Notes under the pieces: generated by a model | Seen by the model: the letters and a program-made list of their open reading frames with translations, nothing else | The model's database searches: none | Told to the model about the DNA's origin: nothing | In this document: piece after piece, positions 1 through 37,611 of the stretch | How the letters are laid out: every line of letters begins with the position of its first letter | Position numbering within the stretch: position 1 is the stretch's first letter | From: a virus | Virus record (IMG/VR): IMGVR_UViG_3300044640_001110 | Span: 1-37,611 of that record | Direction: 5' to 3' (one strand) | DNA: 37,611 nt | Made by a program: the position numbers and the translations under genes

Positions 1-207
1 GTCCGTGGTGGTCACGAACGCAGTGCCGGCGGTGGTCTTGAAGGATGTCACGCCATCCTCACCCGCCTTCTGCATCAGCCACGACTCCAGCATGGTCATC
101 TTGGCCTTGATGTCCGCGACCTTGTCCTTGGTCTCGTTCTCTACGGCTTCCTTCTTCCTCCGAAGTTTGAGGTAAGTCTCCACCACCTGCTCGACCGTGA
201 AGCTCAT
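1..207 (-). CDS. Hypothetical phage protein, 3' end outside the window
   Basis: The minus-strand frame starts with ATG at 207 and stays open to the window edge, giving 69 residues. The start follows a strong ribosome site (GGAGG, about 5 nt upstream) and overlaps the stop of the upstream gene in an ATGA arrangement. The visible part begins MSFTVEQVVETYLKLRRKK. It is a charged, probably helical segment rich in Lys and Glu, followed by a Gly/Thr-rich stretch. It is the last gene seen in the leftward replication operon. I do not recognise the family. Small helical nuclease inhibitors occur in such positions, but nothing here shows that role. Confidence 0.75.
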   Translation of the reverse strand, partial: MSFTVEQVVETYLKLRRKKEAVENETKDKVADIKAKMTMLESWLMQKAGEDGVTSFKTTAGTAFVTTTD

Positions 208-431
208 TCCAGCCTCCATACCCGGACGCCAGTCTGGTCGCCCTTCTCCGCCTTGGACGTCACGAACCGGCCGCCGTAGCGCGTGTTCGCCCGCTTGCAG
301 AGTGCGGACATCTGTGTGGTGTCCTTGTTGGCGACGAAGAAGCTGTCGCCCTTCTCCAACTGGTCAAACGGGTACTTCCACCGCACGTTCTTCTGCGGCA
401 GCGGTACATCCTTCTCGATCTCAAACGACAT
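204..431 (-). CDS. Small hypothetical protein (75 aa)
   Basis: This 75-residue protein starts at ATG 431 behind AAAGGAG and begins one base past the helicase stop (433). It ends in an ATGA overlap with the next gene. The sequence has a YPFDQLEKGDSFFV segment, an ANTRYGGRFVT segment and a GVRVWRLE end. That pattern is common in short phage proteins of unknown function, where a small beta-rich domain with a conserved basic helix precedes a terminal VWR. Function is unknown. The tight coupling to the helicase suggests co-expression with the replication genes. Confidence 0.8.
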   Translation of the reverse strand: MSFEIEKDVPLPQKNVRWKYPFDQLEKGDSFFVANKDTTQMSALCKRANTRYGGRFVTSKAEKGDQTGVRVWRLE

Positions 432-432
432 G

Positions 433-2979
433 TCACTCCTTTCCCATCTGGGCTATCAGGTCCAGCAGCACACCCTGTAGCTTCTGCTTATTCTGCAGTC
501 GCTCATAGATGCGGTGCTCTACCTCGGTTGCTTCTATATGAACTACGTTCGACACATGTCTCTTACCGATGCGTTCGACGCGGCCATTCGCTTGAACATA
601 CTGTTCGTTACTGGTTATAGGTCCGTACCATACAACGGTTGACGCTGCTGTCAAGGTCAATCCATGCGCCATTGTTGCAGGATGTGCGATAAGTATGCGC
701 GGGTCACGCGCGTTCTGAAAGTTGTGGAAGATGTCGTTGCGCTTGGATGACGACACCTCACCGTTGACGACGGCCACGGTCCAGTGCTTGGACAGCTCAC
801 GCTCCAGCATGCGCAGCGTGCCGGTCAGCGGGACGAACAGGATGACCTTCTCCCCTGCCTCCTCGATGACCTCCTTGACCGCGTTGATGCGTGGCGCGCA
901 GTCCAGCTCCAGTCTCTCGCCGTGCTCGCCGTAGGCCACGCCCAGTGCGATCTGAATGAGCTTCTGCGCCTTGACCGCCTCGTTGACCGCCGTGATCGTG
1001 CCGCCCGCAACCTCGGTGACCAGCTGCTTGACCATCTGCTTGTAGTGCTTGGTCTGCTCTGCGGTCATCTCCACCTTGCGGGTCTGGATGACGGTGTCCG
1101 GCAGGTCCAGACAGTCCTCCCGGGTGAAGCGGATGGATGGCTGGAGCACGTGCTTCACAATATCCACGCTGTCCGGGCGGGGCACAAACTTCCACTGGCC
1201 GATCTTGGTCATGACCTGCTCTCGGAAACCTGTGTAGCTCTTGGACATGTGCGGGCTGTTGACCAGCTTGGCCAGTGCCCATGCGTCCGTCGGCTCGTTG
1301 GGGGTGGGGGTGCCGGTCATCAGCCACAGGTTCAGGTCGGGCTGCACCTGCAGCCAGCGGTAGAACTGTTTGAACCGCCGGGTCGACGGGTTCCTGTAGA
1401 CCGCTGCCTCGTCGATGATGACGAGGTCGAACTTGTCCAGCGCCTCCTTGGCGATGATCGGGAAGCCATCGTGGTTGATGATGTAGAAGTCCGCCTCGGT
1501 GTTCAGCATCTTGATGCGCCGCTTGGCATCGCCATAGAGGGTGACCGACTTACGGTGGTAGAACTCCTTGAACACGGCGTCGCCCCACACACGTTCCAGC
1601 GTGGACAGCGGCGACAGGATCAGCACCTTCTTGATGACGCCAGCATTCATGAGGAAGTCGGCCGCCCACAAGGCGCTGACCGTCTTGCCTGTGTTGCCCG
1701 TGGCGAAGATGCACCCGTTGCGCCGCAAGATCAGGTACGTGCTCGGCACCATGAAGCAGTACTTGAAGCCGTCCGTGGATGGGACGCACTCCATAGAACG
1801 CAGGCGTCGGCCACCCGTGGCCCCTAGAATGCCTACGCTGCCGCGCTTGGTGGTACTCACGCCCACCACGTACTCGATCGCGCTGCGTTCCTTCCTCTCG
1901 TAGGTCTGCAGCCGCGCGGTGTAGCCGCACGCAGCGAAGGCGTACTGGACGAAGTCCGCGCTCTCCTTGGTAGAGGTGAAGAACTCCACCCGCGGCTTGT
2001 TCTCCCGCACAGTCCCGTCCCAGTGCGGCACTTCATCGGCGATGACCCGCAGCTGGTGTAGCGTAGCCTGCCAGAATTGTGGCCCGAACACCTTGGTTCT
2101 GAGCGGCGGCATGAAGGACAACTTGTGAAACCCTTCGGGGGCACACTCCCTGTAGCTGTACGGGATGTGGGCAGCATCCAGCAAGTCGCGCAGCCTGTCC
2201 TTCTTGCGCTGCTTTTTGACGCGGACATAGCAAAGGTTGCCGCCTTCCGGGATATACCCATCAGCGATCGCTGCCACCATCACACGCAACTGTGCGTCGG
2301 TCAGCGACAGCCCGACCCCGCCCGGCACGGCGAATGTCGTAGGGATGGCAGCGTCCGAGAACCCGACCCGGTCTGCGGACTTCTGCACCCGGTCGCCGCC
2401 AACCCAAGCATCATGGCGGTGCAGGAGCTCCACGGCCGTCGTAGTTTCGACCTTGGCCGCATTCGTCTTGGACTGCAGCAGCACCCTGTGCTCTGGCGAC
2501 AGCATCTGATCGATACCATAGCGGGTCTTCAGCCTGACCATGGTGTCGCATGGCAGCTTTACGAATTGCGGCTCGGCAACAAAGTCAATCCGCTTGGTGT
2601 CTGGCCAGTACTGCGCCACCGCCCCACCTTCGTAGTCGGCAATACGCTGCCACCCTGTCGGAGACAGGTACTCCGTATCCGCGTCCACGCAGCCAATCGA
2701 GTTCAGCACAAGGCAGCGCTTGTGCAGAGTAAGGAAGTCGGCCGTGGATTTCTGGTGGTCGTAGGGTGTGAACTGCCCGGGCCAGTCGTACTGGTAGCCG
2801 ATGGGCGACGGCGGGTTGAACCCCAGCTCCTTGAGGCGCTGCATCTCCGGCACACGGTGCGGGATCACGACGATATTAGGGTCAGACGGCAGTTGCCGCG
2901 ACTTGGGTATGCACTCTAGGACCCTGTTGGGGTCATTCAGTTTGAGGGCTACGGCCCTCGCGGACTCGACGACAAGCAT
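433..2979 (-). CDS. SNF2-family DEAD/H helicase interrupted by an intein
   Basis: The 848-residue precursor includes a 333-residue intein (residues 97-429), so the mature helicase would have about 515 residues. The extein has SNF2/superfamily 2 helicase motifs. The Walker A site is SIG/TGKT, split exactly by the intein. It also has a DEAA box at about 523-526, TGTP (motif III) at about 555-558 and QANGRVERIGK (motif VI) at about 796-806. It likely uses ATP to translocate on or remodel DNA in replication or recombination. The start at 2979 lies 47 bp inside the end of the VRR-NUC gene and has an AGGG-type site upstream. SNF2-like helicases commonly sit beside VRR-NUC nucleases in phage replication modules. 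Activity must depend on intein removal, because the P-loop is otherwise broken. Confidence 0.93.
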   Translation of the reverse strand: MLVVESARAVALKLNDPNRVLECIPKSRQLPSDPNIVVIPHRVPEMQRLKELGFNPPSPIGYQYDWPGQFTPYDHQKSTADFLTLHKRCLVLNSIGCVDADTEYLSPTGWQRIADYEGGAVAQYWPDTKRIDFVAEPQFVKLPCDTMVRLKTRYGIDQMLSPEHRVLLQSKTNAAKVETTTAVELLHRHDAWVGGDRVQKSADRVGFSDAAIPTTFAVPGGVGLSLTDAQLRVMVAAIADGYIPEGGNLCYVRVKKQRKKDRLRDLLDAAHIPYSYRECAPEGFHKLSFMPPLRTKVFGPQFWQATLHQLRVIADEVPHWDGTVRENKPRVEFFTSTKESADFVQYAFAACGYTARLQTYERKERSAIEYVVGVSTTKRGSVGILGATGGRRLRSMECVPSTDGFKYCFMVPSTYLILRRNGCIFATGNTGKTVSALWAADFLMNAGVIKKVLILSPLSTLERVWGDAVFKEFYHRKSVTLYGDAKRRIKMLNTEADFYIINHDGFPIIAKEALDKFDLVIIDEAAVYRNPSTRRFKQFYRWLQVQPDLNLWLMTGTPTPNEPTDAWALAKLVNSPHMSKSYTGFREQVMTKIGQWKFVPRPDSVDIVKHVLQPSIRFTREDCLDLPDTVIQTRKVEMTAEQTKHYKQMVKQLVTEVAGGTITAVNEAVKAQKLIQIALGVAYGEHGERLELDCAPRINAVKEVIEEAGEKVILFVPLTGTLRMLERELSKHWTVAVVNGEVSSSKRNDIFHNFQNARDPRILIAHPATMAHGLTLTAASTVVWYGPITSNEQYVQANGRVERIGKRHVSNVVHIEATEVEHRIYERLQNKQKLQGVLLDLIAQMGKE
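1693..2691 (-). mobile_element. Intein with LAGLIDADG-type endonuclease domain, inserted in the helicase Walker A motif
   Basis: In-frame protein insertion of 333 residues. It starts with Cys (CVDADTEYLSPTGWQ, the Hint N-terminal block), has SPEHRVLL as block B, and ends in RRNGCIFATGN followed by Thr as the +1 residue. Between the splicing blocks lies a degenerate DOD-type endonuclease: AAIADGYI (first acidic motif, intein residues 140-147), a basic KKQRKKDRL segment, then VIADEVPHWDGT (second acidic motif, 216-227). The residue before the terminal Asn is Gly instead of the usual His. As I recall, this occurs in a subset of phage inteins with a similar RRNG..F.TGN ending. Joining the exteins restores an SIGTGKT P-loop, which fixes the boundaries. 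Confidence 0.9.
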
Positions 2980-3262
2980 GTATCCATTCCCTTACCTGCT
3001 CAATCGTGGCCTTGTCGTAGACCACGAAACACTTCCCACCCGCTGCCTCGATGTCTGCCATACACTTGATCTGCAGTGCTGTCGGCTTCTTGGTCGCGTC
3101 AGCTTTACACTCGATACCCACGAACAAGCCCTCCACAACCGCAACTCGGTCTGGAATACCTGCACTACCAAATGGTCCGGCTTGCGGGGGGTAAAACCAC
3201 ACCCGCTCAGCCTTCATCATCTTGTCGAGCGCTGCCTTGATGCGCCCCTCTGGAGTAGCCAT
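2933..3262 (-). CDS. VRR-NUC domain nuclease
   Basis: This 109-residue protein is the size of stand-alone phage VRR-NUC proteins, a branch of the PD-(D/E)XK nucleases. The signature is present in order: an N-terminal helical segment, GIPD (35-38), GIECKA (Glu51, Lys53) and TALQ (61-64). These correspond to the metal-binding Asp, the E-x-K pair and the conserved Q. In other systems the family cuts branched or flap DNA structures. The start at 3262 follows AGGGGTG. The 3' end overlaps the helicase gene by 47 bp, so the two are likely co-translated. A recombination or replication-repair role is inferred from the family and the neighbours. Confidence 0.9.
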   Translation of the reverse strand: MATPEGRIKAALDKMMKAERVWFYPPQAGPFGSAGIPDRVAVVEGLFVGIECKADATKKPTALQIKCMADIEAAGGKCFVVYDKATIEQVREWIHACRRVREGRSPQTE

Positions 3263-3285
3263 GGTGTCACCCCTCTACTTTACAG

Positions 3286-3957
3286 TCAAGATGCGAACTC
3301 GCAGAAACCTTTACACGGGCAGTACTTGCACAGCCCGCTCGGCTTGGCCGGCCAGTTGCCTGACTCCAGCGACTTCTCCACACGGTTGATCCGGGTAAGC
3401 AGCTTGGTCCACATCCCGTCGGCATGCTCCCGCTTGTACGTCTCCCGGTCGGTCGCGTTCTCCTTCGTCCATACAAACATGGACGTGACAGCGGTGACCT
3501 CCGGGTTGAAGGCGAAGGTTGCAAGAGCAAACATCTCCAGCTGGTCGAAGTCGGGGCGGCGCTTGCCGGTCTTCCAGTCCACCACGATGGCCTTGGCATC
3601 CGGCCGGATGATGAGCACGTCCAGCTTGAACCGCAGCCATGCGTCCTCGTCGAACCAGCCGGTGGGCTGGAGGTCGCTGGTCAGGGTGTACTCCTGCTCG
3701 ATCGTGAGGGTAGCCCCACCCTTGGCAACGTGCGACGCGAGCACATCACACAGCGGCTGCAGTGCGACTGTCTCTGCAGGCAATGGGGCGGTGCCCTTGA
3801 GGGCATCCTCCAGCTGCTTGTGCACCCGCTCACCGTAGACCGTGGCTTCGCCGACGCTGTCCTTGACCTCCTTGGTGATGCGCTGGTGGTAGTACCGCTT
3901 GGGGCAGTTCTCGTACATCTTGAGGGCGGTGTAGGAGTGGGCAAGTTTGGTGGTCAT
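3286..3957 (-). CDS. RecB/Cas4-like PD-(D/E)XK exonuclease with Cys cluster
   Basis: The protein has 223 residues from ATG 3957. A longer open frame exists, but this start has GGAG upstream and is coupled to the preceding stop (TGATG). It begins LAHSYTALKMYENCPKRYY, the typical opening of RecB-type nuclease domains. GERVH (42-46) supplies a catalytic His, FKLDVL supplies Asp113 and VVDWKTGK supplies Asp127/Lys129. The C-terminus carries CKYCPCKGFC (Cys210, 213, 215, 219), which with Cys18 could bind a 4Fe-4S cluster as in Cas4/AddB. It probably degrades or resects DNA ends in phage recombination. The gene follows the polymerase, separated from it only by a duplicated mini-cassette. Confidence 0.9.
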   Translation of the reverse strand: MTTKLAHSYTALKMYENCPKRYYHQRITKEVKDSVGEATVYGERVHKQLEDALKGTAPLPAETVALQPLCDVLASHVAKGGATLTIEQEYTLTSDLQPTGWFDEDAWLRFKLDVLIIRPDAKAIVVDWKTGKRRPDFDQLEMFALATFAFNPEVTAVTSMFVWTKENATDRETYKREHADGMWTKLLTRINRVEKSLESGNWPAKPSGLCKYCPCKGFCEFAS

Positions 3958-4023
3958 CACGTGTCTCCATAGGTGTAAGCCGTGCCTGCCTCGCAGGCCA
4001 CGGGCAGGTCGGGTGCCCAAGTC
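3950..4023. repeat. Direct repeat copy 1 (74 bp), polymerase 3'-end duplication
   Basis: The 74 bp at 3950-4023 match 4110-4183 with a single mismatch (position 4014 versus 4174) at an offset of 160 bp. This copy sits just before the nuclease gene and supplies its ribosome site. Confidence 0.95.
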
Positions 4024-4025
4024 AT
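3957..4025 (-). CDS. 22-residue duplicated tail of DNA polymerase (mini-ORF)
   Basis: The ORF runs from ATG 4025 to a TGA at 3957-3959. Its product (MTWAPDLPVACEAGTAYTYGDT in two parts: MTWAPDLPVA then CEAGTAYTYGDT) repeats the last 21 residues of the polymerase. It overlaps the upstream mini-gene (ATGA) and the downstream nuclease start (TGATG). It is most likely a by-product of the 160-bp cassette duplication. Its TATGGAGACACG end carries the GGAG ribosome site for the nuclease, so it may matter as a translation leader rather than as a peptide. Whether the peptide is made or stable cannot be told. Confidence 0.55.
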   Translation of the reverse strand: MTWAPDLPVACEAGTAYTYGDT

Positions 4026-4117
4026 GGCTTGCCCTTTGCCGGTCTGCAGTTAATCGGATACGGACACCTTCCAGCCGCCGCATTCCAGCCGCAGACGCAG
4101 ATTTTCTTTGTGGTCAT
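4022..4117 (-). CDS. Cys-rich 31-residue mini-protein in a duplicated cassette
   Basis: The ORF runs from ATG 4117 (TGATG overlap with the polymerase stop) to TGA at 4022-4024. The product begins MTTKKICVCGW and continues NAAAGRCPYPINC, ending in a basic RPAKGKP. The four cysteines (CxC, then C and C) could bind one zinc ion. Its ribosome site (GGAG) lies inside the last polymerase codons. The start context is the same as that of the downstream nuclease (ACACGTGATGACCAC), because both derive from the same duplicated sequence. The family is unrecognised. A small nucleic-acid-binding or protein-binding knuckle is a guess from composition only. Confidence 0.6.
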   Translation of the reverse strand: MTTKKICVCGWNAAAGRCPYPINCRPAKGKP

Positions 4118-4183
4118 CACGTGTCTCCATAGGTGTAAGCCGTGCCTGCCTCGCAGGCCACGGGCAGGTCGGGCGCCCAAGTC
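4110..4183. repeat. Direct repeat copy 2 (74 bp), original polymerase 3' end
   Basis: This is the partner of 3950-4023. It encodes the natural C-terminus of the DNA polymerase, so it is taken as the original copy. The segment 4024-4109 between the repeats is the part unique to the inserted cassette. Confidence 0.95.
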
Positions 4184-6828
4184 GGGGCGGTGGACATGAT
4201 GGCCACGATGTCCTTCTCCGCCTGCTCGGCCTGATCCTCTGGCACGATGCAGACGTTCTCGTCGTGGACTTGGAAGGCGACGTGATACCCGGCGTCCCTG
4301 ATCGCCAGCATCTGCTCGGCCACGACAATGCGGGCCAGCGCCTGAGTGCAGTTGTGCACTACGAAAGGTCCCGAAGAACCTCGGACCACGAAGCGAGAGT
4401 TGGGTCCGGCGTTGCGGAGGTCATAGACAGGTTCCGCTGCCACCGATAGAACAACGTCGACTTCGGCACGCCCGTCAGTCTGTGTGCTCTGGTAAGGTCC
4501 ACGGGTAGAGCCCCGCGCCTGTTCCCAGCCTGCACGGTGTAGGATGTCCAGCGACAGTTCCCGGGTGTGTAGTCCCCGTTGTTGTCCTTCCGGTCCAGTG
4601 TCAGACCCGACTGGTAGGTGGGGCCCATGTCCCCCCAGAACGCCGCGAAGGAGGCATCCCACTCCGGGCATACTCTGATCCCGCGTGCTCCATAGTTGCG
4701 CCACGCTTGGTGTGAGGGTAGCCGGCACCGGTCCCGCATCGAGCGCCATACCCAGTAGGCCGGGTGATTGGCCATGCCGTGAGTCTTGTTCGCCGCCGCC
4801 ATCATGCAGCCACACGAGGAACTCCCGCCACGCTGTGCCCACTTTTCCACACCACTGGCTACGCGCGTCACCTCCGTCCCGCATATGCACCGGAATACCC
4901 ACAGCGAACGGCGACCGTTCGTGCCCTGATACCGTACTCCCGTCAGGTAACCAAAAGTCTGACCTGTATAGTCCTTCGCACGATGATGCACGGCGCCACC
5001 CTTTCTCGGTTAGGACCTCATGGTCCGGGGTCATGCGGACCCCATCGAGTTTGGTAGTAGACTGTTCGCCTTGACTAATCAACCCGTCATGCTGCACCCA
5101 TTGCACGCCGTCCCAAAGCCGGTCATCAGTCAGCACGTCCACAATCGGGACCCATCCCCGCTGGGTAAGTACTTGCGTGTCGCCAGCCAAACAGTTCTCC
5201 GCCACCATCGCGCCATAGATGCGGCTCTGGCCGGGGATCGTGCCGCTGTCCGCGTCCTTCGGGTCGCCGGCCAGCCGAGCCTTCATGGCTCTGTCAAACA
5301 TGCGCCTGTCTTGGATGTAGGTGAACTGCCGGGTGGCGGCCGTGAGCCCGTGGTACTGCAGCCGCATGCCGTTGGGCAGGAGGATGCCATCGGCGTCATA
5401 GGTCAGGATGTTACCGATCCGCCCCCTGCGCCCAGCCGCCATGCTGGACAGGGCGTAGCCACACTCACCCCACAGCTTCACGATCTGGTGGTAGCCTGTA
5501 CGGTACGTGCGCACCAGACGGTCGACGTCCTCCTCGGGGATGTCCACAGGTGGCTTGCCGCGCTTCAGGGTCAGCTGAAACTTCTCTGCCGACATGCCGT
5601 AGCCCAGCCCAAGGATGGCGGACTTGCCGACGTGGCGCTCCAGCTTGTCGGCCTTGGTCACCTTACGGCCATAGAAGACCGTGGCGAACTCGGAGTACAC
5701 GTCCCGCCCCTCGCGGAACCATTGCACAAGGTCGCTCTGCCCGGCGAGGTAGGCCACCATGCGCGCCTCGATCTGGCTGCTGTCACAGCTGATGATCTTG
5801 TGCCCCTCGGGGGCCCGAAGGGCTTGGCGCAGCGCACCACCACGGGGCAGGTTCTGGAGGTTCATCTTGTCGCCACCAGAGAAGCGGCCAGTGTGCGCGC
5901 CATAGTAGTTGAGCATGATGGGCAGCCGGCCACGGCCAGCCACTCCGATCAGGGAGGAGGTGCGCGTCTCCTCCAGCGTGGACTTGAGCCCAAGCCGTGC
6001 GGCCACCAGTGTCTGGACCACGGGGTTGTGGTGATCCTGCAGCGCGAGGAAGTCGAGGTCTGTCTTGGCGAAGGCGAAGGCTTCCTTGCCAGTGGTGCCG
6101 CTGATCTTGGTTGGTGGCTCTACCCCGCAGCGGCGCAGCAGCTTGGCGAACTTGTCGTTGGACATGAGGATGTCCTTGCCCTTGCCTCCAAGGGTGTCGA
6201 GCAGGGCCTGCTTCTCTGCCTGCACCACTACAAGGTGTGCCTCCAGCTTGTCCACGTCCAGCTCCACCGTCGGCTCGGTGTACATCCGGAGCGTGCTGTC
6301 GATGATCCGGAGCTCAGATACCGGGAACCCTTTGCGCAGCTTCTTGAACAGGGCGTAGGTCAGGTCCACGTCGTTGGCGCAGTACCTCATGTAGGCCGCA
6401 AGTTCTGCAGAGCCGAAGTCCCTGCGCCGTTTGCCGATCGCGAGGATGACCTCCTCGCCCTTCTGGCCCAACTCATAGTGCTGGGCCAATGCCTTGAGGC
6501 TACCACCCACAGTGGACTGGTGCTTGGGTCGTGCCATGGATAGCGTGTCGAGCCAGAGCTTGGGCTTGATACCGAAGTGCCACGACAGGATGGCGCCGTC
6601 GAACAGGGTGTTGTGGCAGAGGATCGCCTTGTCGCTGTAGTCGAGCGACTTGAGGAACTTGCCCGGGTTGTCCCCGGTGTAGGTATCCACTGGCCCGTCG
6701 TTGACCTTGACGCCGACGCCGATGACCTCGAACAGAGGTGATCGTACGTAACTTTCTGTCGTGATCTTAGACAGGGAGTAATCCCTGTCGTAGTATGTCT
6801 CAAAGTCGATAGTAACTATGTCCATCAT
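4117..6828 (-). CDS. Family A DNA polymerase (PolA-type) with 3'-5' exonuclease, interrupted by an intein
   Basis: The precursor has 903 residues. Removing the 281-residue intein (546-826) leaves a 622-residue polymerase, the usual size for phage family A enzymes. The DEDD exonuclease domain is at the N-terminus: DFETYY (Asp8, Glu10), CHNTLFDGAIL (Asp77) and ANDVDLTYALF (Asp153, Asp155). Polymerase motif A is CDSSQIEAR (Asp349), the O-helix is RHVGKSAILGLGYG (about 398-411) and motif C is VHDE (854-857). The intein lies in the conserved VAEN/CTQALAR segment before motif C. The enzyme is presumably the phage replicase with proofreading. The gene overlaps the upstream MazZ-like gene (GAATGATG) and feeds by TGATG coupling into the mini-cassette and nuclease. 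Its catalytic core is incomplete until splicing occurs. Confidence 0.96.
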   Translation of the reverse strand: MMDIVTIDFETYYDRDYSLSKITTESYVRSPLFEVIGVGVKVNDGPVDTYTGDNPGKFLKSLDYSDKAILCHNTLFDGAILSWHFGIKPKLWLDTLSMARPKHQSTVGGSLKALAQHYELGQKGEEVILAIGKRRRDFGSAELAAYMRYCANDVDLTYALFKKLRKGFPVSELRIIDSTLRMYTEPTVELDVDKLEAHLVVVQAEKQALLDTLGGKGKDILMSNDKFAKLLRRCGVEPPTKISGTTGKEAFAFAKTDLDFLALQDHHNPVVQTLVAARLGLKSTLEETRTSSLIGVAGRGRLPIMLNYYGAHTGRFSGGDKMNLQNLPRGGALRQALRAPEGHKIISCDSSQIEARMVAYLAGQSDLVQWFREGRDVYSEFATVFYGRKVTKADKLERHVGKSAILGLGYGMSAEKFQLTLKRGKPPVDIPEEDVDRLVRTYRTGYHQIVKLWGECGYALSSMAAGRRGRIGNILTYDADGILLPNGMRLQYHGLTAATRQFTYIQDRRMFDRAMKARLAGDPKDADSGTIPGQSRIYGAMVAENCLAGDTQVLTQRGWVPIVDVLTDDRLWDGVQWVQHDGLISQGEQSTTKLDGVRMTPDHEVLTEKGWRRASSCEGLYRSDFWLPDGSTVSGHERSPFAVGIPVHMRDGGDARSQWCGKVGTAWREFLVWLHDGGGEQDSRHGQSPGLLGMALDAGPVPATLTPSVAQLWSTRDQSMPGVGCLLRGVLGGHGPHLPVGSDTGPEGQQRGLHTRELSLDILHRAGWEQARGSTRGPYQSTQTDGRAEVDVVLSVAAEPVYDLRNAGPNSRFVVRGSSGPFVVHNCTQALARIVVAEQMLAIRDAGYHVAFQVHDENVCIVPEDQAEQAEKDIVAIMSTAPTWAPDLPVACEAGTAYTYGDT
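4351..5193 (-). mobile_element. Intein in the DNA polymerase, with no in-frame endonuclease
   Basis: This 281-residue insertion begins CLAGDTQVLTQRGWVPI (block A). It has MTPDHEVLTEKGWRRA as block B (54-69), PVYDLRNAGPNSRFVVRG as block F and PFVVHN as block G, with Cys as the +1 residue. Those blocks make a complete class 1 Hint splicing domain with the normal HN ending. The 170 or so residues between block B and block F are Gly/Ser/Arg-rich and show no LAGLIDADG or HNH motif in this frame. The same DNA encodes an HNH endonuclease in the +1 frame (4359-4991). The boundaries are set by restoration of the VAENCTQALAR polymerase segment. Confidence 0.93.
4359..4991 (-). CDS. HNH homing endonuclease nested out of frame inside the polymerase intein
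   Basis: A 210-residue protein in the +1 frame relative to the intein, entirely inside it. It starts at GTG 4991 directly after intein block B and has its own ribosome site (AAAGGGTGG, about 6 nt upstream). The N-terminal zinc-binding module has FRCICGTEV and SSSCGC. Then come YWVWRSMRDRC and YGARGIRVCPEW, and the HNH core LTLDRKDNNGDYTPGNCRW. The C-terminus has a helix-turn-helix (LTGVPKSTLFYRW), similar to the end of the free-standing HNH protein at 12897-13436. The gene stops 8 bp before the intein ends, so its last codons also encode blocks F and G. It probably cuts intein-less polymerase genes and so spreads the intein. Confidence 0.9.
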   Translation of the reverse strand: MHHRAKDYTGQTFGYLTGVRYQGTNGRRSLWVFRCICGTEVTRVASGVEKWAQRGGSSSCGCMMAAANKTHGMANHPAYWVWRSMRDRCRLPSHQAWRNYGARGIRVCPEWDASFAAFWGDMGPTYQSGLTLDRKDNNGDYTPGNCRWTSYTVQAGNRRGALPVDLTRAHRLTGVPKSTLFYRWQRNLSMTSATPDPTLASWSEVLRDLS

Positions 6829-7166
6829 TCGCCCCCTAGTTTATGCCTATCGTCTGCGCCTATGCCACGGCGCCGGTACACTGACAAGAACACAACACAA
6901 CACAAAGCGTGAGACAGGTGCGAGTACCCTGTCTCCGGGTCGTTGTCCTGACCACCCCACCATGCCCACATGTGGCGCATAAGTGCACCAAAGGGACGGC
7001 TCCATGCCATGCCCTTCGCCCAATTATACTCACCATACTTAACAGCACCGTAAGTTAATACAAGTGCTACTTCTTCCAGCATCTCGGGCGGGAGCAGATC
7101 GTAGCGCAGCTTGCCTTGGTCGAACTTGACTCCCCCGAGGTCGGCCTGCGTCCCCTCAGACTTCAT
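6825..7166 (-). CDS. MazZ-like (DUF5664) dATP/dGTP diphosphohydrolase-type protein
   Basis: The protein has 113 residues from ATG 7166, which has AGGAG 9 nt upstream; a longer frame upstream lacks such a site. It begins with a short leader and then GGVKFDQGKLRYDLLPPEMLEE (shown in part). Next come LTYGAVKYGEYNW, FGALMRHMWAWW and a C-terminal GYSHLSHALCC helix. I recognise this all-alpha MazG-like layout from the phage family DUF5664, one member of which (MazZ) hydrolyses dGTP in phages with 2-aminoadenine DNA. It overlaps dCMP deaminase by 11 bp and the polymerase by 4 bp, so a role in shaping the dNTP pool is likely. No PurZ homologue is visible, so substrate and Z-DNA use are open. Confidence 0.8.
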   Translation of the reverse strand: MKSEGTQADLGGVKFDQGKLRYDLLPPEMLEEVALVLTYGAVKYGEYNWAKGMAWSRPFGALMRHMWAWWGGQDNDPETGYSHLSHALCCVVFLSVYRRRGIGADDRHKLGGE

Positions 7167-7605
7167 GGATTTCCACTCCTGCTTCGTTGAACATCTCCAG
7201 CACAAGGCGGAGGTCTGCGGCCCACCGCTTGAGGAAGTCGGCTGTCGGGATCGGCCACACAACATGGGTGATGCCTGCTTGGATGGCGGCCCCAGCACAC
7301 TGGGCACAACAGGGGTGGGTCACCACCAGTGTCGCCCCGTCAAGCGGCGCGGTGGCGAACGCGATGGCATTGGCTTCTGCGTGGCGGATCATCTTGTACT
7401 TGGTGTCACGGTCATCGAGCCGCTCCGGCTTGTCCTGCACCCCACGGGGCAGGCCGTTGTACCCAGCGCTGACGAAGCGCCGCTTGTGGTCGAACAGGAT
7501 GGCGCCGACCTTGGTCGACGGGTCCTTGGACAGCTTGGCTACATGCTTGGCCATGTCGATGGCCCATGTCTCCAGTCGTTCAGAGTTCAGCGGGTACTCG
7601 CTCAT
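7156..7605 (-). CDS. dCMP deaminase
   Basis: The 149-residue protein matches the size and motifs of deoxycytidylate deaminases. The zinc site is formed by HAE (75-77) and PCCAQC (98-103), with Glu77 as the proton shuttle. The N-terminal DPSTKVGAIL and SAGYNGLPRGV segments are typical of the family. It converts dCMP to dUMP, feeding thymidylate synthesis for phage replication. The start at 7605 has AAGGAG upstream and overlaps the preceding HTH gene by 4 bp. Together with the MazZ-like protein it forms a nucleotide-metabolism pair directly upstream of the polymerase. Confidence 0.95.
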   Translation of the reverse strand: MSEYPLNSERLETWAIDMAKHVAKLSKDPSTKVGAILFDHKRRFVSAGYNGLPRGVQDKPERLDDRDTKYKMIRHAEANAIAFATAPLDGATLVVTHPCCAQCAGAAIQAGITHVVWPIPTADFLKRWAADLRLVLEMFNEAGVEIHEV

Positions 7606-7964
7606 GTGACTTCTCCTTGTGTGTCACTTGTTTCTACCTTGGCGATGGTCCAGACGGGGCGAGTCCGCCCCTCCTTTTTGTATTCGATCAGGCCGTCGTT
7701 CAGCAGGGATGACAGCGTGTTGTGGGCAACCTGCGGTGTCACTCCGAGTATCTTGTAGATTTCGGACCCCCTCATGGGCCGCTTGCGCAGGGCAGCCATG
7801 ATCTGCTTGCCACGGGTGTTGGTCTCGAGGGTCTGCTTGCCGCGCTTCTCGTCAGGCGACATCGGCACACGTCCCGGGACCTCGGTGATCCCGAGCCGCG
7901 CCGACCGCAAGCGGCACTCCTTGGCTGGTGTGAGACCGCGGTATGCTTCTGGGCACTTGTTCAT
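7602..7964 (-). CDS. Winged helix-turn-helix DNA-binding protein
   Basis: A protein of 120 residues from ATG 7964, with GGAG about 12 nt upstream. A six-residue longer TTG form is possible. The N-terminus (MNKCPEAYRGLTPAKECRLRS, shown in part) has two Cys and many basic residues. The C-terminal half reads as a winged helix: RPMRGSEIYKILGVTPQVAH forms helices 2 and 3, followed by the wing EYKKEGRTRPVWTI. It probably binds DNA as a regulator of the early genes. Targets cannot be inferred, although the TGTAAA repeats near 17 kb are one candidate to test. Confidence 0.75.
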   Translation of the reverse strand: MNKCPEAYRGLTPAKECRLRSARLGITEVPGRVPMSPDEKRGKQTLETNTRGKQIMAALRKRPMRGSEIYKILGVTPQVAHNTLSSLLNDGLIEYKKEGRTRPVWTIAKVETSDTQGEVT

Positions 7965-7965
7965 A

Positions 7966-8094
7966 TCAATTACACGCTCCAATGATGTATTCGATCCAGC
8001 CGTAGCCCAGAGCCTCGTAGAGGACTACTCCGAGGATAGCGACAGACCACAGTGCGACGGGCAGCCAGAGCCAGAACCAAGGGGTATCCTTCAT
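7966..8094 (-). CDS. Small membrane protein (42 aa)
   Basis: The ORF runs from ATG 8094 (ATGA overlap with the preceding gene) to TGA at 7966-7968, one base before the next start. The product begins MKDTPWFWLWLPVALWSVAI and continues LGVVLYEALGYGWIEYI, giving a single hydrophobic segment of about 20 residues. The exact overlap on both sides supports real translation. Its function is unknown; a small membrane peptide acting on the host is possible. Confidence 0.65.
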   Translation of the reverse strand: MKDTPWFWLWLPVALWSVAILGVVLYEALGYGWIEYIIGACN

Positions 8095-8339
8095 GGCTTG
8101 GCCCCCGTGAACGGGGTGGGGATGGCGCGGATGGCGTCAATCTCGGCTTGTGCTGGGTGTTCCAATCCAAATTCGGCCATATCTTCCACCACATCTGACC
8201 AGACGGCCGTTATGGCATCAATAGCCGCCTCCCGCATCGCATCCACCGCAGCCGCCAACCCATCCCCCGCCTTCACCACCGCCTCAAGGGCGGCAATGCG
8301 GGCCGCTGTACCTACGGGGTGAGTTTCAAAGTCGCTCAT
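8091..8339 (-). CDS. Small acidic helical hypothetical protein (82 aa)
   Basis: The start at 8339 follows a GGGAGG ribosome site in the leader GGGAGGAATGAT, the same leader used by the next upstream gene. The sequence is Ala-rich and mostly helical (AARIAALEAVVKAGDGLAAA, then VDAMREAAIDAI). It contains a VEDMAEFGLEHP segment and ends TPFTGAKP. I see no known domain. It lies in a run of small early genes. Confidence 0.75.
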   Translation of the reverse strand: MSDFETHPVGTAARIAALEAVVKAGDGLAAAVDAMREAAIDAITAVWSDVVEDMAEFGLEHPAQAEIDAIRAIPTPFTGAKP

Positions 8340-8340
8340 A

Positions 8341-8544
8341 TCATTCCTCCCTCTTCTGCCACTCAATCCACCCGGGTTGCCCATAGACAGCATACCACTC
8401 AGCCGAAGGGGCTGTGCTGTCCACCTCGTGGTAGTCGTCTGCGTCACCCTCCTCGACGAGGGCAACAGCCTCCTCAATGGTATCCGCCTCGACCTCATAG
8501 ATGTAGGTCACGGTCTCTTCTGCTTTGATCTGGAACTTAGGCAT
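8341..8544 (-). CDS. Small hypothetical protein (67 aa), paralogue of the 58-aa protein at 11877-12053
   Basis: The start at 8544 has GGGAGG upstream, and the coding end is 1 bp from the next gene's start. The product begins MPKFQIKAEETVTYIYEVEA and contains ADTIEEAVALVEEG. This resembles the MPKYEIQLTFYRTVEAADID opening of the protein at 11877-12053, so the two look like distant paralogues. The strand-then-helix pattern (EVEADTIEEA) is seen in short phage and plasmid proteins of unknown function. Confidence 0.75.
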   Translation of the reverse strand: MPKFQIKAEETVTYIYEVEADTIEEAVALVEEGDADDYHEVDSTAPSAEWYAVYGQPGWIEWQKREE

Positions 8545-8545
8545 A

Positions 8546-9133
8546 TCATTCCTCCCATTCATCAACGTCAGCCTTCTCGGGGTAGCAGGTGAACCACTCG
8601 CGGCTCGGCTTGGTCTGGTCAGGCGACCGCCACAGCTGAAACTTGGCACACTCACCCCTCGCATACATCGCCCGGATCGCGCCGGAGATGGCGTTGTAGT
8701 CAGTCAGCCCGTCGCCCCGGGTCTTGCCGGGGAACAGGCGTTCGAACAGGGTGCCGACAGTCCACACACCGCCGCCAGTCAGGGTGGCACGCACCCGGTC
8801 CGCCGTTGTCGGTTCTGCAACCTGCAAGGCATCCGTCAGGTCGAACTGCTCGAAGGGCATGGCGTATTGGACAGCTCTGGAGAGGGGCGCCGGAGCCGCA
8901 CTGGTGGGGCGTGCCGCATGGACGGCCAGCCATGGCGTCCGGTCTGCCTTGTCAGGGAAGCGGTTGGGCACCAGACGGGCAGTGAGCTCGGCCCCCAGCG
9001 CCACGACGCCGGCCTTGGATACGCTGACCGGTATGTAGCAGTTGTCCCCGTTGTCCAGACGGACAGCGAAGGCTGCCCCGGAGGGCAGCACGTTGGCCAC
9101 GATGATCGTGGTCTCGATAGGTACGAGTTGCAT
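8546..9133 (-). CDS. Hypothetical protein with OB-fold-like N-terminus (195 aa)
   Basis: ATG 9133 has AGAGGA upstream. Residues 1-60 form a run of predicted strands (TTIIVANVLPSG, FAVRLDNGDNCYIPVSV, LTARLVPNRF) resembling a cold-shock or OB-type nucleic-acid-binding barrel. A low-complexity Ala/Pro linker follows. The C-terminal part (about 105-180) contains VWTVGTLFERLFPG and ISGAIRAMYARGECAKFQLW, which looks like a winged helix. A single-stranded nucleic-acid-binding or regulatory role is inferred from fold appearance only. Confidence 0.75.
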   Translation of the reverse strand: MQLVPIETTIIVANVLPSGAAFAVRLDNGDNCYIPVSVSKAGVVALGAELTARLVPNRFPDKADRTPWLAVHAARPTSAAPAPLSRAVQYAMPFEQFDLTDALQVAEPTTADRVRATLTGGGVWTVGTLFERLFPGKTRGDGLTDYNAISGAIRAMYARGECAKFQLWRSPDQTKPSREWFTCYPEKADVDEWEE

Positions 9134-9147
9134 GATTGATATTCCTC

Positions 9148-9903
9148 TCAGACTTCTGTGATTACGCCAAGCGCGGTGCGCAGGGCATGGCTGTGCTTAC
9201 TGATGATCGTGTCGATGAGCTTCATCTGCTCTGTGGTATCGGGCGTCTTGTAGAATGTCCGGAACATGTCCTCTGCCACGCGCTGCACAACACGCTCCAT
9301 GTCGTCGCCGTTGAGGGCAGCGTGAATAATGGCCACATCTTCGGGCACACGGTAAGACATAATGGGAAAGTCCCACCGTGTCGCGCCGCTGTCCCGCAGA
9401 ACCTCGATCCTAGCCGTGAACCCGCCCAGCTTGACTATGGTCTTGAGGTAGGTCTTGAGCGCCTTGGACTTGGCCAGCCAGTCTTGGCGGGCGACGGGGT
9501 CGGTCACGATCTGGGGCTCCCTGTAGTTGGGCGCCAGCCCCGCCGTCAGGTCGATGGTCAGGCCATCGTACAGGCGGTAGTCGTAGGAGATGAACTCCGT
9601 ACTATTACCGGACACGACCGGACGGACCCTGTAGTGGGCGCTGGACCGCCGCACATACCGCACGGGCAGGACATTGTGGATGGTGTGCGGCACGAGTTGA
9701 CTGACGCCGGTCGCGGGGGCCAGCAATCGCAGGGTGTTGTCCGGCAGGAAGCGGGCCACCTGCGTCGTGAAATGGTACGCAATGTACTCATCGCCGTCCT
9801 TGAACAGCCGCCACCCCTTGGTGGATAGGGGCTTGCCTGCACTGGGCTTGCGGGCCTTGGCGAACAGGTCCTTGGCTGCTTCGTAGGATACTAGGTGTGT
9901 CAT
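9148..9903 (-). CDS. Conserved-looking phage hypothetical protein (251 aa)
   Basis: The start at 9903 follows GAGGAGG and overlaps the preceding stop by 4 bp (ATGA). The protein has an N-terminal helical start (YEAAKDLFAKARK), then strands with aromatic residues (YIAYHFTTQVARFLPDNTLRL, shown in full at 21 minus the last residue). A long mixed section follows, ending in amphipathic helices (VVQRVAEDMFRTFYKTP). I recognise no domain. Proteins of this layout sit in early operons of marine and freshwater podoviruses, as I recall, but I know of no assigned function. Confidence 0.8.
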   Translation of the reverse strand: MTHLVSYEAAKDLFAKARKPSAGKPLSTKGWRLFKDGDEYIAYHFTTQVARFLPDNTLRLLAPATGVSQLVPHTIHNVLPVRYVRRSSAHYRVRPVVSGNSTEFISYDYRLYDGLTIDLTAGLAPNYREPQIVTDPVARQDWLAKSKALKTYLKTIVKLGGFTARIEVLRDSGATRWDFPIMSYRVPEDVAIIHAALNGDDMERVVQRVAEDMFRTFYKTPDTTEQMKLIDTIISKHSHALRTALGVITEV

Positions 9904-10499
9904 GCTGCCTCCTCATCCAAATCTTCTGCGTCTGTGTCCAGCTCGTTGGCCGTGATGGTTTCCCAGACAGCCTCGTCGCTTGTGTGGTACTCGTGCTCAG
10001 CTTCGAGCTTGCGGTAAAGCTCTCGCATGTAGGTCCGCCACTGTTCAGTCACGGCCGTCTCGAAGTCCTCCATCTCCTTGGCAAGAAGCTCCTGCCATTG
10101 TTCGACGATAGCCTCGTGGAACTCGGTCGGCTGGGGCAACATGCCTGTCAGCGTGTCGCAATCTGCCCAGAACCGGGTGCAGTTCTCGTGATAGTAGCGC
10201 CCTGTGTGGTCGCAGTTGACATAGACCTCGCCGCCATTCTCCAGCAGCTTGCGGATCATGGGGTACTGGTCCTTGTGGTGGTGGTCGAGGTAGACCAGTG
10301 CGTTGTCCAGCTTGCCCTCGAAGCAGGCGCCGTCACCCTGCGAACTGAACCCGGAGAAGTATATCCGCTCCACATGTATGCCCACCGCTTTCATATCCTC
10401 CTTGAAGTCCGACTCATTACACTCCCACCAGCGGTCGAACTCGGTGTTAATGTATCTGTATTTTTCCAAAAGAGCGGTGCGTTGCGATGAGCGTGCCAT
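9900..10499 (-). CDS. Conserved phage hypothetical protein with FSGFSSQGDGACF motif (199 aa)
   Basis: The start at 10499 has GGAGG about 10 nt upstream. The first half contains FDRWWECNESDFKEDM, then VERIYFSGFSSQGDGACFEG, a pattern I recognise from many unrelated phages (including T4-like and other lytic phages) without a known function. The middle has several His/Asp residues (YLDHHHKDQYP), which could bind metal. The second half is a long charged helix. The C-terminus is strongly acidic (LDTDAEDLDEEAA). A compact conserved core plus acidic tail could suit a host-interaction or DNA-mimic role, but that is speculation. Confidence 0.8.
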   Translation of the reverse strand: MARSSQRTALLEKYRYINTEFDRWWECNESDFKEDMKAVGIHVERIYFSGFSSQGDGACFEGKLDNALVYLDHHHKDQYPMIRKLLENGGEVYVNCDHTGRYYHENCTRFWADCDTLTGMLPQPTEFHEAIVEQWQELLAKEMEDFETAVTEQWRTYMRELYRKLEAEHEYHTSDEAVWETITANELDTDAEDLDEEAA

Positions 10500-10707
10500 C
10501 CTCTGTTACCTCCAGTGTTGTGTGATTATGTGCTACATCCATCAGCACCCGCTGATAGACTTCGACCGCCTTGTCCGCCGCTTCGAGTGCCTCCTCGGCC
10601 TCATCCATGGCTTCGTTGCAGTCACCCAGTTCTGCCTGTAGTCTTACTATGTAGAAGGTGGCAGCAACCAACGCCGCTGCCAGAACAAGGAACTCACCTG
10701 CTATCAT
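10447..10707 (-). CDS. Membrane-anchored coiled-coil protein (86 aa)
   Basis: The start at 10707 follows AGGAGA. Residues 4-22 (GEFLVLAAALVAATFYIVR) are a hydrophobic segment. A heptad-like acidic helix follows (NEAMDEAEEALEAADKAVEV), and then a short beta segment ends the protein. It overlaps the start of the next gene by 53 bp. The architecture (N-terminal anchor and cytoplasmic coiled coil) suggests a membrane-tethered early protein. Its function is unknown. Confidence 0.75.
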   Translation of the reverse strand: MIAGEFLVLAAALVAATFYIVRLQAELGDCNEAMDEAEEALEAADKAVEVYQRVLMDVAHNHTTLEVTEDGTLIATHRSFGKIQIH

Positions 10708-10740
10708 GTCTTGTCTCCTGTTGTACTTGTATCGGGGGTA

Positions 10741-11871
10741 CTACACAGTCACCCGGCAATGCTCACCGAAGGGAGCGTCCATGTCGGTCGTCATCGCCCA
10801 GATCAGAGGGTAGTGGCAGCTGTCGGGGTAGGGGGTGTAGCCGTCGGTCAGCACCACGGTGCAGACGATGCCGTCAGCATGGCCCTCGGCTTCGAGGTAG
10901 TCGAAGGCAGCACGCACATCAGTGCCACCACCACCATGGAAGCGGATGTCGAGGCTGTCATCCGGACCGTAGCACTCATAGTGGCTGACCTCGGAGTCGA
11001 AGTATATGACGTGCATCTTCTCAGGACGCAGGTCCTCATGGACAGTGCGCATCTCGGCCGCCATCTGGGCCAGCTGCTTGTCATCCACGGAGCCAGAGCA
11101 GTCCACGAAGAAGGCCATCGGACCCATCACCTCGCCGCTACGGCTGGGCATGTAGAGACCCTGCGACAAGAACCTGCGGTTGGGCCGGGAGAAGCTGCGC
11201 TCGTCAGTCTTGTGCTTGGTGACGAAGCGCTGGAGCACATCGCGCCAGTCCACCGTCGGGTTGAGGATGCTGTCGACCAGCCTAGCCATGCCCACTGACA
11301 GCTTGCCCATCATCTTGGCAGCTTGCGCAGCCTGCGCCACCTTGACCCGCCACTCAGAGGACTGCTGGGCTTGGTCCTGTGCCGTGCCCTCACCATCCTC
11401 AAGGTCTTGCCCGGTGCCACCCATGTCACCGCCGCCCTCGCCGTCACCGTCACCCTCAGGGATCAGGGTGTAGATGTGCTCGGACACACCGTTGCCAGCA
11501 TCGTAGAGCGCCTTGTTGAGGCAGCCACCCTCGATGAACTTGCCAATGCCCTCGTCGACCAGCAGCTGGTTGATGACGTAGTCAGCCGCCCTGTTCCACC
11601 GCTTGGGCTCACGGGACTGACGGCGGAAGTTGTGCTCCAGCATGGGGTGCATGCACTCATGAGCCACGAGGAACTTGAGCTCATCGTCGGTCAGATCAGA
11701 CACGAACTTGGGGTCGTAGAGGACACGCTTGCCATTGGTGCAGGCCGTGCCGATGCCCTCCTGATAGGTGTGTGGCATACCCAGAGCGATGGAGCCCACA
11801 AAGGGGTGCTCCAGTATGAGAGAGGTCTTGGCCTTGGCCAAGCGGGTCTTGAGTGTGTCGAGAGATTGCAT
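10741..11871 (-). CDS. Putative metallopeptidase/VWA-like protein (DUF2201 type), partner of the AAA ATPase
   Basis: The protein has 376 residues. The N-terminal domain has HECMH (His71, Glu72, His75) in a zincin-like helix, typical of the putative metallopeptidase domain found with VWA-like DUF2201 proteins. A Gly/Asp-rich linker covers about 138-170. The C-terminal half is a VWA-like domain with a MIDAS motif DCSGS (257-261), GGGTD near 316 and VVLTDG near 342. VWA proteins of this kind work with MoxR AAA+ ATPases, and one is encoded upstream at 13496-14488. The pair probably forms a chaperone or remodelling machine acting on an unknown client. The start at 11871 has AAGGAG at the end of the preceding gene. 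Confidence 0.88.
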   Translation of the reverse strand: MQSLDTLKTRLAKAKTSLILEHPFVGSIALGMPHTYQEGIGTACTNGKRVLYDPKFVSDLTDDELKFLVAHECMHPMLEHNFRRQSREPKRWNRAADYVINQLLVDEGIGKFIEGGCLNKALYDAGNGVSEHIYTLIPEGDGDGEGGGDMGGTGQDLEDGEGTAQDQAQQSSEWRVKVAQAAQAAKMMGKLSVGMARLVDSILNPTVDWRDVLQRFVTKHKTDERSFSRPNRRFLSQGLYMPSRSGEVMGPMAFFVDCSGSVDDKQLAQMAAEMRTVHEDLRPEKMHVIYFDSEVSHYECYGPDDSLDIRFHGGGGTDVRAAFDYLEAEGHADGIVCTVVLTDGYTPYPDSCHYPLIWAMTTDMDAPFGEHCRVTV

Positions 11872-11876
11872 GTGTC

Positions 11877-12053
11877 TTACTCCTTGGTTTTCTTACGCTT
11901 GACCGCAGTGGTGGCTTCTTCCCAGCCGAGGTCCCCGGCCAGCCCATTATCTACCAGTCGGGACTTCTCGTAGTCAGCCATGTCGGCTGCCGTATCGATG
12001 TCTGCTGCCTCCACTGTGCGGTAGAAGGTCAGCTGGATTTCATACTTAGGCAT
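11877..12053 (-). CDS. Small hypothetical protein (58 aa), paralogue of the 67-aa protein at 8341-8544
   Basis: The ORF runs from ATG 12053 to TAA at 11877-11879. The product begins MPKYEIQLTFYRTVEAADID and ends in a basic VKRKKTKE. It overlaps the preceding gene by 8 bp and ends 5 bp before the VWA gene. The final codons contain the VWA gene's ribosome site (AAGGAG). Its first 25 residues resemble those of the 8341-8544 product. Function unknown. Confidence 0.7.
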   Translation of the reverse strand: MPKYEIQLTFYRTVEAADIDTAADMADYEKSRLVDNGLAGDLGWEEATTAVKRKKTKE

Positions 12054-12906
12054 GTGTTACTCCTCCCATGAATGCTGCCATCTTGGCGGCGATAGCGTTG
12101 GCTTCGTCAGCCACTTGTTTGCGCAGGGCAGGGCTGCCCTTGATTGCCTCCTTGCTGTGTCCCACCAGCTTGACCTCCACCTCCTGCCGCATCGCCTCAA
12201 GGTCCGGATCGTCGGTGAAGTTGAGCCGTGGCAGGATGCTGCACAGCTCGATGGCGTTGTCAAACAGGCTGTCGTAGAGCCGACCCTCGGTGTTACCCAA
12301 GCGTTCGGACATCAGCTTAACATGACTGTAAAGCCTCTGCCAAGCCTCTTTCATGGCCGACGAACTGCTTTCTTCGACCCGGCGCTGGATGTCAGCATGG
12401 ATGCTGGACAGCTCGTCGTCAGCCAGCTGCACCCTGAAGTCGTTGGTCGGGACAGGCATGACCACGAGGTCCATCTTGAACTTGTGCAGCAGGTCGTGGA
12501 CATCGGGGTAGTCGGCCGAGTCATAGAGGTTGCCCAAGAACCGCTGCGCCGTGACTTGCAAGGTCGGGTAGTCTGTCAGAAACTTGCGTACCACAAGCTC
12601 CCACTCCGACTTGCGCTTCCGGAACGTGGTCATGAAGGACAGGTAGTTGGAGGTCGGCAGCATGTGGGTGTTCTCCAGCCCCCACGGCAGGGTGTTGGTG
12701 TAGAACTCCCGACGGATGTCACCCGTCATGGTGTGGATGTTGGCCAAGCTGTCGCTCATGGGCAGCAGCTTCTTGTTGTAATTGCCAGCATCCTTGGATG
12801 CGTAGTTGCTGTCGGCCACCTGCTTGGTGGCCTTCTTGTCCAGCTTGCGTGCCGTCCACTGGGAGACGTTGAGCTGGACGAGGAGAGCGCGGTCGCTTAA
12901 CTGCAT
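12046..12906 (-). CDS. Uncharacterised protein between the AAA ATPase and VWA genes (286 aa)
   Basis: The start at 12906 has AAAGGAAAC upstream and lies 10 bp inside the end of the HNH gene. The protein is largely helical, with long charged segments (SYLSFMTTFRKRKSEWELVV; SIHADIQRRVEESSSSAMKE; LRKQVADEANAIAAKMAA). It contains no catalytic motif I can name. Position and character match the DUF3150-like proteins that often lie between MoxR and VWA genes in phages and plasmids. I therefore infer that it is the third part of that module, perhaps an adaptor or client. The family assignment is tentative. Confidence 0.8.
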   Translation of the reverse strand: MQLSDRALLVQLNVSQWTARKLDKKATKQVADSNYASKDAGNYNKKLLPMSDSLANIHTMTGDIRREFYTNTLPWGLENTHMLPTSNYLSFMTTFRKRKSEWELVVRKFLTDYPTLQVTAQRFLGNLYDSADYPDVHDLLHKFKMDLVVMPVPTNDFRVQLADDELSSIHADIQRRVEESSSSAMKEAWQRLYSHVKLMSERLGNTEGRLYDSLFDNAIELCSILPRLNFTDDPDLEAMRQEVEVKLVGHSKEAIKGSPALRKQVADEANAIAAKMAAFMGGVTHA

Positions 12907-13436
12907 GTCGTGTTTCCTTTTCTGTATCTATAATAGAGGGTTGATCGTTTGATGCCGGTGCGCCGCACGGCTTCCTTGATAGACAGTTGCTCTCCGTCCA
13001 CTTCGATGGAAAACTCGGGTCGCTTTGTTGGCCTGCGACCTGCGTCAAACAACTCTGGTGGTGTGACCCCGTGGTCAGCCCTATGCCGGAGCATTGTGTA
13101 AGACAGGCCCAGTTCTTTTGCCCACTTCGCAAGCGGTTGCGTCTTGCCATTGTGTGTAAAGCACCGGTTAGGCCTACGGTTGTGGGCTTGTTCCTCAGGG
13201 GTTGCCCAACGGACATTGTCAGAGGAGTACCCTTTCGCATTGTCTATGCGGTCCAGTGTGTGGGTAGGGGACGGCGGATACCCCACGTCCTTGGCGAACG
13301 CATCGAAAGAACCTACCCAAGTCGGACACATAGAGATGCCGCGGCCGCCGTATAGGTGGTAGCCTGTGTTCCTAGGGTTAAAGCACCGCTGCTTGATGTT
13401 GCACCAGCGTTGGTAGAGCGGGTCGGTCTTTCGCAT
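12897..13436 (-). CDS. Free-standing HNH homing endonuclease
   Basis: A 179-residue protein that starts at 13436 behind AGGAGG. It begins LYQRWCNIKQRCFNP, followed by YGGRGISMCPTWVGSF, and the HNH core HTLDRIDNAKGYSSDNVRWA (about 59-78). Helix-turn-helix repeats follow (LAKWAKELGLSYTMLRHR; IKEAVRRTGIKRSTLYYRY). These are typical of phage HNH homing endonucleases with DNA-reading C-termini. It is inserted between the AAA ATPase and its probable partner, overlapping the downstream start by 10 bp. Its C-terminal motif resembles that of the intein-nested HNH protein at 4359-4991, so the two probably share an origin. Confidence 0.92.
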   Translation of the reverse strand: MRKTDPLYQRWCNIKQRCFNPRNTGYHLYGGRGISMCPTWVGSFDAFAKDVGYPPSPTHTLDRIDNAKGYSSDNVRWATPEEQAHNRRPNRCFTHNGKTQPLAKWAKELGLSYTMLRHRADHGVTPPELFDAGRRPTKRPEFSIEVDGEQLSIKEAVRRTGIKRSTLYYRYRKGNTTCS

Positions 13437-13495
13437 TGAGGTATCCTCCTGTTACATATAACATACTTAACAGCTAGTTTAGAGCAGTGCAACAC

Positions 13496-14488
13496 TCAGA
13501 ACAGCACGTTCTGGTTCTTGATGGCCCAGTCGATGAACCCCTTGGTCGAGGTGACAGAGGGGTCACGGCGGACAGCCATGGACATGGCCAGCACAGAGAA
13601 CTCCGCCGGGCAGCGGCCGAGGTAGGTCGTGGCCCGGCTGATGTTGGCACTGGAGATGCGGCTGGAGATGGCGCCGGACAGAGCGTAGAGGGTGGCCGGG
13701 TCAGTCGGCACGTCAGCACTGTCAGGGTTGAGCAGGATGGCATCGGGGTTGGGCAGCTTGCGGTAAATCTTCATGAAGCCCACGAACTCTGCCGCTGCCC
13801 CCTCACCAACGGCACCCTTGAAGCAGTCGTACTCAGCCTCCGGAGCGACGACACCAAGCACAGAGCTGACACCCTCCACCCACGAACGAGGTGTGGGGTT
13901 CTGGTCCTTGTTGGAGTCGAAGTCGTGGAGCAGACCGGGACGGAAGCGGATGAAGGCCACCACCTCGGGCTTGACACCATGTGTCAGGGCCCAACTGGAC
14001 CAGTCGTCGAGGTTGGTCTCGAACTCCAGCACAGTCTCACGATTGCGGAGGTGGGACAGCACCCTGTTGGCCCCGGCCCGGTCAGACTGGCGGTTACCAG
14101 TGGAGATGACTGTCCAGCCACTGGCAAGCTCGACACCATGGAGGTTACGGGCCTGTTGGATGTTGGCCAGCACCTTCTGGATGTCAGCCGGGGCTTGGTT
14201 CCGATCGTCGAAGCACAGCACACCACCACGACCGTCGTCGTAGCGTGACCCCTTGGCAGGGAACCAGTCCGGAATCTGGTAGGTCAGGGTGTTGGCACCG
14301 AGGACAGGGATGCCGAAGTCCTCGACCAGCATGGTCGGCATGTGTTTCTCGATGTAGTGCAGACCCATAGAGTGGGTCACATCGCGGATCAACGTGGTCT
14401 TGCCACCACCGGGAGCGCCCTCTACGGCGACGGTGCGGTTGATCGAGATGAGGGACACGAGAGTGTCAGAGAGAAGGGATGGACGCAT
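13496..14488 (-). CDS. AAA+ ATPase, MoxR type
   Basis: The protein has 330 residues from ATG 14488, with AGGAAAC upstream; a 9-codon longer start has no ribosome site. Walker A is GAPGGGKTT (24-32). Walker B is VLCFDDRNQA, with DD in place of the usual DE (94-95). Sensor-like STGN follows. An ISTGNRQSDRAGANRVLSHL segment carries the sensor 1 and arginine-finger region. MoxR ATPases drive remodelling with VWA-domain partners. The partner here is the VWA/metallopeptidase gene 1.6 kb downstream, with an HNH gene and a helical protein between them. The complex presumably acts in the cytoplasm on an unknown target. The second acidic Walker B residue change may lower ATP hydrolysis. Confidence 0.9.
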   Translation of the reverse strand: MRPSLLSDTLVSLISINRTVAVEGAPGGGKTTLIRDVTHSMGLHYIEKHMPTMLVEDFGIPVLGANTLTYQIPDWFPAKGSRYDDGRGGVLCFDDRNQAPADIQKVLANIQQARNLHGVELASGWTVISTGNRQSDRAGANRVLSHLRNRETVLEFETNLDDWSSWALTHGVKPEVVAFIRFRPGLLHDFDSNKDQNPTPRSWVEGVSSVLGVVAPEAEYDCFKGAVGEGAAAEFVGFMKIYRKLPNPDAILLNPDSADVPTDPATLYALSGAISSRISSANISRATTYLGRCPAEFSVLAMSMAVRRDPSVTSTKGFIDWAIKNQNVLF

Positions 14489-14521
14489 TGTGTGGTTTCC
14501 TATGGCTTGTCTCATCAGTGA

Positions 14522-14558
14522 TCAGGGAGCCACCCTGACCAGACCACCCGAAGGTGGT
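14522..14558. other. Two consecutive hairpins between unknown gene and AAA ATPase gene
   Basis: TCAGGG and CCCTGA (14522-14527, 14533-14538) pair around five bases. ACCACC and GGTGGT (14543-14548, 14553-14558) pair around CGAA, which is a stable TTCG loop on the minus strand. No T-run follows on the minus strand, so these look like RNA processing, attenuation or stability elements rather than a full terminator. Confidence 0.5.
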
Positions 14559-14563
14559 TTCGA

Positions 14564-14815
14564 CTATATGTGGGATGCCCATGCACTCTCGACTATGTCG
14601 AAGTTGAACACGAGCGAGTGGAGGGGGGCTGCCACCACCGGGATCATGGTGTCCAGTCTGGTGTCTGATGTCGGGCCGTTCACCAGTTGGCCGAGTCCCT
14701 GAGCGGTGCCCCATGCCCGGATACACCGGACGCTGGTCATGTGTAGATGGCCGTCGACGATGGTGTACGTCCTGCACACCAACACGAAACCGTTTGTAAG
14801 TACCACAATCTTCAT
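14564..14815 (-). CDS. Hypothetical protein (83 aa)
   Basis: ATG 14815 has AGGGGAG upstream and overlaps the repeat-protein stop by 4 bp (ATGA). The sequence starts MKIVVLTNGFVLVCRTYTI, a compact beta-rich opening, and ends in a hydrophobic SLVFNFDIVESAW segment. No family is recognised. Confidence 0.7.
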   Translation of the reverse strand: MKIVVLTNGFVLVCRTYTIVDGHLHMTSVRCIRAWGTAQGLGQLVNGPTSDTRLDTMIPVVAAPLHSLVFNFDIVESAWASHI

Positions 14816-15105
14816 AGTGCTCTCCCCTTGCCGTTGCCGTAGCCGTTGCCGTAGCCGTTGCCGTAGCCGTCGCCGTAGCCGTTGCCGTAGCCGTCGCCGT
14901 TGCCGTAGCCGTTGCCGTCGCCGTAGCCGTAGCCGTAGCCGTAGCCGTTGCCGTAGCCGTTGCCGTTGCCGCCGCCGTTGCCGCCGCCGTTGCCGTTGCC
15001 GTAGCCGTAGCCGTTGCCGTTGCCGTAGCCGTAGCCGTTGCCGTTGCCGTTGTGGCCAGTGACGACCCTACTCGGTGTCAGCCTGACCCAGTGAAGTGTT
15101 GTCAT
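14812..15105 (-). CDS. Gly-Asn/Tyr/Asp dipeptide-repeat protein (97 aa)
   Basis: The start at ATG 15105 follows AGGAA; a GTG/ATG 7 codons upstream is possible. The first 18 residues (MTTLHWVRLTPSRVVTGH) are ordinary. Residues 19-92 are then 37 tandem X-Gly dipeptides with X mainly Asn or Tyr, sometimes Asp or Gly. A short basic tail (KGRAL) ends the protein. The codons are almost always GGC with AAC, TAC or GAC, so units differ mainly at one base. The protein is likely disordered or forms a glycine-rich, aromatic-containing assembly. The ATGA overlap with the next gene and its own ribosome site support expression. Function unknown. Confidence 0.75.
   Translation of the reverse strand: MTTLHWVRLTPSRVVTGHNGNGNGYGYGNGNGYGYGNGNGGGNGGGNGNGYGNGYGYGYGYGDGNGYGNGDGYGNGYGDGYGNGYGNGYGNGKGRAL
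14830..15051. repeat. Imperfect hexanucleotide tandem array (CCGTTG/CCGTAG/CCGTCG)
   Basis: About 37 copies of a 6-bp unit, read on the plus strand as ccgttg, ccgtag or ccgtcg with a few ccgccg, lie inside the dipeptide-repeat gene. All units keep the frame. The regular unit suggests growth by replication slippage followed by point changes. Confidence 0.95.
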
Positions 15106-15125
15106 AGTGTGTTCCTGCCCCGGCA

Positions 15126-15935
15126 TCAGCCATGCTTCCGCATCGCGGCGAAGGCGTTGGTCATGGCCTTGTAGTCCTCGAAGTAGGGCACCGCGGTCTC
15201 GGTGGTTGCTCCAGCATACCTGTACACAGCACGGCGCAGCATCTCCAGTTCCCGGTCGACCTCACAGCGTTTGGCCATCCGCCGAACCAGCTCACCCCAG
15301 CCCTCTGGACCAGCTGTCAGATACCCACTGACCTCACGGTGTGACCAGTCGTAGGGACCTCTGCGCCAGCTGTCACCCTGACGGGGGTCCAAACCGATCC
15401 TGATCTGGGTGGTCAGCCAGACCTTGAACTGGTTGTAGCCAGTGTCGCTGAGGGCGTCCTTGGTCAGCTTCTTGTCGAGGGTGGTGACCTCGAACGGCTC
15501 AGACCCAGCCAGTAGAGACCAGCGGTAGGTGGTGCCGTCGACCTTGCCCAGAGTGGCGAACTGGGGGGTGTGGTAGTACTTACCGCCGACTTGGGTGACG
15601 TTGTCCGGCAAGGGGGTGGCACGGTCAGACCAGTGAGCATGGACACTAGAGCCCCACCCAAGGACAGCCTTGACGAAGGCACAGGTCGAGACCGAGGCAT
15701 AGGGCTCCAGCTCCACCGTACCATCGGTGCTGAACGTCACCACGTCAGTGGACCACAGACGGAAAGCAATGCCACCATTGGACAGCTGGCGGATGGTCTT
15801 GGTGTCGTCGCCCCTCCTGTAGAGGGGCCGGGTGTTCTGGTCACGCCGACCACGGATCGGCTTGGTGCCCTCCCACTTGGAGAGGGCCTTGGTGTAGTCG
15901 GTGATGCTGAGGGTGTTGAACGACGATGAGAACAT
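15126..15935 (-). CDS. Hypothetical protein (269 aa)
   Basis: ATG 15935 follows AAAGG. The sequence opens MFSSSFNTLSITDYTKALSK. It has an RGRRDQNTRPLYRRGDDTKT basic stretch, then alternating beta-type segments (TDVVTFSTDGTVELEPYASV; GKYYHTPQFATLG) and a C-terminal helical part with RRMAKRCEVDRELEMLRRAV. No family is recognised. It is likely an early protein of the same leftward operon; the basic region could contact nucleic acid. Confidence 0.75.
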   Translation of the reverse strand: MFSSSFNTLSITDYTKALSKWEGTKPIRGRRDQNTRPLYRRGDDTKTIRQLSNGGIAFRLWSTDVVTFSTDGTVELEPYASVSTCAFVKAVLGWGSSVHAHWSDRATPLPDNVTQVGGKYYHTPQFATLGKVDGTTYRWSLLAGSEPFEVTTLDKKLTKDALSDTGYNQFKVWLTTQIRIGLDPRQGDSWRRGPYDWSHREVSGYLTAGPEGWGELVRRMAKRCEVDRELEMLRRAVYRYAGATTETAVPYFEDYKAMTNAFAAMRKHG

Positions 15936-15936
15936 G

Positions 15937-16146
15937 TCAGAGACCTTTCTTGCTATGGGAGACCCACCGATAGGCGGTGGAGAGGCCGACGTTGTTGAGG
16001 GCAGCAGCCTGCTTTACAGGCAGGCCGTCCAAGATGATGAGGCTCAGCACTCTGGCTCTCGTGCTGTCATCCAGACCATAGGCTGGGTGGTAGCCAGGGA
16101 CCACAATGAGGTGGTCAGGGCAATGGGGTGTAAAGGCCAGTCTCAC
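15937..16146 (-). CDS. Small helix-turn-helix protein (69 aa)
   Basis: The GTG start at 16146 has GAGGTG upstream and overlaps the preceding stop (GTGA). The C-terminal half (ARVLSLIILDGLPVKQAAAL then NVGLSTAYRWV) is a clear helix-turn-helix of the type used to initiate transposase and small-regulator folds. With only 69 residues it is more likely a stand-alone DNA-binding regulator than a transposase remnant, but both remain possible. Confidence 0.65.
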   Translation of the reverse strand: MRLAFTPHCPDHLIVVPGYHPAYGLDDSTRARVLSLIILDGLPVKQAAALNNVGLSTAYRWVSHSKKGL

Positions 16147-16424
16147 AGCGACACCTCGACCGGAGCCATACCGGGGTTGAACTTGATGTGGAGGCAGGTC
16201 AGGCCGTAGTTCTTCTTCAACTCGTGACGGTCACAGACGGTGATCCGGCAGTTGTTAAGGGGGGACGACTGGTCCACAATGGTGAACTCGTGGCCAACGG
16301 TGTAGTCATAGACGGCGTCCTTCTGGCTGATGTAAGGACGGACCGAGGGAACCACAGTCAGGAAAGACTTGGTCTTGGTGTTAAGTTTGGTGGAGAGGTC
16401 GGCCAGTTTGGTCCAGTTGGTCAT
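16143..16424 (-). CDS. Hypothetical protein (93 aa)
   Basis: ATG 16424 has a weak GGA-type site about 10 nt upstream. The product starts MTNWTKLADLSTKLNTKTKS and has a C-terminal beta-rich half with two Cys (ITVCDRHELKKNYGLTCLHI). No family is recognised. It is coupled to the small HTH gene by a GTGA overlap. Confidence 0.65.
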   Translation of the reverse strand: MTNWTKLADLSTKLNTKTKSFLTVVPSVRPYISQKDAVYDYTVGHEFTIVDQSSPLNNCRITVCDRHELKKNYGLTCLHIKFNPGMAPVEVSL

Positions 16425-16586
16425 GGTGATAGTCCATATTTGTGTGTTAAGATTGGGAAGTCGGCTGGACCAGATCGATTTCGGTGATGATCGGCCAGCC
16501 CCAAAAACTTAGCCGATCCGATTTCGGTTGTCAAGTTTTGGGGGGGTAAGGGGGGGTTTTTGGGCGCGCGCGGTGCGCGTTATTAC
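16425..16586. other. Intergenic segment with CGATTTCGGT direct repeats and G-runs
   Basis: CGATTTCGGT occurs at 16476-16485 and 16519-16528. A plus-strand run of seven G, TAA, seven G, five T and three G (16540-16564) has G-quadruplex potential. GCGCGCGCGGTGCGCG follows it. The segment separates the early operon from the gene at 16587. It may hold a promoter or operator for the leftward operon, but I cannot place a convincing -35/-10 pair. Confidence 0.5.
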
Positions 16587-16910
16587 TCACGCTACCCCTC
16601 GTTTCTTGGGTATGGGTGTACCAAGAACTACTACTGTACGGGCGTAGTAATCTCGTAGAGTCGGGTTATCCCTACGGAATCTCGGTAGCATATGTAAAGG
16701 CAGCCACTTTACATTACCCGGACCATACCACTTTGTCTTATCCAAGTGTATCAGTACGCAGCCGGCCGGGGGCAGTCCGATGTCATCTGACATTGTGCGT
16801 ATGTCATCGCGCCACGCCTTGCATATACCGAGAACATCCGGCGATGTAGAGTCGTAGGGAATGCGGGTTATGGCGTTCGCCAAGGTCTGGCGGAGTAGTT
16901 GATGGTCCAT
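16587..16910 (-). CDS. Small protein with degenerate HNH-like segment (107 aa)
   Basis: ATG 16910 has GGAGACC upstream. The middle contains VLIHLDKTKWYGPGNVKWLP. This matches the pattern of the HNH cores elsewhere in the window (LDRIDNAKGYSSDNVRWA; LDRKDNNGDYTPGNCRW) at the LD, K, Y, P/S-x-N and V/C-x-W positions, but lacks the first catalytic pair. It also lacks the N-terminal zinc module and C-terminal helix-turn-helix. It could be a decayed homing endonuclease or a small HNH-fold DNA-binding protein. The reading frame is intact. It is the last gene before the TGTAAA repeat region. Confidence 0.65.
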   Translation of the reverse strand: MDHQLLRQTLANAITRIPYDSTSPDVLGICKAWRDDIRTMSDDIGLPPAGCVLIHLDKTKWYGPGNVKWLPLHMLPRFRRDNPTLRDYYARTVVVLGTPIPKKRGVA

Positions 16911-17283
16911 GTCGTGGTCTCCAGTGGTGTGTAAACCACCTACTATCTACAAATGGGGCCGATTGCAAGACAAAATATCTTAACACGAAACTGAAAAATA
17001 GATAGTCTAAGTGCCTGTAATCATTGGGATTTCCGAAGCACTATCTGTAAAATCTACGATTTTTTAGGAGAGACCCCCCCTAAATTGTGAGGCCGGCGTT
17101 GGAGTGTAAAGGTGTAAAGTAAGCAATGCTGACCTAATTGCAATTTCCGTCACGTATCATCAAAAAAAACATGTATTTTATATATTATTGAGATACTTTA
17201 CTACTACTACCCTTTGGTTTACACCCCGCAACTCATTGGTTTCATTGGACATTCCACTTTTCTGTAAAGATACCAACCATCTT

Positions 17284-17308
17284 ATCTTTACACCTTTGGT
17301 GTAAAGAT
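17284..17308. promoter_or_regulatory. Perfect palindromic GGTGTAAAGAT site
   Basis: The arm ATCTTTACACC (17284-17294) is followed by TTT and then its exact reverse complement GGTGTAAAGAT (17298-17308), with a further GGTGTAAAG directly after it. This is a 11-bp perfect inverted repeat, suitable for a dimeric protein. Confidence 0.75.
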
Positions 17309-17355
17309 GGTGTAAAGCGAAAACAGATAGTTGTTTAATATCAAGCACTTACAGG

Positions 17356-17370
17356 GTGTAAAGTTTACAC
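17356..17370. promoter_or_regulatory. Palindrome GTGTAAA-G-TTTACAC
   Basis: A perfect 7-bp inverted repeat with a single-base centre, followed by a direct copy AGGTGTAAAG at 17375-17384. It belongs to the same motif family as 17284-17308. Confidence 0.75.
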
Positions 17371-17524
17371 TACTAGGTGTAAAGGTGCGCAGCCCCCCGA
17401 CTGTAGTGTGTAAAGATACTGCGCGTTTACATGTACAAGCTACAGGCCCCCGACGTATGGCGAGTGAAACGAGCAAACAAAACGGCACGCAAGCGCTACG
17501 TGTAAAGGTGTAAAGCAGACAACA

Positions 17525-17556
17525 AAAAGCCCGCCCGGGGTTAGCCGGGCGGGTTA
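17525..17556 (-). terminator. Rho-independent terminator after the 66-aa membrane protein gene
   Basis: A 9-bp G+C stem (CCCGCCCGG at 17530-17538 with CCGGGCGGG at 17545-17553) is followed on the minus strand by GC then TTTTT. It ends leftward transcription from 17760 before the repeat region, so the early operon downstream must have its own promoter. Confidence 0.85.
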
Positions 17557-17559
17557 GGT

Positions 17560-17760
17560 TTACAGTGCGAGTAGGATCGTGGCGAGTAAGATCATCAGCG
17601 TGGCGAACATGGCGCCCGCGATCCACTCGCGGATGTTGCCCGAGTTGGGCGACTCGTGCGTGTCAAGGTACCGCTGCGCGGCCCTCTGCCCGATCTTGGA
17701 TACGTGCGCGTCAATCTTGGTCTGGCGATCGCGCCGCGCGGCGGCAGATTCTTTGGTCAT
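17560..17760 (-). CDS. Small protein with C-terminal membrane segment (66 aa)
   Basis: ATG 17760 has AGGAA upstream, with GTAAAG directly before the start. A basic, charged N-terminus (AAARRDRQTKIDAHVSK) is followed by a C-terminal hydrophobic stretch IAGAMFATLMILLATILLAL. It is probably a tail-anchored membrane protein facing the cytoplasm. Its function is unknown. Its transcript ends at the hairpin terminator immediately downstream. Confidence 0.75.
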   Translation of the reverse strand: MTKESAAARRDRQTKIDAHVSKIGQRAAQRYLDTHESPNSGNIREWIAGAMFATLMILLATILLAL

Positions 17761-17785
17761 CTTTACATTCCTATGTGAGAGGTGG

Positions 17786-17813
17786 GGCGGGCCTTGCAGC
17801 CCGCCTCGTTTTT
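17786..17813 (+). terminator. Hairpin with plus-strand T-run between the 133-aa and 66-aa genes
   Basis: GGCGGGC (17786-17792) pairs with GCCCGCC (17799-17805) around CTTGCA, followed by TCGTTTTT on the plus strand. This orientation would stop rightward transcription coming out of the repeat region. On the minus strand there is no T-run after the stem, so leftward transcription may pass. Confidence 0.55.
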
Positions 17814-18213
17814 ACTTCTGGCCAGCCATGAACTGCTGGAAGGCGGCGAACATCGCGGCCATATCCGGAGCCGGCGCCGCAGGGGCTCCGGGTGCCGGAG
17901 CGACCGGAGCCGCTTTGCCCTTGCCCTTGGTGGGCTTGGTGCCGTTGGCCGGGATAGCGGCGACTTGCGCCGCGGTCAGGGCCTTGGGCGTCGGCTTGTC
18001 GGCCTTCACTGCTTTGGCCGGGCGGCCGTCCGCTTTGAAGTTAAGGACCATGCCGCCCCGGTAGTCAGCGAACCCGTAGAAGCGTGCATCTGTTTCGCCA
18101 TTGGCGGACAGAACCTCTACCGCGGTCACGCCGCCCAGCAGACCGTTTTCCGTGGCCTTGGTGACGGTCAGCTTGATTGTCAGCGTGACGGGTTCGATTG
18201 CAAACATTGCCAT
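17812..18213 (-). CDS. Hypothetical protein with Pro/Ala-rich C-terminus (133 aa)
   Basis: The chosen start is ATG 18213, with AAAGGAAAC upstream; a longer frame lacks support. Residues 1-70 form a beta-rich domain (EPVTLTIKLTVTKAT; VTAVEVLSANGETDARFYGF). A basic linker with repeated KAVKADKPTPKAL and GTKPTKGKGKAA segments follows, then a Pro/Ala run and a helical end (MAAMFAAFQQFMAGQK). The layout (folded N-domain, flexible tail and terminal peptide) resembles small nucleic-acid-binding phage proteins, but no family is recognised. It is the first gene of the leftward arm, next to the divergent control region. Confidence 0.75.
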   Translation of the reverse strand: MAMFAIEPVTLTIKLTVTKATENGLLGGVTAVEVLSANGETDARFYGFADYRGGMVLNFKADGRPAKAVKADKPTPKALTAAQVAAIPANGTKPTKGKGKAAPVAPAPGAPAAPAPDMAAMFAAFQQFMAGQK

Positions 18214-18693
18214 GATACGTGGTTTCCTTTGTGGGATAAATGCTAGGCCCAGACCATCTAGGCCCAGCACAATTCCCACGCCATAAACCCATGGCGACTA
18301 GCGATGTCAAAGAGCGTCGGGGTCTCACCCTGTCGATCCAGCGGTCGTTTGCTGTTTCGATGACCCTTTATGGCATGGGGCGATGCGCTTGTCAAATTCG
18401 CCGCCACATAGGGCAGAATCGCTTTATATCATAGGATAAGACGCACGCGCGCATTATGCGCGCAGGCATAGGGGGGTGGGGGGTTGGACAGAGTATTCGC
18501 ATGCCCCCCGTATAATGGTAAACCCCACATCCCAAGACCCAAAAATAGCAATCTTTACATTTGTACACTATCCGTACACTACACGTCCACTTTATAGCAC
18601 CCCCGCCATCAACCGATCCAAAAATTTTCCCGGCCCAAAAACCAAATCTTTACACTCTTGACCGACCCCACCCCCAAGAGGTACCATCGCTTC
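18214..18693. promoter_or_regulatory. Divergent control region between leftward early and rightward late arms
   Basis: No gene is seen. CTAGGCCCAG occurs twice as a direct repeat (18243-18252, 18258-18267; 15-bp period), next to the leftward gene. GCGCGCA-TTA-TGCGCGC (18447-18463) is a perfect palindrome. A G-rich run (GGGGGGTGGGGGG, near 18471-18483) follows. TATAAT at 18511-18516 could be a rightward -10, but the nearest -35-like TTGGAC is 21 nt upstream, longer than ideal. AATCTTTACA occurs twice (near 18550 and 18645), echoing the repeat motif of 16.9-17.6 kb. Early and late promoters are expected here; exact sites are uncertain. Confidence 0.6.
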
Positions 18694-19170
18694 ATGTTCA
18701 TGAGCCCTGTCCAGACCAAGTGGTCCGATCGCTTCGCCTTCGATCTCGCCCTCCTCATGGAAGGCAGCGGGGAAAAGCTCGACGAGCTTCTGGATCGGCA
18801 TGAGTACGACGCCAGTGATCTCCTCACATTCAAGAACGACGCCAACTTCCTCAAGAAGGTCGAGGCCTTCAGGGAAGAAGTGCGCACCAAGGGCCTCACT
18901 TTTCGGGTCAAGGCACGCGCACAGGCCGAAGAACTGCTCCGGACCTCATGGATTCTCATCCATGACCCCATTGTGAGCCCCGCGGTGAAGGCCGACCTGA
19001 TCAAGGCGACGGTGCGCTGGGGAGGGCTAGAGACCCCACCGAAGGAAGAAGGCGGTAGCGGGGCAGGAGGAGTCACCATCACCATCAATTTGGGTGGTCA
19101 GACCCTCGATGTGACCGCAAAACACACCCCGCCAGCCATTGAGGACGCCGATGTCGTCGAAGACTATTGA
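18694..19170 (+). CDS. Putative terminase small subunit
   Basis: The protein has 158 residues from ATG 18694, with GAGG 12 nt upstream. ATG 18700 and TTG 18658 are alternative starts. The sequence is helical at the N-terminus (WSDRFAFDLALLMEGSGEKL), has a DLLTFKNDANFLKKVEAFRE middle, and a TSWILIHDPIVSPAVKADLI segment before a Gly-rich linker. The C-terminus forms a beta/acidic end. This is the usual layout of phage small terminases: a DNA-binding helical N-domain, an oligomerising core and a tail that contacts the large subunit. It sits directly before the large subunit gene. No strict family motif exists, so the call rests on position and architecture. Confidence 0.65.
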   Translation: MFMSPVQTKWSDRFAFDLALLMEGSGEKLDELLDRHEYDASDLLTFKNDANFLKKVEAFREEVRTKGLTFRVKARAQAEELLRTSWILIHDPIVSPAVKADLIKATVRWGGLETPPKEEGGSGAGGVTITINLGGQTLDVTAKHTPPAIEDADVVEDY

Positions 19171-19315
19171 AATTCGCAAGGTGAACACCCTTTTTGCCCT
19201 GCAGGCACTCATTGCCACCCTCGCAGGGGGTAATCAGTCCTACCGCACCGCGCGCGTCGCCAATCCCAAGCCCGGTGGGCACATTTACACGGTGTTTATC
19301 TACAATGCCGCTTGA
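19151..19315 (+). CDS. Small hypothetical protein between terminase genes (54 aa)
   Basis: The ORF runs from ATG 19151 to TGA at 19313-19315, overlapping the upstream gene by 20 bp and the large terminase start by 11 bp. The product begins MSSKTIEIRKVNTLFALQAL and ends VFIYNAA. The helical first half and short beta end match no family I know. GGACGCCG precedes the start but is a weak ribosome site. The double overlap supports it; its small size leaves doubt. Confidence 0.5.
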   Translation: MSSKTIEIRKVNTLFALQALIATLAGGNQSYRTARVANPKPGGHIYTVFIYNAA

Positions 19316-20702
19316 TATTTCCTATACACCGACCCCAACCGTGACCAGATTCATGGGTTCAGACGTCCGGATGCGCGCGATCATGGGTCCCGTCGGTTCC
19401 GGCAAGAGCGTGGCATGCTGCTTCGAGATCATACGCCGGGCAGCGCAGCAGGAGCCCAATGCGCAGGGCATTCGCAAGACACGCTGCGCTGTGGTGCGCG
19501 AAACAGTGCGCCAGCTGTCGGATACCACCATCAAAACCTTCCTCGACTGGTTCCCATCTGGTGTCTGCGGGCACTTCATGCGCACCACCAAGACCTACTT
19601 CTTCAAGGTGGGCGACATCGAGTGCGAGATCATGTTCCGCGCGCTGGATGACGCGGATGACGTGGCCAACCTCAACTCGCTCGAACTGACCTTCGCGTGG
19701 TTCAACGAGTGCCGGGACATTCACCCCGACATCGTGGACGCCATGTCCAAGCGCATCGGGCGATTCCCCTCCGCCAAGGATGGCGGGGCGACGTGGCACG
19801 GGATGTGGGCCGACACCAACCCGCCCACCATGGACACGTGGTGGTTCTACCAGATGGAGAAGATCGACCCCAAGGACGGAGTCTCGGCCAACGACAACGG
19901 CTGGGACGTCTTCAAGCAGCCGTCGGGGCGGAGCCCCTACGCCGAGAACATCGAGAACCTGCCGGATGGGTACTACGACACCCAAGGCCGGTCGGAGGAG
20001 TACATCCGGGTTTTCATCGACGGGGAGTACGGGCTGTCGCTGGCCGGCACGCCGGTGTTCAAGTACTTCCGTCCGGACTACCACATGGCCAAGGCCGCCC
20101 TGCGCCCCTTCGTCAATGGCACCCGTCCTGTGATCGTGGGGATGGACCTCGGCCTCACCCCGGCCGCGGTGATAGGGCAGCAGGACCCGCGTGGCAGGGC
20201 CCTCGTGATGGCAGAGGCGGTCAGCTACGACATGGGGGTCCAGCGCTTCGTCAGGACGGTGCTGAAGCCCCTGCTGTTCGAGAGGTTCGCTGGGGCGCCG
20301 GTGATCGTTGTGGTCGACCCTGCGGGCATCCAGCGGGCGCAGACCGACGAGCGGAGCGCGATCGACATCATCAAGGCGGAAGGGCTGCGGGTTATCCCGG
20401 CGCGGACCAACAGCATCACGGCGCGGATCGCGGCCGTGGACGACTACCTCATGCGGCAGGTTGACGGCGACCCCGGGTTCCTCGTGGACCCCAGCTGCAA
20501 CCGGGTCAAGGCGGCCATGATGGGTGGGTACCGGTTCAAGAAGAACGGCGACGGGCTGGAGAAGACAGGTGATGCGGGCAAGCACAGCCACGTTGGTGAC
20601 GCGATCAGCTACTTCTGCCTCCACGTTGGCAGCCTCGACAGTGGTGCACTGCTGCACCAGAGACGCGAGATCAAGAGAGTTGACGCCCGTGGTTGGGCAT
20701 GA
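19305..20702 (+). CDS. terL: Terminase large subunit
   Basis: The protein has 465 residues from ATG 19305, overlapping the upstream mini-gene by 11 bp. Walker A is GPVGSGKS (28-35) and Walker B is FAWFNE (130-135) in the ATPase domain that drives DNA into the prohead. The RNase H-like nuclease domain has GMDLG (Asp281), VVVDPAG (Asp338) and HVGDAI (Asp432), the three metal-binding acids that cut concatemers. Length is typical of the family. It opens the rightward structural arm and is followed by a strong terminator. Confidence 0.95.
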   Translation: MPLDISYTPTPTVTRFMGSDVRMRAIMGPVGSGKSVACCFEIIRRAAQQEPNAQGIRKTRCAVVRETVRQLSDTTIKTFLDWFPSGVCGHFMRTTKTYFFKVGDIECEIMFRALDDADDVANLNSLELTFAWFNECRDIHPDIVDAMSKRIGRFPSAKDGGATWHGMWADTNPPTMDTWWFYQMEKIDPKDGVSANDNGWDVFKQPSGRSPYAENIENLPDGYYDTQGRSEEYIRVFIDGEYGLSLAGTPVFKYFRPDYHMAKAALRPFVNGTRPVIVGMDLGLTPAAVIGQQDPRGRALVMAEAVSYDMGVQRFVRTVLKPLLFERFAGAPVIVVVDPAGIQRAQTDERSAIDIIKAEGLRVIPARTNSITARIAAVDDYLMRQVDGDPGFLVDPSCNRVKAAMMGGYRFKKNGDGLEKTGDAGKHSHVGDAISYFCLHVGSLDSGALLHQRREIKRVDARGWA

Positions 20703-20759
20703 TACAGAGGTCACACCTACGGTTGGCTCCTCCCAGTCACCGCCTGCCTGCTTGACTTG

Positions 20760-20789
20760 CCCCGCCGGTCCACCCCCGGCGGGGTTTTT
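20760..20789 (+). terminator. Rho-independent terminator after terL
   Basis: CCCCGCCGG (20760-20768) pairs with CCGGCGGGG (20776-20784), followed by TTTTT. It separates packaging gene transcription from the structural operon. Confidence 0.85.
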
Positions 20790-20790
20790 C

Positions 20791-20819
20791 TTGCGCAAGT
20801 GGTACGGACTGTGTATTGT
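20791..20819 (+). promoter_or_regulatory. Candidate promoter for the structural operon
   Basis: TTGCGC (20791-20796), a 17-nt spacer, then TATTGT (20814-20819), directly after the terL terminator and 58 bp before the next start. This is a fair sigma-70-like match placed where a promoter is needed. Confidence 0.5.
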
Positions 20820-20877
20820 GATGTGAAGTCAACCCGCGCAGCAAGCCGTCCGAGCCGCGCTATGTGTGAGGTGCCCC

Positions 20878-21234
20878 ATGCCACTGATCTCCCCAGCGCT
20901 CAACCCGGACATCCGCGGAGTCCCGCGCGTCATCTGGAGCGGCATCGCTGCCAGCGACACCTTTGACGCCTTCACCCTGACCCAGCAGTACGGCCTCGCA
21001 GCCTCCGTGCAGGTGGTGGGGACGTTCAGCAGCTCTGTCATCACGATGCAGGTGAGCAACGACGGGACCAACTGGGTGACCGCCAAGGACCTGCTGGGGA
21101 CCGACATCACCTTCTCGGCGACTGGGTATCGCGAGCTCTCGCTCTCGGCGGCCTACATCCGCCCGTCCATCGCCTCGGGCTCGGGCACTGGCCTGTCCGT
21201 CATCATGGTGCTGCGGGGTTCGAATGGGGTTTGA
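20878..21234 (+). CDS. Putative small virion protein (118 aa)
   Basis: The start at ATG 20878 follows GAGGTG. The sequence is beta-rich (FDAFTLTQQYGLAASVQVVG; SSSVITMQVSNDGTNWVTAK), with the SNDGTNW pattern often seen in phage virion-associated beta-sandwich domains. It overlaps the start of the adhesin gene by 11 bp. A decoration or adhesin-accessory role is likely but not shown. Confidence 0.7.
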   Translation: MPLISPALNPDIRGVPRVIWSGIAASDTFDAFTLTQQYGLAASVQVVGTFSSSVITMQVSNDGTNWVTAKDLLGTDITFSATGYRELSLSAAYIRPSIASGSGTGLSVIMVLRGSNGV

Positions 21235-22972
21235 TCTGGCTGTCCTTAACCGACTGCGCCGGATGGGGACGGTAGCCACCGTCTTCTCCCCTGTATCCTT
21301 GTTTGCTGCTTCTGAACCCGGCGTCTGGTACGATCCCTCCGACCTGACCACTATGTTCCAAGACACCGCAGGTACTACCCCTGTGACCACTCCGGGTCAG
21401 ACTGTTGCTCTGTTGCTGGATAAGTCCAAGGGGTTGGTGCTGGGGTCGGAGTTGGTGACGAATGGGGATTTCAGTGCAGGCAGCACTGGATGGACTCAAG
21501 TATCGGGAAGCTGGACTTTTTCAGATGGTCGCGCAATTGCGGCAAACGCTGACTCAATTAAGCGACTTAGCAATACCACATCTTCGATGGTCGCTGGGCG
21601 CTGGTACAAGATCACTTGGAGCCAGTATGCGGGTGTGGGAACAGGCGCTGCAAACTGGTCTATTCCCGGTGTATGGAGTGGCGTAGACAACTTTGCCAAC
21701 GGCGGGAGCTACATTAACGGCGAAGGAGAAAAGACGGTTTACTTTCTTGCGCCCGTTTCAGGTCAATTTTACTTATACAACTTTGAGCAAGCCGTAGAGT
21801 TTGACAACATCTCCGTCAAGGAACTCCCCGGCAATCACGCCACCCAAGCCACTACTGCTTCTCGTCCTACCTATGGTATCGTGCCTCTGGGTGGTCGGAG
21901 GAATTTGCTGACGAGAACGGAGGAGTTCAACGACAGTTACTGGACGAAATCAAACAGCGCGATAACGGCAAACGCAGACGGTGTGGCTGATTTAGTTTAC
22001 CCCTTAACTTCGGGAACCCTGCGTGGTGTTGAACGCAGCTTAGGTGCTGTATCTTCAGCAGCCCACACAATCAGCATTGAGGCCAAGGCGTCAGGGCTTA
22101 ACTTTCTGTACCTCTATGGGGCGCAGGGCAACGTCGTTGCGTACTTCAACCTGTCCACTGGGGCAGTAGGAACTGTTGGCTCTGGCCTGACCGCGACAAT
22201 TACTAACGTTGGCGGCGGATATTATCGCTGCACCGTTACCCAAACTGTGACTAACCTATTTATCTATGCTGGGGGCTGTGATGCCAACGGCTCAACACAA
22301 GCAACGGCAAGCGGCACAAATGGCATCATCATCCGCAACATTCAACTAGAACTCGGCTCCACCGCCACAGCCTATCAGCGCGTTACCACACAATATGACG
22401 TAACCGAATCCGGGGTGCAGTCCTTGTCGTATCTGTCCTTTGATGGTGTAGACGACTTCCTTGTTACCCCTACTATTACACCGGGGATTGATAAGGTTCA
22501 GGTCTTTGCTGGGGTTCGGAAGCTTAGTGATGCTGCAAGTGGTATCTTGGTAGAGTTAAGTGCCAATATTATTGCCAACACCGGATCGTTTTATGTTGTT
22601 ACGGGACCTGATCCAACCGTATCAAATAGATATTCATCATCTAGTAGGGGTTCTGGGGGTGTTTTTACAACCAATATTGCCACAACAAATACTGGAGACG
22701 CCCCTGACCAAGCAGTCTTGTCTTCAACACACGACATTGCTGGCGACCTGACTACAATTCGTAGAAACGGCGTTGCAGGAACAAATAGCACTGTCGACCT
22801 AGGCACAGGTAACTTCCTTGCATACCCAATCTACATCGGTCGTCGTGCTGGAGCCTCCGTACCCTTCAACGGTCAAATCTATAACCTGATCGTCCGCTTC
22901 GGTGCCAACCTAAACGCTGGGGCTATCTACTCTACTGAGACTTTTGTTAATGAAAAGACGGGAGCATATTGA
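21224..22972 (+). CDS. Lectin-like virion adhesin (582 aa)
   Basis: The start at 21224 overlaps the previous gene; ATG 21263 is an alternative. ELVTNGDFSAGSTGWT (about 81-96) is the typical start of CBM4/9-type carbohydrate-binding domains. A second similar domain begins NLLTRTEEFNDSYWTKSN and ends IIIRNIQLELGSTATAYQRV, a recurrent ending in phage tail and receptor-binding proteins. The C-terminus (YLSFDGVDDFLVTPT onward) looks like a concanavalin A/LamG-type sandwich. The protein probably binds cell-surface glycans. The coding DNA is visibly richer in A+T than its neighbours, and the gene sits between terminase and portal, an unusual place for a receptor-binding gene. It looks like a late acquisition. 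Confidence 0.8.
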   Translation: MGFDLAVLNRLRRMGTVATVFSPVSLFAASEPGVWYDPSDLTTMFQDTAGTTPVTTPGQTVALLLDKSKGLVLGSELVTNGDFSAGSTGWTQVSGSWTFSDGRAIAANADSIKRLSNTTSSMVAGRWYKITWSQYAGVGTGAANWSIPGVWSGVDNFANGGSYINGEGEKTVYFLAPVSGQFYLYNFEQAVEFDNISVKELPGNHATQATTASRPTYGIVPLGGRRNLLTRTEEFNDSYWTKSNSAITANADGVADLVYPLTSGTLRGVERSLGAVSSAAHTISIEAKASGLNFLYLYGAQGNVVAYFNLSTGAVGTVGSGLTATITNVGGGYYRCTVTQTVTNLFIYAGGCDANGSTQATASGTNGIIIRNIQLELGSTATAYQRVTTQYDVTESGVQSLSYLSFDGVDDFLVTPTITPGIDKVQVFAGVRKLSDAASGILVELSANIIANTGSFYVVTGPDPTVSNRYSSSSRGSGGVFTTNIATTNTGDAPDQAVLSSTHDIAGDLTTIRRNGVAGTNSTVDLGTGNFLAYPIYIGRRAGASVPFNGQIYNLIVRFGANLNAGAIYSTETFVNEKTGAY

Positions 22973-23355
22973 TGCGTATTACATGCTCTTGTCCTGAACT
23001 ACTTGTCTCTGATGCCAACCAGTACGCCATGTGCCTTGGGTTCTCTGAGGCTGATGGGGAAACCTATCGTGGATTGAACTGGGTAGATGCCCAAGGCAAC
23101 CCCTATGCAGCAGCCTCCTTTGAAGCCAGAGACGAGTGGGTCATCTTCGCGCAGGCACCCCTACAGCGCCCTCTCTGGGACACTACTGAAGTAATCGATA
23201 TGGTAGCCGCAGAACGTGCTCAAGCTGCTCTAGCGTTCAGCACAGAGGCCCTCTCGGCTGTGCCGGGGGTTCTCACCGCTATCGGCGGCATGGATGGGCT
23301 GGCAGCATTGGTGGCTATGGGGTTGACAGTTCCGCCAGTAGACGCGGAAGTGTAA
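22972..23355 (+). CDS. Hypothetical protein coupled to the adhesin (127 aa)
   Basis: ATG 22972 follows GGAG and is fused by TGATG to the adhesin stop. The N-terminus has CSCPELLVSDANQYAMCLGF, then WVDAQGNPYAAASFEARDEW. The C-terminus is helical (AAERAQAALAFSTEALSAVP). Genes placed like this after receptor-binding proteins are often assembly chaperones or small accessory virion proteins. Neither is demonstrated, and no family is recognised. Confidence 0.7.
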   Translation: MRITCSCPELLVSDANQYAMCLGFSEADGETYRGLNWVDAQGNPYAAASFEARDEWVIFAQAPLQRPLWDTTEVIDMVAAERAQAALAFSTEALSAVPGVLTAIGGMDGLAALVAMGLTVPPVDAEV

Positions 23356-23385
23356 CTGTTGTATGGTTCCGCCAAGGAGTGACTC

Positions 23386-25410
23386 ATGGCTGGTCTGACG
23401 ATCCTTCGCGTAGTCGGTAATGCACAACTTGTTCGCGAGGAGCGTGAGCAGGCTGAGCGCGATCTTGCCGCCCGTCAGAGCAGCCCCATCATGTTGGGCA
23501 TCGTCGCCCACCTGAAGCAGTGCTGGGATGCTGCACGCATCTCGCGCGATCCTATCACCGACATCATGCTCAAGGCCATGCGGCAGCGCAATGGTGCGTA
23601 CGAGGCGGACAAGCTCTCCCAGATCAAGGCGCAGGGTGGCTCTGAGGTCTACATGATGATCACGGAGGTCAAGTGCCGGGCGGCCGAGAGCTGGCTGCGC
23701 GACATCCTGCTCGACAGCGGCACGCCTCCATGGGACCTCACCCCCACTGCCATCCCGGACCTGTCTCCGAAGGAGTCCGAGGAGCTGCAGCTGGCCTTCG
23801 CAGAGCGCGTGATGGAGGTGCTGCAAGCCTCTGGTCAGGCGCCCAACAAAACCCAGCTCGCTGAGCTCAAGGAGACGGTTGCGCAGGAGTTCCGGTTCAA
23901 GATTCTGCAGGCGGCCCAGAACCGCGTCGACCGGATGCACACCAAGATCGAAGACCAGTTCGCCCAAGGCGGGTGGGCTGATGCGTTCAACGAGTTCATC
24001 ACGGACCTCGTCACGTTCCCAGCAGCCTTCGTCAAGGGGCCGATCGTTCGGCGCCAGCGCTACCTCAAGTGGGAGGGCACGAGCCTGCAACCGGGCGAGC
24101 GCATCGCGCCGGAGTACGAGCGCGTCAGTCCATTCAACATCTACCCCGAGCCGGGGATCACCCGGATCAACGATGGCTACATCTTCGAGTACCACGAGAT
24201 GACGCGCACCCAGATGGCTGACCTGATCGGTGTGCCGGGGTATGACGACCAAGCCATCCGCAAAGTGCTCGAAGTGGGCAACACCCAGTCGTGGGTGCAG
24301 GAGTGGCAGAAGGATTCCCGCGAGGAGGAGGAGCGCAAGTTCCACACAGAGCTCCGCCCCACTGAGGTCTACGACACGCTGGAGTTCTGGGGCAAGGTTA
24401 GCGGCCGGATGCTGCGCGAGTGGGGCATGACTGAGGAAGAAGTGCCCGATGAGGACCGCGAGTACGACGCCAACGTCTGGGCCGTGGGGAACTACGTCAT
24501 CAAGGCTGTGCTGAACTACGACCCGCTGGGGGAGAAGCCCTACGCCAAGACATCGTTCATCAAGCAGCCCGGCGCCTTCTGGGGCAAGGGCATCCCCGAG
24601 ATCATCGAGGACATTCAGGGCGTCTGCAACGCGGCAGCCCGGGCACTGGTCAACAACATGGCAATCGCCTCGGGACCGCAGGTCGAGGTCAACCTAGAGC
24701 GCCTGCCGCCCAACGAAGACATCACGCAGATGCAGCCGTGGAAAATATGGCAGGTCCTCAACGACCCTCTGGGGTCGTCTGCGCCGGCAGTGCGGTTCAA
24801 CCAGCCCAACGACAATGCCAACACGCTGGTGGGGGTCTACGACCGCTTCTCGCGCATGGCTGATGACCACAGCGGCATCCCTGCCTACATCTACGGCGAC
24901 ACCAACGTGCAGGGGGCAGGGCGCACAGCGTCGGGCTTGTCTATGCTGATGGGCTCCGCGGGCAAGGGCATTCGGCAGGTGGTCATGCACATCGACAACG
25001 ACGTGCTCAAGACCATCGTGCAGCGCCAGTTCGTCTACAACATGCGCTACGACCCTGACGAGTCGATCAAGGGCGATGCGCAGGTCGTGGCCAAGGGAGC
25101 GGTCAACCTTGCGGTCAAAGAGACGGTCAACGTTCGCCGCGTGGAGTTCCTCAACGCCACGGCCAACGAGTTCGACATCGCCATCATCGGGCCCGAGGGG
25201 CGTGCGGCGCTGCTGCGCGAGGTCGCCAAGGGGCTGCAGATGCCCGTGGATGACATCATCCCGTCGCGTGAGAAGCTCAGCATGCAGAAGCGCATGGCTG
25301 CGGCAGCACCGATGCCGGCACCCGGTGGCGGTCAGCCTGCCATGGAGAACACTGATCTTGCCGGCGCACCCGCTGGCGGGACCAATCTGATAAACGGAGG
25401 CCCGCAGTGA
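23386..25410 (+). CDS. Portal protein
   Basis: The protein has 674 residues and starts at 23386 behind AAGGAG. The size and layout fit large podovirus portals. These are a charged N-terminus, a LRDILLDSGTPPWDLTPTAI region, a helical stem with KILQAAQNRVDRMHTKIEDQ, and a crown-like C-terminus with Ala/Pro/Gly-rich sequence (AAAPMPAPGGGQPAME). The AYIYGDTNVQGAGRTASGLS segment is typical of portals in this group. It forms the 12-subunit ring for DNA entry and exit at the capsid vertex. It is followed by an overlapping small gene and the scaffold gene. Confidence 0.92.
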   Translation: MAGLTILRVVGNAQLVREEREQAERDLAARQSSPIMLGIVAHLKQCWDAARISRDPITDIMLKAMRQRNGAYEADKLSQIKAQGGSEVYMMITEVKCRAAESWLRDILLDSGTPPWDLTPTAIPDLSPKESEELQLAFAERVMEVLQASGQAPNKTQLAELKETVAQEFRFKILQAAQNRVDRMHTKIEDQFAQGGWADAFNEFITDLVTFPAAFVKGPIVRRQRYLKWEGTSLQPGERIAPEYERVSPFNIYPEPGITRINDGYIFEYHEMTRTQMADLIGVPGYDDQAIRKVLEVGNTQSWVQEWQKDSREEEERKFHTELRPTEVYDTLEFWGKVSGRMLREWGMTEEEVPDEDREYDANVWAVGNYVIKAVLNYDPLGEKPYAKTSFIKQPGAFWGKGIPEIIEDIQGVCNAAARALVNNMAIASGPQVEVNLERLPPNEDITQMQPWKIWQVLNDPLGSSAPAVRFNQPNDNANTLVGVYDRFSRMADDHSGIPAYIYGDTNVQGAGRTASGLSMLMGSAGKGIRQVVMHIDNDVLKTIVQRQFVYNMRYDPDESIKGDAQVVAKGAVNLAVKETVNVRRVEFLNATANEFDIAIIGPEGRAALLREVAKGLQMPVDDIIPSREKLSMQKRMAAAAPMPAPGGGQPAMENTDLAGAPAGGTNLINGGPQ

Positions 25411-25637
25411 AGCAGGTCTCCCCCGAAGTAGTCCGCGCGCTGGCAGTCAGCGTCCGCCAATACCCGATCATCTTGGAATGGTTGGGAGAGTGGCGGACCT
25501 CGGAGCTTGAACGGCTCCCCAACGTCGGACCGCAGACCGTGGCACTTGCTCAGGGGCGGTGTCAGGTCTTGTCGGAGCTGCACAGGCTCATGACGGAGTC
25601 CCCTGACTTAGCAGCACAGCCCCGCAGGGGCAGCTGA
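25407..25637 (+). CDS. Small portal-linked hypothetical protein (76 aa)
   Basis: The GTG start at 25407 overlaps the portal stop (GTGA) and has GGAGG upstream. The sequence is helical (PEVVRALAVSVRQYPIILEW; LAQGRCQVLSELHRLMTE). No family is recognised. It is expressed with the portal and scaffold, so an assembly role is plausible. Confidence 0.7.
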   Translation: MKQVSPEVVRALAVSVRQYPIILEWLGEWRTSELERLPNVGPQTVALAQGRCQVLSELHRLMTESPDLAAQPRRGS

Positions 25638-25669
25638 TCCAATCACGCACACCCGAGAGGAGCGTCTAA

Positions 25670-26659
25670 ATGGCCATTCCCGCGCAAATTCAAAGGCAGT
25701 CTGAGGCTGTTGCCAAGCTGTACGAAGACCTGAACTCCGAGCCTGCAGCGCAGGTGGAGGCTCCGGCCGCACAGACCACGGCAGCCAACGGGGCAGGAGA
25801 AGCTGCAGCTGAGCCGGCGTCCACCGAGCAAGGGCGATCCGGCACCACGAACGAAGACCAGACCTACGAACAGCGCTGGCGCTCCCTGCAAGGGATGTAC
25901 AACGCTGATACCACTCGCCTTCGGGCGGAGAACAACCAGTTGAGCCAACGTCTCGGTCAGCTCGAACAGCTGATCGCGTCGCTTACCGCACCCCAGCAGG
26001 CAAGCACGCCTGCACAGGTGGCCGCGGCAAAGCTCATCACCGAAAAGGACGTCGAGGATTACGGGGATTCGATCGAAGTCATGCGCCGCGCAGCTCGTGA
26101 GGAGATGTCGGGGCGTGACCAAGAAGTCGCAGAGCTGCGACGGTCGCTTGCCCAACTCCAGAACAACGTCGTCCCCAAGGTGGAGAGCGTTGTACAGCGA
26201 CAGGCGCTGAATGCTGAGCAGATGTTCTGGACGGAACTGTCGGCGGAAGTCCCCGATTGGCGCGAGATCAACGCCAACCAGAACTTCCACAGCTGGCTGC
26301 TCGAAGTCGACCCGCTGTCCGGCATGACCCGGCAGACGTACCTCGACAGCGCGCAGAACCAGCTCGACGCCCGTCGTGTCGGAGGTTTCTTTCGTACGTG
26401 GCAGTCGCTGAATGGTAATTCTGTTGCCCAACAAACTCGGAACGTAGCTGCCACTCAACTCGAAAAACAGATCGCACCCGGGCGTGGGCGCACAGCTGCT
26501 GGTACCACAACTGGTAATGCAGCCAAGCCTTACACTCGCACAGATGTCGCCAAGTTCTTTGACGATGTGCGGAAAGGTCTGTATAGGGGGCGGGAGCAGG
26601 AGCGTGACCGGATCGAGCGCGACATTTTCGCTGCACAGCGAGAAGGTCGTATTACGTAA
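25670..26659 (+). CDS. Capsid assembly scaffold protein
   Basis: The protein has 329 residues and starts at 25670 behind GAGAGGAG. It has an Ala/Glu/Thr-rich disordered N-terminal third. A coiled-coil centre follows (TTRLRAENNQLSQRLGQLEQ; EEMSGRDQEVAELRRSLAQL) and then a short basic C-terminal helix (RKGLYRGREQERDRIERDIF). That is the normal layout of phage scaffolds, which bind coat protein through the basic C-terminus. Its place between portal and coat genes agrees. An LAGLIDADG gene separates it from the coat gene. Confidence 0.88.
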   Translation: MAIPAQIQRQSEAVAKLYEDLNSEPAAQVEAPAAQTTAANGAGEAAAEPASTEQGRSGTTNEDQTYEQRWRSLQGMYNADTTRLRAENNQLSQRLGQLEQLIASLTAPQQASTPAQVAAAKLITEKDVEDYGDSIEVMRRAAREEMSGRDQEVAELRRSLAQLQNNVVPKVESVVQRQALNAEQMFWTELSAEVPDWREINANQNFHSWLLEVDPLSGMTRQTYLDSAQNQLDARRVGGFFRTWQSLNGNSVAQQTRNVAATQLEKQIAPGRGRTAAGTTTGNAAKPYTRTDVAKFFDDVRKGLYRGREQERDRIERDIFAAQREGRIT

Positions 26660-26688
26660 CCTGACGACAGAGAGGATGTAACTGTTGC

Positions 26689-26717
26689 TTGACTTCCGAC
26701 CTCAACTTACGCATACG
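26689..26717 (+). promoter_or_regulatory. Weak candidate promoter before the LAGLIDADG gene
   Basis: TTGACT (26689-26694) with a 17-nt spacer and CATACG (26712-26717). The -35 is good, the -10 poor. It could give extra transcription of the endonuclease or the coat gene. Confidence 0.25.
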
Positions 26718-26747
26718 CTAGGGGATAAACTTAGCGGAGGCGGACGT

Positions 26748-27224
26748 ATGGGACCGGAATATCTCGCGGGATTTTTTGATGGCGAAGGGTGCATAGACGT
26801 ACAGCGCAACTATCCGAAGGGTAGGGAAGGGCAGCTGTACGTGCGTCCGAGGGTTAGGCTTGCTTTGGCGAACAGCTGCAGATTCGTTCTCGAACGACTG
26901 CAGACCACGTACGGGGGCCACCTACTCGGGCGCAATTCTGGGGGGCGCAACCAGCAAGACTCTACGAGCTGGGAGCTTCTTTCTAAGGCCGACATGCACC
27001 AAGTGCTGCAGCACATACTGCCGCATCTAGTTATCAAGAAGGCGCAAGCGGAGCTCGTACTGTGGTGGCTCGACAACGCGTCGGGTCGTTACAGTGGGCG
27101 CGGCGTGGGCGCCAGAGTCCCAGAGGCGAGACAGTATTTTGTGGACGAGTTAAAAAAGATGAAACTCGACCCACTTCGTGCTAGTCATGCTGCAGTAGCG
27201 CATCTTTCCGAGTTGCTACGCTAA
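26748..27224 (+). CDS. Free-standing LAGLIDADG homing endonuclease
   Basis: The protein has 158 residues from ATG 26748, which has GGAGG upstream; a TTG start 21 codons earlier has no ribosome site. YLAGFFDGEGCIDV near the N-terminus is a clear LAGLIDADG motif of the single-motif type, which acts as a homodimer. A basic DNA-contacting strand region follows (LYVRPRVRLALANSCRFVLE), then KKAQAELVLWWLDNASGR. The gene sits in the gap between scaffold and coat genes, 16 bp before the coat start. Both neighbours are complete with their own signals, so this is a free-standing insertion rather than an intron or intein. It probably targets the homologous gap in phages lacking it. Confidence 0.9.
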   Translation: MGPEYLAGFFDGEGCIDVQRNYPKGREGQLYVRPRVRLALANSCRFVLERLQTTYGGHLLGRNSGGRNQQDSTSWELLSKADMHQVLQHILPHLVIKKAQAELVLWWLDNASGRYSGRGVGARVPEARQYFVDELKKMKLDPLRASHAAVAHLSELLR

Positions 27225-27239
27225 GTGAAAGGACATTCC

Positions 27240-28166
27240 ATGGCGTATCCTGTAGCCCCCGGGCGCCCCGACTATTCGGGTAACTTCCTGCCAGAGATTT
27301 GGTCGGGTAAACTGATCGAGAACTTCTACGACTCCACCGTGCTTGCTGCCATCAGCAACACCGACTACGAAGGCGAGATTCGCAATCAGGGCGATACGGT
27401 CAACATCCGTACCCAGCCCAACATCACGATCCGCGAGTACGTCAAGGGTCAGAACCTCGTCGTGGAGAACCCCGACGCGCCGAAGCTGCAGTTGGTCATC
27501 GACAAAGGCGAGTACTTCTCCTGCGTCGAAGACGACATCGACCGTGTCCAGTCGGACATCAAGTTGATGGACATGTGGTCGAAGGATGCCTCCGAGCAGA
27601 TGAAGATCAAGATCGACCAGCGCGTGCTGACCGACATGCTGCCGGGGATCGGCGCCCTGAACAAAGGTGCGACCGCTGGCCAGCAATCAGCAGCCTTCAA
27701 CCTCGGCACGACCGGCTCTCCGCTGACCGTGACCAAGGACGGCGCCAGCGCCACCACCTCGGTGGTTGATCTGATCGTGGACATGGGCACCGTCCTCGAC
27801 GAGGCCAACGTCCCCGAGTCGGACCGCTACCTGATCATCCCGGCTCGTATGGCTGGCCTGATCAAGAAGTCGGAACTGAAGGACGCCTCGCTCACCGGCG
27901 ACAGCATCACCCCAGTCCGCAACGGCCGTCTCGGCATGATCGACCGCTTCACACTTTATGTGTCGCACAACCTGAACGTTTCTTCGGGTAAGACGTCGAT
28001 CATCGCCGGCCACAAGATGGGCTTCACCTTCGCGTCGCAGATGACCGAGATGGAAACGCTTCGCGCGCAGTCCACCTTCGGCAACATCATCCGCGGCCTA
28101 CAGGTGTACGGCTACAAGGTTGTGAAACCCGAGGCGCTGGCGCAAGCCGTCGTCCAGTTCGCATAA
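27240..28166 (+). CDS. Major capsid protein
   Basis: The protein has 308 residues from ATG 27240, with AAAGGA upstream. It opens with PGRPDYSGNFLPEIWSGKLI, then FYDSTVLAAISNTDYEGEIR and GDTVNIRTQPNITIREYVKG. This is typical of coat proteins of podoviruses that do not need a long cleaved arm. The middle has the P-domain-like helix KDASEQMKIKIDQRVLTDML, and the C-terminus ends LQVYGYKVVKPEALAQAVVQFA (shown in part). Its place after portal and scaffold and before decoration genes fits the standard head gene order. It assembles the HK97-fold shell. Confidence 0.92.
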   Translation: MAYPVAPGRPDYSGNFLPEIWSGKLIENFYDSTVLAAISNTDYEGEIRNQGDTVNIRTQPNITIREYVKGQNLVVENPDAPKLQLVIDKGEYFSCVEDDIDRVQSDIKLMDMWSKDASEQMKIKIDQRVLTDMLPGIGALNKGATAGQQSAAFNLGTTGSPLTVTKDGASATTSVVDLIVDMGTVLDEANVPESDRYLIIPARMAGLIKKSELKDASLTGDSITPVRNGRLGMIDRFTLYVSHNLNVSSGKTSIIAGHKMGFTFASQMTEMETLRAQSTFGNIIRGLQVYGYKVVKPEALAQAVVQFA

Positions 28167-28178
28167 GGAGACCTGATC

Positions 28179-28655
28179 ATGGTTGCGTACACTGACTCCC
28201 TCGGGTTCTATAAGAACTCGGCTGGCTTCACCGCCAACTACACTGACCGCGTCAGCGTCACCGAGATCGAGCTCGATTTCGCCAAGATCGCTGCTGCTCG
28301 GACCGCTGCTGGCGCCACCGCGCTGACTTCGGCCGATACGCTGGTGATCGGCGTGCTGCCCAAAGGCGCATTTGTTCTGTCTGGCGTTGCGACGCTGGAG
28401 AAGGCAGAGGGCGCCGCGGGTAACATCGACGTCGGCATCGGCGGCGGGACCGTTGACTTCTGGGTTGACGGCTTCGATCTGAACGCTGCAGTGGGCACCA
28501 CCGGCGGCTATGCCGACGCGACGGCCTACTACTGCGCGGTGAACACCAACATCCTGCTGACGCTCAACTCCGCCAGCATCGACGTTGCCCGCGTCAGGGT
28601 CTCGCTGGCAGTGGTCAACATGGGCGCTGACCTCGGCGTCATCCCGTCGGCCTAA
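28179..28655 (+). CDS. Putative capsid decoration protein (158 aa)
   Basis: The start at 28179 has AAGGAG upstream. Ala/Gly/Thr/Val-rich beta sequence (TVDFWVDGFDLNAAVG; TLNSASIDVARVRVSLAVVN) with few charges is typical of virion surface proteins. It directly follows the coat gene, the usual place for a decoration or cement protein. A similar-sized protein at 28701-29177 may be a second one. Confidence 0.7.
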   Translation: MVAYTDSLGFYKNSAGFTANYTDRVSVTEIELDFAKIAAARTAAGATALTSADTLVIGVLPKGAFVLSGVATLEKAEGAAGNIDVGIGGGTVDFWVDGFDLNAAVGTTGGYADATAYYCAVNTNILLTLNSASIDVARVRVSLAVVNMGADLGVIPSA

Positions 28656-28657
28656 CG

Positions 28658-28677
28658 GTGGGGGCTTCGGCCCCCAT
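28658..28677 (+). other. Stable UUCG-loop hairpin between structural genes
   Basis: GGGGGC (28660-28665) pairs with GCCCCC (28670-28675) around TTCG. No T-run follows, so it is more likely an mRNA stabiliser or partial attenuator that tunes coat versus downstream expression than a full terminator. Confidence 0.6.
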
Positions 28678-28700
28678 CTCCCCCAGAAAGGAGACTGAAC

Positions 28701-29177
28701 ATGGGTGTTTATACAGGCATCTCGCAGGACAACGTGCGAATCAACAGCGGCAATGCAACTCTGCAGTCGCTGACTGTTACGGGTACTGCGTTGATTACCG
28801 ACTCTGTCCTGAGCAAGCGTACACGCTTCACGGTTGCGCAGGTAAACGCAGGGGCGACGATCGTACCCGCAGTTACGGGTAAGGCCATACGCGTGGTCGG
28901 CGCCAAGGTGATCGCCATTGGTGGCGCTGCTGGTGCAGTGACCACGGTGGACATCATCGGTACCCAGACCACTGCTGCGAAGCTCGTCGCTTTTGCTCAG
29001 GCCAACCTGACACGGAGCACGGTGCTTACTGATGGCGGCACAGGTGCTACTGTCCTCGCGGATGGGGCGTCCTATGTCGCGAACGACGTGAGCACGGCCG
29101 TTACCATCGGCAAGACGGGCAGCGACGTGACGACCGCGACCCACATCGACGTAATTCTGCAGTACGTCCTTGTCTAA
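28701..29177 (+). CDS. Putative virion protein (158 aa)
   Basis: The start at 28701 has AAAGGAG upstream. The sequence is beta-rich and Gly/Ala/Thr/Val-rich (TAVTIGKTGSDVTTATHIDV; KVIAIGGAAGAVTTVDIIGT). Opening MGVYTGISQDNVRINSGNAT, it looks like a small head or fibre-like virion protein. No family is named. It lies between hairpins in the head gene cluster. Confidence 0.65.
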   Translation: MGVYTGISQDNVRINSGNATLQSLTVTGTALITDSVLSKRTRFTVAQVNAGATIVPAVTGKAIRVVGAKVIAIGGAAGAVTTVDIIGTQTTAAKLVAFAQANLTRSTVLTDGGTGATVLADGASYVANDVSTAVTIGKTGSDVTTATHIDVILQYVLV

Positions 29178-29182
29178 CACAG

Positions 29183-29204
29183 GTCAGGCCCTCCGGGGCC
29201 TGAC
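29183..29204 (+). other. Stem-loop between virion genes
   Basis: GTCAGGCCC (29183-29191) pairs with GGGCCTGAC (29196-29204) around TCCG. No T-run follows. As with 28658-28677, it may stabilise or attenuate the structural mRNA. Confidence 0.6.
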
Positions 29205-29225
29205 TGCTTCATGAGAGGATAGACC

Positions 29226-29792
29226 ATGCCCGGCAAGCGGATCAAGAACCTCACGGCTCTCTCTGGTGCAGGTAGCGCCAACGACGATGATGTCGTGATC
29301 TTCGACACGACTGCCGATACCACCAAGCGTATCTCGCGCTCGCAACTAGCTGAGGGTATGCAGGCAGATGTGCAGGTTCTGACCAACAAGACCTTGGCCC
29401 TTGGGTCCAACACAGTGACCGGCACGACTGCCCAGTTCAACACCGCGCTGACTGACAACAACTTCGCCACACTGGCAGGCTCGGAAGTTCTGACCAATAA
29501 GAGCTTTGCGTCTGCCAAAGGGCTATCATCTACGGCTACCCCGGCTAATAACATTTTCGGGTTCGTTGATATTGTAGGCACAGCAACTTCGGCTGACGTG
29601 ACCTTTGGGACGGCGGAAACTGATACTGCTTACGGGGTTATGTTCGGAGCGTTGACAACTGCGGGCACTCCGGCAGCAGGGTCCCATAATGCCTATATGA
29701 CTGCCCGCGCCACAAGCGGCTTTACTATAAATGCGCAGGTCGCACCGGGTGTCGGGAATACTGTACGCGTCCATTGGATGCTGATGCGGTGA
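29226..29792 (+). CDS. Head-fibre-like virion protein (188 aa)
   Basis: The start at 29226 has GAGAGGA upstream. The N-terminus (KRIKNLTALSGAGSANDDDV then VIFDTTADTT) has the KxLTAxxxxxxDDxVxxxD pattern common at the particle-binding end of phage head and tail fibres. The middle carries two near-repeats (VLTNKTLALGSNTVTG; VLTNKSFASAKGLSST) of the type found in phage fibre beta-structures. It is likely a trimeric fibre attached to the head or tail. Confidence 0.75.
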   Translation: MPGKRIKNLTALSGAGSANDDDVVIFDTTADTTKRISRSQLAEGMQADVQVLTNKTLALGSNTVTGTTAQFNTALTDNNFATLAGSEVLTNKSFASAKGLSSTATPANNIFGFVDIVGTATSADVTFGTAETDTAYGVMFGALTTAGTPAAGSHNAYMTARATSGFTINAQVAPGVGNTVRVHWMLMR

Positions 29793-29863
29793 TACACGTA
29801 GATAAGTCTCTACACTTCCTAGCTGCCATGCTGCCCGCGACACTACTGTAAGGACCAACCACC

Positions 29864-30904
29864 ATGCCAACGAACCTGACGTCTCAGAAGGTCAAGGACA
29901 CCTACAACCAGCTCCTCCATGTGGATGGCGGTCCTGAAGCCAGTGAGAAGACTGTCTACAGTGGGACGGGGGTAGCCACGGCGCTGAAGGTTGGGACGGG
30001 GTCTGCCTCGGTGGATAACGTCCAGCTGAACGGCAACACGATCAGCACGCTCGACACGAACGGGGACCTCGTCCTCGCGCCCAACGGCACGGGCTCGGTA
30101 AGCGTGGCCAAGGCAGCCATCACCGGCGGCACCATTGCAGGGATCACGGACCTCGCCGTCGCTGACGGCGGCACAGGGGCGTCCAGCGCCTCGGGTGCAC
30201 GGACCAACCTCGGCCTTGGCACGATCGCTACGCAGGACGCCAATAGCGTCGCCCTCACTGGTGGCACGATCTCAGGCGTAGTGTTCTCGGGCAGCTTCAC
30301 GGGCCTCACCCTGATTGAATCTGCTACACTGGCCACGAGCGCTGCGGCCGCAGGGGTTAACCTCAACGGCAACACGCTGGCTGCCGACGGCACCGATACC
30401 AACATCGACATCAACATCACGCCCAAGGGGACGGGCGAGGTGAACCTGCCTAAGGTGGACATCGACAGTGGGGTTATCGACGGTACTTCGGTTGGTGCGA
30501 CTACTGCGTCCACAGTCCGCGGCACGACGGTGCTCGCCACGCAGGCTGTGGGGTACACCACTGGAGCGGGTGGCACTGTCACGCAGCTGACTAGCCGAAC
30601 GACCGGGGTTACCCTCAACAAGGCCTCAGGTGCAATCACCCTCTTTGCCGCAGCGATCGCGGGGCACGAGGCCGACGAGTTCACCCTCACCAACAGCGAG
30701 ATTGGTGCCAACGACGTGGTCGCCCTGTGCATCAAGTCCGGGTGCGCGGCTGGCACGCGCAAGTACTACCAGACCCACGTGGTCGAGACGGCAGCCGGCT
30801 CCTGCGTGATCTCCGTGGGCAACATCGACAACGCCAGCGTTCCGAGCGTAGGGACCGACACCCCCGTGCTGCAGTTCGTCGTCATCAAGGGGGTGGTCGC
30901 GTAA
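29864..30904 (+). CDS. Fibre-like virion protein with repeated Gly/Thr segments (346 aa)
   Basis: The start at 29864 has TAAGGA upstream. Repeated patterns such as LNGNTISTLDTNGDLVLAPN, VNLNGNTLAADGTDTNIDIN and ADGGTGASSASGARTNLGLG are the standard repeats of phage fibre beta-helical shafts. The C-terminus is a compact domain (IKSGCAAGTRKYYQTHVVET) with two Cys. It is probably a head or side fibre; receptor contact is not shown. It overlaps the next small gene by 1 bp. Confidence 0.8.
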   Translation: MPTNLTSQKVKDTYNQLLHVDGGPEASEKTVYSGTGVATALKVGTGSASVDNVQLNGNTISTLDTNGDLVLAPNGTGSVSVAKAAITGGTIAGITDLAVADGGTGASSASGARTNLGLGTIATQDANSVALTGGTISGVVFSGSFTGLTLIESATLATSAAAAGVNLNGNTLAADGTDTNIDINITPKGTGEVNLPKVDIDSGVIDGTSVGATTASTVRGTTVLATQAVGYTTGAGGTVTQLTSRTTGVTLNKASGAITLFAAAIAGHEADEFTLTNSEIGANDVVALCIKSGCAAGTRKYYQTHVVETAAGSCVISVGNIDNASVPSVGTDTPVLQFVVIKGVVA

Positions 30905-31164
30905 TGGCCAAGACTCCAGCGTGGACCCGGAAAGAGGGAAAGGACCCCAAGGGTGGCCTCAATGCGGCCGGCCGGGCGTCCTACAACAAGGCCAACCCGG
31001 GTAAGCCCGGACTGAAACCGCCGGCTCCGAACCCCAAGACCAAGGAAGACGAGGGTCGCCGGAAGTCGTTTTGCGCCCGCATGTCTGGGATGCCCGGTCC
31101 AATGAAGGACGAGAAGGGCAAGCCGACGCGGAAGGCGCTATCCCTCAAAGCATGGAACTGCTGA
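30904..31164 (+). CDS. DUF6321-type small basic protein (86 aa)
   Basis: ATG 30904 overlaps the preceding stop (TAATG). The sequence (PAWTRKEGKDPKGGLNAAGR, then KPGLKPPAPNPKTK, SFCARMSGMPGPMKDEKGKP and TRKALSLKAWNC) matches a pattern I recognise as DUF6321, small basic proteins of phages and some environmental viruses. Function is unknown. Its place among virion genes suggests a packaged or assembly role, perhaps DNA binding. Confidence 0.75.
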   Translation: MAKTPAWTRKEGKDPKGGLNAAGRASYNKANPGKPGLKPPAPNPKTKEDEGRRKSFCARMSGMPGPMKDEKGKPTRKALSLKAWNC

Positions 31165-31165
31165 C

Positions 31166-31333
31166 ATGGCCAGTCCCAAGCCCACCAACCCTGCGCTCTG
31201 GTCCAAGGTCAAGGCTGCGGCCAAGGCCAAGTTCGACGTGTACCCCAGCGCCTATGCCAACGCATGGGCCTCGAAGGAGTACAAGAAGCGCGGCGGCGGC
31301 TGGAGCGGCCCGGATAACCGGGTGAAGAAATGA
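31166..31333 (+). CDS. Small basic protein (55 aa), first half of a two-part module
   Basis: The ORF runs from ATG 31166, 1 base after the previous stop, to TGA at 31331-31333. The product begins MASPKPTNPALWSKVKAAAK and contains KFDVYPSAYANAWASKEYKK, then RGGGWSGPDNRVKK. From memory, the YPSAYANAW..KEYKKRGG pattern occurs together with a G.GKWF.EKWVD segment in single proteins of large algal viruses and phages. Here the second segment is in the next ORF (31330-31560). Function unknown. Confidence 0.65.
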   Translation: MASPKPTNPALWSKVKAAAKAKFDVYPSAYANAWASKEYKKRGGGWSGPDNRVKK

Positions 31334-31560
31334 GCAAGGGTGGGCTAGGCAAGTGGTTCGGAGAGAAGTGGGTCGACACCAAGACCGGCAAGGAGTGCGG
31401 TCGCTCCGGGTCTGAGAAGTCCTCACGTGCCTACCCCGCCTGCCGCCCGGCCGCGGCTGCTGCCAAGATGACTGCCGGCGAGAAGCGCACCATGGCGGCC
31501 AAGAAGACCGGCCCCGCGCGCAAGTCGTGGCCGGTGTCACCGTCAGGAAAAAGGAAGTGA
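31330..31560 (+). CDS. Small basic protein (76 aa), second half of the two-part module
   Basis: ATG 31330 overlaps the previous stop (ATGA). The product begins GGLGKWFGEKWVDTKTGKEC and has GRSGSEKSSRAYPACRPAAA, then a Lys/Arg-rich end (GEKRTMAAKKTGPARKSWP). With the 31166-31333 product it resembles the two parts of one longer viral protein. Two Cys and high basic charge would suit nucleic-acid or zinc binding; this is a guess. Confidence 0.65.
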   Translation: MSKGGLGKWFGEKWVDTKTGKECGRSGSEKSSRAYPACRPAAAAAKMTAGEKRTMAAKKTGPARKSWPVSPSGKRK

Positions 31561-31561
31561 T

Positions 31562-31741
31562 ATGCCAACCAAAGCACAGACAGCCAAAGTTGCCAAGGTC
31601 ATGGGTGAGTACAAACGCGGCACCCTGCACGGTGGCATTGATCCCAAGGGTCCGAAGAAAGCTCCGGGCGTGAAAAGTCGGAAACAGGCCATCGCCATCG
31701 CGCTCGGCAGCGCGGGCATCGCCAAGAAGGAGAAGAAGTGA
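31562..31741 (+). CDS. DUF6496-like small basic protein (59 aa)
   Basis: The ORF runs from ATG 31562 to TGA at 31739-31741. The product contains VAKVMGEYKRGTLHGGIDPK and VKSRKQAIAIALGSAGIAKK, a pattern I recall from DUF6496 proteins: small, Lys/Arg-rich, one amphipathic helix. It is the fourth small basic gene in a row here. Function unknown. Confidence 0.65.
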   Translation: MPTKAQTAKVAKVMGEYKRGTLHGGIDPKGPKKAPGVKSRKQAIAIALGSAGIAKKEKK

Positions 31742-31986
31742 TGCAGTATCTGCGCAATAAGAATGACGGGTTCATCTACGAGTGGCACCCGGTGCTCGCC
31801 AAGAACCCTCTGTGCGAGGAAGTGACCGAGCAGGAAGCGTATCCGGAGCGCTTCATGACGACGTCCGTGGAGAAGGCCAAGAAGCGCACGAAGAAGATTG
31901 AGCTCGTAGCTGATGACAACCTGACCGAACCGGTGTATAGTTCGGCGGAACTGTCGGCAGACGCATCGAGGAACTTGCCTGAATGA
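31741..31986 (+). CDS. Small hypothetical protein (81 aa)
   Basis: ATG 31741 shares a base with the previous stop (TGATG), with AAGGAG upstream. The N-terminus (MQYLRNKNDGFIYEWHPVLA) looks like a short structured unit, followed by an unstructured acidic C-terminus. Such proteins are common beside phage head-tail connector genes. No family is recognised. Confidence 0.7.
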   Translation: MQYLRNKNDGFIYEWHPVLAKNPLCEEVTEQEAYPERFMTTSVEKAKKRTKKIELVADDNLTEPVYSSAELSADASRNLPE

Positions 31987-32627
31987 CGCCAGCGGAGGTC
32001 ATAACTGAGGTTCGCCGTCTGGTGCAGGACCAGCTGGTTCCGTATCGCTACAGCGACGCGGTGCTATTGGGGTATGTCAACCAGTCGCTGCAACGTATGG
32101 CGATCCTTCGACCTGACCTGTTTACGGACATCGTCGACATCGCGACCACTGCTGGCGCAGCTGTACAGTCTCTGCCTGCCGAAGCGATCCGACTGGTGGA
32201 CATCTTCCAAGTGAAGAACGGCAACGCGATCACTGAGGTTGATCGTGAGACGATGAACCGAAACTACCCCGGCTGGATGAACGAGGCGTCTGGCACGCCA
32301 GTCAATTTCATGCGGCACGTCAAGAACCCAGACCGCTATTTTCTCTACCCCCGCCCTGCAGCGGGGGTCGTTCTTGTCGGAGAGTACGCCAAGAGCCCGA
32401 TCGACTATACGCTCGACGCCTCGATCGACGTCATCTCAGACACGTATTTCCCAGTGTTGGTGGATGGCGTGGTCTACCTTGCCGAGTCGATCGACGACGA
32501 GCATGTTCAGTCCGGCCGGGCCAAACTGTTCTACGACAGCTTCGTGGGGCAGCTGGGCGCCGGGTTGCAGAGCCGCAAGATTACCGACACGAAGCAGGCT
32601 GGTATGGATAAGGGCGAGGTGATCTGA
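31983..32627 (+). CDS. Head-tail adaptor protein (214 aa)
   Basis: ATG 31983 overlaps the preceding stop (ATGA), with GAGGA upstream. The N-terminus (TPAEVITEVRRLVQDQ; YSDAVLLGYVNQSLQRMAIL) is typical of head-tail adaptor proteins that dock on the portal in podoviruses. Mixed beta segments follow (YFLYPRPAAGVVLVGEYA). Its position between head genes and tail genes supports the role. It is coupled by TGATG to the next adaptor or tail gene. Confidence 0.8.
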   Translation: MTPAEVITEVRRLVQDQLVPYRYSDAVLLGYVNQSLQRMAILRPDLFTDIVDIATTAGAAVQSLPAEAIRLVDIFQVKNGNAITEVDRETMNRNYPGWMNEASGTPVNFMRHVKNPDRYFLYPRPAAGVVLVGEYAKSPIDYTLDASIDVISDTYFPVLVDGVVYLAESIDDEHVQSGRAKLFYDSFVGQLGAGLQSRKITDTKQAGMDKGEVI

Positions 32628-33397
32628 TGCCGACGCGACTGTTCACCGACCTGCTTCCGAAAGTGCTGCCCAGTGTGCCCGGGTGTCCGCAGCCTCTGGC
32701 AATCCAGCACATCCGTGATGCAGCGATCAGGGTATGCGAGCGCACACTTGCGTGGCGGTACACGCAGCCCAAGTTCAACCTCCTGCCGGGGGTCCACGAG
32801 TACCTGTACGACAAGCCGGTCGACAGCGAAATCCACGTTCTGTTCGGCACGATCATGAATGACTCCCCGCTGGAAGTCCTGATCCTTGAGCAGGCCATCG
32901 CCAAATATCCGGAGTGGGCTGACCTCTATAGTGGCGAGGACCCGTCTGTCCTGTGGAGCCAGACCGCCCCCGGCTCGTACAACAGCTTTGAGTACAACGA
33001 GAACCTGTTCAACGACAATGAGCCCTTCGTCCTGCCTGAGGCCGTGGTGGCCAAGGCGGCACAGCCGCGCTCTGTCACGCAACTCAGCCCTGACAAGTAT
33101 GTCGTGCTGCCGCTGCCGGATGCTGAGCAGACCTATGCTATACGGATGTTCTACGCACTGAAGCCCACCCGCACCGCGGCCGGCATGGATCAGGTGGTCT
33201 TCAACGACCTTGAGGAAGTCATCGCGCACTCGGCGCTCCAGAACTTGCTCGTGATGCCGGGCGTAACGTGGTCTGACCGTGAGCTTGCGGTCTACCACGC
33301 CAAGCAGGCATTGTTTACGACGACTGAGCGCCGTGCCCGGGCCAATCTGGGCAACATGCGTGGCACGATGGTTGTCACAGCCCCAAAGTTCGCGTGA
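32627..33397 (+). CDS. Tail/adaptor protein (256 aa)
   Basis: ATG 32627 overlaps the adaptor stop (TGATG). The sequence has an N-terminal helical part (LAIQHIRDAAIRVCERTLAW), beta strands (YTQPKFNLLPGVHEYLYDKP; QTYAIRMFYALKPT), and helices near the C-terminus (FNDLEEVIAHSALQNLL). This is the layout of phage proteins that complete the head-tail connector or short tail. The exact family was not recognised. It follows the adaptor, as in other podovirus gene orders. Confidence 0.75.
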   Translation: MPTRLFTDLLPKVLPSVPGCPQPLAIQHIRDAAIRVCERTLAWRYTQPKFNLLPGVHEYLYDKPVDSEIHVLFGTIMNDSPLEVLILEQAIAKYPEWADLYSGEDPSVLWSQTAPGSYNSFEYNENLFNDNEPFVLPEAVVAKAAQPRSVTQLSPDKYVVLPLPDAEQTYAIRMFYALKPTRTAAGMDQVVFNDLEEVIAHSALQNLLVMPGVTWSDRELAVYHAKQALFTTTERRARANLGNMRGTMVVTAPKFA

Positions 33398-33405
33398 GGT
33401 AGACA

Positions 33406-33735
33406 ATGGCAACGCCCAAGTTCAGCAACAACGCAACAACCACCACGGTGGGACTGCTTAGCAGCGCGGCGACGACCATCGTCGTAGCTCCGGGCACGGG
33501 CGCCCTGTTTCCGGCGCTTGGGGCGAGCGATTACTTCAAGGCGACCCTGCAGGACACCAACAATAACTTCGAGATTGTGCAGGTGACTGCTCGCGCCGAC
33601 GACACAATGACGGTTGCACGGGGGCAAGATGGCACTCTGGCGATCCCTTTCGCGGCTAATAGCCGTTTTGAGCTTCGAGTTCTTGCGAGTAGTGCGCAAG
33701 AGTATCTCGACAGCATCGACTTCCTTCTATTGTGA
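33406..33735 (+). CDS. Small virion protein homologous to the tailspike N-terminus (109 aa)
   Basis: ATG 33406 has GAGG upstream. Its ATTTTVGLLSSAATTIVVAP, IVQVTARADDTMTVARGQDG and FAANSRFELRV segments align with residues 1-95 of the next gene (SSILATAVSASDTGIVVV; RVTARAGNSMTVVRAQDG; GARVEMRV). It is therefore a stand-alone copy of the particle-binding domain of the tailspike. It may build the docking platform on which the spike sits. The tandem arrangement suggests a gene duplication. Confidence 0.8.
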   Translation: MATPKFSNNATTTTVGLLSSAATTIVVAPGTGALFPALGASDYFKATLQDTNNNFEIVQVTARADDTMTVARGQDGTLAIPFAANSRFELRVLASSAQEYLDSIDFLLL

Positions 33736-33742
33736 GGACACC

Positions 33743-35746
33743 ATGCCCGTCATCCTGAAGAACAACGCGTCCAGCATCCTCGCTACTGCGGTCAGCGCGT
33801 CCGATACCGGCATTGTGGTGGTAGACGGCAGCCAGTTCCCTACCGTCCCGGCAGCGAACTACTTCTACGCCACACTGGTTTCGCAGGCAGGGACAACTGA
33901 GATCGTCAGGGTCACGGCACGGGCGGGCAACTCCATGACTGTTGTACGTGCACAGGACGGCTCCACAGCGGCCGGTTTCCAAGTGGGCGCGCGCGTCGAA
34001 ATGCGGGTCAATGCGGCTACTCTGAGCCGGGATTCCATCTCGGTCAGAGAGTTCGGCGCTGTCGGCGACGGTGTTACCGATGACTCCGCAGCCATTCAAG
34101 CCGCATTGGATGCTGCTATTGCCTCTCTGGCGAGCCAGAGGAGCGTTACGCTTTATATCCCTGACGGCAGCTATGTTCTAGCCAGTGCTGTGACCGGGAA
34201 CATTTTGGTTCAGGAGAAGACCCTTAATATTGTTGGGGGCGGTGTGGATTCTTGTTGCCTGATAGTGACAAACACCACGGGCGGGATTTTGATCGACGCA
34301 GATAACAATAAGACAGCAGTACACCTGAGAAATGTCTGGTTTGCATGTGAAATTCCGGCGGCAGGAACAGGCTTCCGCTACAGGCAGACGCGGCAGACTG
34401 GGCCTTCTGGTCGACGCATGTTCACAGCAGAACATGTTACGTTTCGTCCTACGGTGCGGCTGTCGGCAAACTACTTTGACATTTGCTTGCATGTGGAAGG
34501 CTTTTACAGGCCTCTGCTTAATTCTGTAGTGTGCTGGCTCGGGCAGACCATGACAGCGTATGCAACAGCTATTTGCAAGATGGACAGCTGCTATGCTATG
34601 AACATCGAGAATAGTTACTTTGTTGGAAACGCGATAACCGGAATTTCGAGCGTCGGTGGCGCAGAGGAAGGCGGGTGGATTTTCAAGTCTATTGTCAACG
34701 GATCGCGTATCGGGATCAACCTGACCCGCACTGCAAGAGAGCCGAACTTTAGCTTGACTAGCAACCACATCAATACCCGCGAAGCGGGGGTTTACGTGAA
34801 CGGCATCAAATTCCTTGAGGCGATCGACAACCTGATCTACTGCAAAACATACGACGAGTCCGTTGGACCTGATGCGCAACCGGTCACATTCAAGGACTTC
34901 CACTTGGTCGACTGTGATGCGTCCATTTTTATTGGCAACGGCTTTCGGACGGGCAACAACGACAAGCGGTATCACTATTTTTGCTCACCGGGCGGTGTAG
35001 ACGAATTAGGTAACGTAAAAACGAACTCGGTTGTTCGAAATATTCAGACATCTAACTCGGGCTACTACGCAGCTTTGGGCGCTGGGTACTGCCCTATAAA
35101 GGTAGATGCTACCATAAGCAATCCCAGCAACCTCTACTTTGACTTGCCGGAGTTTATATCAAACACTGACTTTACGAGTTACCCAACTCCGTACTGGAGC
35201 GTTTCTGCACTGGCAACAAATGTTCGCATTGCTTTCGGGCAAAACATTGTATCATTTGGCGAAAGCGCAGCAAGCGTTCCGGTTTACCATTATCAAGTCT
35301 CAAGCACCCCCGCTGTCGGGGATGCCATTGTCAGCGTCCAATCAAGAGGAAATAACTCCTCACTAACAGAGGTGACTTATAGCTCATCCAGAACACTTTT
35401 GTCAGACATAACTCCCGGAACGGAGGATGCAGCGTTCCAGCAGTTTGTTATGGTCGGCGGAGACCTAAGGCGCGTATTTGCAGTCGGCAATGGCGTGAGC
35501 GTGGGTATCCCGTCGGGCGACCTTCTGGGAAATGGAAGTTTGAATATTGCGGGTTTTGACACGACTGCCGGTAACCTATACGTTTCTCTCAACAATAGCG
35601 CCGGCGTTTACAGTGGGGCAGGGACGCCAGAGGGTGCCGTGGTGGCGAGAGTTGGCTCGCTATTTCTTCGGATCAATGGCGGTGCAGGCACGACCTTTTA
35701 CGTCAAGGAGTCCGGAACCGGGAATACTGGCTGGGTGGCTAAATGA
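33743..35746 (+). CDS. Tailspike with pectate-lyase-like beta-helix (667 aa)
   Basis: The protein has 667 residues from ATG 33743, with GAGGA upstream. Residues 1-95 are a particle-binding domain shared with the previous gene. SVREFGAVGDGVTDDSAAIQ (about 103-122) is the classic start of Pectate_lyase_3 right-handed beta-helices in phage tailspikes. A long beta-rich body follows, with a C-terminal GAGTTFYVKESGTGNTGWVA motif found in many phage spike ends. It probably binds and may cleave host surface polysaccharide. The DNA in the body region is richer in A+T than the N-terminal part, consistent with exchange of the receptor-binding module. Confidence 0.92.
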   Translation: MPVILKNNASSILATAVSASDTGIVVVDGSQFPTVPAANYFYATLVSQAGTTEIVRVTARAGNSMTVVRAQDGSTAAGFQVGARVEMRVNAATLSRDSISVREFGAVGDGVTDDSAAIQAALDAAIASLASQRSVTLYIPDGSYVLASAVTGNILVQEKTLNIVGGGVDSCCLIVTNTTGGILIDADNNKTAVHLRNVWFACEIPAAGTGFRYRQTRQTGPSGRRMFTAEHVTFRPTVRLSANYFDICLHVEGFYRPLLNSVVCWLGQTMTAYATAICKMDSCYAMNIENSYFVGNAITGISSVGGAEEGGWIFKSIVNGSRIGINLTRTAREPNFSLTSNHINTREAGVYVNGIKFLEAIDNLIYCKTYDESVGPDAQPVTFKDFHLVDCDASIFIGNGFRTGNNDKRYHYFCSPGGVDELGNVKTNSVVRNIQTSNSGYYAALGAGYCPIKVDATISNPSNLYFDLPEFISNTDFTSYPTPYWSVSALATNVRIAFGQNIVSFGESAASVPVYHYQVSSTPAVGDAIVSVQSRGNNSSLTEVTYSSSRTLLSDITPGTEDAAFQQFVMVGGDLRRVFAVGNGVSVGIPSGDLLGNGSLNIAGFDTTAGNLYVSLNNSAGVYSGAGTPEGAVVARVGSLFLRINGGAGTTFYVKESGTGNTGWVAK

Positions 35747-35808
35747 TAAGTCGCCGCACCGCCAAGCCAGCAGACTCAGAAGAACAATAGCCTACCTGAG
35801 GACCAGCC

Positions 35809-36102
35809 ATGACTGATGATGTACGATTCGACCGTATCGAAAAGAGCCTAGACAAGTTCAGCGACAAGCTGGACGAGTTGACCAAGGTCGTGACCGATCT
35901 TGCTAGGGTCGAGGAGCGCATGGTCACGCTGTTCAAGCGCATGGACCAATACGACCGGAGGCATGACTTGTTAGACGGTCGTCTAACAACCGTGGAGGAT
36001 AACACCACCCAGCGCGGGGTGGTGGATCGTATTCTGGACAAGGCGCTTTGGTTGGTGTTCGGTGCCGGTTTGGCCTTTGCAGTCAAGGTATTCGGGGGAT
36101 GA
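35809..36102 (+). CDS. Coiled-coil protein with C-terminal membrane segment, XhlA-like (97 aa)
   Basis: The start at 35809 has GAGGA upstream. Residues 5-70 form heptad-like helices (RFDRIEKSLDKFSDKLDELT; RRHDLLDGRLTTVEDNTTQR). A C-terminal hydrophobic segment follows (ALWLVFGAGLAFAVKVF). This resembles XhlA/hemolysin-type phage lysis-cassette proteins. It overlaps the endolysin gene (ATGA), so a holin-associated function is likely. Confidence 0.75.
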   Translation: MTDDVRFDRIEKSLDKFSDKLDELTKVVTDLARVEERMVTLFKRMDQYDRRHDLLDGRLTTVEDNTTQRGVVDRILDKALWLVFGAGLAFAVKVFGG

Positions 36103-36509
36103 GACAGTGGACAGATCGCAGCCTGACCAACCTGCACGGGGTACACTCTGACCTCCGCCGGGTCATGGACCGGGCGCTGCAGGAGGCACCGTTTGCCTTT
36201 GTCGTGACCGAAGGTCTGCGCACGCTCGCCCGGCAGAGAGAGCTTGTCAGGATCGGTGCGTCCAAGACGCTGGAGTCCCGGCACCTCACCGGCCACGCTG
36301 TCGATCTGGTGCCCTATGTGGACATCGACAAGGATGGCAGGGTCGAGGTCGAGGAGATGTACGCGTGGCCGCTGTACCACAAACTCGCGCCGGCCATCAA
36401 GGCTGCTGCAGCCAACGAGAAGGTCGCCCTCGTATGGGGCGGAGACTGGCGCAGCTTCAAGGACGGCCCGCATTGGGAACTGGATCGCCGGGTCTATCCG
36501 GCAAAATGA
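36099..36509 (+). CDS. M15-family endolysin (L-Ala-D-Glu peptidase type) with EF-hand-like loop
   Basis: The protein has 136 residues from ATG 36099; the run GGGGG precedes the start. SRHLTGHAVD (60-69) is the SxHxxGxAxD zinc motif of peptidase M15, with His62 and Asp69 as ligands and His125 in GPHWEL as the third. It would cut the peptide stem of peptidoglycan. Between the ligands lies DIDKDGRVEVEE (75-86), which fits the canonical EF-hand loop (Asp1, Asp3, Asp5, Gly6, hydrophobic 8, Glu12). The related T5 endolysin is known to be Ca-regulated through such a loop, so the same is likely here. No signal peptide is seen, so release needs the holin. Confidence 0.92.
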   Translation: MRQWTDRSLTNLHGVHSDLRRVMDRALQEAPFAFVVTEGLRTLARQRELVRIGASKTLESRHLTGHAVDLVPYVDIDKDGRVEVEEMYAWPLYHKLAPAIKAAAANEKVALVWGGDWRSFKDGPHWELDRRVYPAK

Positions 36510-36519
36510 GGAGAAGATC

Positions 36520-36690
36520 ATGACTGGTGAACAAATCGCAGGCGTCGTTCGCGCTATCGTTGCTGCTCTTGGTGGGTACTTTGTCGGCCAAGGTGTGACT
36601 GATGCCGAGACGGTCGCTACCGTCGGCGGCGCCGCCGCCACGCTGGCCGCTGCTCTCTGGTCGATCTACGCCAAGCGCAAGGCCGAGTGA
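36520..36690 (+). CDS. Holin (56 aa)
   Basis: ATG 36520 has GAGGAG upstream. Two hydrophobic segments (IAGVVRAIVAALGGYFVG and VATVGGAAATLAAALWSIYA) are joined by a short acidic turn (QGVTDAET). A basic tail (AKRKAE) ends the protein. This is a class II-like holin, similar to the small holins I recall from Pam3-type phages. It would open the inner membrane for the endolysin. It shares a base with the Rz gene start (TGATG). Confidence 0.85.
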   Translation: MTGEQIAGVVRAIVAALGGYFVGQGVTDAETVATVGGAAATLAAALWSIYAKRKAE

Positions 36691-36914
36691 TGGTCTGGCG
36701 GGTACTCCTCTCGCTGCTCTTGGCTCCGCTTGCCCTAGCGGCGAGCTGGTTTGGTGGCAGGAAGTTGGCCCAGACTGACGCCAAGCTGGAGGTAGCCCTG
36801 CATAATCTGAAGGTCGTACGCGCAGCAGAGGAGATCGAGGATGAAGTGGAAGTTCTTAGCCCTGATGCCCTTAGGACTAGGGCTCGTGTCTGGGTGCGCA
36901 AGCCCGACAGATGA
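36690..36914 (+). CDS. Rz: Inner-membrane spanin (Rz-like, 74 aa)
   Basis: ATG 36690, within a TGATG overlap. An N-terminal membrane segment (VWRVLLSLLLAPLALAAS) is followed by a helical periplasmic part (DAKLEVALHNLKVVRAAEEI) and a short basic C-terminus. It has the i-spanin layout and overlaps an out-of-frame lipoprotein gene, the classic Rz/Rz1 arrangement. It should join inner and outer membranes in the last step of lysis. It is shorter than lambda Rz, but similar short forms occur. Confidence 0.8.
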   Translation: MVWRVLLSLLLAPLALAASWFGGRKLAQTDAKLEVALHNLKVVRAAEEIEDEVEVLSPDALRTRARVWVRKPDR

Positions 36915-37041
36915 GTGCCTGTGGACAGAAACGCTATACTACGGCAGCGACAACGTGGTAGACTGGTTGGCAGCGAACGATCCGTCGCTGTTGACGGGAG
37001 TGACGTCGCACAACGAGAAGCGAGAGGAGTTCTGCAAATGA
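36841..37041 (+). CDS. Rz1: Outer-membrane spanin lipoprotein (Rz1-like, 66 aa)
   Basis: ATG 36841 starts inside Rz in another frame and runs past its end. A signal peptide with lipobox LVSGC (MKWKFLALMPLGLGLVSGC) would be cut at the Cys and lipid-modified. The mature part (about 48 residues) has a conserved-looking SHNEKREEFC end found in many small o-spanins. It pairs with the Rz-like protein to fuse the membranes. The presence of this pair implies a Gram-negative host. Confidence 0.85.
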   Translation: MKWKFLALMPLGLGLVSGCASPTDECLWTETLYYGSDNVVDWLAANDPSLLTGVTSHNEKREEFCK

Positions 37042-37139
37042 AGAAACCTGCCCCCAAGTTCACCCCCTGCCCGGGTTGCCCGGCGCCGAAGAAGTGCAGC
37101 GCCATGGGCTCGTGCATGAAGAAGGCCGGCAAGAAGTGA
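37038..37139 (+). CDS. Cys-rich mini-protein (33 aa)
   Basis: ATG 37038 overlaps the Rz1 stop (ATGA), and GAGAGGAG lies 13 nt upstream within Rz1. The product is MKKPAPKFTPCPGCPAPKKC followed by SAMGSCMKKAGKK. Four Cys (CxxC, C, C) and a basic end suggest a zinc knuckle. The overlap with both neighbours supports translation. Function unknown. Confidence 0.6.
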   Translation: MKKPAPKFTPCPGCPAPKKCSAMGSCMKKAGKK

Positions 37140-37611
37140 CCACGACCAAGATCACCGAGTTCAAGGGGGCGCTCCCACGAATCTCCCCCGAGCTGCTACC
37201 CGGCACTGCAGCCCAAACGGCTGTGGGCGTCAAGCTGTACTCCGGTGATCTTACCCCCACTCCCGTACCAGTGGTTGCCGCAGCGGCTGGCCGCACCGGT
37301 GCAATCCGCACACTCTATGCGTTACGGGAGCCAGTGACCGACGCCCTAGAGTGGCTCACATGGGCGAACGACGTCAACATTGCGACGCCGGCTGCTGATG
37401 AGCTGGACGAGCAGAGGTTCTACTATACCGGCGACGGCAAGCCGAAGGTCAGCACCTACGCCCTAGCGACTGCGGGGGCAATACCGTTCCCCGTAGCCGG
37501 CGGCTACTACGACCTCGGTCTGCCGCTCCCGACCGCTACACCTGCGGCGGTCCCCACGACATTCACCCTCGCGACCTCGGCAAGCGTGGCCCGCGATGGC
37601 GGCGGCAACGT
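37136..37611 (+). CDS. Phage virion protein, 3' end outside the window
   Basis: The frame opens at GTG 37136 (GTGA overlap with the previous stop) and stays open to the window edge. The start TTKITEFKGALPRISPELLP, then GTAAQTAVGVKLYSGDL, is typical of a group of podovirus structural proteins (tail-needle/stabilisation-type or large internal virion proteins) whose N-termini share this GALPR..PELLP pattern, as I recall. The visible 158 residues are beta-rich. It shows that the structural or tail genes continue beyond the lysis cassette. Confidence 0.75.
   Translation, partial: MTTTKITEFKGALPRISPELLPGTAAQTAVGVKLYSGDLTPTPVPVVAAAAGRTGAIRTLYALREPVTDALEWLTWANDVNIATPAADELDEQRFYYTGDGKPKVSTYALATAGAIPFPVAGGYYDLGLPLPTATPAAVPTTFTLATSASVARDGGGN

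Follow-up and report, generated by a model that had tools for sequence, protein, structure and literature searches.

A 160-bp cassette at the polymerase–nuclease junction of a phage operon: probable young insertion of a very small gene with a duplicated ribosome site

The window, by which we mean the whole stretch of DNA analysed here, corresponds to a single IMG/VR virus record (37,611 bases) from a virus of bacteria. Its minus strand carries, in this order, a gene for a family A DNA polymerase, a 31-aa ORF, a 22-aa ORF and a gene for a PD-(D/E)XK nuclease. The junction comprises the following features.

4117–6828, minus strand: gene for the family A DNA polymerase, containing an in-frame intein (Pfam DNA_pol_A, E 4e-29; PHROG DNA polymerase, E 4e-89)
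4110–4183, minus strand: repeat copy 1, the genuine 3' end of the polymerase gene, including GGAG, stop and start (TATGGAGACACGTGATGACCAC)
4024–4109, minus strand: 86-bp unique segment, the body of the putatively captured mini-gene, ending ...GGGCAAGCCAT
4022–4117, minus strand: 31-aa Cys4 mini-gene, MTTKKICVCGWNAAAGRCPYPINCRPAKGKP, with full-length homologues in contigs L167, L169 and L171
3957–4025, minus strand: 22-aa ORF as read from the sequence (MTWAPDLPVACEAGTAYTYGDT), the last 21 polymerase residues behind an ATG made by the join
3950–4023, minus strand: repeat copy 2, the second polymerase 3' end, whose GGAG and TGATG immediately precede the nuclease gene; absent from relatives L004 and L006
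3286–3957, minus strand: PD-(D/E)XK nuclease gene, 223 aa, the next core gene of the operon (Pfam PDDEXK_1, E 6e-18)

A preliminary description of this DNA had reported a 74-bp direct repeat with one mismatch and a 160-bp offset around an 86-bp unique segment, and this arrangement was recovered at the coordinates above (1 mismatch in 74). Its reading of the coding content also held: the first copy encodes the true polymerase C-terminus (...TAYTYGDT), the second re-encodes the last 21 residues as the 22-aa ORF, and GGAG sits within the Tyr-Gly-Asp-Thr codons in both copies, with TGATG joins before the 31-aa ORF and the nuclease gene. The polymerase stop, TGA, thus overlaps the ATG of the mini-gene (TGATG), the 31-aa and 22-aa ORFs overlap by ATGA, and the 22-aa ORF and nuclease gene again by TGATG, an arrangement from which we infer translational coupling. 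The mini-gene is made up of the 86-bp segment and the first bases of the start region, and it ends in its own ...AKGKP, the duplicated polymerase end being a separate frame that could possibly act as a translational bridge. The 74-bp pair was the only direct repeat of at least 30 nt in the whole window besides one short-unit array at about 14.8–15.1 kb, and TATGGAGACACGTGATGAC, at up to 3 mismatches, occurred in the window only at two sites, one in each repeat copy (0.02 expected). The array, at 14789–15098, consists of 6/12-nt repeats (TTGCCG, about 37 units).

We compared this junction with related phages, as the preliminary description had proposed. Scans of viral contigs for related loci covered the best 80 of 177 relatives for the polymerase tail and the best 80 of 188 for the nuclease, and the polymerase–nuclease junction was readable in 153 of 162 loci, the remaining nine lacking one of the two genes. 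In L007 the automatically assigned nuclease start was misplaced and the join was read by eye. Among the loci kept, 15 records, counting the window, had a nuclease at least 73 % identical to that of the window and were designated the close clade. Four of these carry the cassette (the window, L002, L003 and L005), six have polymerase and nuclease directly overlapped without an insert (L004, L006, L008, L010, L012 and L013), and five hold other small genes at the junction (L007 and L011 with the same insert, L009, L014 and L015), amounting to four distinct inserts. Over the first 10,344 positions of the window, L002, L003 and L005 show 6, 9 and 17 differences from it, none of them in 3950–4183, and are therefore distinct haplotypes with an identical cassette. 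The nearest cassette-free relatives, L004 and L006, show about 94 % nucleotide identity to the window over neighbouring stretches, L008, L010, L012 and L013 being more distant, and the junction of L004 and L006 (...GGAGATACGTGATGACCACCAAACTCGCC) equals that of the window minus exactly 160 bp. The cassette had also been called a recent event. The single mismatch in 74 agrees with this, but the dating is loose, and the event could go back as far as the split from L004 and L006.

Inteins were a further point of difference among these genomes. The polymerase intein is common to the window and L004, whilst in L006, L007, L009, L010 and L013 no match of at least 300 nt covering it was found. Inside this intein (about 4390–5190), in another frame of the same strand, lies a 210-aa ORF (4359–4991, minus strand), across which the intein frame stays open. 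The ORF contains a TPGNCRW motif, by which it presumably resembles an HNH-type homing endonuclease; a Pfam search gave no match for it, and it is possibly an out-of-frame endonuclease gene within the polymerase intein. The helicase gene (433–2979, minus strand) contains an intein-like stretch at about 1693–2692, which is missing in L004 and L006, where the sequence continues 1692|2693.

Beyond the close clade, extra sequence between polymerase and nuclease was common. The 153 readable loci formed 104 distinct junction groups, of which 29 had a gap below 20, with no intervening gene, and 75 a gap of 25 or more, and the polymerase–nuclease junction is thus an insertion hotspot. The 74-nt duplication was confined to the window lineage, one of the 75 groups with extra sequence, and no diverged, older version of it was seen among them. 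In distant relatives the gap is often filled by a conserved 69–88-aa gene (YVRFST..DDT...LKHDILRRM; e.g. L070, L104, L138 and L137), and since many of them carry it, some occupancy of the junction is ancestral. The inserts of the close clade are unrelated to this gene. Two of the four other close-clade inserts rebuild the pattern GGAGA..CGT-(G/A)ATGAC before the nuclease, namely those of L007/L011 (CATGGAGACACGTAATGACTAAA) and L009 (TTGGAGATTCGTGATGACAAC). In L015 a first insert ends GAGGACGCGTGATGGC and is followed by a second; neither this second insert nor that of L014 has a copied junction before the nuclease, and other SD-like bases are kept there.

Similar insertions were sought at other sites by scanning the window and the loci read for repeats of at least 15 nt with a coupled start in both copies and an ORF of at least 25 aa after each start. 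Among 80 repeats the scan yielded four further cases, against none in three shuffled controls. Because these ORFs had to follow in copied register, the scan does not list the 160-bp cassette, so the four cases are additional to it; a stricter scan also passed over the cassette, owing to the intervening 22-aa ORF. L009 has a 41-nt duplication (2338–2378 and +431) around a 143-aa gene ending ATLAEIEGEK, which echoes the ATLAEVEGEKT of the upstream gene, and L012 a 23-nt duplication (2409–2431 and +299) around a 100-aa gene; in both cases the inserted gene lies between two copies of the upstream gene's end together with its start region. L016 has a 16-nt duplication. The fourth case lies in the window itself and comprises the following features.

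8542–8556 and 8337–8351, minus strand: 15-nt repeat GGGAGGAATGATATG (SD, stop and start) flanking a 67-aa gene
8091–8544, minus strand: second insertion, consisting of the 67-aa gene (8341–8544) and an 82-aa gene ending ...TGAKP (8091–8339), absent from L006

This second insertion lies between a 195-aa gene and a 42-aa gene, which are joined directly in L006. The further flanked genes in the window, L009, L012 and L016 make the 160-bp cassette one of several. We also considered AAGCCATGA as a general junction convention and rejected it: six of its seven occurrences in the donor loci were the mini-gene's own flanks, and it occurred twice in the close clade and three times in distant relatives, where 4.7 were expected.

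Homologues of the mini-gene were sought with back-translated DNA patterns and confirmed over whole records. Beyond the window lineage, three contigs (L167, L169 and L171) carry a full-length homologue encoding MTAKKICICGWNAAAGKCPYPINCKPSKAKP. The window mini-gene is identical to that of L167 at 88 of 96 nt, and the 86-bp segment lies in a 97-nt match to L171 and L167 at 92 % and to L169 at 91 %. With its start bases the segment therefore matches a gene of another phage group and is not new DNA. In all three contigs the mini-gene follows a related upstream gene that ends in ...EAKP or ...GAKP, and a perfect 15-nt repeat, GGCCAAGCCATGACC, which contains the start codon, lies on either side of it. 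Although not closely related to the window, these phages share with it part of a lysis-type peptidase region (36,098–36,683; 79–88 %). In addition, 145 nt of the window's 82-aa gene (8091–8339) are 97 % identical to the L171 gene immediately upstream of the mini-gene, indicating that small genes are exchanged between the two groups from a common pool. In L167 the gene upstream of the mini-gene (4312–4836) contains a Lar-type restriction alleviation domain (Pfam E 2.6e-10), which places the mini-gene there among accessory, possibly counter-defence genes. Other pattern matches were judged to be chance: those in L161 and L162 lie inside the frame of a 445-aa ORF, and neither those in L163–L166, L168, L170, L172 and L173–L177 nor any of the ten in bacterial genome contigs (L178–L187) were homologues. 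A single bacterial genome scan thus gave no bacterial homologue of the mini-gene. The junction DNA had no nucleotide match in INPHARED phages, the 31-aa peptide gave chance matches only and no homologue in that collection, and PHROGs held no family for the peptide of either the window or the L167 group.

An open frame of this size is unremarkable by itself (30 open codons following an ATG have a probability of about 37 %), and the reality of the 31-aa gene consequently rests on its homologues. The frame is intact in both phage groups with all four Cys kept, and in both the mini-gene sits behind an SD-like site with an overlapping stop/start. The window and L167 genes differ by six nonsynonymous and two synonymous changes, which gives no dN/dS signal. 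Each of the six replacements is mild (in a simulation of random change, P 0.03 for the summed BLOSUM loss and P 0.011 for all scores being at least 0), which hints weakly at selection on the protein. The Cys spacing of the peptide is C-x-C-x8-C-x5-C. CCCH (C3H1) zinc fingers have the spacing C-x8-C-x5-C-x3-H, and the peptide resembles those of proteins such as tristetraprolin in its C-x8-C-x5-C portion and locally in sequence (GRCPYPINC/GRCPYGSRC); unlike them, it lacks the final His in the window and L167 alike and has an extra preceding Cys. CCCH-like sequence matches were weak (E 0.009 and 0.03; E 0.04 and 0.45 with a two-sequence profile), Pfam gave only a sub-threshold CCCH match at 11.4 against 30 bits, and the AlphaFold2 model was poor (pLDDT 66.7, pTM 0.23). 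That the peptide is a metal-binding mini-protein is a guess.

The joins between the mini-gene and its surroundings could be read directly against the L167 group. At the left join the window mini-gene starts ATGACCACAAAG where L167 has ATGACCGC. Its first eight bases, ATGACCAC, are those of the nuclease start, and its third codon is ACA, against GCA in L167. As these bases and codon 3 agree with the nuclease start and not with L167, the left crossover most likely fell in the first bases. At the right join the trailing ...GGGCAAGCCATGAC of the mini-gene, matching GGCCAAGCCATGAC of the other group, turns into the TTGGGC of the polymerase, and the last part of the 15-nt flank of the L167 group (GCAAGCCATGAC) is retained before TTGGGC. 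The polymerase sequence here is GCCCCGAC, which has GAC or GCCnnGAC in common with the end of the mini-gene, a microhomology so short that it could be chance. The one base that differs between the copies is A in copy 2 and G in copy 1; both states occur among relatives, and the difference may be a new mutation or the mark of a second parent.

These observations are probably best explained by a young insertion of a gene-pool mini-gene at start-codon microhomology, in which the duplicated polymerase end restores the Shine-Dalgarno site of the nuclease gene. A 31-aa accessory mini-gene from the phage gene pool would have entered the polymerase–nuclease stop/start overlap by recombination, with the left join inside the start region ATGACC(AC) common to nuclease and mini-gene. 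At the right join the mini-gene's trailing ...GCCATGAC would have met the polymerase sequence 74 bp before the 3' end of that gene, a position that accounts for the last 74 bp being copied behind the mini-gene. The order of recombination and its machinery are conjectural, and the simplest single step would be an exchange, out of register by 74 bp, between an empty genome and one already carrying the mini-gene immediately in front of the nuclease. The proposed intermediate, with the mini-gene directly before the nuclease and no duplication, was not found among the loci read. In the resulting arrangement the polymerase would keep its full end, the mini-gene would use the GGAG and TGATG embedded in the polymerase gene, and the nuclease would receive the second copy. 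The 22-codon in-frame ORF, joined by ATGA and TGATG, would span the stretch between and spare ribosomes an untranslated gap, if both small ORFs are indeed translated; an in-frame ORF here has a one-in-three chance and is no evidence by itself. Modelled pairing with 16S rRNA at the nuclease start was -6.4 in the window and in an empty relative but -4.4 if the mini-gene end directly precedes the nuclease, so that the duplication is predicted to return the nuclease's original site. Selection for this restored site may be why the duplicated form survived. The preliminary description had seen in the cassette a way to add a gene to a tightly packed operon. Insertion into such an operon is borne out, but the data point to survivors of recombination rather than to a dedicated mechanism.

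Several other explanations were weighed against this reading. Direct repeats often trouble short-read assembly, but an assembly artefact can be very nearly dismissed here, as three further IMG/VR contigs from other metagenomes, which may or may not be independent samples, carry the cassette base for base and differ from the window only elsewhere; moreover, repeat collapse tends to remove such structures and cannot invent 86 bp homologous to a phage gene. Alternatively, the cassette may be an old structure that was present in a common ancestor and was lost from L004 and L006 by recombination between the 74-bp copies. Such recombination would yield exactly the observed empty site, and the differing base would fit, A in copy 2 being the state of L007, L008, L009, L011, L013, L014 and L015, and G in copy 1 that of L004/L006 and L010/L012. 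We nevertheless regard this as decidedly unlikely: many losses would be needed to explain six empty close-clade records and five with different inserts, the copies differ at 1 of 74 positions whereas the flanks differ by about 6 % from L004/L006, and a third-position transition recurs easily.

The duplication and the 31-aa frame could also be by-products of recombination without a selected function, in which case the cassette will be lost. The missing dN/dS signal, the not improbable length of the open frame and the lack of a family match at curated cut-offs all suit such a neutral passenger, which has a real chance of being correct but which we doubt, given that both phage groups have this frame uninterrupted, with all four Cys and nothing but mild replacements, each time behind an SD-like site and overlapping stop/start, and that the cassette is kept in four records although direct repeats favour its loss. 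A dedicated mobile element, with the mini-gene moving into start codons by its own ATGACC-containing repeats, appears very improbable. Start-codon repeats of 15 nt do flank the mini-gene in L167, L169 and L171, and ATGAC occurs at both ends in the window, but the 160 bp hold two ORFs of 31 and 22 aa and no recombinase, no inverted repeat of at least 10 nt was present in the tested stretches (3900–4250 in the window), only two genomic settings are known, the flanks differ in length (15 versus 74 nt), and outside the mini-gene itself the flanking motif shows no enrichment. A broader and still unlikely idea is that mini-genes bounded by copies of stop/start junctions recombine into other junctions, each time leaving a duplicated ribosome site. 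If true, translation units of 31 codons, here a roaming CCCH-like Cys4 mini-protein, would be exchanged as independent mobile parts.

Insertion with a duplicated upstream gene end is a known kind of event, as the precedent of two mycobacteriophages demonstrates. Island3 (Cluster I) has an extra gene behind gene 67, the 3' end of which (60 bp, 18 residues) is duplicated, and the near-identical Brujita lacks that gene and has a single copy of the repeat; the authors proposed general recombination, either of one copy with the other or involving an unknown partner (Pope et al. 2011, PMC3029335). The window is comparable in that its near relatives L004 and L006 have no extra gene and a single repeat copy, and in that its repeat comes from the 3' end of the polymerase gene, which lies upstream, and the start of the next gene. 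In Island3 the C-terminus of the inserted gene is encoded by the duplicate, as it is in the 143-aa gene of L009. In the window the duplicate is instead a separate 22-codon frame with a ribosome site and overlapping start for the next gene. New with respect to Island3 are this copied ribosome site and start, the bridging frame, the relatives of the inserted gene identified elsewhere, and a site that is a recurrent insertion point. Among the open-access papers searched, none was found on a 'duplicated ribosome binding site' in phage, although one may be in print elsewhere.

Other phage systems offer analogies, not memberships. The Start-Associated Sequences of Cluster K mycobacteriophages, like the repeats described here, occupy ribosome sites immediately ahead of the start codons of non-structural genes (PMC3203893), but they follow one 13-bp consensus genome-wide, whereas the repeat in the window duplicates a gene end and, at up to 3 mismatches, occurs just twice. 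In the T4-type PeSL, a promoter plus stem-loop, signals around small accessory genes serve as recombination points for shuffling (as described in PMC4503421). Conserved expression signals as recombination points are the likeness; the signal in the window is a translational stop/start, and no PeSL-type promoter plus stem-loop was found there. Phage morons likewise are extra genes between two genes adjoining in relatives and typically bring their own promoter and terminator (PMC3029335). A search of 3900–4250 for sigma-70-type promoters and intrinsic terminators, the two types covered, found neither pattern, and the insert in the window, unlike morons, relies on the operon that hosts it.

Empty site, filled site and a homologue of the inserted gene are all available for this locus, which captures one step by which dense phage operons gain very small genes. 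It offers a concrete route by which an insertion can leave the upstream protein intact and still provide a ribosome site for the gene downstream. At 94 % identity, the carriers and the empty relatives allow a direct test of how the cassette affects nuclease translation. Annotators should take note, since the 31-aa gene and the 22-aa pseudo-copy of the polymerase C-terminus would usually be missed or misread.

Follow-up and report, generated by a model that had tools for sequence, protein, structure and literature searches.

An HNH endonuclease gene overprinted in a second reading frame of a phage DNA polymerase intein

The window analyzed here is a viral DNA stretch of 37,611 nucleotides (IMG/VR record IMGVR_UViG_3300044640_001110, positions 1 to 37,611), and all features of its polymerase, intein, and HNH locus lie on the minus strand. 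A continuous open reading frame of 903 aa (4117 to 6828) encodes a family A DNA polymerase, recognized by a Pfam DNA_pol_A match (E = 3.7e-29) and an exo1 domain, and is interrupted by a 281-aa intein in the polymerase frame (4351 to 5193; CLAGD...VVHN). The insertion point is GAMVAEN^CTQALAR, for which clean empty sites are known in relatives. The intein starts with Cys 1 and comprises block A (CLAGDTQVLT), block B (VRMTPDHEVLT, with the catalytic T-P-D-H motif at 5020 to 5031), block F (VYDLRNAGPNSRFVV), and block G (PFVVHN), whose terminal HN is followed by Cys+1 of the C-extein (4348 to 4350). Directly downstream of the gene, an 82-nt direct repeat (95%; 3947 to 4028 and 4107 to 4188) contains a copy of the polymerase 3′ end, possibly the scar of an insertion or recombination event.

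The Hint N-half with blocks A and B (4996 to 5193) is coded in the intein frame only, and the Hint C-half with blocks F and G (4351 to 4428) also encodes the C terminus of an HNH protein. An AlphaFold model of the intein predicted a Hint fold and was confident only at residues 1 to about 80 (pLDDT about 80 to 90 over most of the N-half) and about 250 to 281. The intervening linker (residues 83 to 244; 4462 to 4947) was predicted to be disordered (pLDDT <50), as was most of the stretch that forms the HNH gene in the other frame. The PDB structures ranked 1 to 27 for this model were all inteins or intein-like Hint structures, and the intein profile matched the Mtu RecA intein in the PDB (E = 9e-6). 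Pfam and NCBIfam searches gave no intein or HNH match at E < 0.1, apart from a weak intein_Nterm match (0.09) on the polymerase, and PHROGs and family profiles were needed to detect either element. Judged by its blocks and predicted fold, the insert is a class 1-type intein of the Hint superfamily that would be expected to splice autocatalytically. Rfam searches of the window at the gathering threshold returned no intron, and hence no group I intron RNA core; a Type II hammerhead ribozyme at 14500 to 14565 (minus strand) scored above the gathering score.

Within the intein, in the +1 frame relative to it, lies the overprinted HNH endonuclease gene (4359 to 4991; 210 aa plus stop), which starts with a GTG at 4991 and whose stop codon ends at 4359, 8 nt short of the intein end. 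AGAAAGGGTGG is found just 5′ of the GTG, and the putative ribosome binding site GAAAGGGTGG (4996 to 5005; SD energy, -6.3) doubles as intein codons for (E)KGW. Near the HNH start in the window, neither a sigma-70-like promoter nor a terminator was found. The gene was assigned from a match to the PHROG 374 "HNH endonuclease" profile (E = 5e-51), which covers the zinc ribbon and the HNH core, from a 12-sequence alignment, and from the frame-specific conservation described below. The zinc-ribbon part (CxC ... CGC; 4806 to 4889) has four Cys that are invariant in the alignment and would bind metal, and the core (YWVWRSMRDRC...TLDRKDNNGDYTPGNCRW...NRR; 4515 to 4763) is common to P0004 and I-HmuI (1u3e; E = 0.05). 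The first catalytic His of I-HmuI is replaced by Arg (LDR/LER) in nearly all nested members including the window copy, and only L082 has His. Since free-standing HNH relatives likewise have Arg at this position, the replacement is a trait of the subfamily and not decay of the window copy. Structural neighbors of the HNH model in BFVD were phage proteins named HNH endonuclease; a Foldseek search of the model against the PDB gave no match. By these comparisons the nested protein is an HNH endonuclease of the PHROG 374 kind, which presumably cleaves or nicks DNA.

The first-pass annotation of this DNA had placed the intein and the HNH gene correctly but omitted their strand. Profile searches of both frames, which it had proposed, agreed with its description of a splicing-type intein with complete Hint blocks (C1, TPDH, F/G, HN, and Cys+1) that harbors a separate, intact, out-of-frame HNH gene with its own GTG and putative ribosome site, and whose blocks F and G are co-encoded by the tail of that gene. 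Its observation that the intein frame is free of stops over the 633 nt of the HNH ORF also held. For the window copy alone this is only moderately improbable: 3.7 intein-frame stops would be expected if the HNH protein were recoded synonymously (P = 0.02 for none), and the third frame contains 7. Sequencing error as the source of the two frames was considered and rejected: IMG/VR contigs L003, L001, and L002, from other metagenome assemblies, have polymerase genes (2712 nt) that differ from that of the window by 0, 4, and 9 nt, so the sequencing or assembly frameshift that the earlier reading had thought resequencing might reveal is excluded. The window also has a free-standing HNH gene (12897 to 13436, minus strand); it is related to the nested gene through the HNH core (42% over 83 aa), and not specifically through the C terminus as had been thought.

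Relatives were retrieved with both frames, and each match was classified by profiles of both frames. Among 73 non-redundant related inteins (<90% identity, in a count that excludes polymerases with two inteins), the HNH gene was in the +1 frame in 66 and in the +2 frame in 3, was absent from 4, and was in no case fused in frame as in a bifunctional intein. C1 and the block B TxxH were present in 73/73, and the HN end was present in 69, the remaining 4 being cut short by the profile; at the +1 residue, Cys was scored in 68 and Ser in 1, and the profile truncated the four ends of mini-intein type. The start of the HNH gene is nearly constant in the +1 type and lies around intein nucleotide 200. 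Family members reside in the polA genes of APSE phages, Shewanella phage SFCi1, and Caulobacter phages RW and GB2A; they also occur in many IMG/VR viruses and in contigs that binning assigned to Burkholderiales, Clostridiales, and Verrucomicrobia. Streptococcus and Gardnerella phages have a further +1 type. The window HNH protein is 66 to 92% identical to those nested at the same place and in the same frame in other viruses, and 42 to 49% identical to the nested HNH of APSE-1, Shewanella SFCi1, and Caulobacter RW phages. A DNA-level search of a phage collection recovered polymerase fragments only.

The intein with its nested HNH gene was also detected in phage SNF2 helicases (L043, L044, L121, L138, and L118), and four polymerases (L079, L109, L112, and L115) have nested inteins at two sites, one with a +2 and one with a +1 HNH; the L143 polymerase resembles this group, but its +1 match is partial. 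The +2 type is present in Salmonella, Shigella, and Escherichia phages and is common among isolated phages: the HNH of fEg-Eco19 was matched at ≥80% identity by 163 records, mostly Salmonella phages. Among the records listed, the host gene of the +2 HNH goes by the annotation "intein-containing DNA polymerase precursor" or simply DNA polymerase, and the HNH gene is unmarked. Because at least two host genes (polA and SNF2 helicase) and two relative frames (+1 and +2) are involved, we take nesting or re-framing to have happened more than once. The pairing of intein and nested HNH is old and conserved, and the two are mobile together.

Several further elements were observed. Closely related nested inteins occupy two polA sites a few codons apart, one in L005, L006, L007, and L042 and the other in the window, L048, and L044 (YGGK^C VEN and VEN^C xQA). 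What appear to be more nested inteins, with HNH-like matches in +2, occupy other insertion sites in L144 (2186 to 3697; e.g., GRWGG^C in its polA), L145, and L143. In contig L029, a free-standing HNH relative (3050 to 3355) is located directly upstream of a related polymerase gene, possibly a picture of the neighbor before nesting. The window itself has a second, ordinary-looking intein (CVDADT...FATGN^T) in an SNF2-type helicase ORF (433 to 2979, minus strand). This intein matches LAGLIDADG weakly in its own frame, short of the Pfam cutoff, so the phage seems to combine an in-frame intein with an overprinted one.

Selection on the two frames was assessed from stops, codon-position rates, and protein identity. 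Over the HNH span of 65 non-redundant +1 copies, neither the HNH frame nor the intein frame has a single stop, against 727 in the third frame; the buildup of HNH-frame stops in homologues, which the first-pass annotation had named as speaking against its reading, was not seen in these copies. An intact intein ORF was part of the retrieval criterion for these copies, so synonymous recoding is a fairer test than the stop count. When HNH proteins were recoded with the codon usage of their own genes, 3.7 to 11.9 intein-frame stops were expected per copy, and 0 were observed in 11 of 11. Substitution rates computed from six near-gapless relatives at intein codon positions 1/2/3 were 0.26/0.18/0.51 in the N-half, 0.51/0.22/0.20 in the overlap, and 0.19/0.11/0.17 in blocks F and G, where all positions are slow. 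Intein position 1 corresponds to HNH position 3 in the +1 type, and after block B the fast position moves from intein position 3 to intein position 1; single independent pairs gave p = 3e-8 and 6e-12 for the overlap. A second +1 type showed the same frame-specific pattern (p = 6e-10), and in the +2 type (0.045/0.198/0.073; p = 2e-13) the fast position is intein position 2 because the HNH frame is +2. In the +1 overlap, amino acid identity reached 71% in the HNH frame, compared with 41% for the intein frame and 41.5% for the unused one; the intein-frame value for the linker, 41%, equals that of the unused frame, and in blocks F and G identity was 0.75 in both frames. Taken together, these data indicate that both frames are under selection and that both are held over blocks F and G, the linker sequence apparently being free in the intein frame yet bound to stay open.

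An ATG or GTG is present near the expected HNH start in 65/65 of the +1 copies. In 56 of them, the first start is preceded by an HNH-frame stop at a distance of ≤10 codons (≤3 codons in 26), and in L006 the stop falls at the start itself. These starts and upstream stops favor internal initiation over frameshifting. The putative ribosome site is built of conserved intein codons, either H-E-V as GAGGT or K/E-G-W as ARGGNTGG. Its SD energy was better than the synonymous expectation in 48 of 65 copies, by a test that is weak and partly biased by choice of the best start; the window value is average and no better than the synonymous expectation.

Occupied and empty alleles at exactly the same site were found in close relatives, as for a homing element. 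Four APSE records have joined polymerase flanks (540/540 nt at about 96%), and at least 10 other APSE records carry the intein. The L043 polA (KLYAGKITNN^CVQGAAR) is the empty form of the L044 polA (KLYAGKVCNN[intein]CVQGTAR). Where the Dhillonvirus EP23, with an intein of the +2 type, reads RQIGKA[intein]CELGLG, the E. coli MG1655 phage SECphi18 has RQIGKACELGLG, and the flanks of the two are identical. Distances in the Hint domain correlated better with those in HNH (r = 0.65) than with those in the extein (0.41), which is consistent with transfer of Hint and HNH as a pair. Mini-inteins without HNH occur at the window's site (L142) and at another site (L054 and L056), and in L053 the intein is intact and the HNH has decayed to a remnant, which means that the intein can persist alone. 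On this evidence the Hint and HNH frames tend to travel together, and close relatives either have or lack them at exact sites.

We consider it highly probable that the locus is a composite homing element: splicing of the intein would protect the host protein, and a separately initiated, overprinted HNH endonuclease would spread the element. The polymerase frame would supply a class 1-type intein, with the Hint N-half (A, B), a long disordered linker, and the Hint C-half (F, G), which would excise itself posttranslationally and so restore the polymerase. The +1 frame of the linker and C-half DNA would encode a complete HNH endonuclease (zinc ribbon, HNH core, and helix-turn-helix-like tail), translated on its own from a GTG or ATG just past block B by way of the purine-rich site in the conserved intein codons. 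The endonuclease would then nick or cut intein-less alleles near the insertion site, and repair off the occupied copy would spread the whole unit. Internal-start translation, cleavage, homing, and protein splicing are thus activities that we infer for the composite element; the Arg at the I-HmuI catalytic His position and the weak ribosome-site signal count against it.

The same Arg, together with the decayed HNH of L053, could mean that the HNH frame is a relic, once translated and now merely tolerated inside the linker. We regard this as quite unlikely: the HNH frame is intact in 65/65 copies examined, the overlap is conserved in the HNH frame well above the intein frame, and its fast position is the third codon position of the HNH frame. 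The first-pass annotation had favored another history, in which a free-standing HNH gene like that at 12897 to 13436 recently invaded a small intein in the window lineage and only a harmless frame survived. The related free gene in the same genome and the HNH-less mini-intein at the window's site fit such an event, but the same nesting, frame, and position recur in 66 non-redundant inteins, down to about 42 to 49% HNH identity, and the nested copies are far closer to one another than to the free gene. These copies, and the 66 to 92% identity to equally nested genes, are hard to reconcile with an invasion that was recent or happened only once, and we judge such an event very unlikely.

Two further explanations concern how the products are made. 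A programmed frameshift could fuse the Hint N-half to HNH in place of internal initiation, as both frames overlap for several codons 5′ of the HNH start in most copies; given the stops close upstream of the start in most copies, the stop at the start in L006, and the start codon in every copy, we find this highly improbable. That the insert is instead an intron removed from RNA, with HNH as an ordinary intron-encoded gene, has a precedent in the intron-encoded HNH of a phage polymerase gene (I-PfoP3I, PMC3428280), but the window has no Rfam intron match, and its frame runs continuously through all Hint blocks with C1, TxxH, HN, Cys+1, and a predicted Hint fold. This last explanation is barely credible.

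Beyond the composite homing element itself, it is about an even call whether overprinted inteins form a distinct, widespread class of mobile element that has arisen at least twice (+1 and +2). The HNH gene might be kept out of frame because its expression is thereby freed from splicing and the gene itself is shielded from frameshifting indels, which would break an essential host protein, so that HNH would be lost mainly by in-frame deletion to a mini-intein. In either case, a splicing protein and an endonuclease appear as two overlapping genes on one DNA, repeatedly and in phages of several bacterial phyla, known isolates included (APSE, and about 160 phage records, mostly Salmonella, for the +2 type), and most of the records seen are annotated in a way that conceals one of the two products. 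The arrangement would be a new way of uncoupling an intein from its homing endonuclease. It offers a natural system for the evolution of overlapping genes with a measurable hand-over of selection between frames, and homing is directly testable by a cross with laboratory E. coli phages.

Textbook inteins carry the endonuclease as a fused domain. Like the window element, the bifunctional inteins, such as the in-frame HNH intein of the cyanophage CL131 dCTP deaminase (PMC6293099) and the LAGLIDADG inteins, combine a Hint splicing domain with a homing endonuclease located between blocks B and F. Their endonuclease forms one domain of the intein polypeptide, whereas the window HNH is a separate protein in another frame. 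Doubt had been expressed at the outset that such nesting was undescribed. The literature searched contained no description of an intein with an out-of-frame HNH gene inside it, although a 2025 preprint on actinophage inteins of "non-canonical architecture" (bioRxiv 10.1101/2025.01.02.630785) could contain examples; overprinted-endonuclease inteins seem undescribed as a class. The closest description is of a non-intein element, the ShiLan domain/Pacc40 insertion, for which no splicing of any kind was found and the insert was proposed to be kept in the methylase (Arsenault, Gosselin, Gogarten 2025, PMC11855218). It too is an insertion in a phage gene that is open in the host frame and hides an HNH gene in another frame, with a GTG start near the beginning of the insert and a patchy distribution suggesting homing. 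Unlike the window element, it has no Hint domain, whereas the window has a complete splicing-type intein whose C-terminal splicing blocks are overlapped by HNH.

Group I introns with HNH genes (I-HmuI and I-PfoP3I) likewise interrupt phage DNA polymerase genes as removable inserts and encode an HNH endonuclease that is translated separately. The window insert would differ in being removed by protein splicing, and because of this the endonuclease DNA must stay open in two frames. The same element is present in APSE-1 (NC_000935), where the HNH endonuclease CDS P46 overlaps the DNA polymerase CDS P45 exactly as in the window; it is annotated there as mere overlapping coding sequences, with the P46 start too far downstream, and a later APSE genomics paper mentions neither intein nor HNH. 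The overprinted-HNH intein is a variant of the partnership between inteins and homing endonucleases, not a new chemistry.

Follow-up and report, generated by a model that had tools for sequence, protein, structure and literature searches.

The region at about 16.9–17.5 kb of the window (the complete stretch analysed, a virus record of 37.6 kb that has no end repeats) is probably an iteron-type phage replication origin, judging from its architecture. It had originally been read as either a phage origin or a master operator; the origin is the better supported of the two, by the repeated words, the AT-rich tract, the IHF consensus and an initiator-type helicase encoded in relatives and in Pseudomonas phage Rollin, and a role as operator may be additional. 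Replication origins have been established for few lytic tailed phages, and none of this kind was found for these phages in the open-access literature searched. From the comparative footprint comes a candidate origin whose parts and initiator can be named, along with a testable isolate (Rollin). The features of the region and its surroundings are collected in Table 1.

Table 1. Features of the candidate origin and neighbouring signals, in window coordinates.
Feature	Position	Strand	Basis or remark
Candidate leftward early promoter	16506–16534	-	TTGACA 16529–16534, 17-bp spacer, TAAGTT 16506–16511; by eye in footprint
Motif A array, 17 TGTAAA words, mostly GTGTAAAG	16930–17564	both	word count; kept in relatives with drifting letters
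Motif B ACTATCTA	16942–16949	+	conserved in footprint alignment
Motif B (TAGATAGT on + strand)	16999–17006	-	footprint alignment
Motif B ACTATCT	17040–17046	+	footprint alignment
AT-rich tract, candidate unwinding element	17162–17190	.	sequence and footprint alignment
Motif B (AGATAGT on + strand)	17325–17331	-	footprint alignment
IHF consensus TATCAAGCACTTA, the window's only WATCAANNNNTTR	17339–17351	+	kept here by most relatives
CCCCCCGACTGTAG, degenerate first copy of C-rich element	17393–17406	+	conserved in close relatives only
Ultra-conserved 14-nt element CCCCCGACGTATGG, right edge of region	17447–17460	+	
Small hairpin GCGAGTGAAACGAGC	17460–17474	+	outer GC pairs, tandem G.A, inner GT/AC, GAA loop
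Intrinsic terminator of the 66-aa gene's operon, right-hand boundary of region	17530–17553	-	
Terminase promoter	18648–18687	+	A site CTTTACAC abuts -35 TTGACC (18658), spacer 18, -10 TACCAT (ends 18687)

The array region lies at the divergence point between an early, leftward arm and a virion, rightward arm. The leftward genes, to the left of the array, encode a SNF2-type helicase, a family A DNA polymerase, nucleases, an AAA ATPase and others; the rightward genes begin with TerS and TerL (18.7–20.7 kb) and continue with portal, capsid and tail. The window is probably a fragment of the genome of an uncultured phage; its sequence stops in a gene that near-complete relatives have a few genes from the replication operon. 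No isolate was matched by megablast of the first 25 kb, and among the TerL matches listed the nearest isolate is Pseudomonas phage Rollin (44 %), followed by Rhizobium phage RHph_TM3_14A (38 %). A host search among genome contigs returned two metagenome bins only, and the host is doubtful. GC skew, which is confounded here with gene strand, does not switch cleanly at the array.

An exact count over both strands confirms the 17 TGTAAA words originally reported (12 forward, 5 reverse). Their irregular spacing and mixed orientation were likewise seen; direct pairs are separated by 8 or 11 bp, including those at 17105/17113 and 17501/17509 (GTGTAAAGGTGTAAAG), and there are also inverted pairs. The chance expectation of about 0.3 copies was too low, because the region is AT-richer than the window (42 % GC in the region): 1000 shuffles of the 635 bp give a mean of 1.0 TGTAAA and a maximum of 4. 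Even so, the excess is beyond doubt. Every 635-bp interval that starts outside 16.3–18.2 kb holds at most three copies, and the whole window has 33 against 5.6 expected from shuffles. Equal motif density elsewhere and lack of conservation in related phages had been named as grounds for rejecting the prediction; density elsewhere is not equal, and the array is kept in relatives. The description of the region as gene-free is nearly correct, as only 20 bp separate the first site from a 107-aa ORF, and at the other end the last site reaches the stop codon of the 66-aa gene.

Relatives were collected as viral stretches matching a TerL pattern, of which the best 80 of at least 599 were kept. Among these, at loci with enough upstream DNA, the array is found approximately 2.2–2.6 kb upstream of TerL, and farther away in a few. 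The closest relatives share the word TGTAAA, mostly at 9–18 copies per 650 bp; three contigs (L004, L039 and L049) are cut inside the array, and fewer words were therefore counted in them. In more distant relatives the word drifts from CTTTACA to CTTAACA, CTATACA and CTTGACA. There is also a second family of words, represented by ACTATCTA, ACAATCTA and AATCTA. A constant position of the array among relatives, despite its changing letters, supports the origin assignment. The divergence regions of HMO-2011 and RHph_TM3_14A, when inspected, had no comparable array or element. A DnaA-type origin was also considered and rejected: a perfect DnaA box, TTATCCACA, occurs in one group only and is absent from the window. 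The loci concerned (L072, L074, L076 and L078, the group with the AACTATACA word) carry the box inside the region, about 2.1 kb upstream of TerL.

A footprint alignment of close relatives (14 of the 15 loci chosen; L040, which has no match to the element pattern, was left out) resolves the region into conserved blocks, namely B words, A words, the AT-rich tract, the IHF consensus and two C-rich blocks. The B words belong to the TAGATAGT family (motif B), and the window's four ACTATCT copies all fall in the array region. Strict confinement of B words to the array was rejected, since in-region copies of [CG]TATCTA amount to 2/4 in the window, 5/10 in G005, 3/5 in G002 and 0/5 in G018. Similarly, 10 of the 16 genome copies of TGTAAAG in G005 and 9 of 11 in G002 lie inside the region. 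The words are concentrated in the region of the near-complete relatives, yet are also found outside it.

Positional conservation extends to the AT-rich tract and the IHF site. For the following counts, 69 distinct regions were picked for carrying the hairpin element, and regions that share a clade do not count as independent. Relative to the element, the median position of the most AT-rich 40 bp is -268, and in 63/69 of these regions it falls between -340 and -180. Counting places A and B words to either side of this minimum; two sets of short repeats flank an AT-rich region. The IHF consensus is present in 63/69 regions versus 22/567 random and 131/1857 (7 %) AT-matched low-GC windows. Genome-wide, WATCAANNNNTTR occurs four times in G005, three times in G002 and twice in G018, with three, three and one of these copies within the 730-bp region (7/9). 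Some relatives carry a mirrored IHF copy on the left side, of which the window has a degenerate version (~17006–17025). Host IHF would presumably bind the region at these consensus sites.

The most constant part of the region is the 14-nt element CCCCCGACGTATGG, a non-coding sequence that stays almost letter-perfect while the putative binding words around it change. In 56 TerL-selected loci, including the window and all with at least 1,900 bp upstream of TerL, there are no mismatches in 42, one in 12, two in one and three in one; 54/56 thus have at most one. The best matches in control stretches downstream of TerL (37 loci) have 3–5 mismatches. A pattern scan recovered the element in at least 119 stretches. 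At most loci it is 1.5–2.1 kb upstream of TerL, and its orientation is constant across the loci inspected. In the window, G005, G018 and G002 the exact sequence occurs once, on one strand only. Other phage isolates gave one weak partial match (E=2, an Arthrobacter phage), which was taken as chance.

Directly 3′ of the element a hairpin can form. Of 82 distinct contexts, picked like the regions above for carrying the element and including non-independent rows from the same clade, 57 have at least four Watson–Crick pairs when up to two G.A are allowed, against 7.7 in shuffles. Tandem G.A hairpins are found in 38/82 contexts versus 0.6 in shuffles, and their loops are GNA triplets in 29/38. The stems vary on both sides (inner pairs GC/GC in 12, GT/AC in 9, AC/GT in 8), and in a minority of contexts the hairpin is not clear. 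GNA triloops on tandem G.A stems may point to a structure formed in DNA rather than RNA. An Rfam scan of window positions 16400–19300 returned nothing except a chance-level wcaG match.

The relatives also point to an initiator. In near-complete genomes a gene for a 94-aa Xre-like HTH protein is usually followed immediately by one for a 949–957-aa protein, an archaeo-eukaryotic (AEP-type) primase fused to a SaPI-Rep-like initiator helicase; in the window both genes fall outside the truncated sequence. Pfam recognizes DUF927 in the fused protein and, in G005, also a LigD-type primase-polymerase domain. In an AlphaFold2 model of the G005 protein (27 sequences, mean pLDDT 80, pTM 0.45), residues 353–943 match SCCmec Cch (5dgk; Z 27.6, 484/511 residues) and the SaPIbov1 initiator Rep (8tch; Z 25.8, 461/487 residues), with a large rmsd of 12–13 to both, presumably because the domains are placed differently. 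Residues 1–202 match AEP-type primases, with the cyanophage S-2L PrimPol at Z 16.6 and RSF1010 RepB′ in complex with its initiator DNA ssiA (3h25) at Z 11.6. The fused protein is present in 27/27 records searched, comprising 26 of the 27 HTH-positive records and Rollin. The 94-aa gene is found in 27/40 records, and in 22/24 of those longer than 41 kb. In L314 and L320 an HTH gene likewise precedes the helicase, although the primase-helicases there are only about 30 % identical.

Two small DNA-binding proteins had been put forward as ligands of the array, and neither holds up well. The 69-aa HTH_23 protein is present in 5/40 relative records and was not found in G002 or G004 despite their TGTAAA arrays, and the 126-aa winged-helix protein was found in 0/27 records in a search that had no positive control. 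The 94-aa Xre-like protein and the primase-helicase appear to be better candidates. Either of them may bind the words, and the two word families may serve two ligands. In SaPI Rep, iterons are recognized by the C-terminal domain, according to an excerpt of PMC7581432. Among the fused-protein columns that track the type of motif B, only 2 of the top 30 lie in the C-terminal domain; the co-varying columns are not concentrated there and therefore do not support this domain as the reader of B.

The fused protein is also encoded by Pseudomonas phage Rollin (E 3.9e-191), where a 104-aa gene comes before it, and the genes of Rollin are laid out in two arms, bidirectionally, as in the window's group. 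Nine of its ten copies of AAAAGGTAG are within the first 900 bp, at the junction of the record between the arms, mostly in 25-bp dyads of the form AAAAGGTAG-N7-CTACCTTTT. The same 900 bp contain TATGCAA words, three of them in tandem beside an AT-rich tract, and one of Rollin's two matches to the IHF consensus, at 324. Rollin positions 1–900 thus resemble the window region in associated protein, layout, two word families, IHF consensus and AT tract, but differ in the words themselves, and neither the words of the window's group nor CCCCCGACGTATGG were found in Rollin. The architecture therefore recurs with other letters.

Several known systems share part of this makeup. PICI origins always have two sets of iterons flanking an AT-rich region, according to the legend of Fig. 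2 in PMC6092414. The present region resembles SaPI/PICI origins (e.g. the SaPIbov1 Rep-ori) in that short words lie on both sides of an AT-rich tract and that the relatives of the truncated window encode a helicase with the initiator fold, of the SaPI Rep (DUF927) kind. It differs in the fusion of primase to helicase, the two word families, the IHF sites and the invariant hairpin element, and in belonging to a tailed phage rather than a satellite. SaPI origins are directly 3′ of rep, whereas here the array is far from the gene: in G005 the fused-protein gene is at 53614–56475 and the element at 19098 of 57321, some 20 kb apart. The oriV of RSF1010 (IncQ), likened here by description and not by sequence, also combines iterons, a helicase and an AEP-type primase with a conserved sequence and hairpin as a possible primer start. 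As outlined in excerpts of PMC4234260 and PMC4434180, however, three separate proteins act there, with RepC reading the iterons, RepA unwinding and RepB′ priming at the ssi hairpins. RSF1010 has one ssi per strand, whereas here there is one element on one strand. Since neither the position next to rep nor one ssi per strand was found, the region is not filed as a member of the SaPI or the RSF1010 class. In the archaeal plasmid pRN1 (orf56/orf904) the operon encodes a small repressor together with a primase-helicase, and replication needs a stem-loop, according to an excerpt of PMC4234260; the order of a small DNA-binding protein and then a primase-helicase is the same, but pRN1 lacks iterons and its stem-loop of about 100 nt is next to the gene. 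HMO-2011 encodes a Toprim primase together with a DnaB-like helicase, unlike the AEP primase fused to a DUF927 helicase of the relatives here; its TerL is not among the TerL matches listed, and the window portal is only 27 % identical to that of HMO-2011-type phages. The best reading, by analogy, is that the phage region would work like SaPI/PICI origins, which would extend the SaPI-type initiator to virion-forming phages.

In such an origin, phage proteins would bind the short repeated words flanking the AT-rich tract, host IHF would bend the DNA at its conserved sites, the AT-rich tract would open, and the phage initiator, the primase fused to a SaPI-Rep-like helicase, would load. CCCCCGACGTATGG and its hairpin would become single-stranded and act as a primer start site. 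The hairpin element is perhaps where the primase starts, and if so, it would provide a way to locate origins in metagenomic phages from sequence alone. A more ambitious version, to which we give roughly a one-in-four standing and thus regard as tentative, is that one polypeptide reads the iterons, unwinds the AT tract and primes with its own AEP primase, on one strand, at the 14-nt element and the GNA-loop, tandem-G.A DNA hairpin, such that the words drift freely and the priming element cannot; this would constitute a widespread, undescribed class of phage origin. Counting against an origin are the distance of the array from the initiator gene in G005, the GC skew, the co-variation result for the C-terminal domain, the absence of both candidate ligand genes from the truncated window, and the A sites outside the array, some of which are fixed at the terminase promoter.

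These outlying A sites bear on a different explanation, that the array is a transcription control centre, with operators of a phage regulator such as the 94-aa Xre-like protein for the leftward early promoter and, through a single site, for the terminase promoter. The region does lie upstream of the candidate leftward promoter, and weak matches (best E 0.14) give the model of the 94-aa protein (pLDDT 90) a Cro/CI-like fold. A-like sites outside the array are clustered near gene starts, those before TerS being in one orientation. Of 57 terminase-selected loci, 18 have no match to the promoter pattern and 14, all from the window's clade, have an A site abutting a weak -35 (TTGACC or TTGACG); the other pattern-matched loci have no A site at the -35 and mostly have better -35/-10 boxes. 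As the 14 loci form one clade, they represent few independent events. Distant relatives have ordinary promoters before TerS (TTGACA-N16-19-TAnnnT, about six bases upstream of the ATG), and the weaker promoter of the window's clade reads TTGACC-N18-TACCAT. Of the single copies originally noted, some are unremarkable: near TerS in the distant relatives, CTTGACA is a plain -35 box. The clade's sites tentatively suggest an additional action of the A ligand on the late promoter. Within the array, a series of sigma-70 promoters was rejected: the A sites are not followed by a -10 box at 15–18 bp (mean score 2.81 versus 2.80 in the mirrored control, 528 sites). Moreover, a promoter would not need as much as 17 sites, an AT tract, IHF consensus sites and a hairpin element that is invariant. 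We therefore consider a control centre unlikely as the main function, at about one chance in five, and an origin may have, besides, a part in regulating the terminase promoter.

The 1.5–2.1 kb separating the highly conserved element from TerL in most loci would also suit a packaging site (pac or cos) for the terminase encoded alongside, formed by the region or by the invariant element and hairpin. Among 77 whole contigs with the element, 18 end within 700 bp upstream of it against 7.6 expected. These ends are scattered (6, 16, 58, 77, 80, 98, 258 bp and so on from the element) rather than at one nucleotide, and thus probably fit assembly breaks in a repeat-rich region; additionally, Rollin has a terminase of the family yet lacks the element. 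A packaging site is accordingly very improbable. Repeated short sites with IHF also occur at plasmid partition sites and temperate-phage integration sites, but no partition or integrase gene was recognized among the window proteins scanned, an argument that is weak because the remainder of the phage's genome is missing, and we give this explanation the least credence of all.

Several further observations concern sequences around the candidate origin and elsewhere in these genomes. Beside the candidate leftward promoter, at 16540–16556, there is a G-rich block, GGGGGGGTAAGGGGGGG, which is G-rich in close relatives too. At the terminase promoter (18658–18696) transcription likely starts at or beside the TerS ATG, with a similar layout in relatives; thus, the late mRNA may be leaderless. 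Two replication proteins of the window are longer than their G005 orthologues, the SNF2 helicase (433–2979, -) at 848 versus 515 aa and the DNA polymerase (4117–6828, -) at 903 versus 621 aa. The excess is ~280–330 aa, and weak LAGLIDADG and endonuclease-type matches suggest inteins or similar insertions. At 14828–15052 the 6-bp unit TTGCCG is repeated 37 times within a 104-aa ORF, giving a low-complexity protein rich in glycine, asparagine and tyrosine. At the end of the virion arm, relatives encode a giant protein of 2463–2529 aa (46226–53617 in G005, L218), for which the only matches are of unknown function. Lastly, type II hammerhead ribozymes above the Rfam threshold are present in two relatives, at 5583–5647 (-) in L076 and 6085–6152 (-) in L044.
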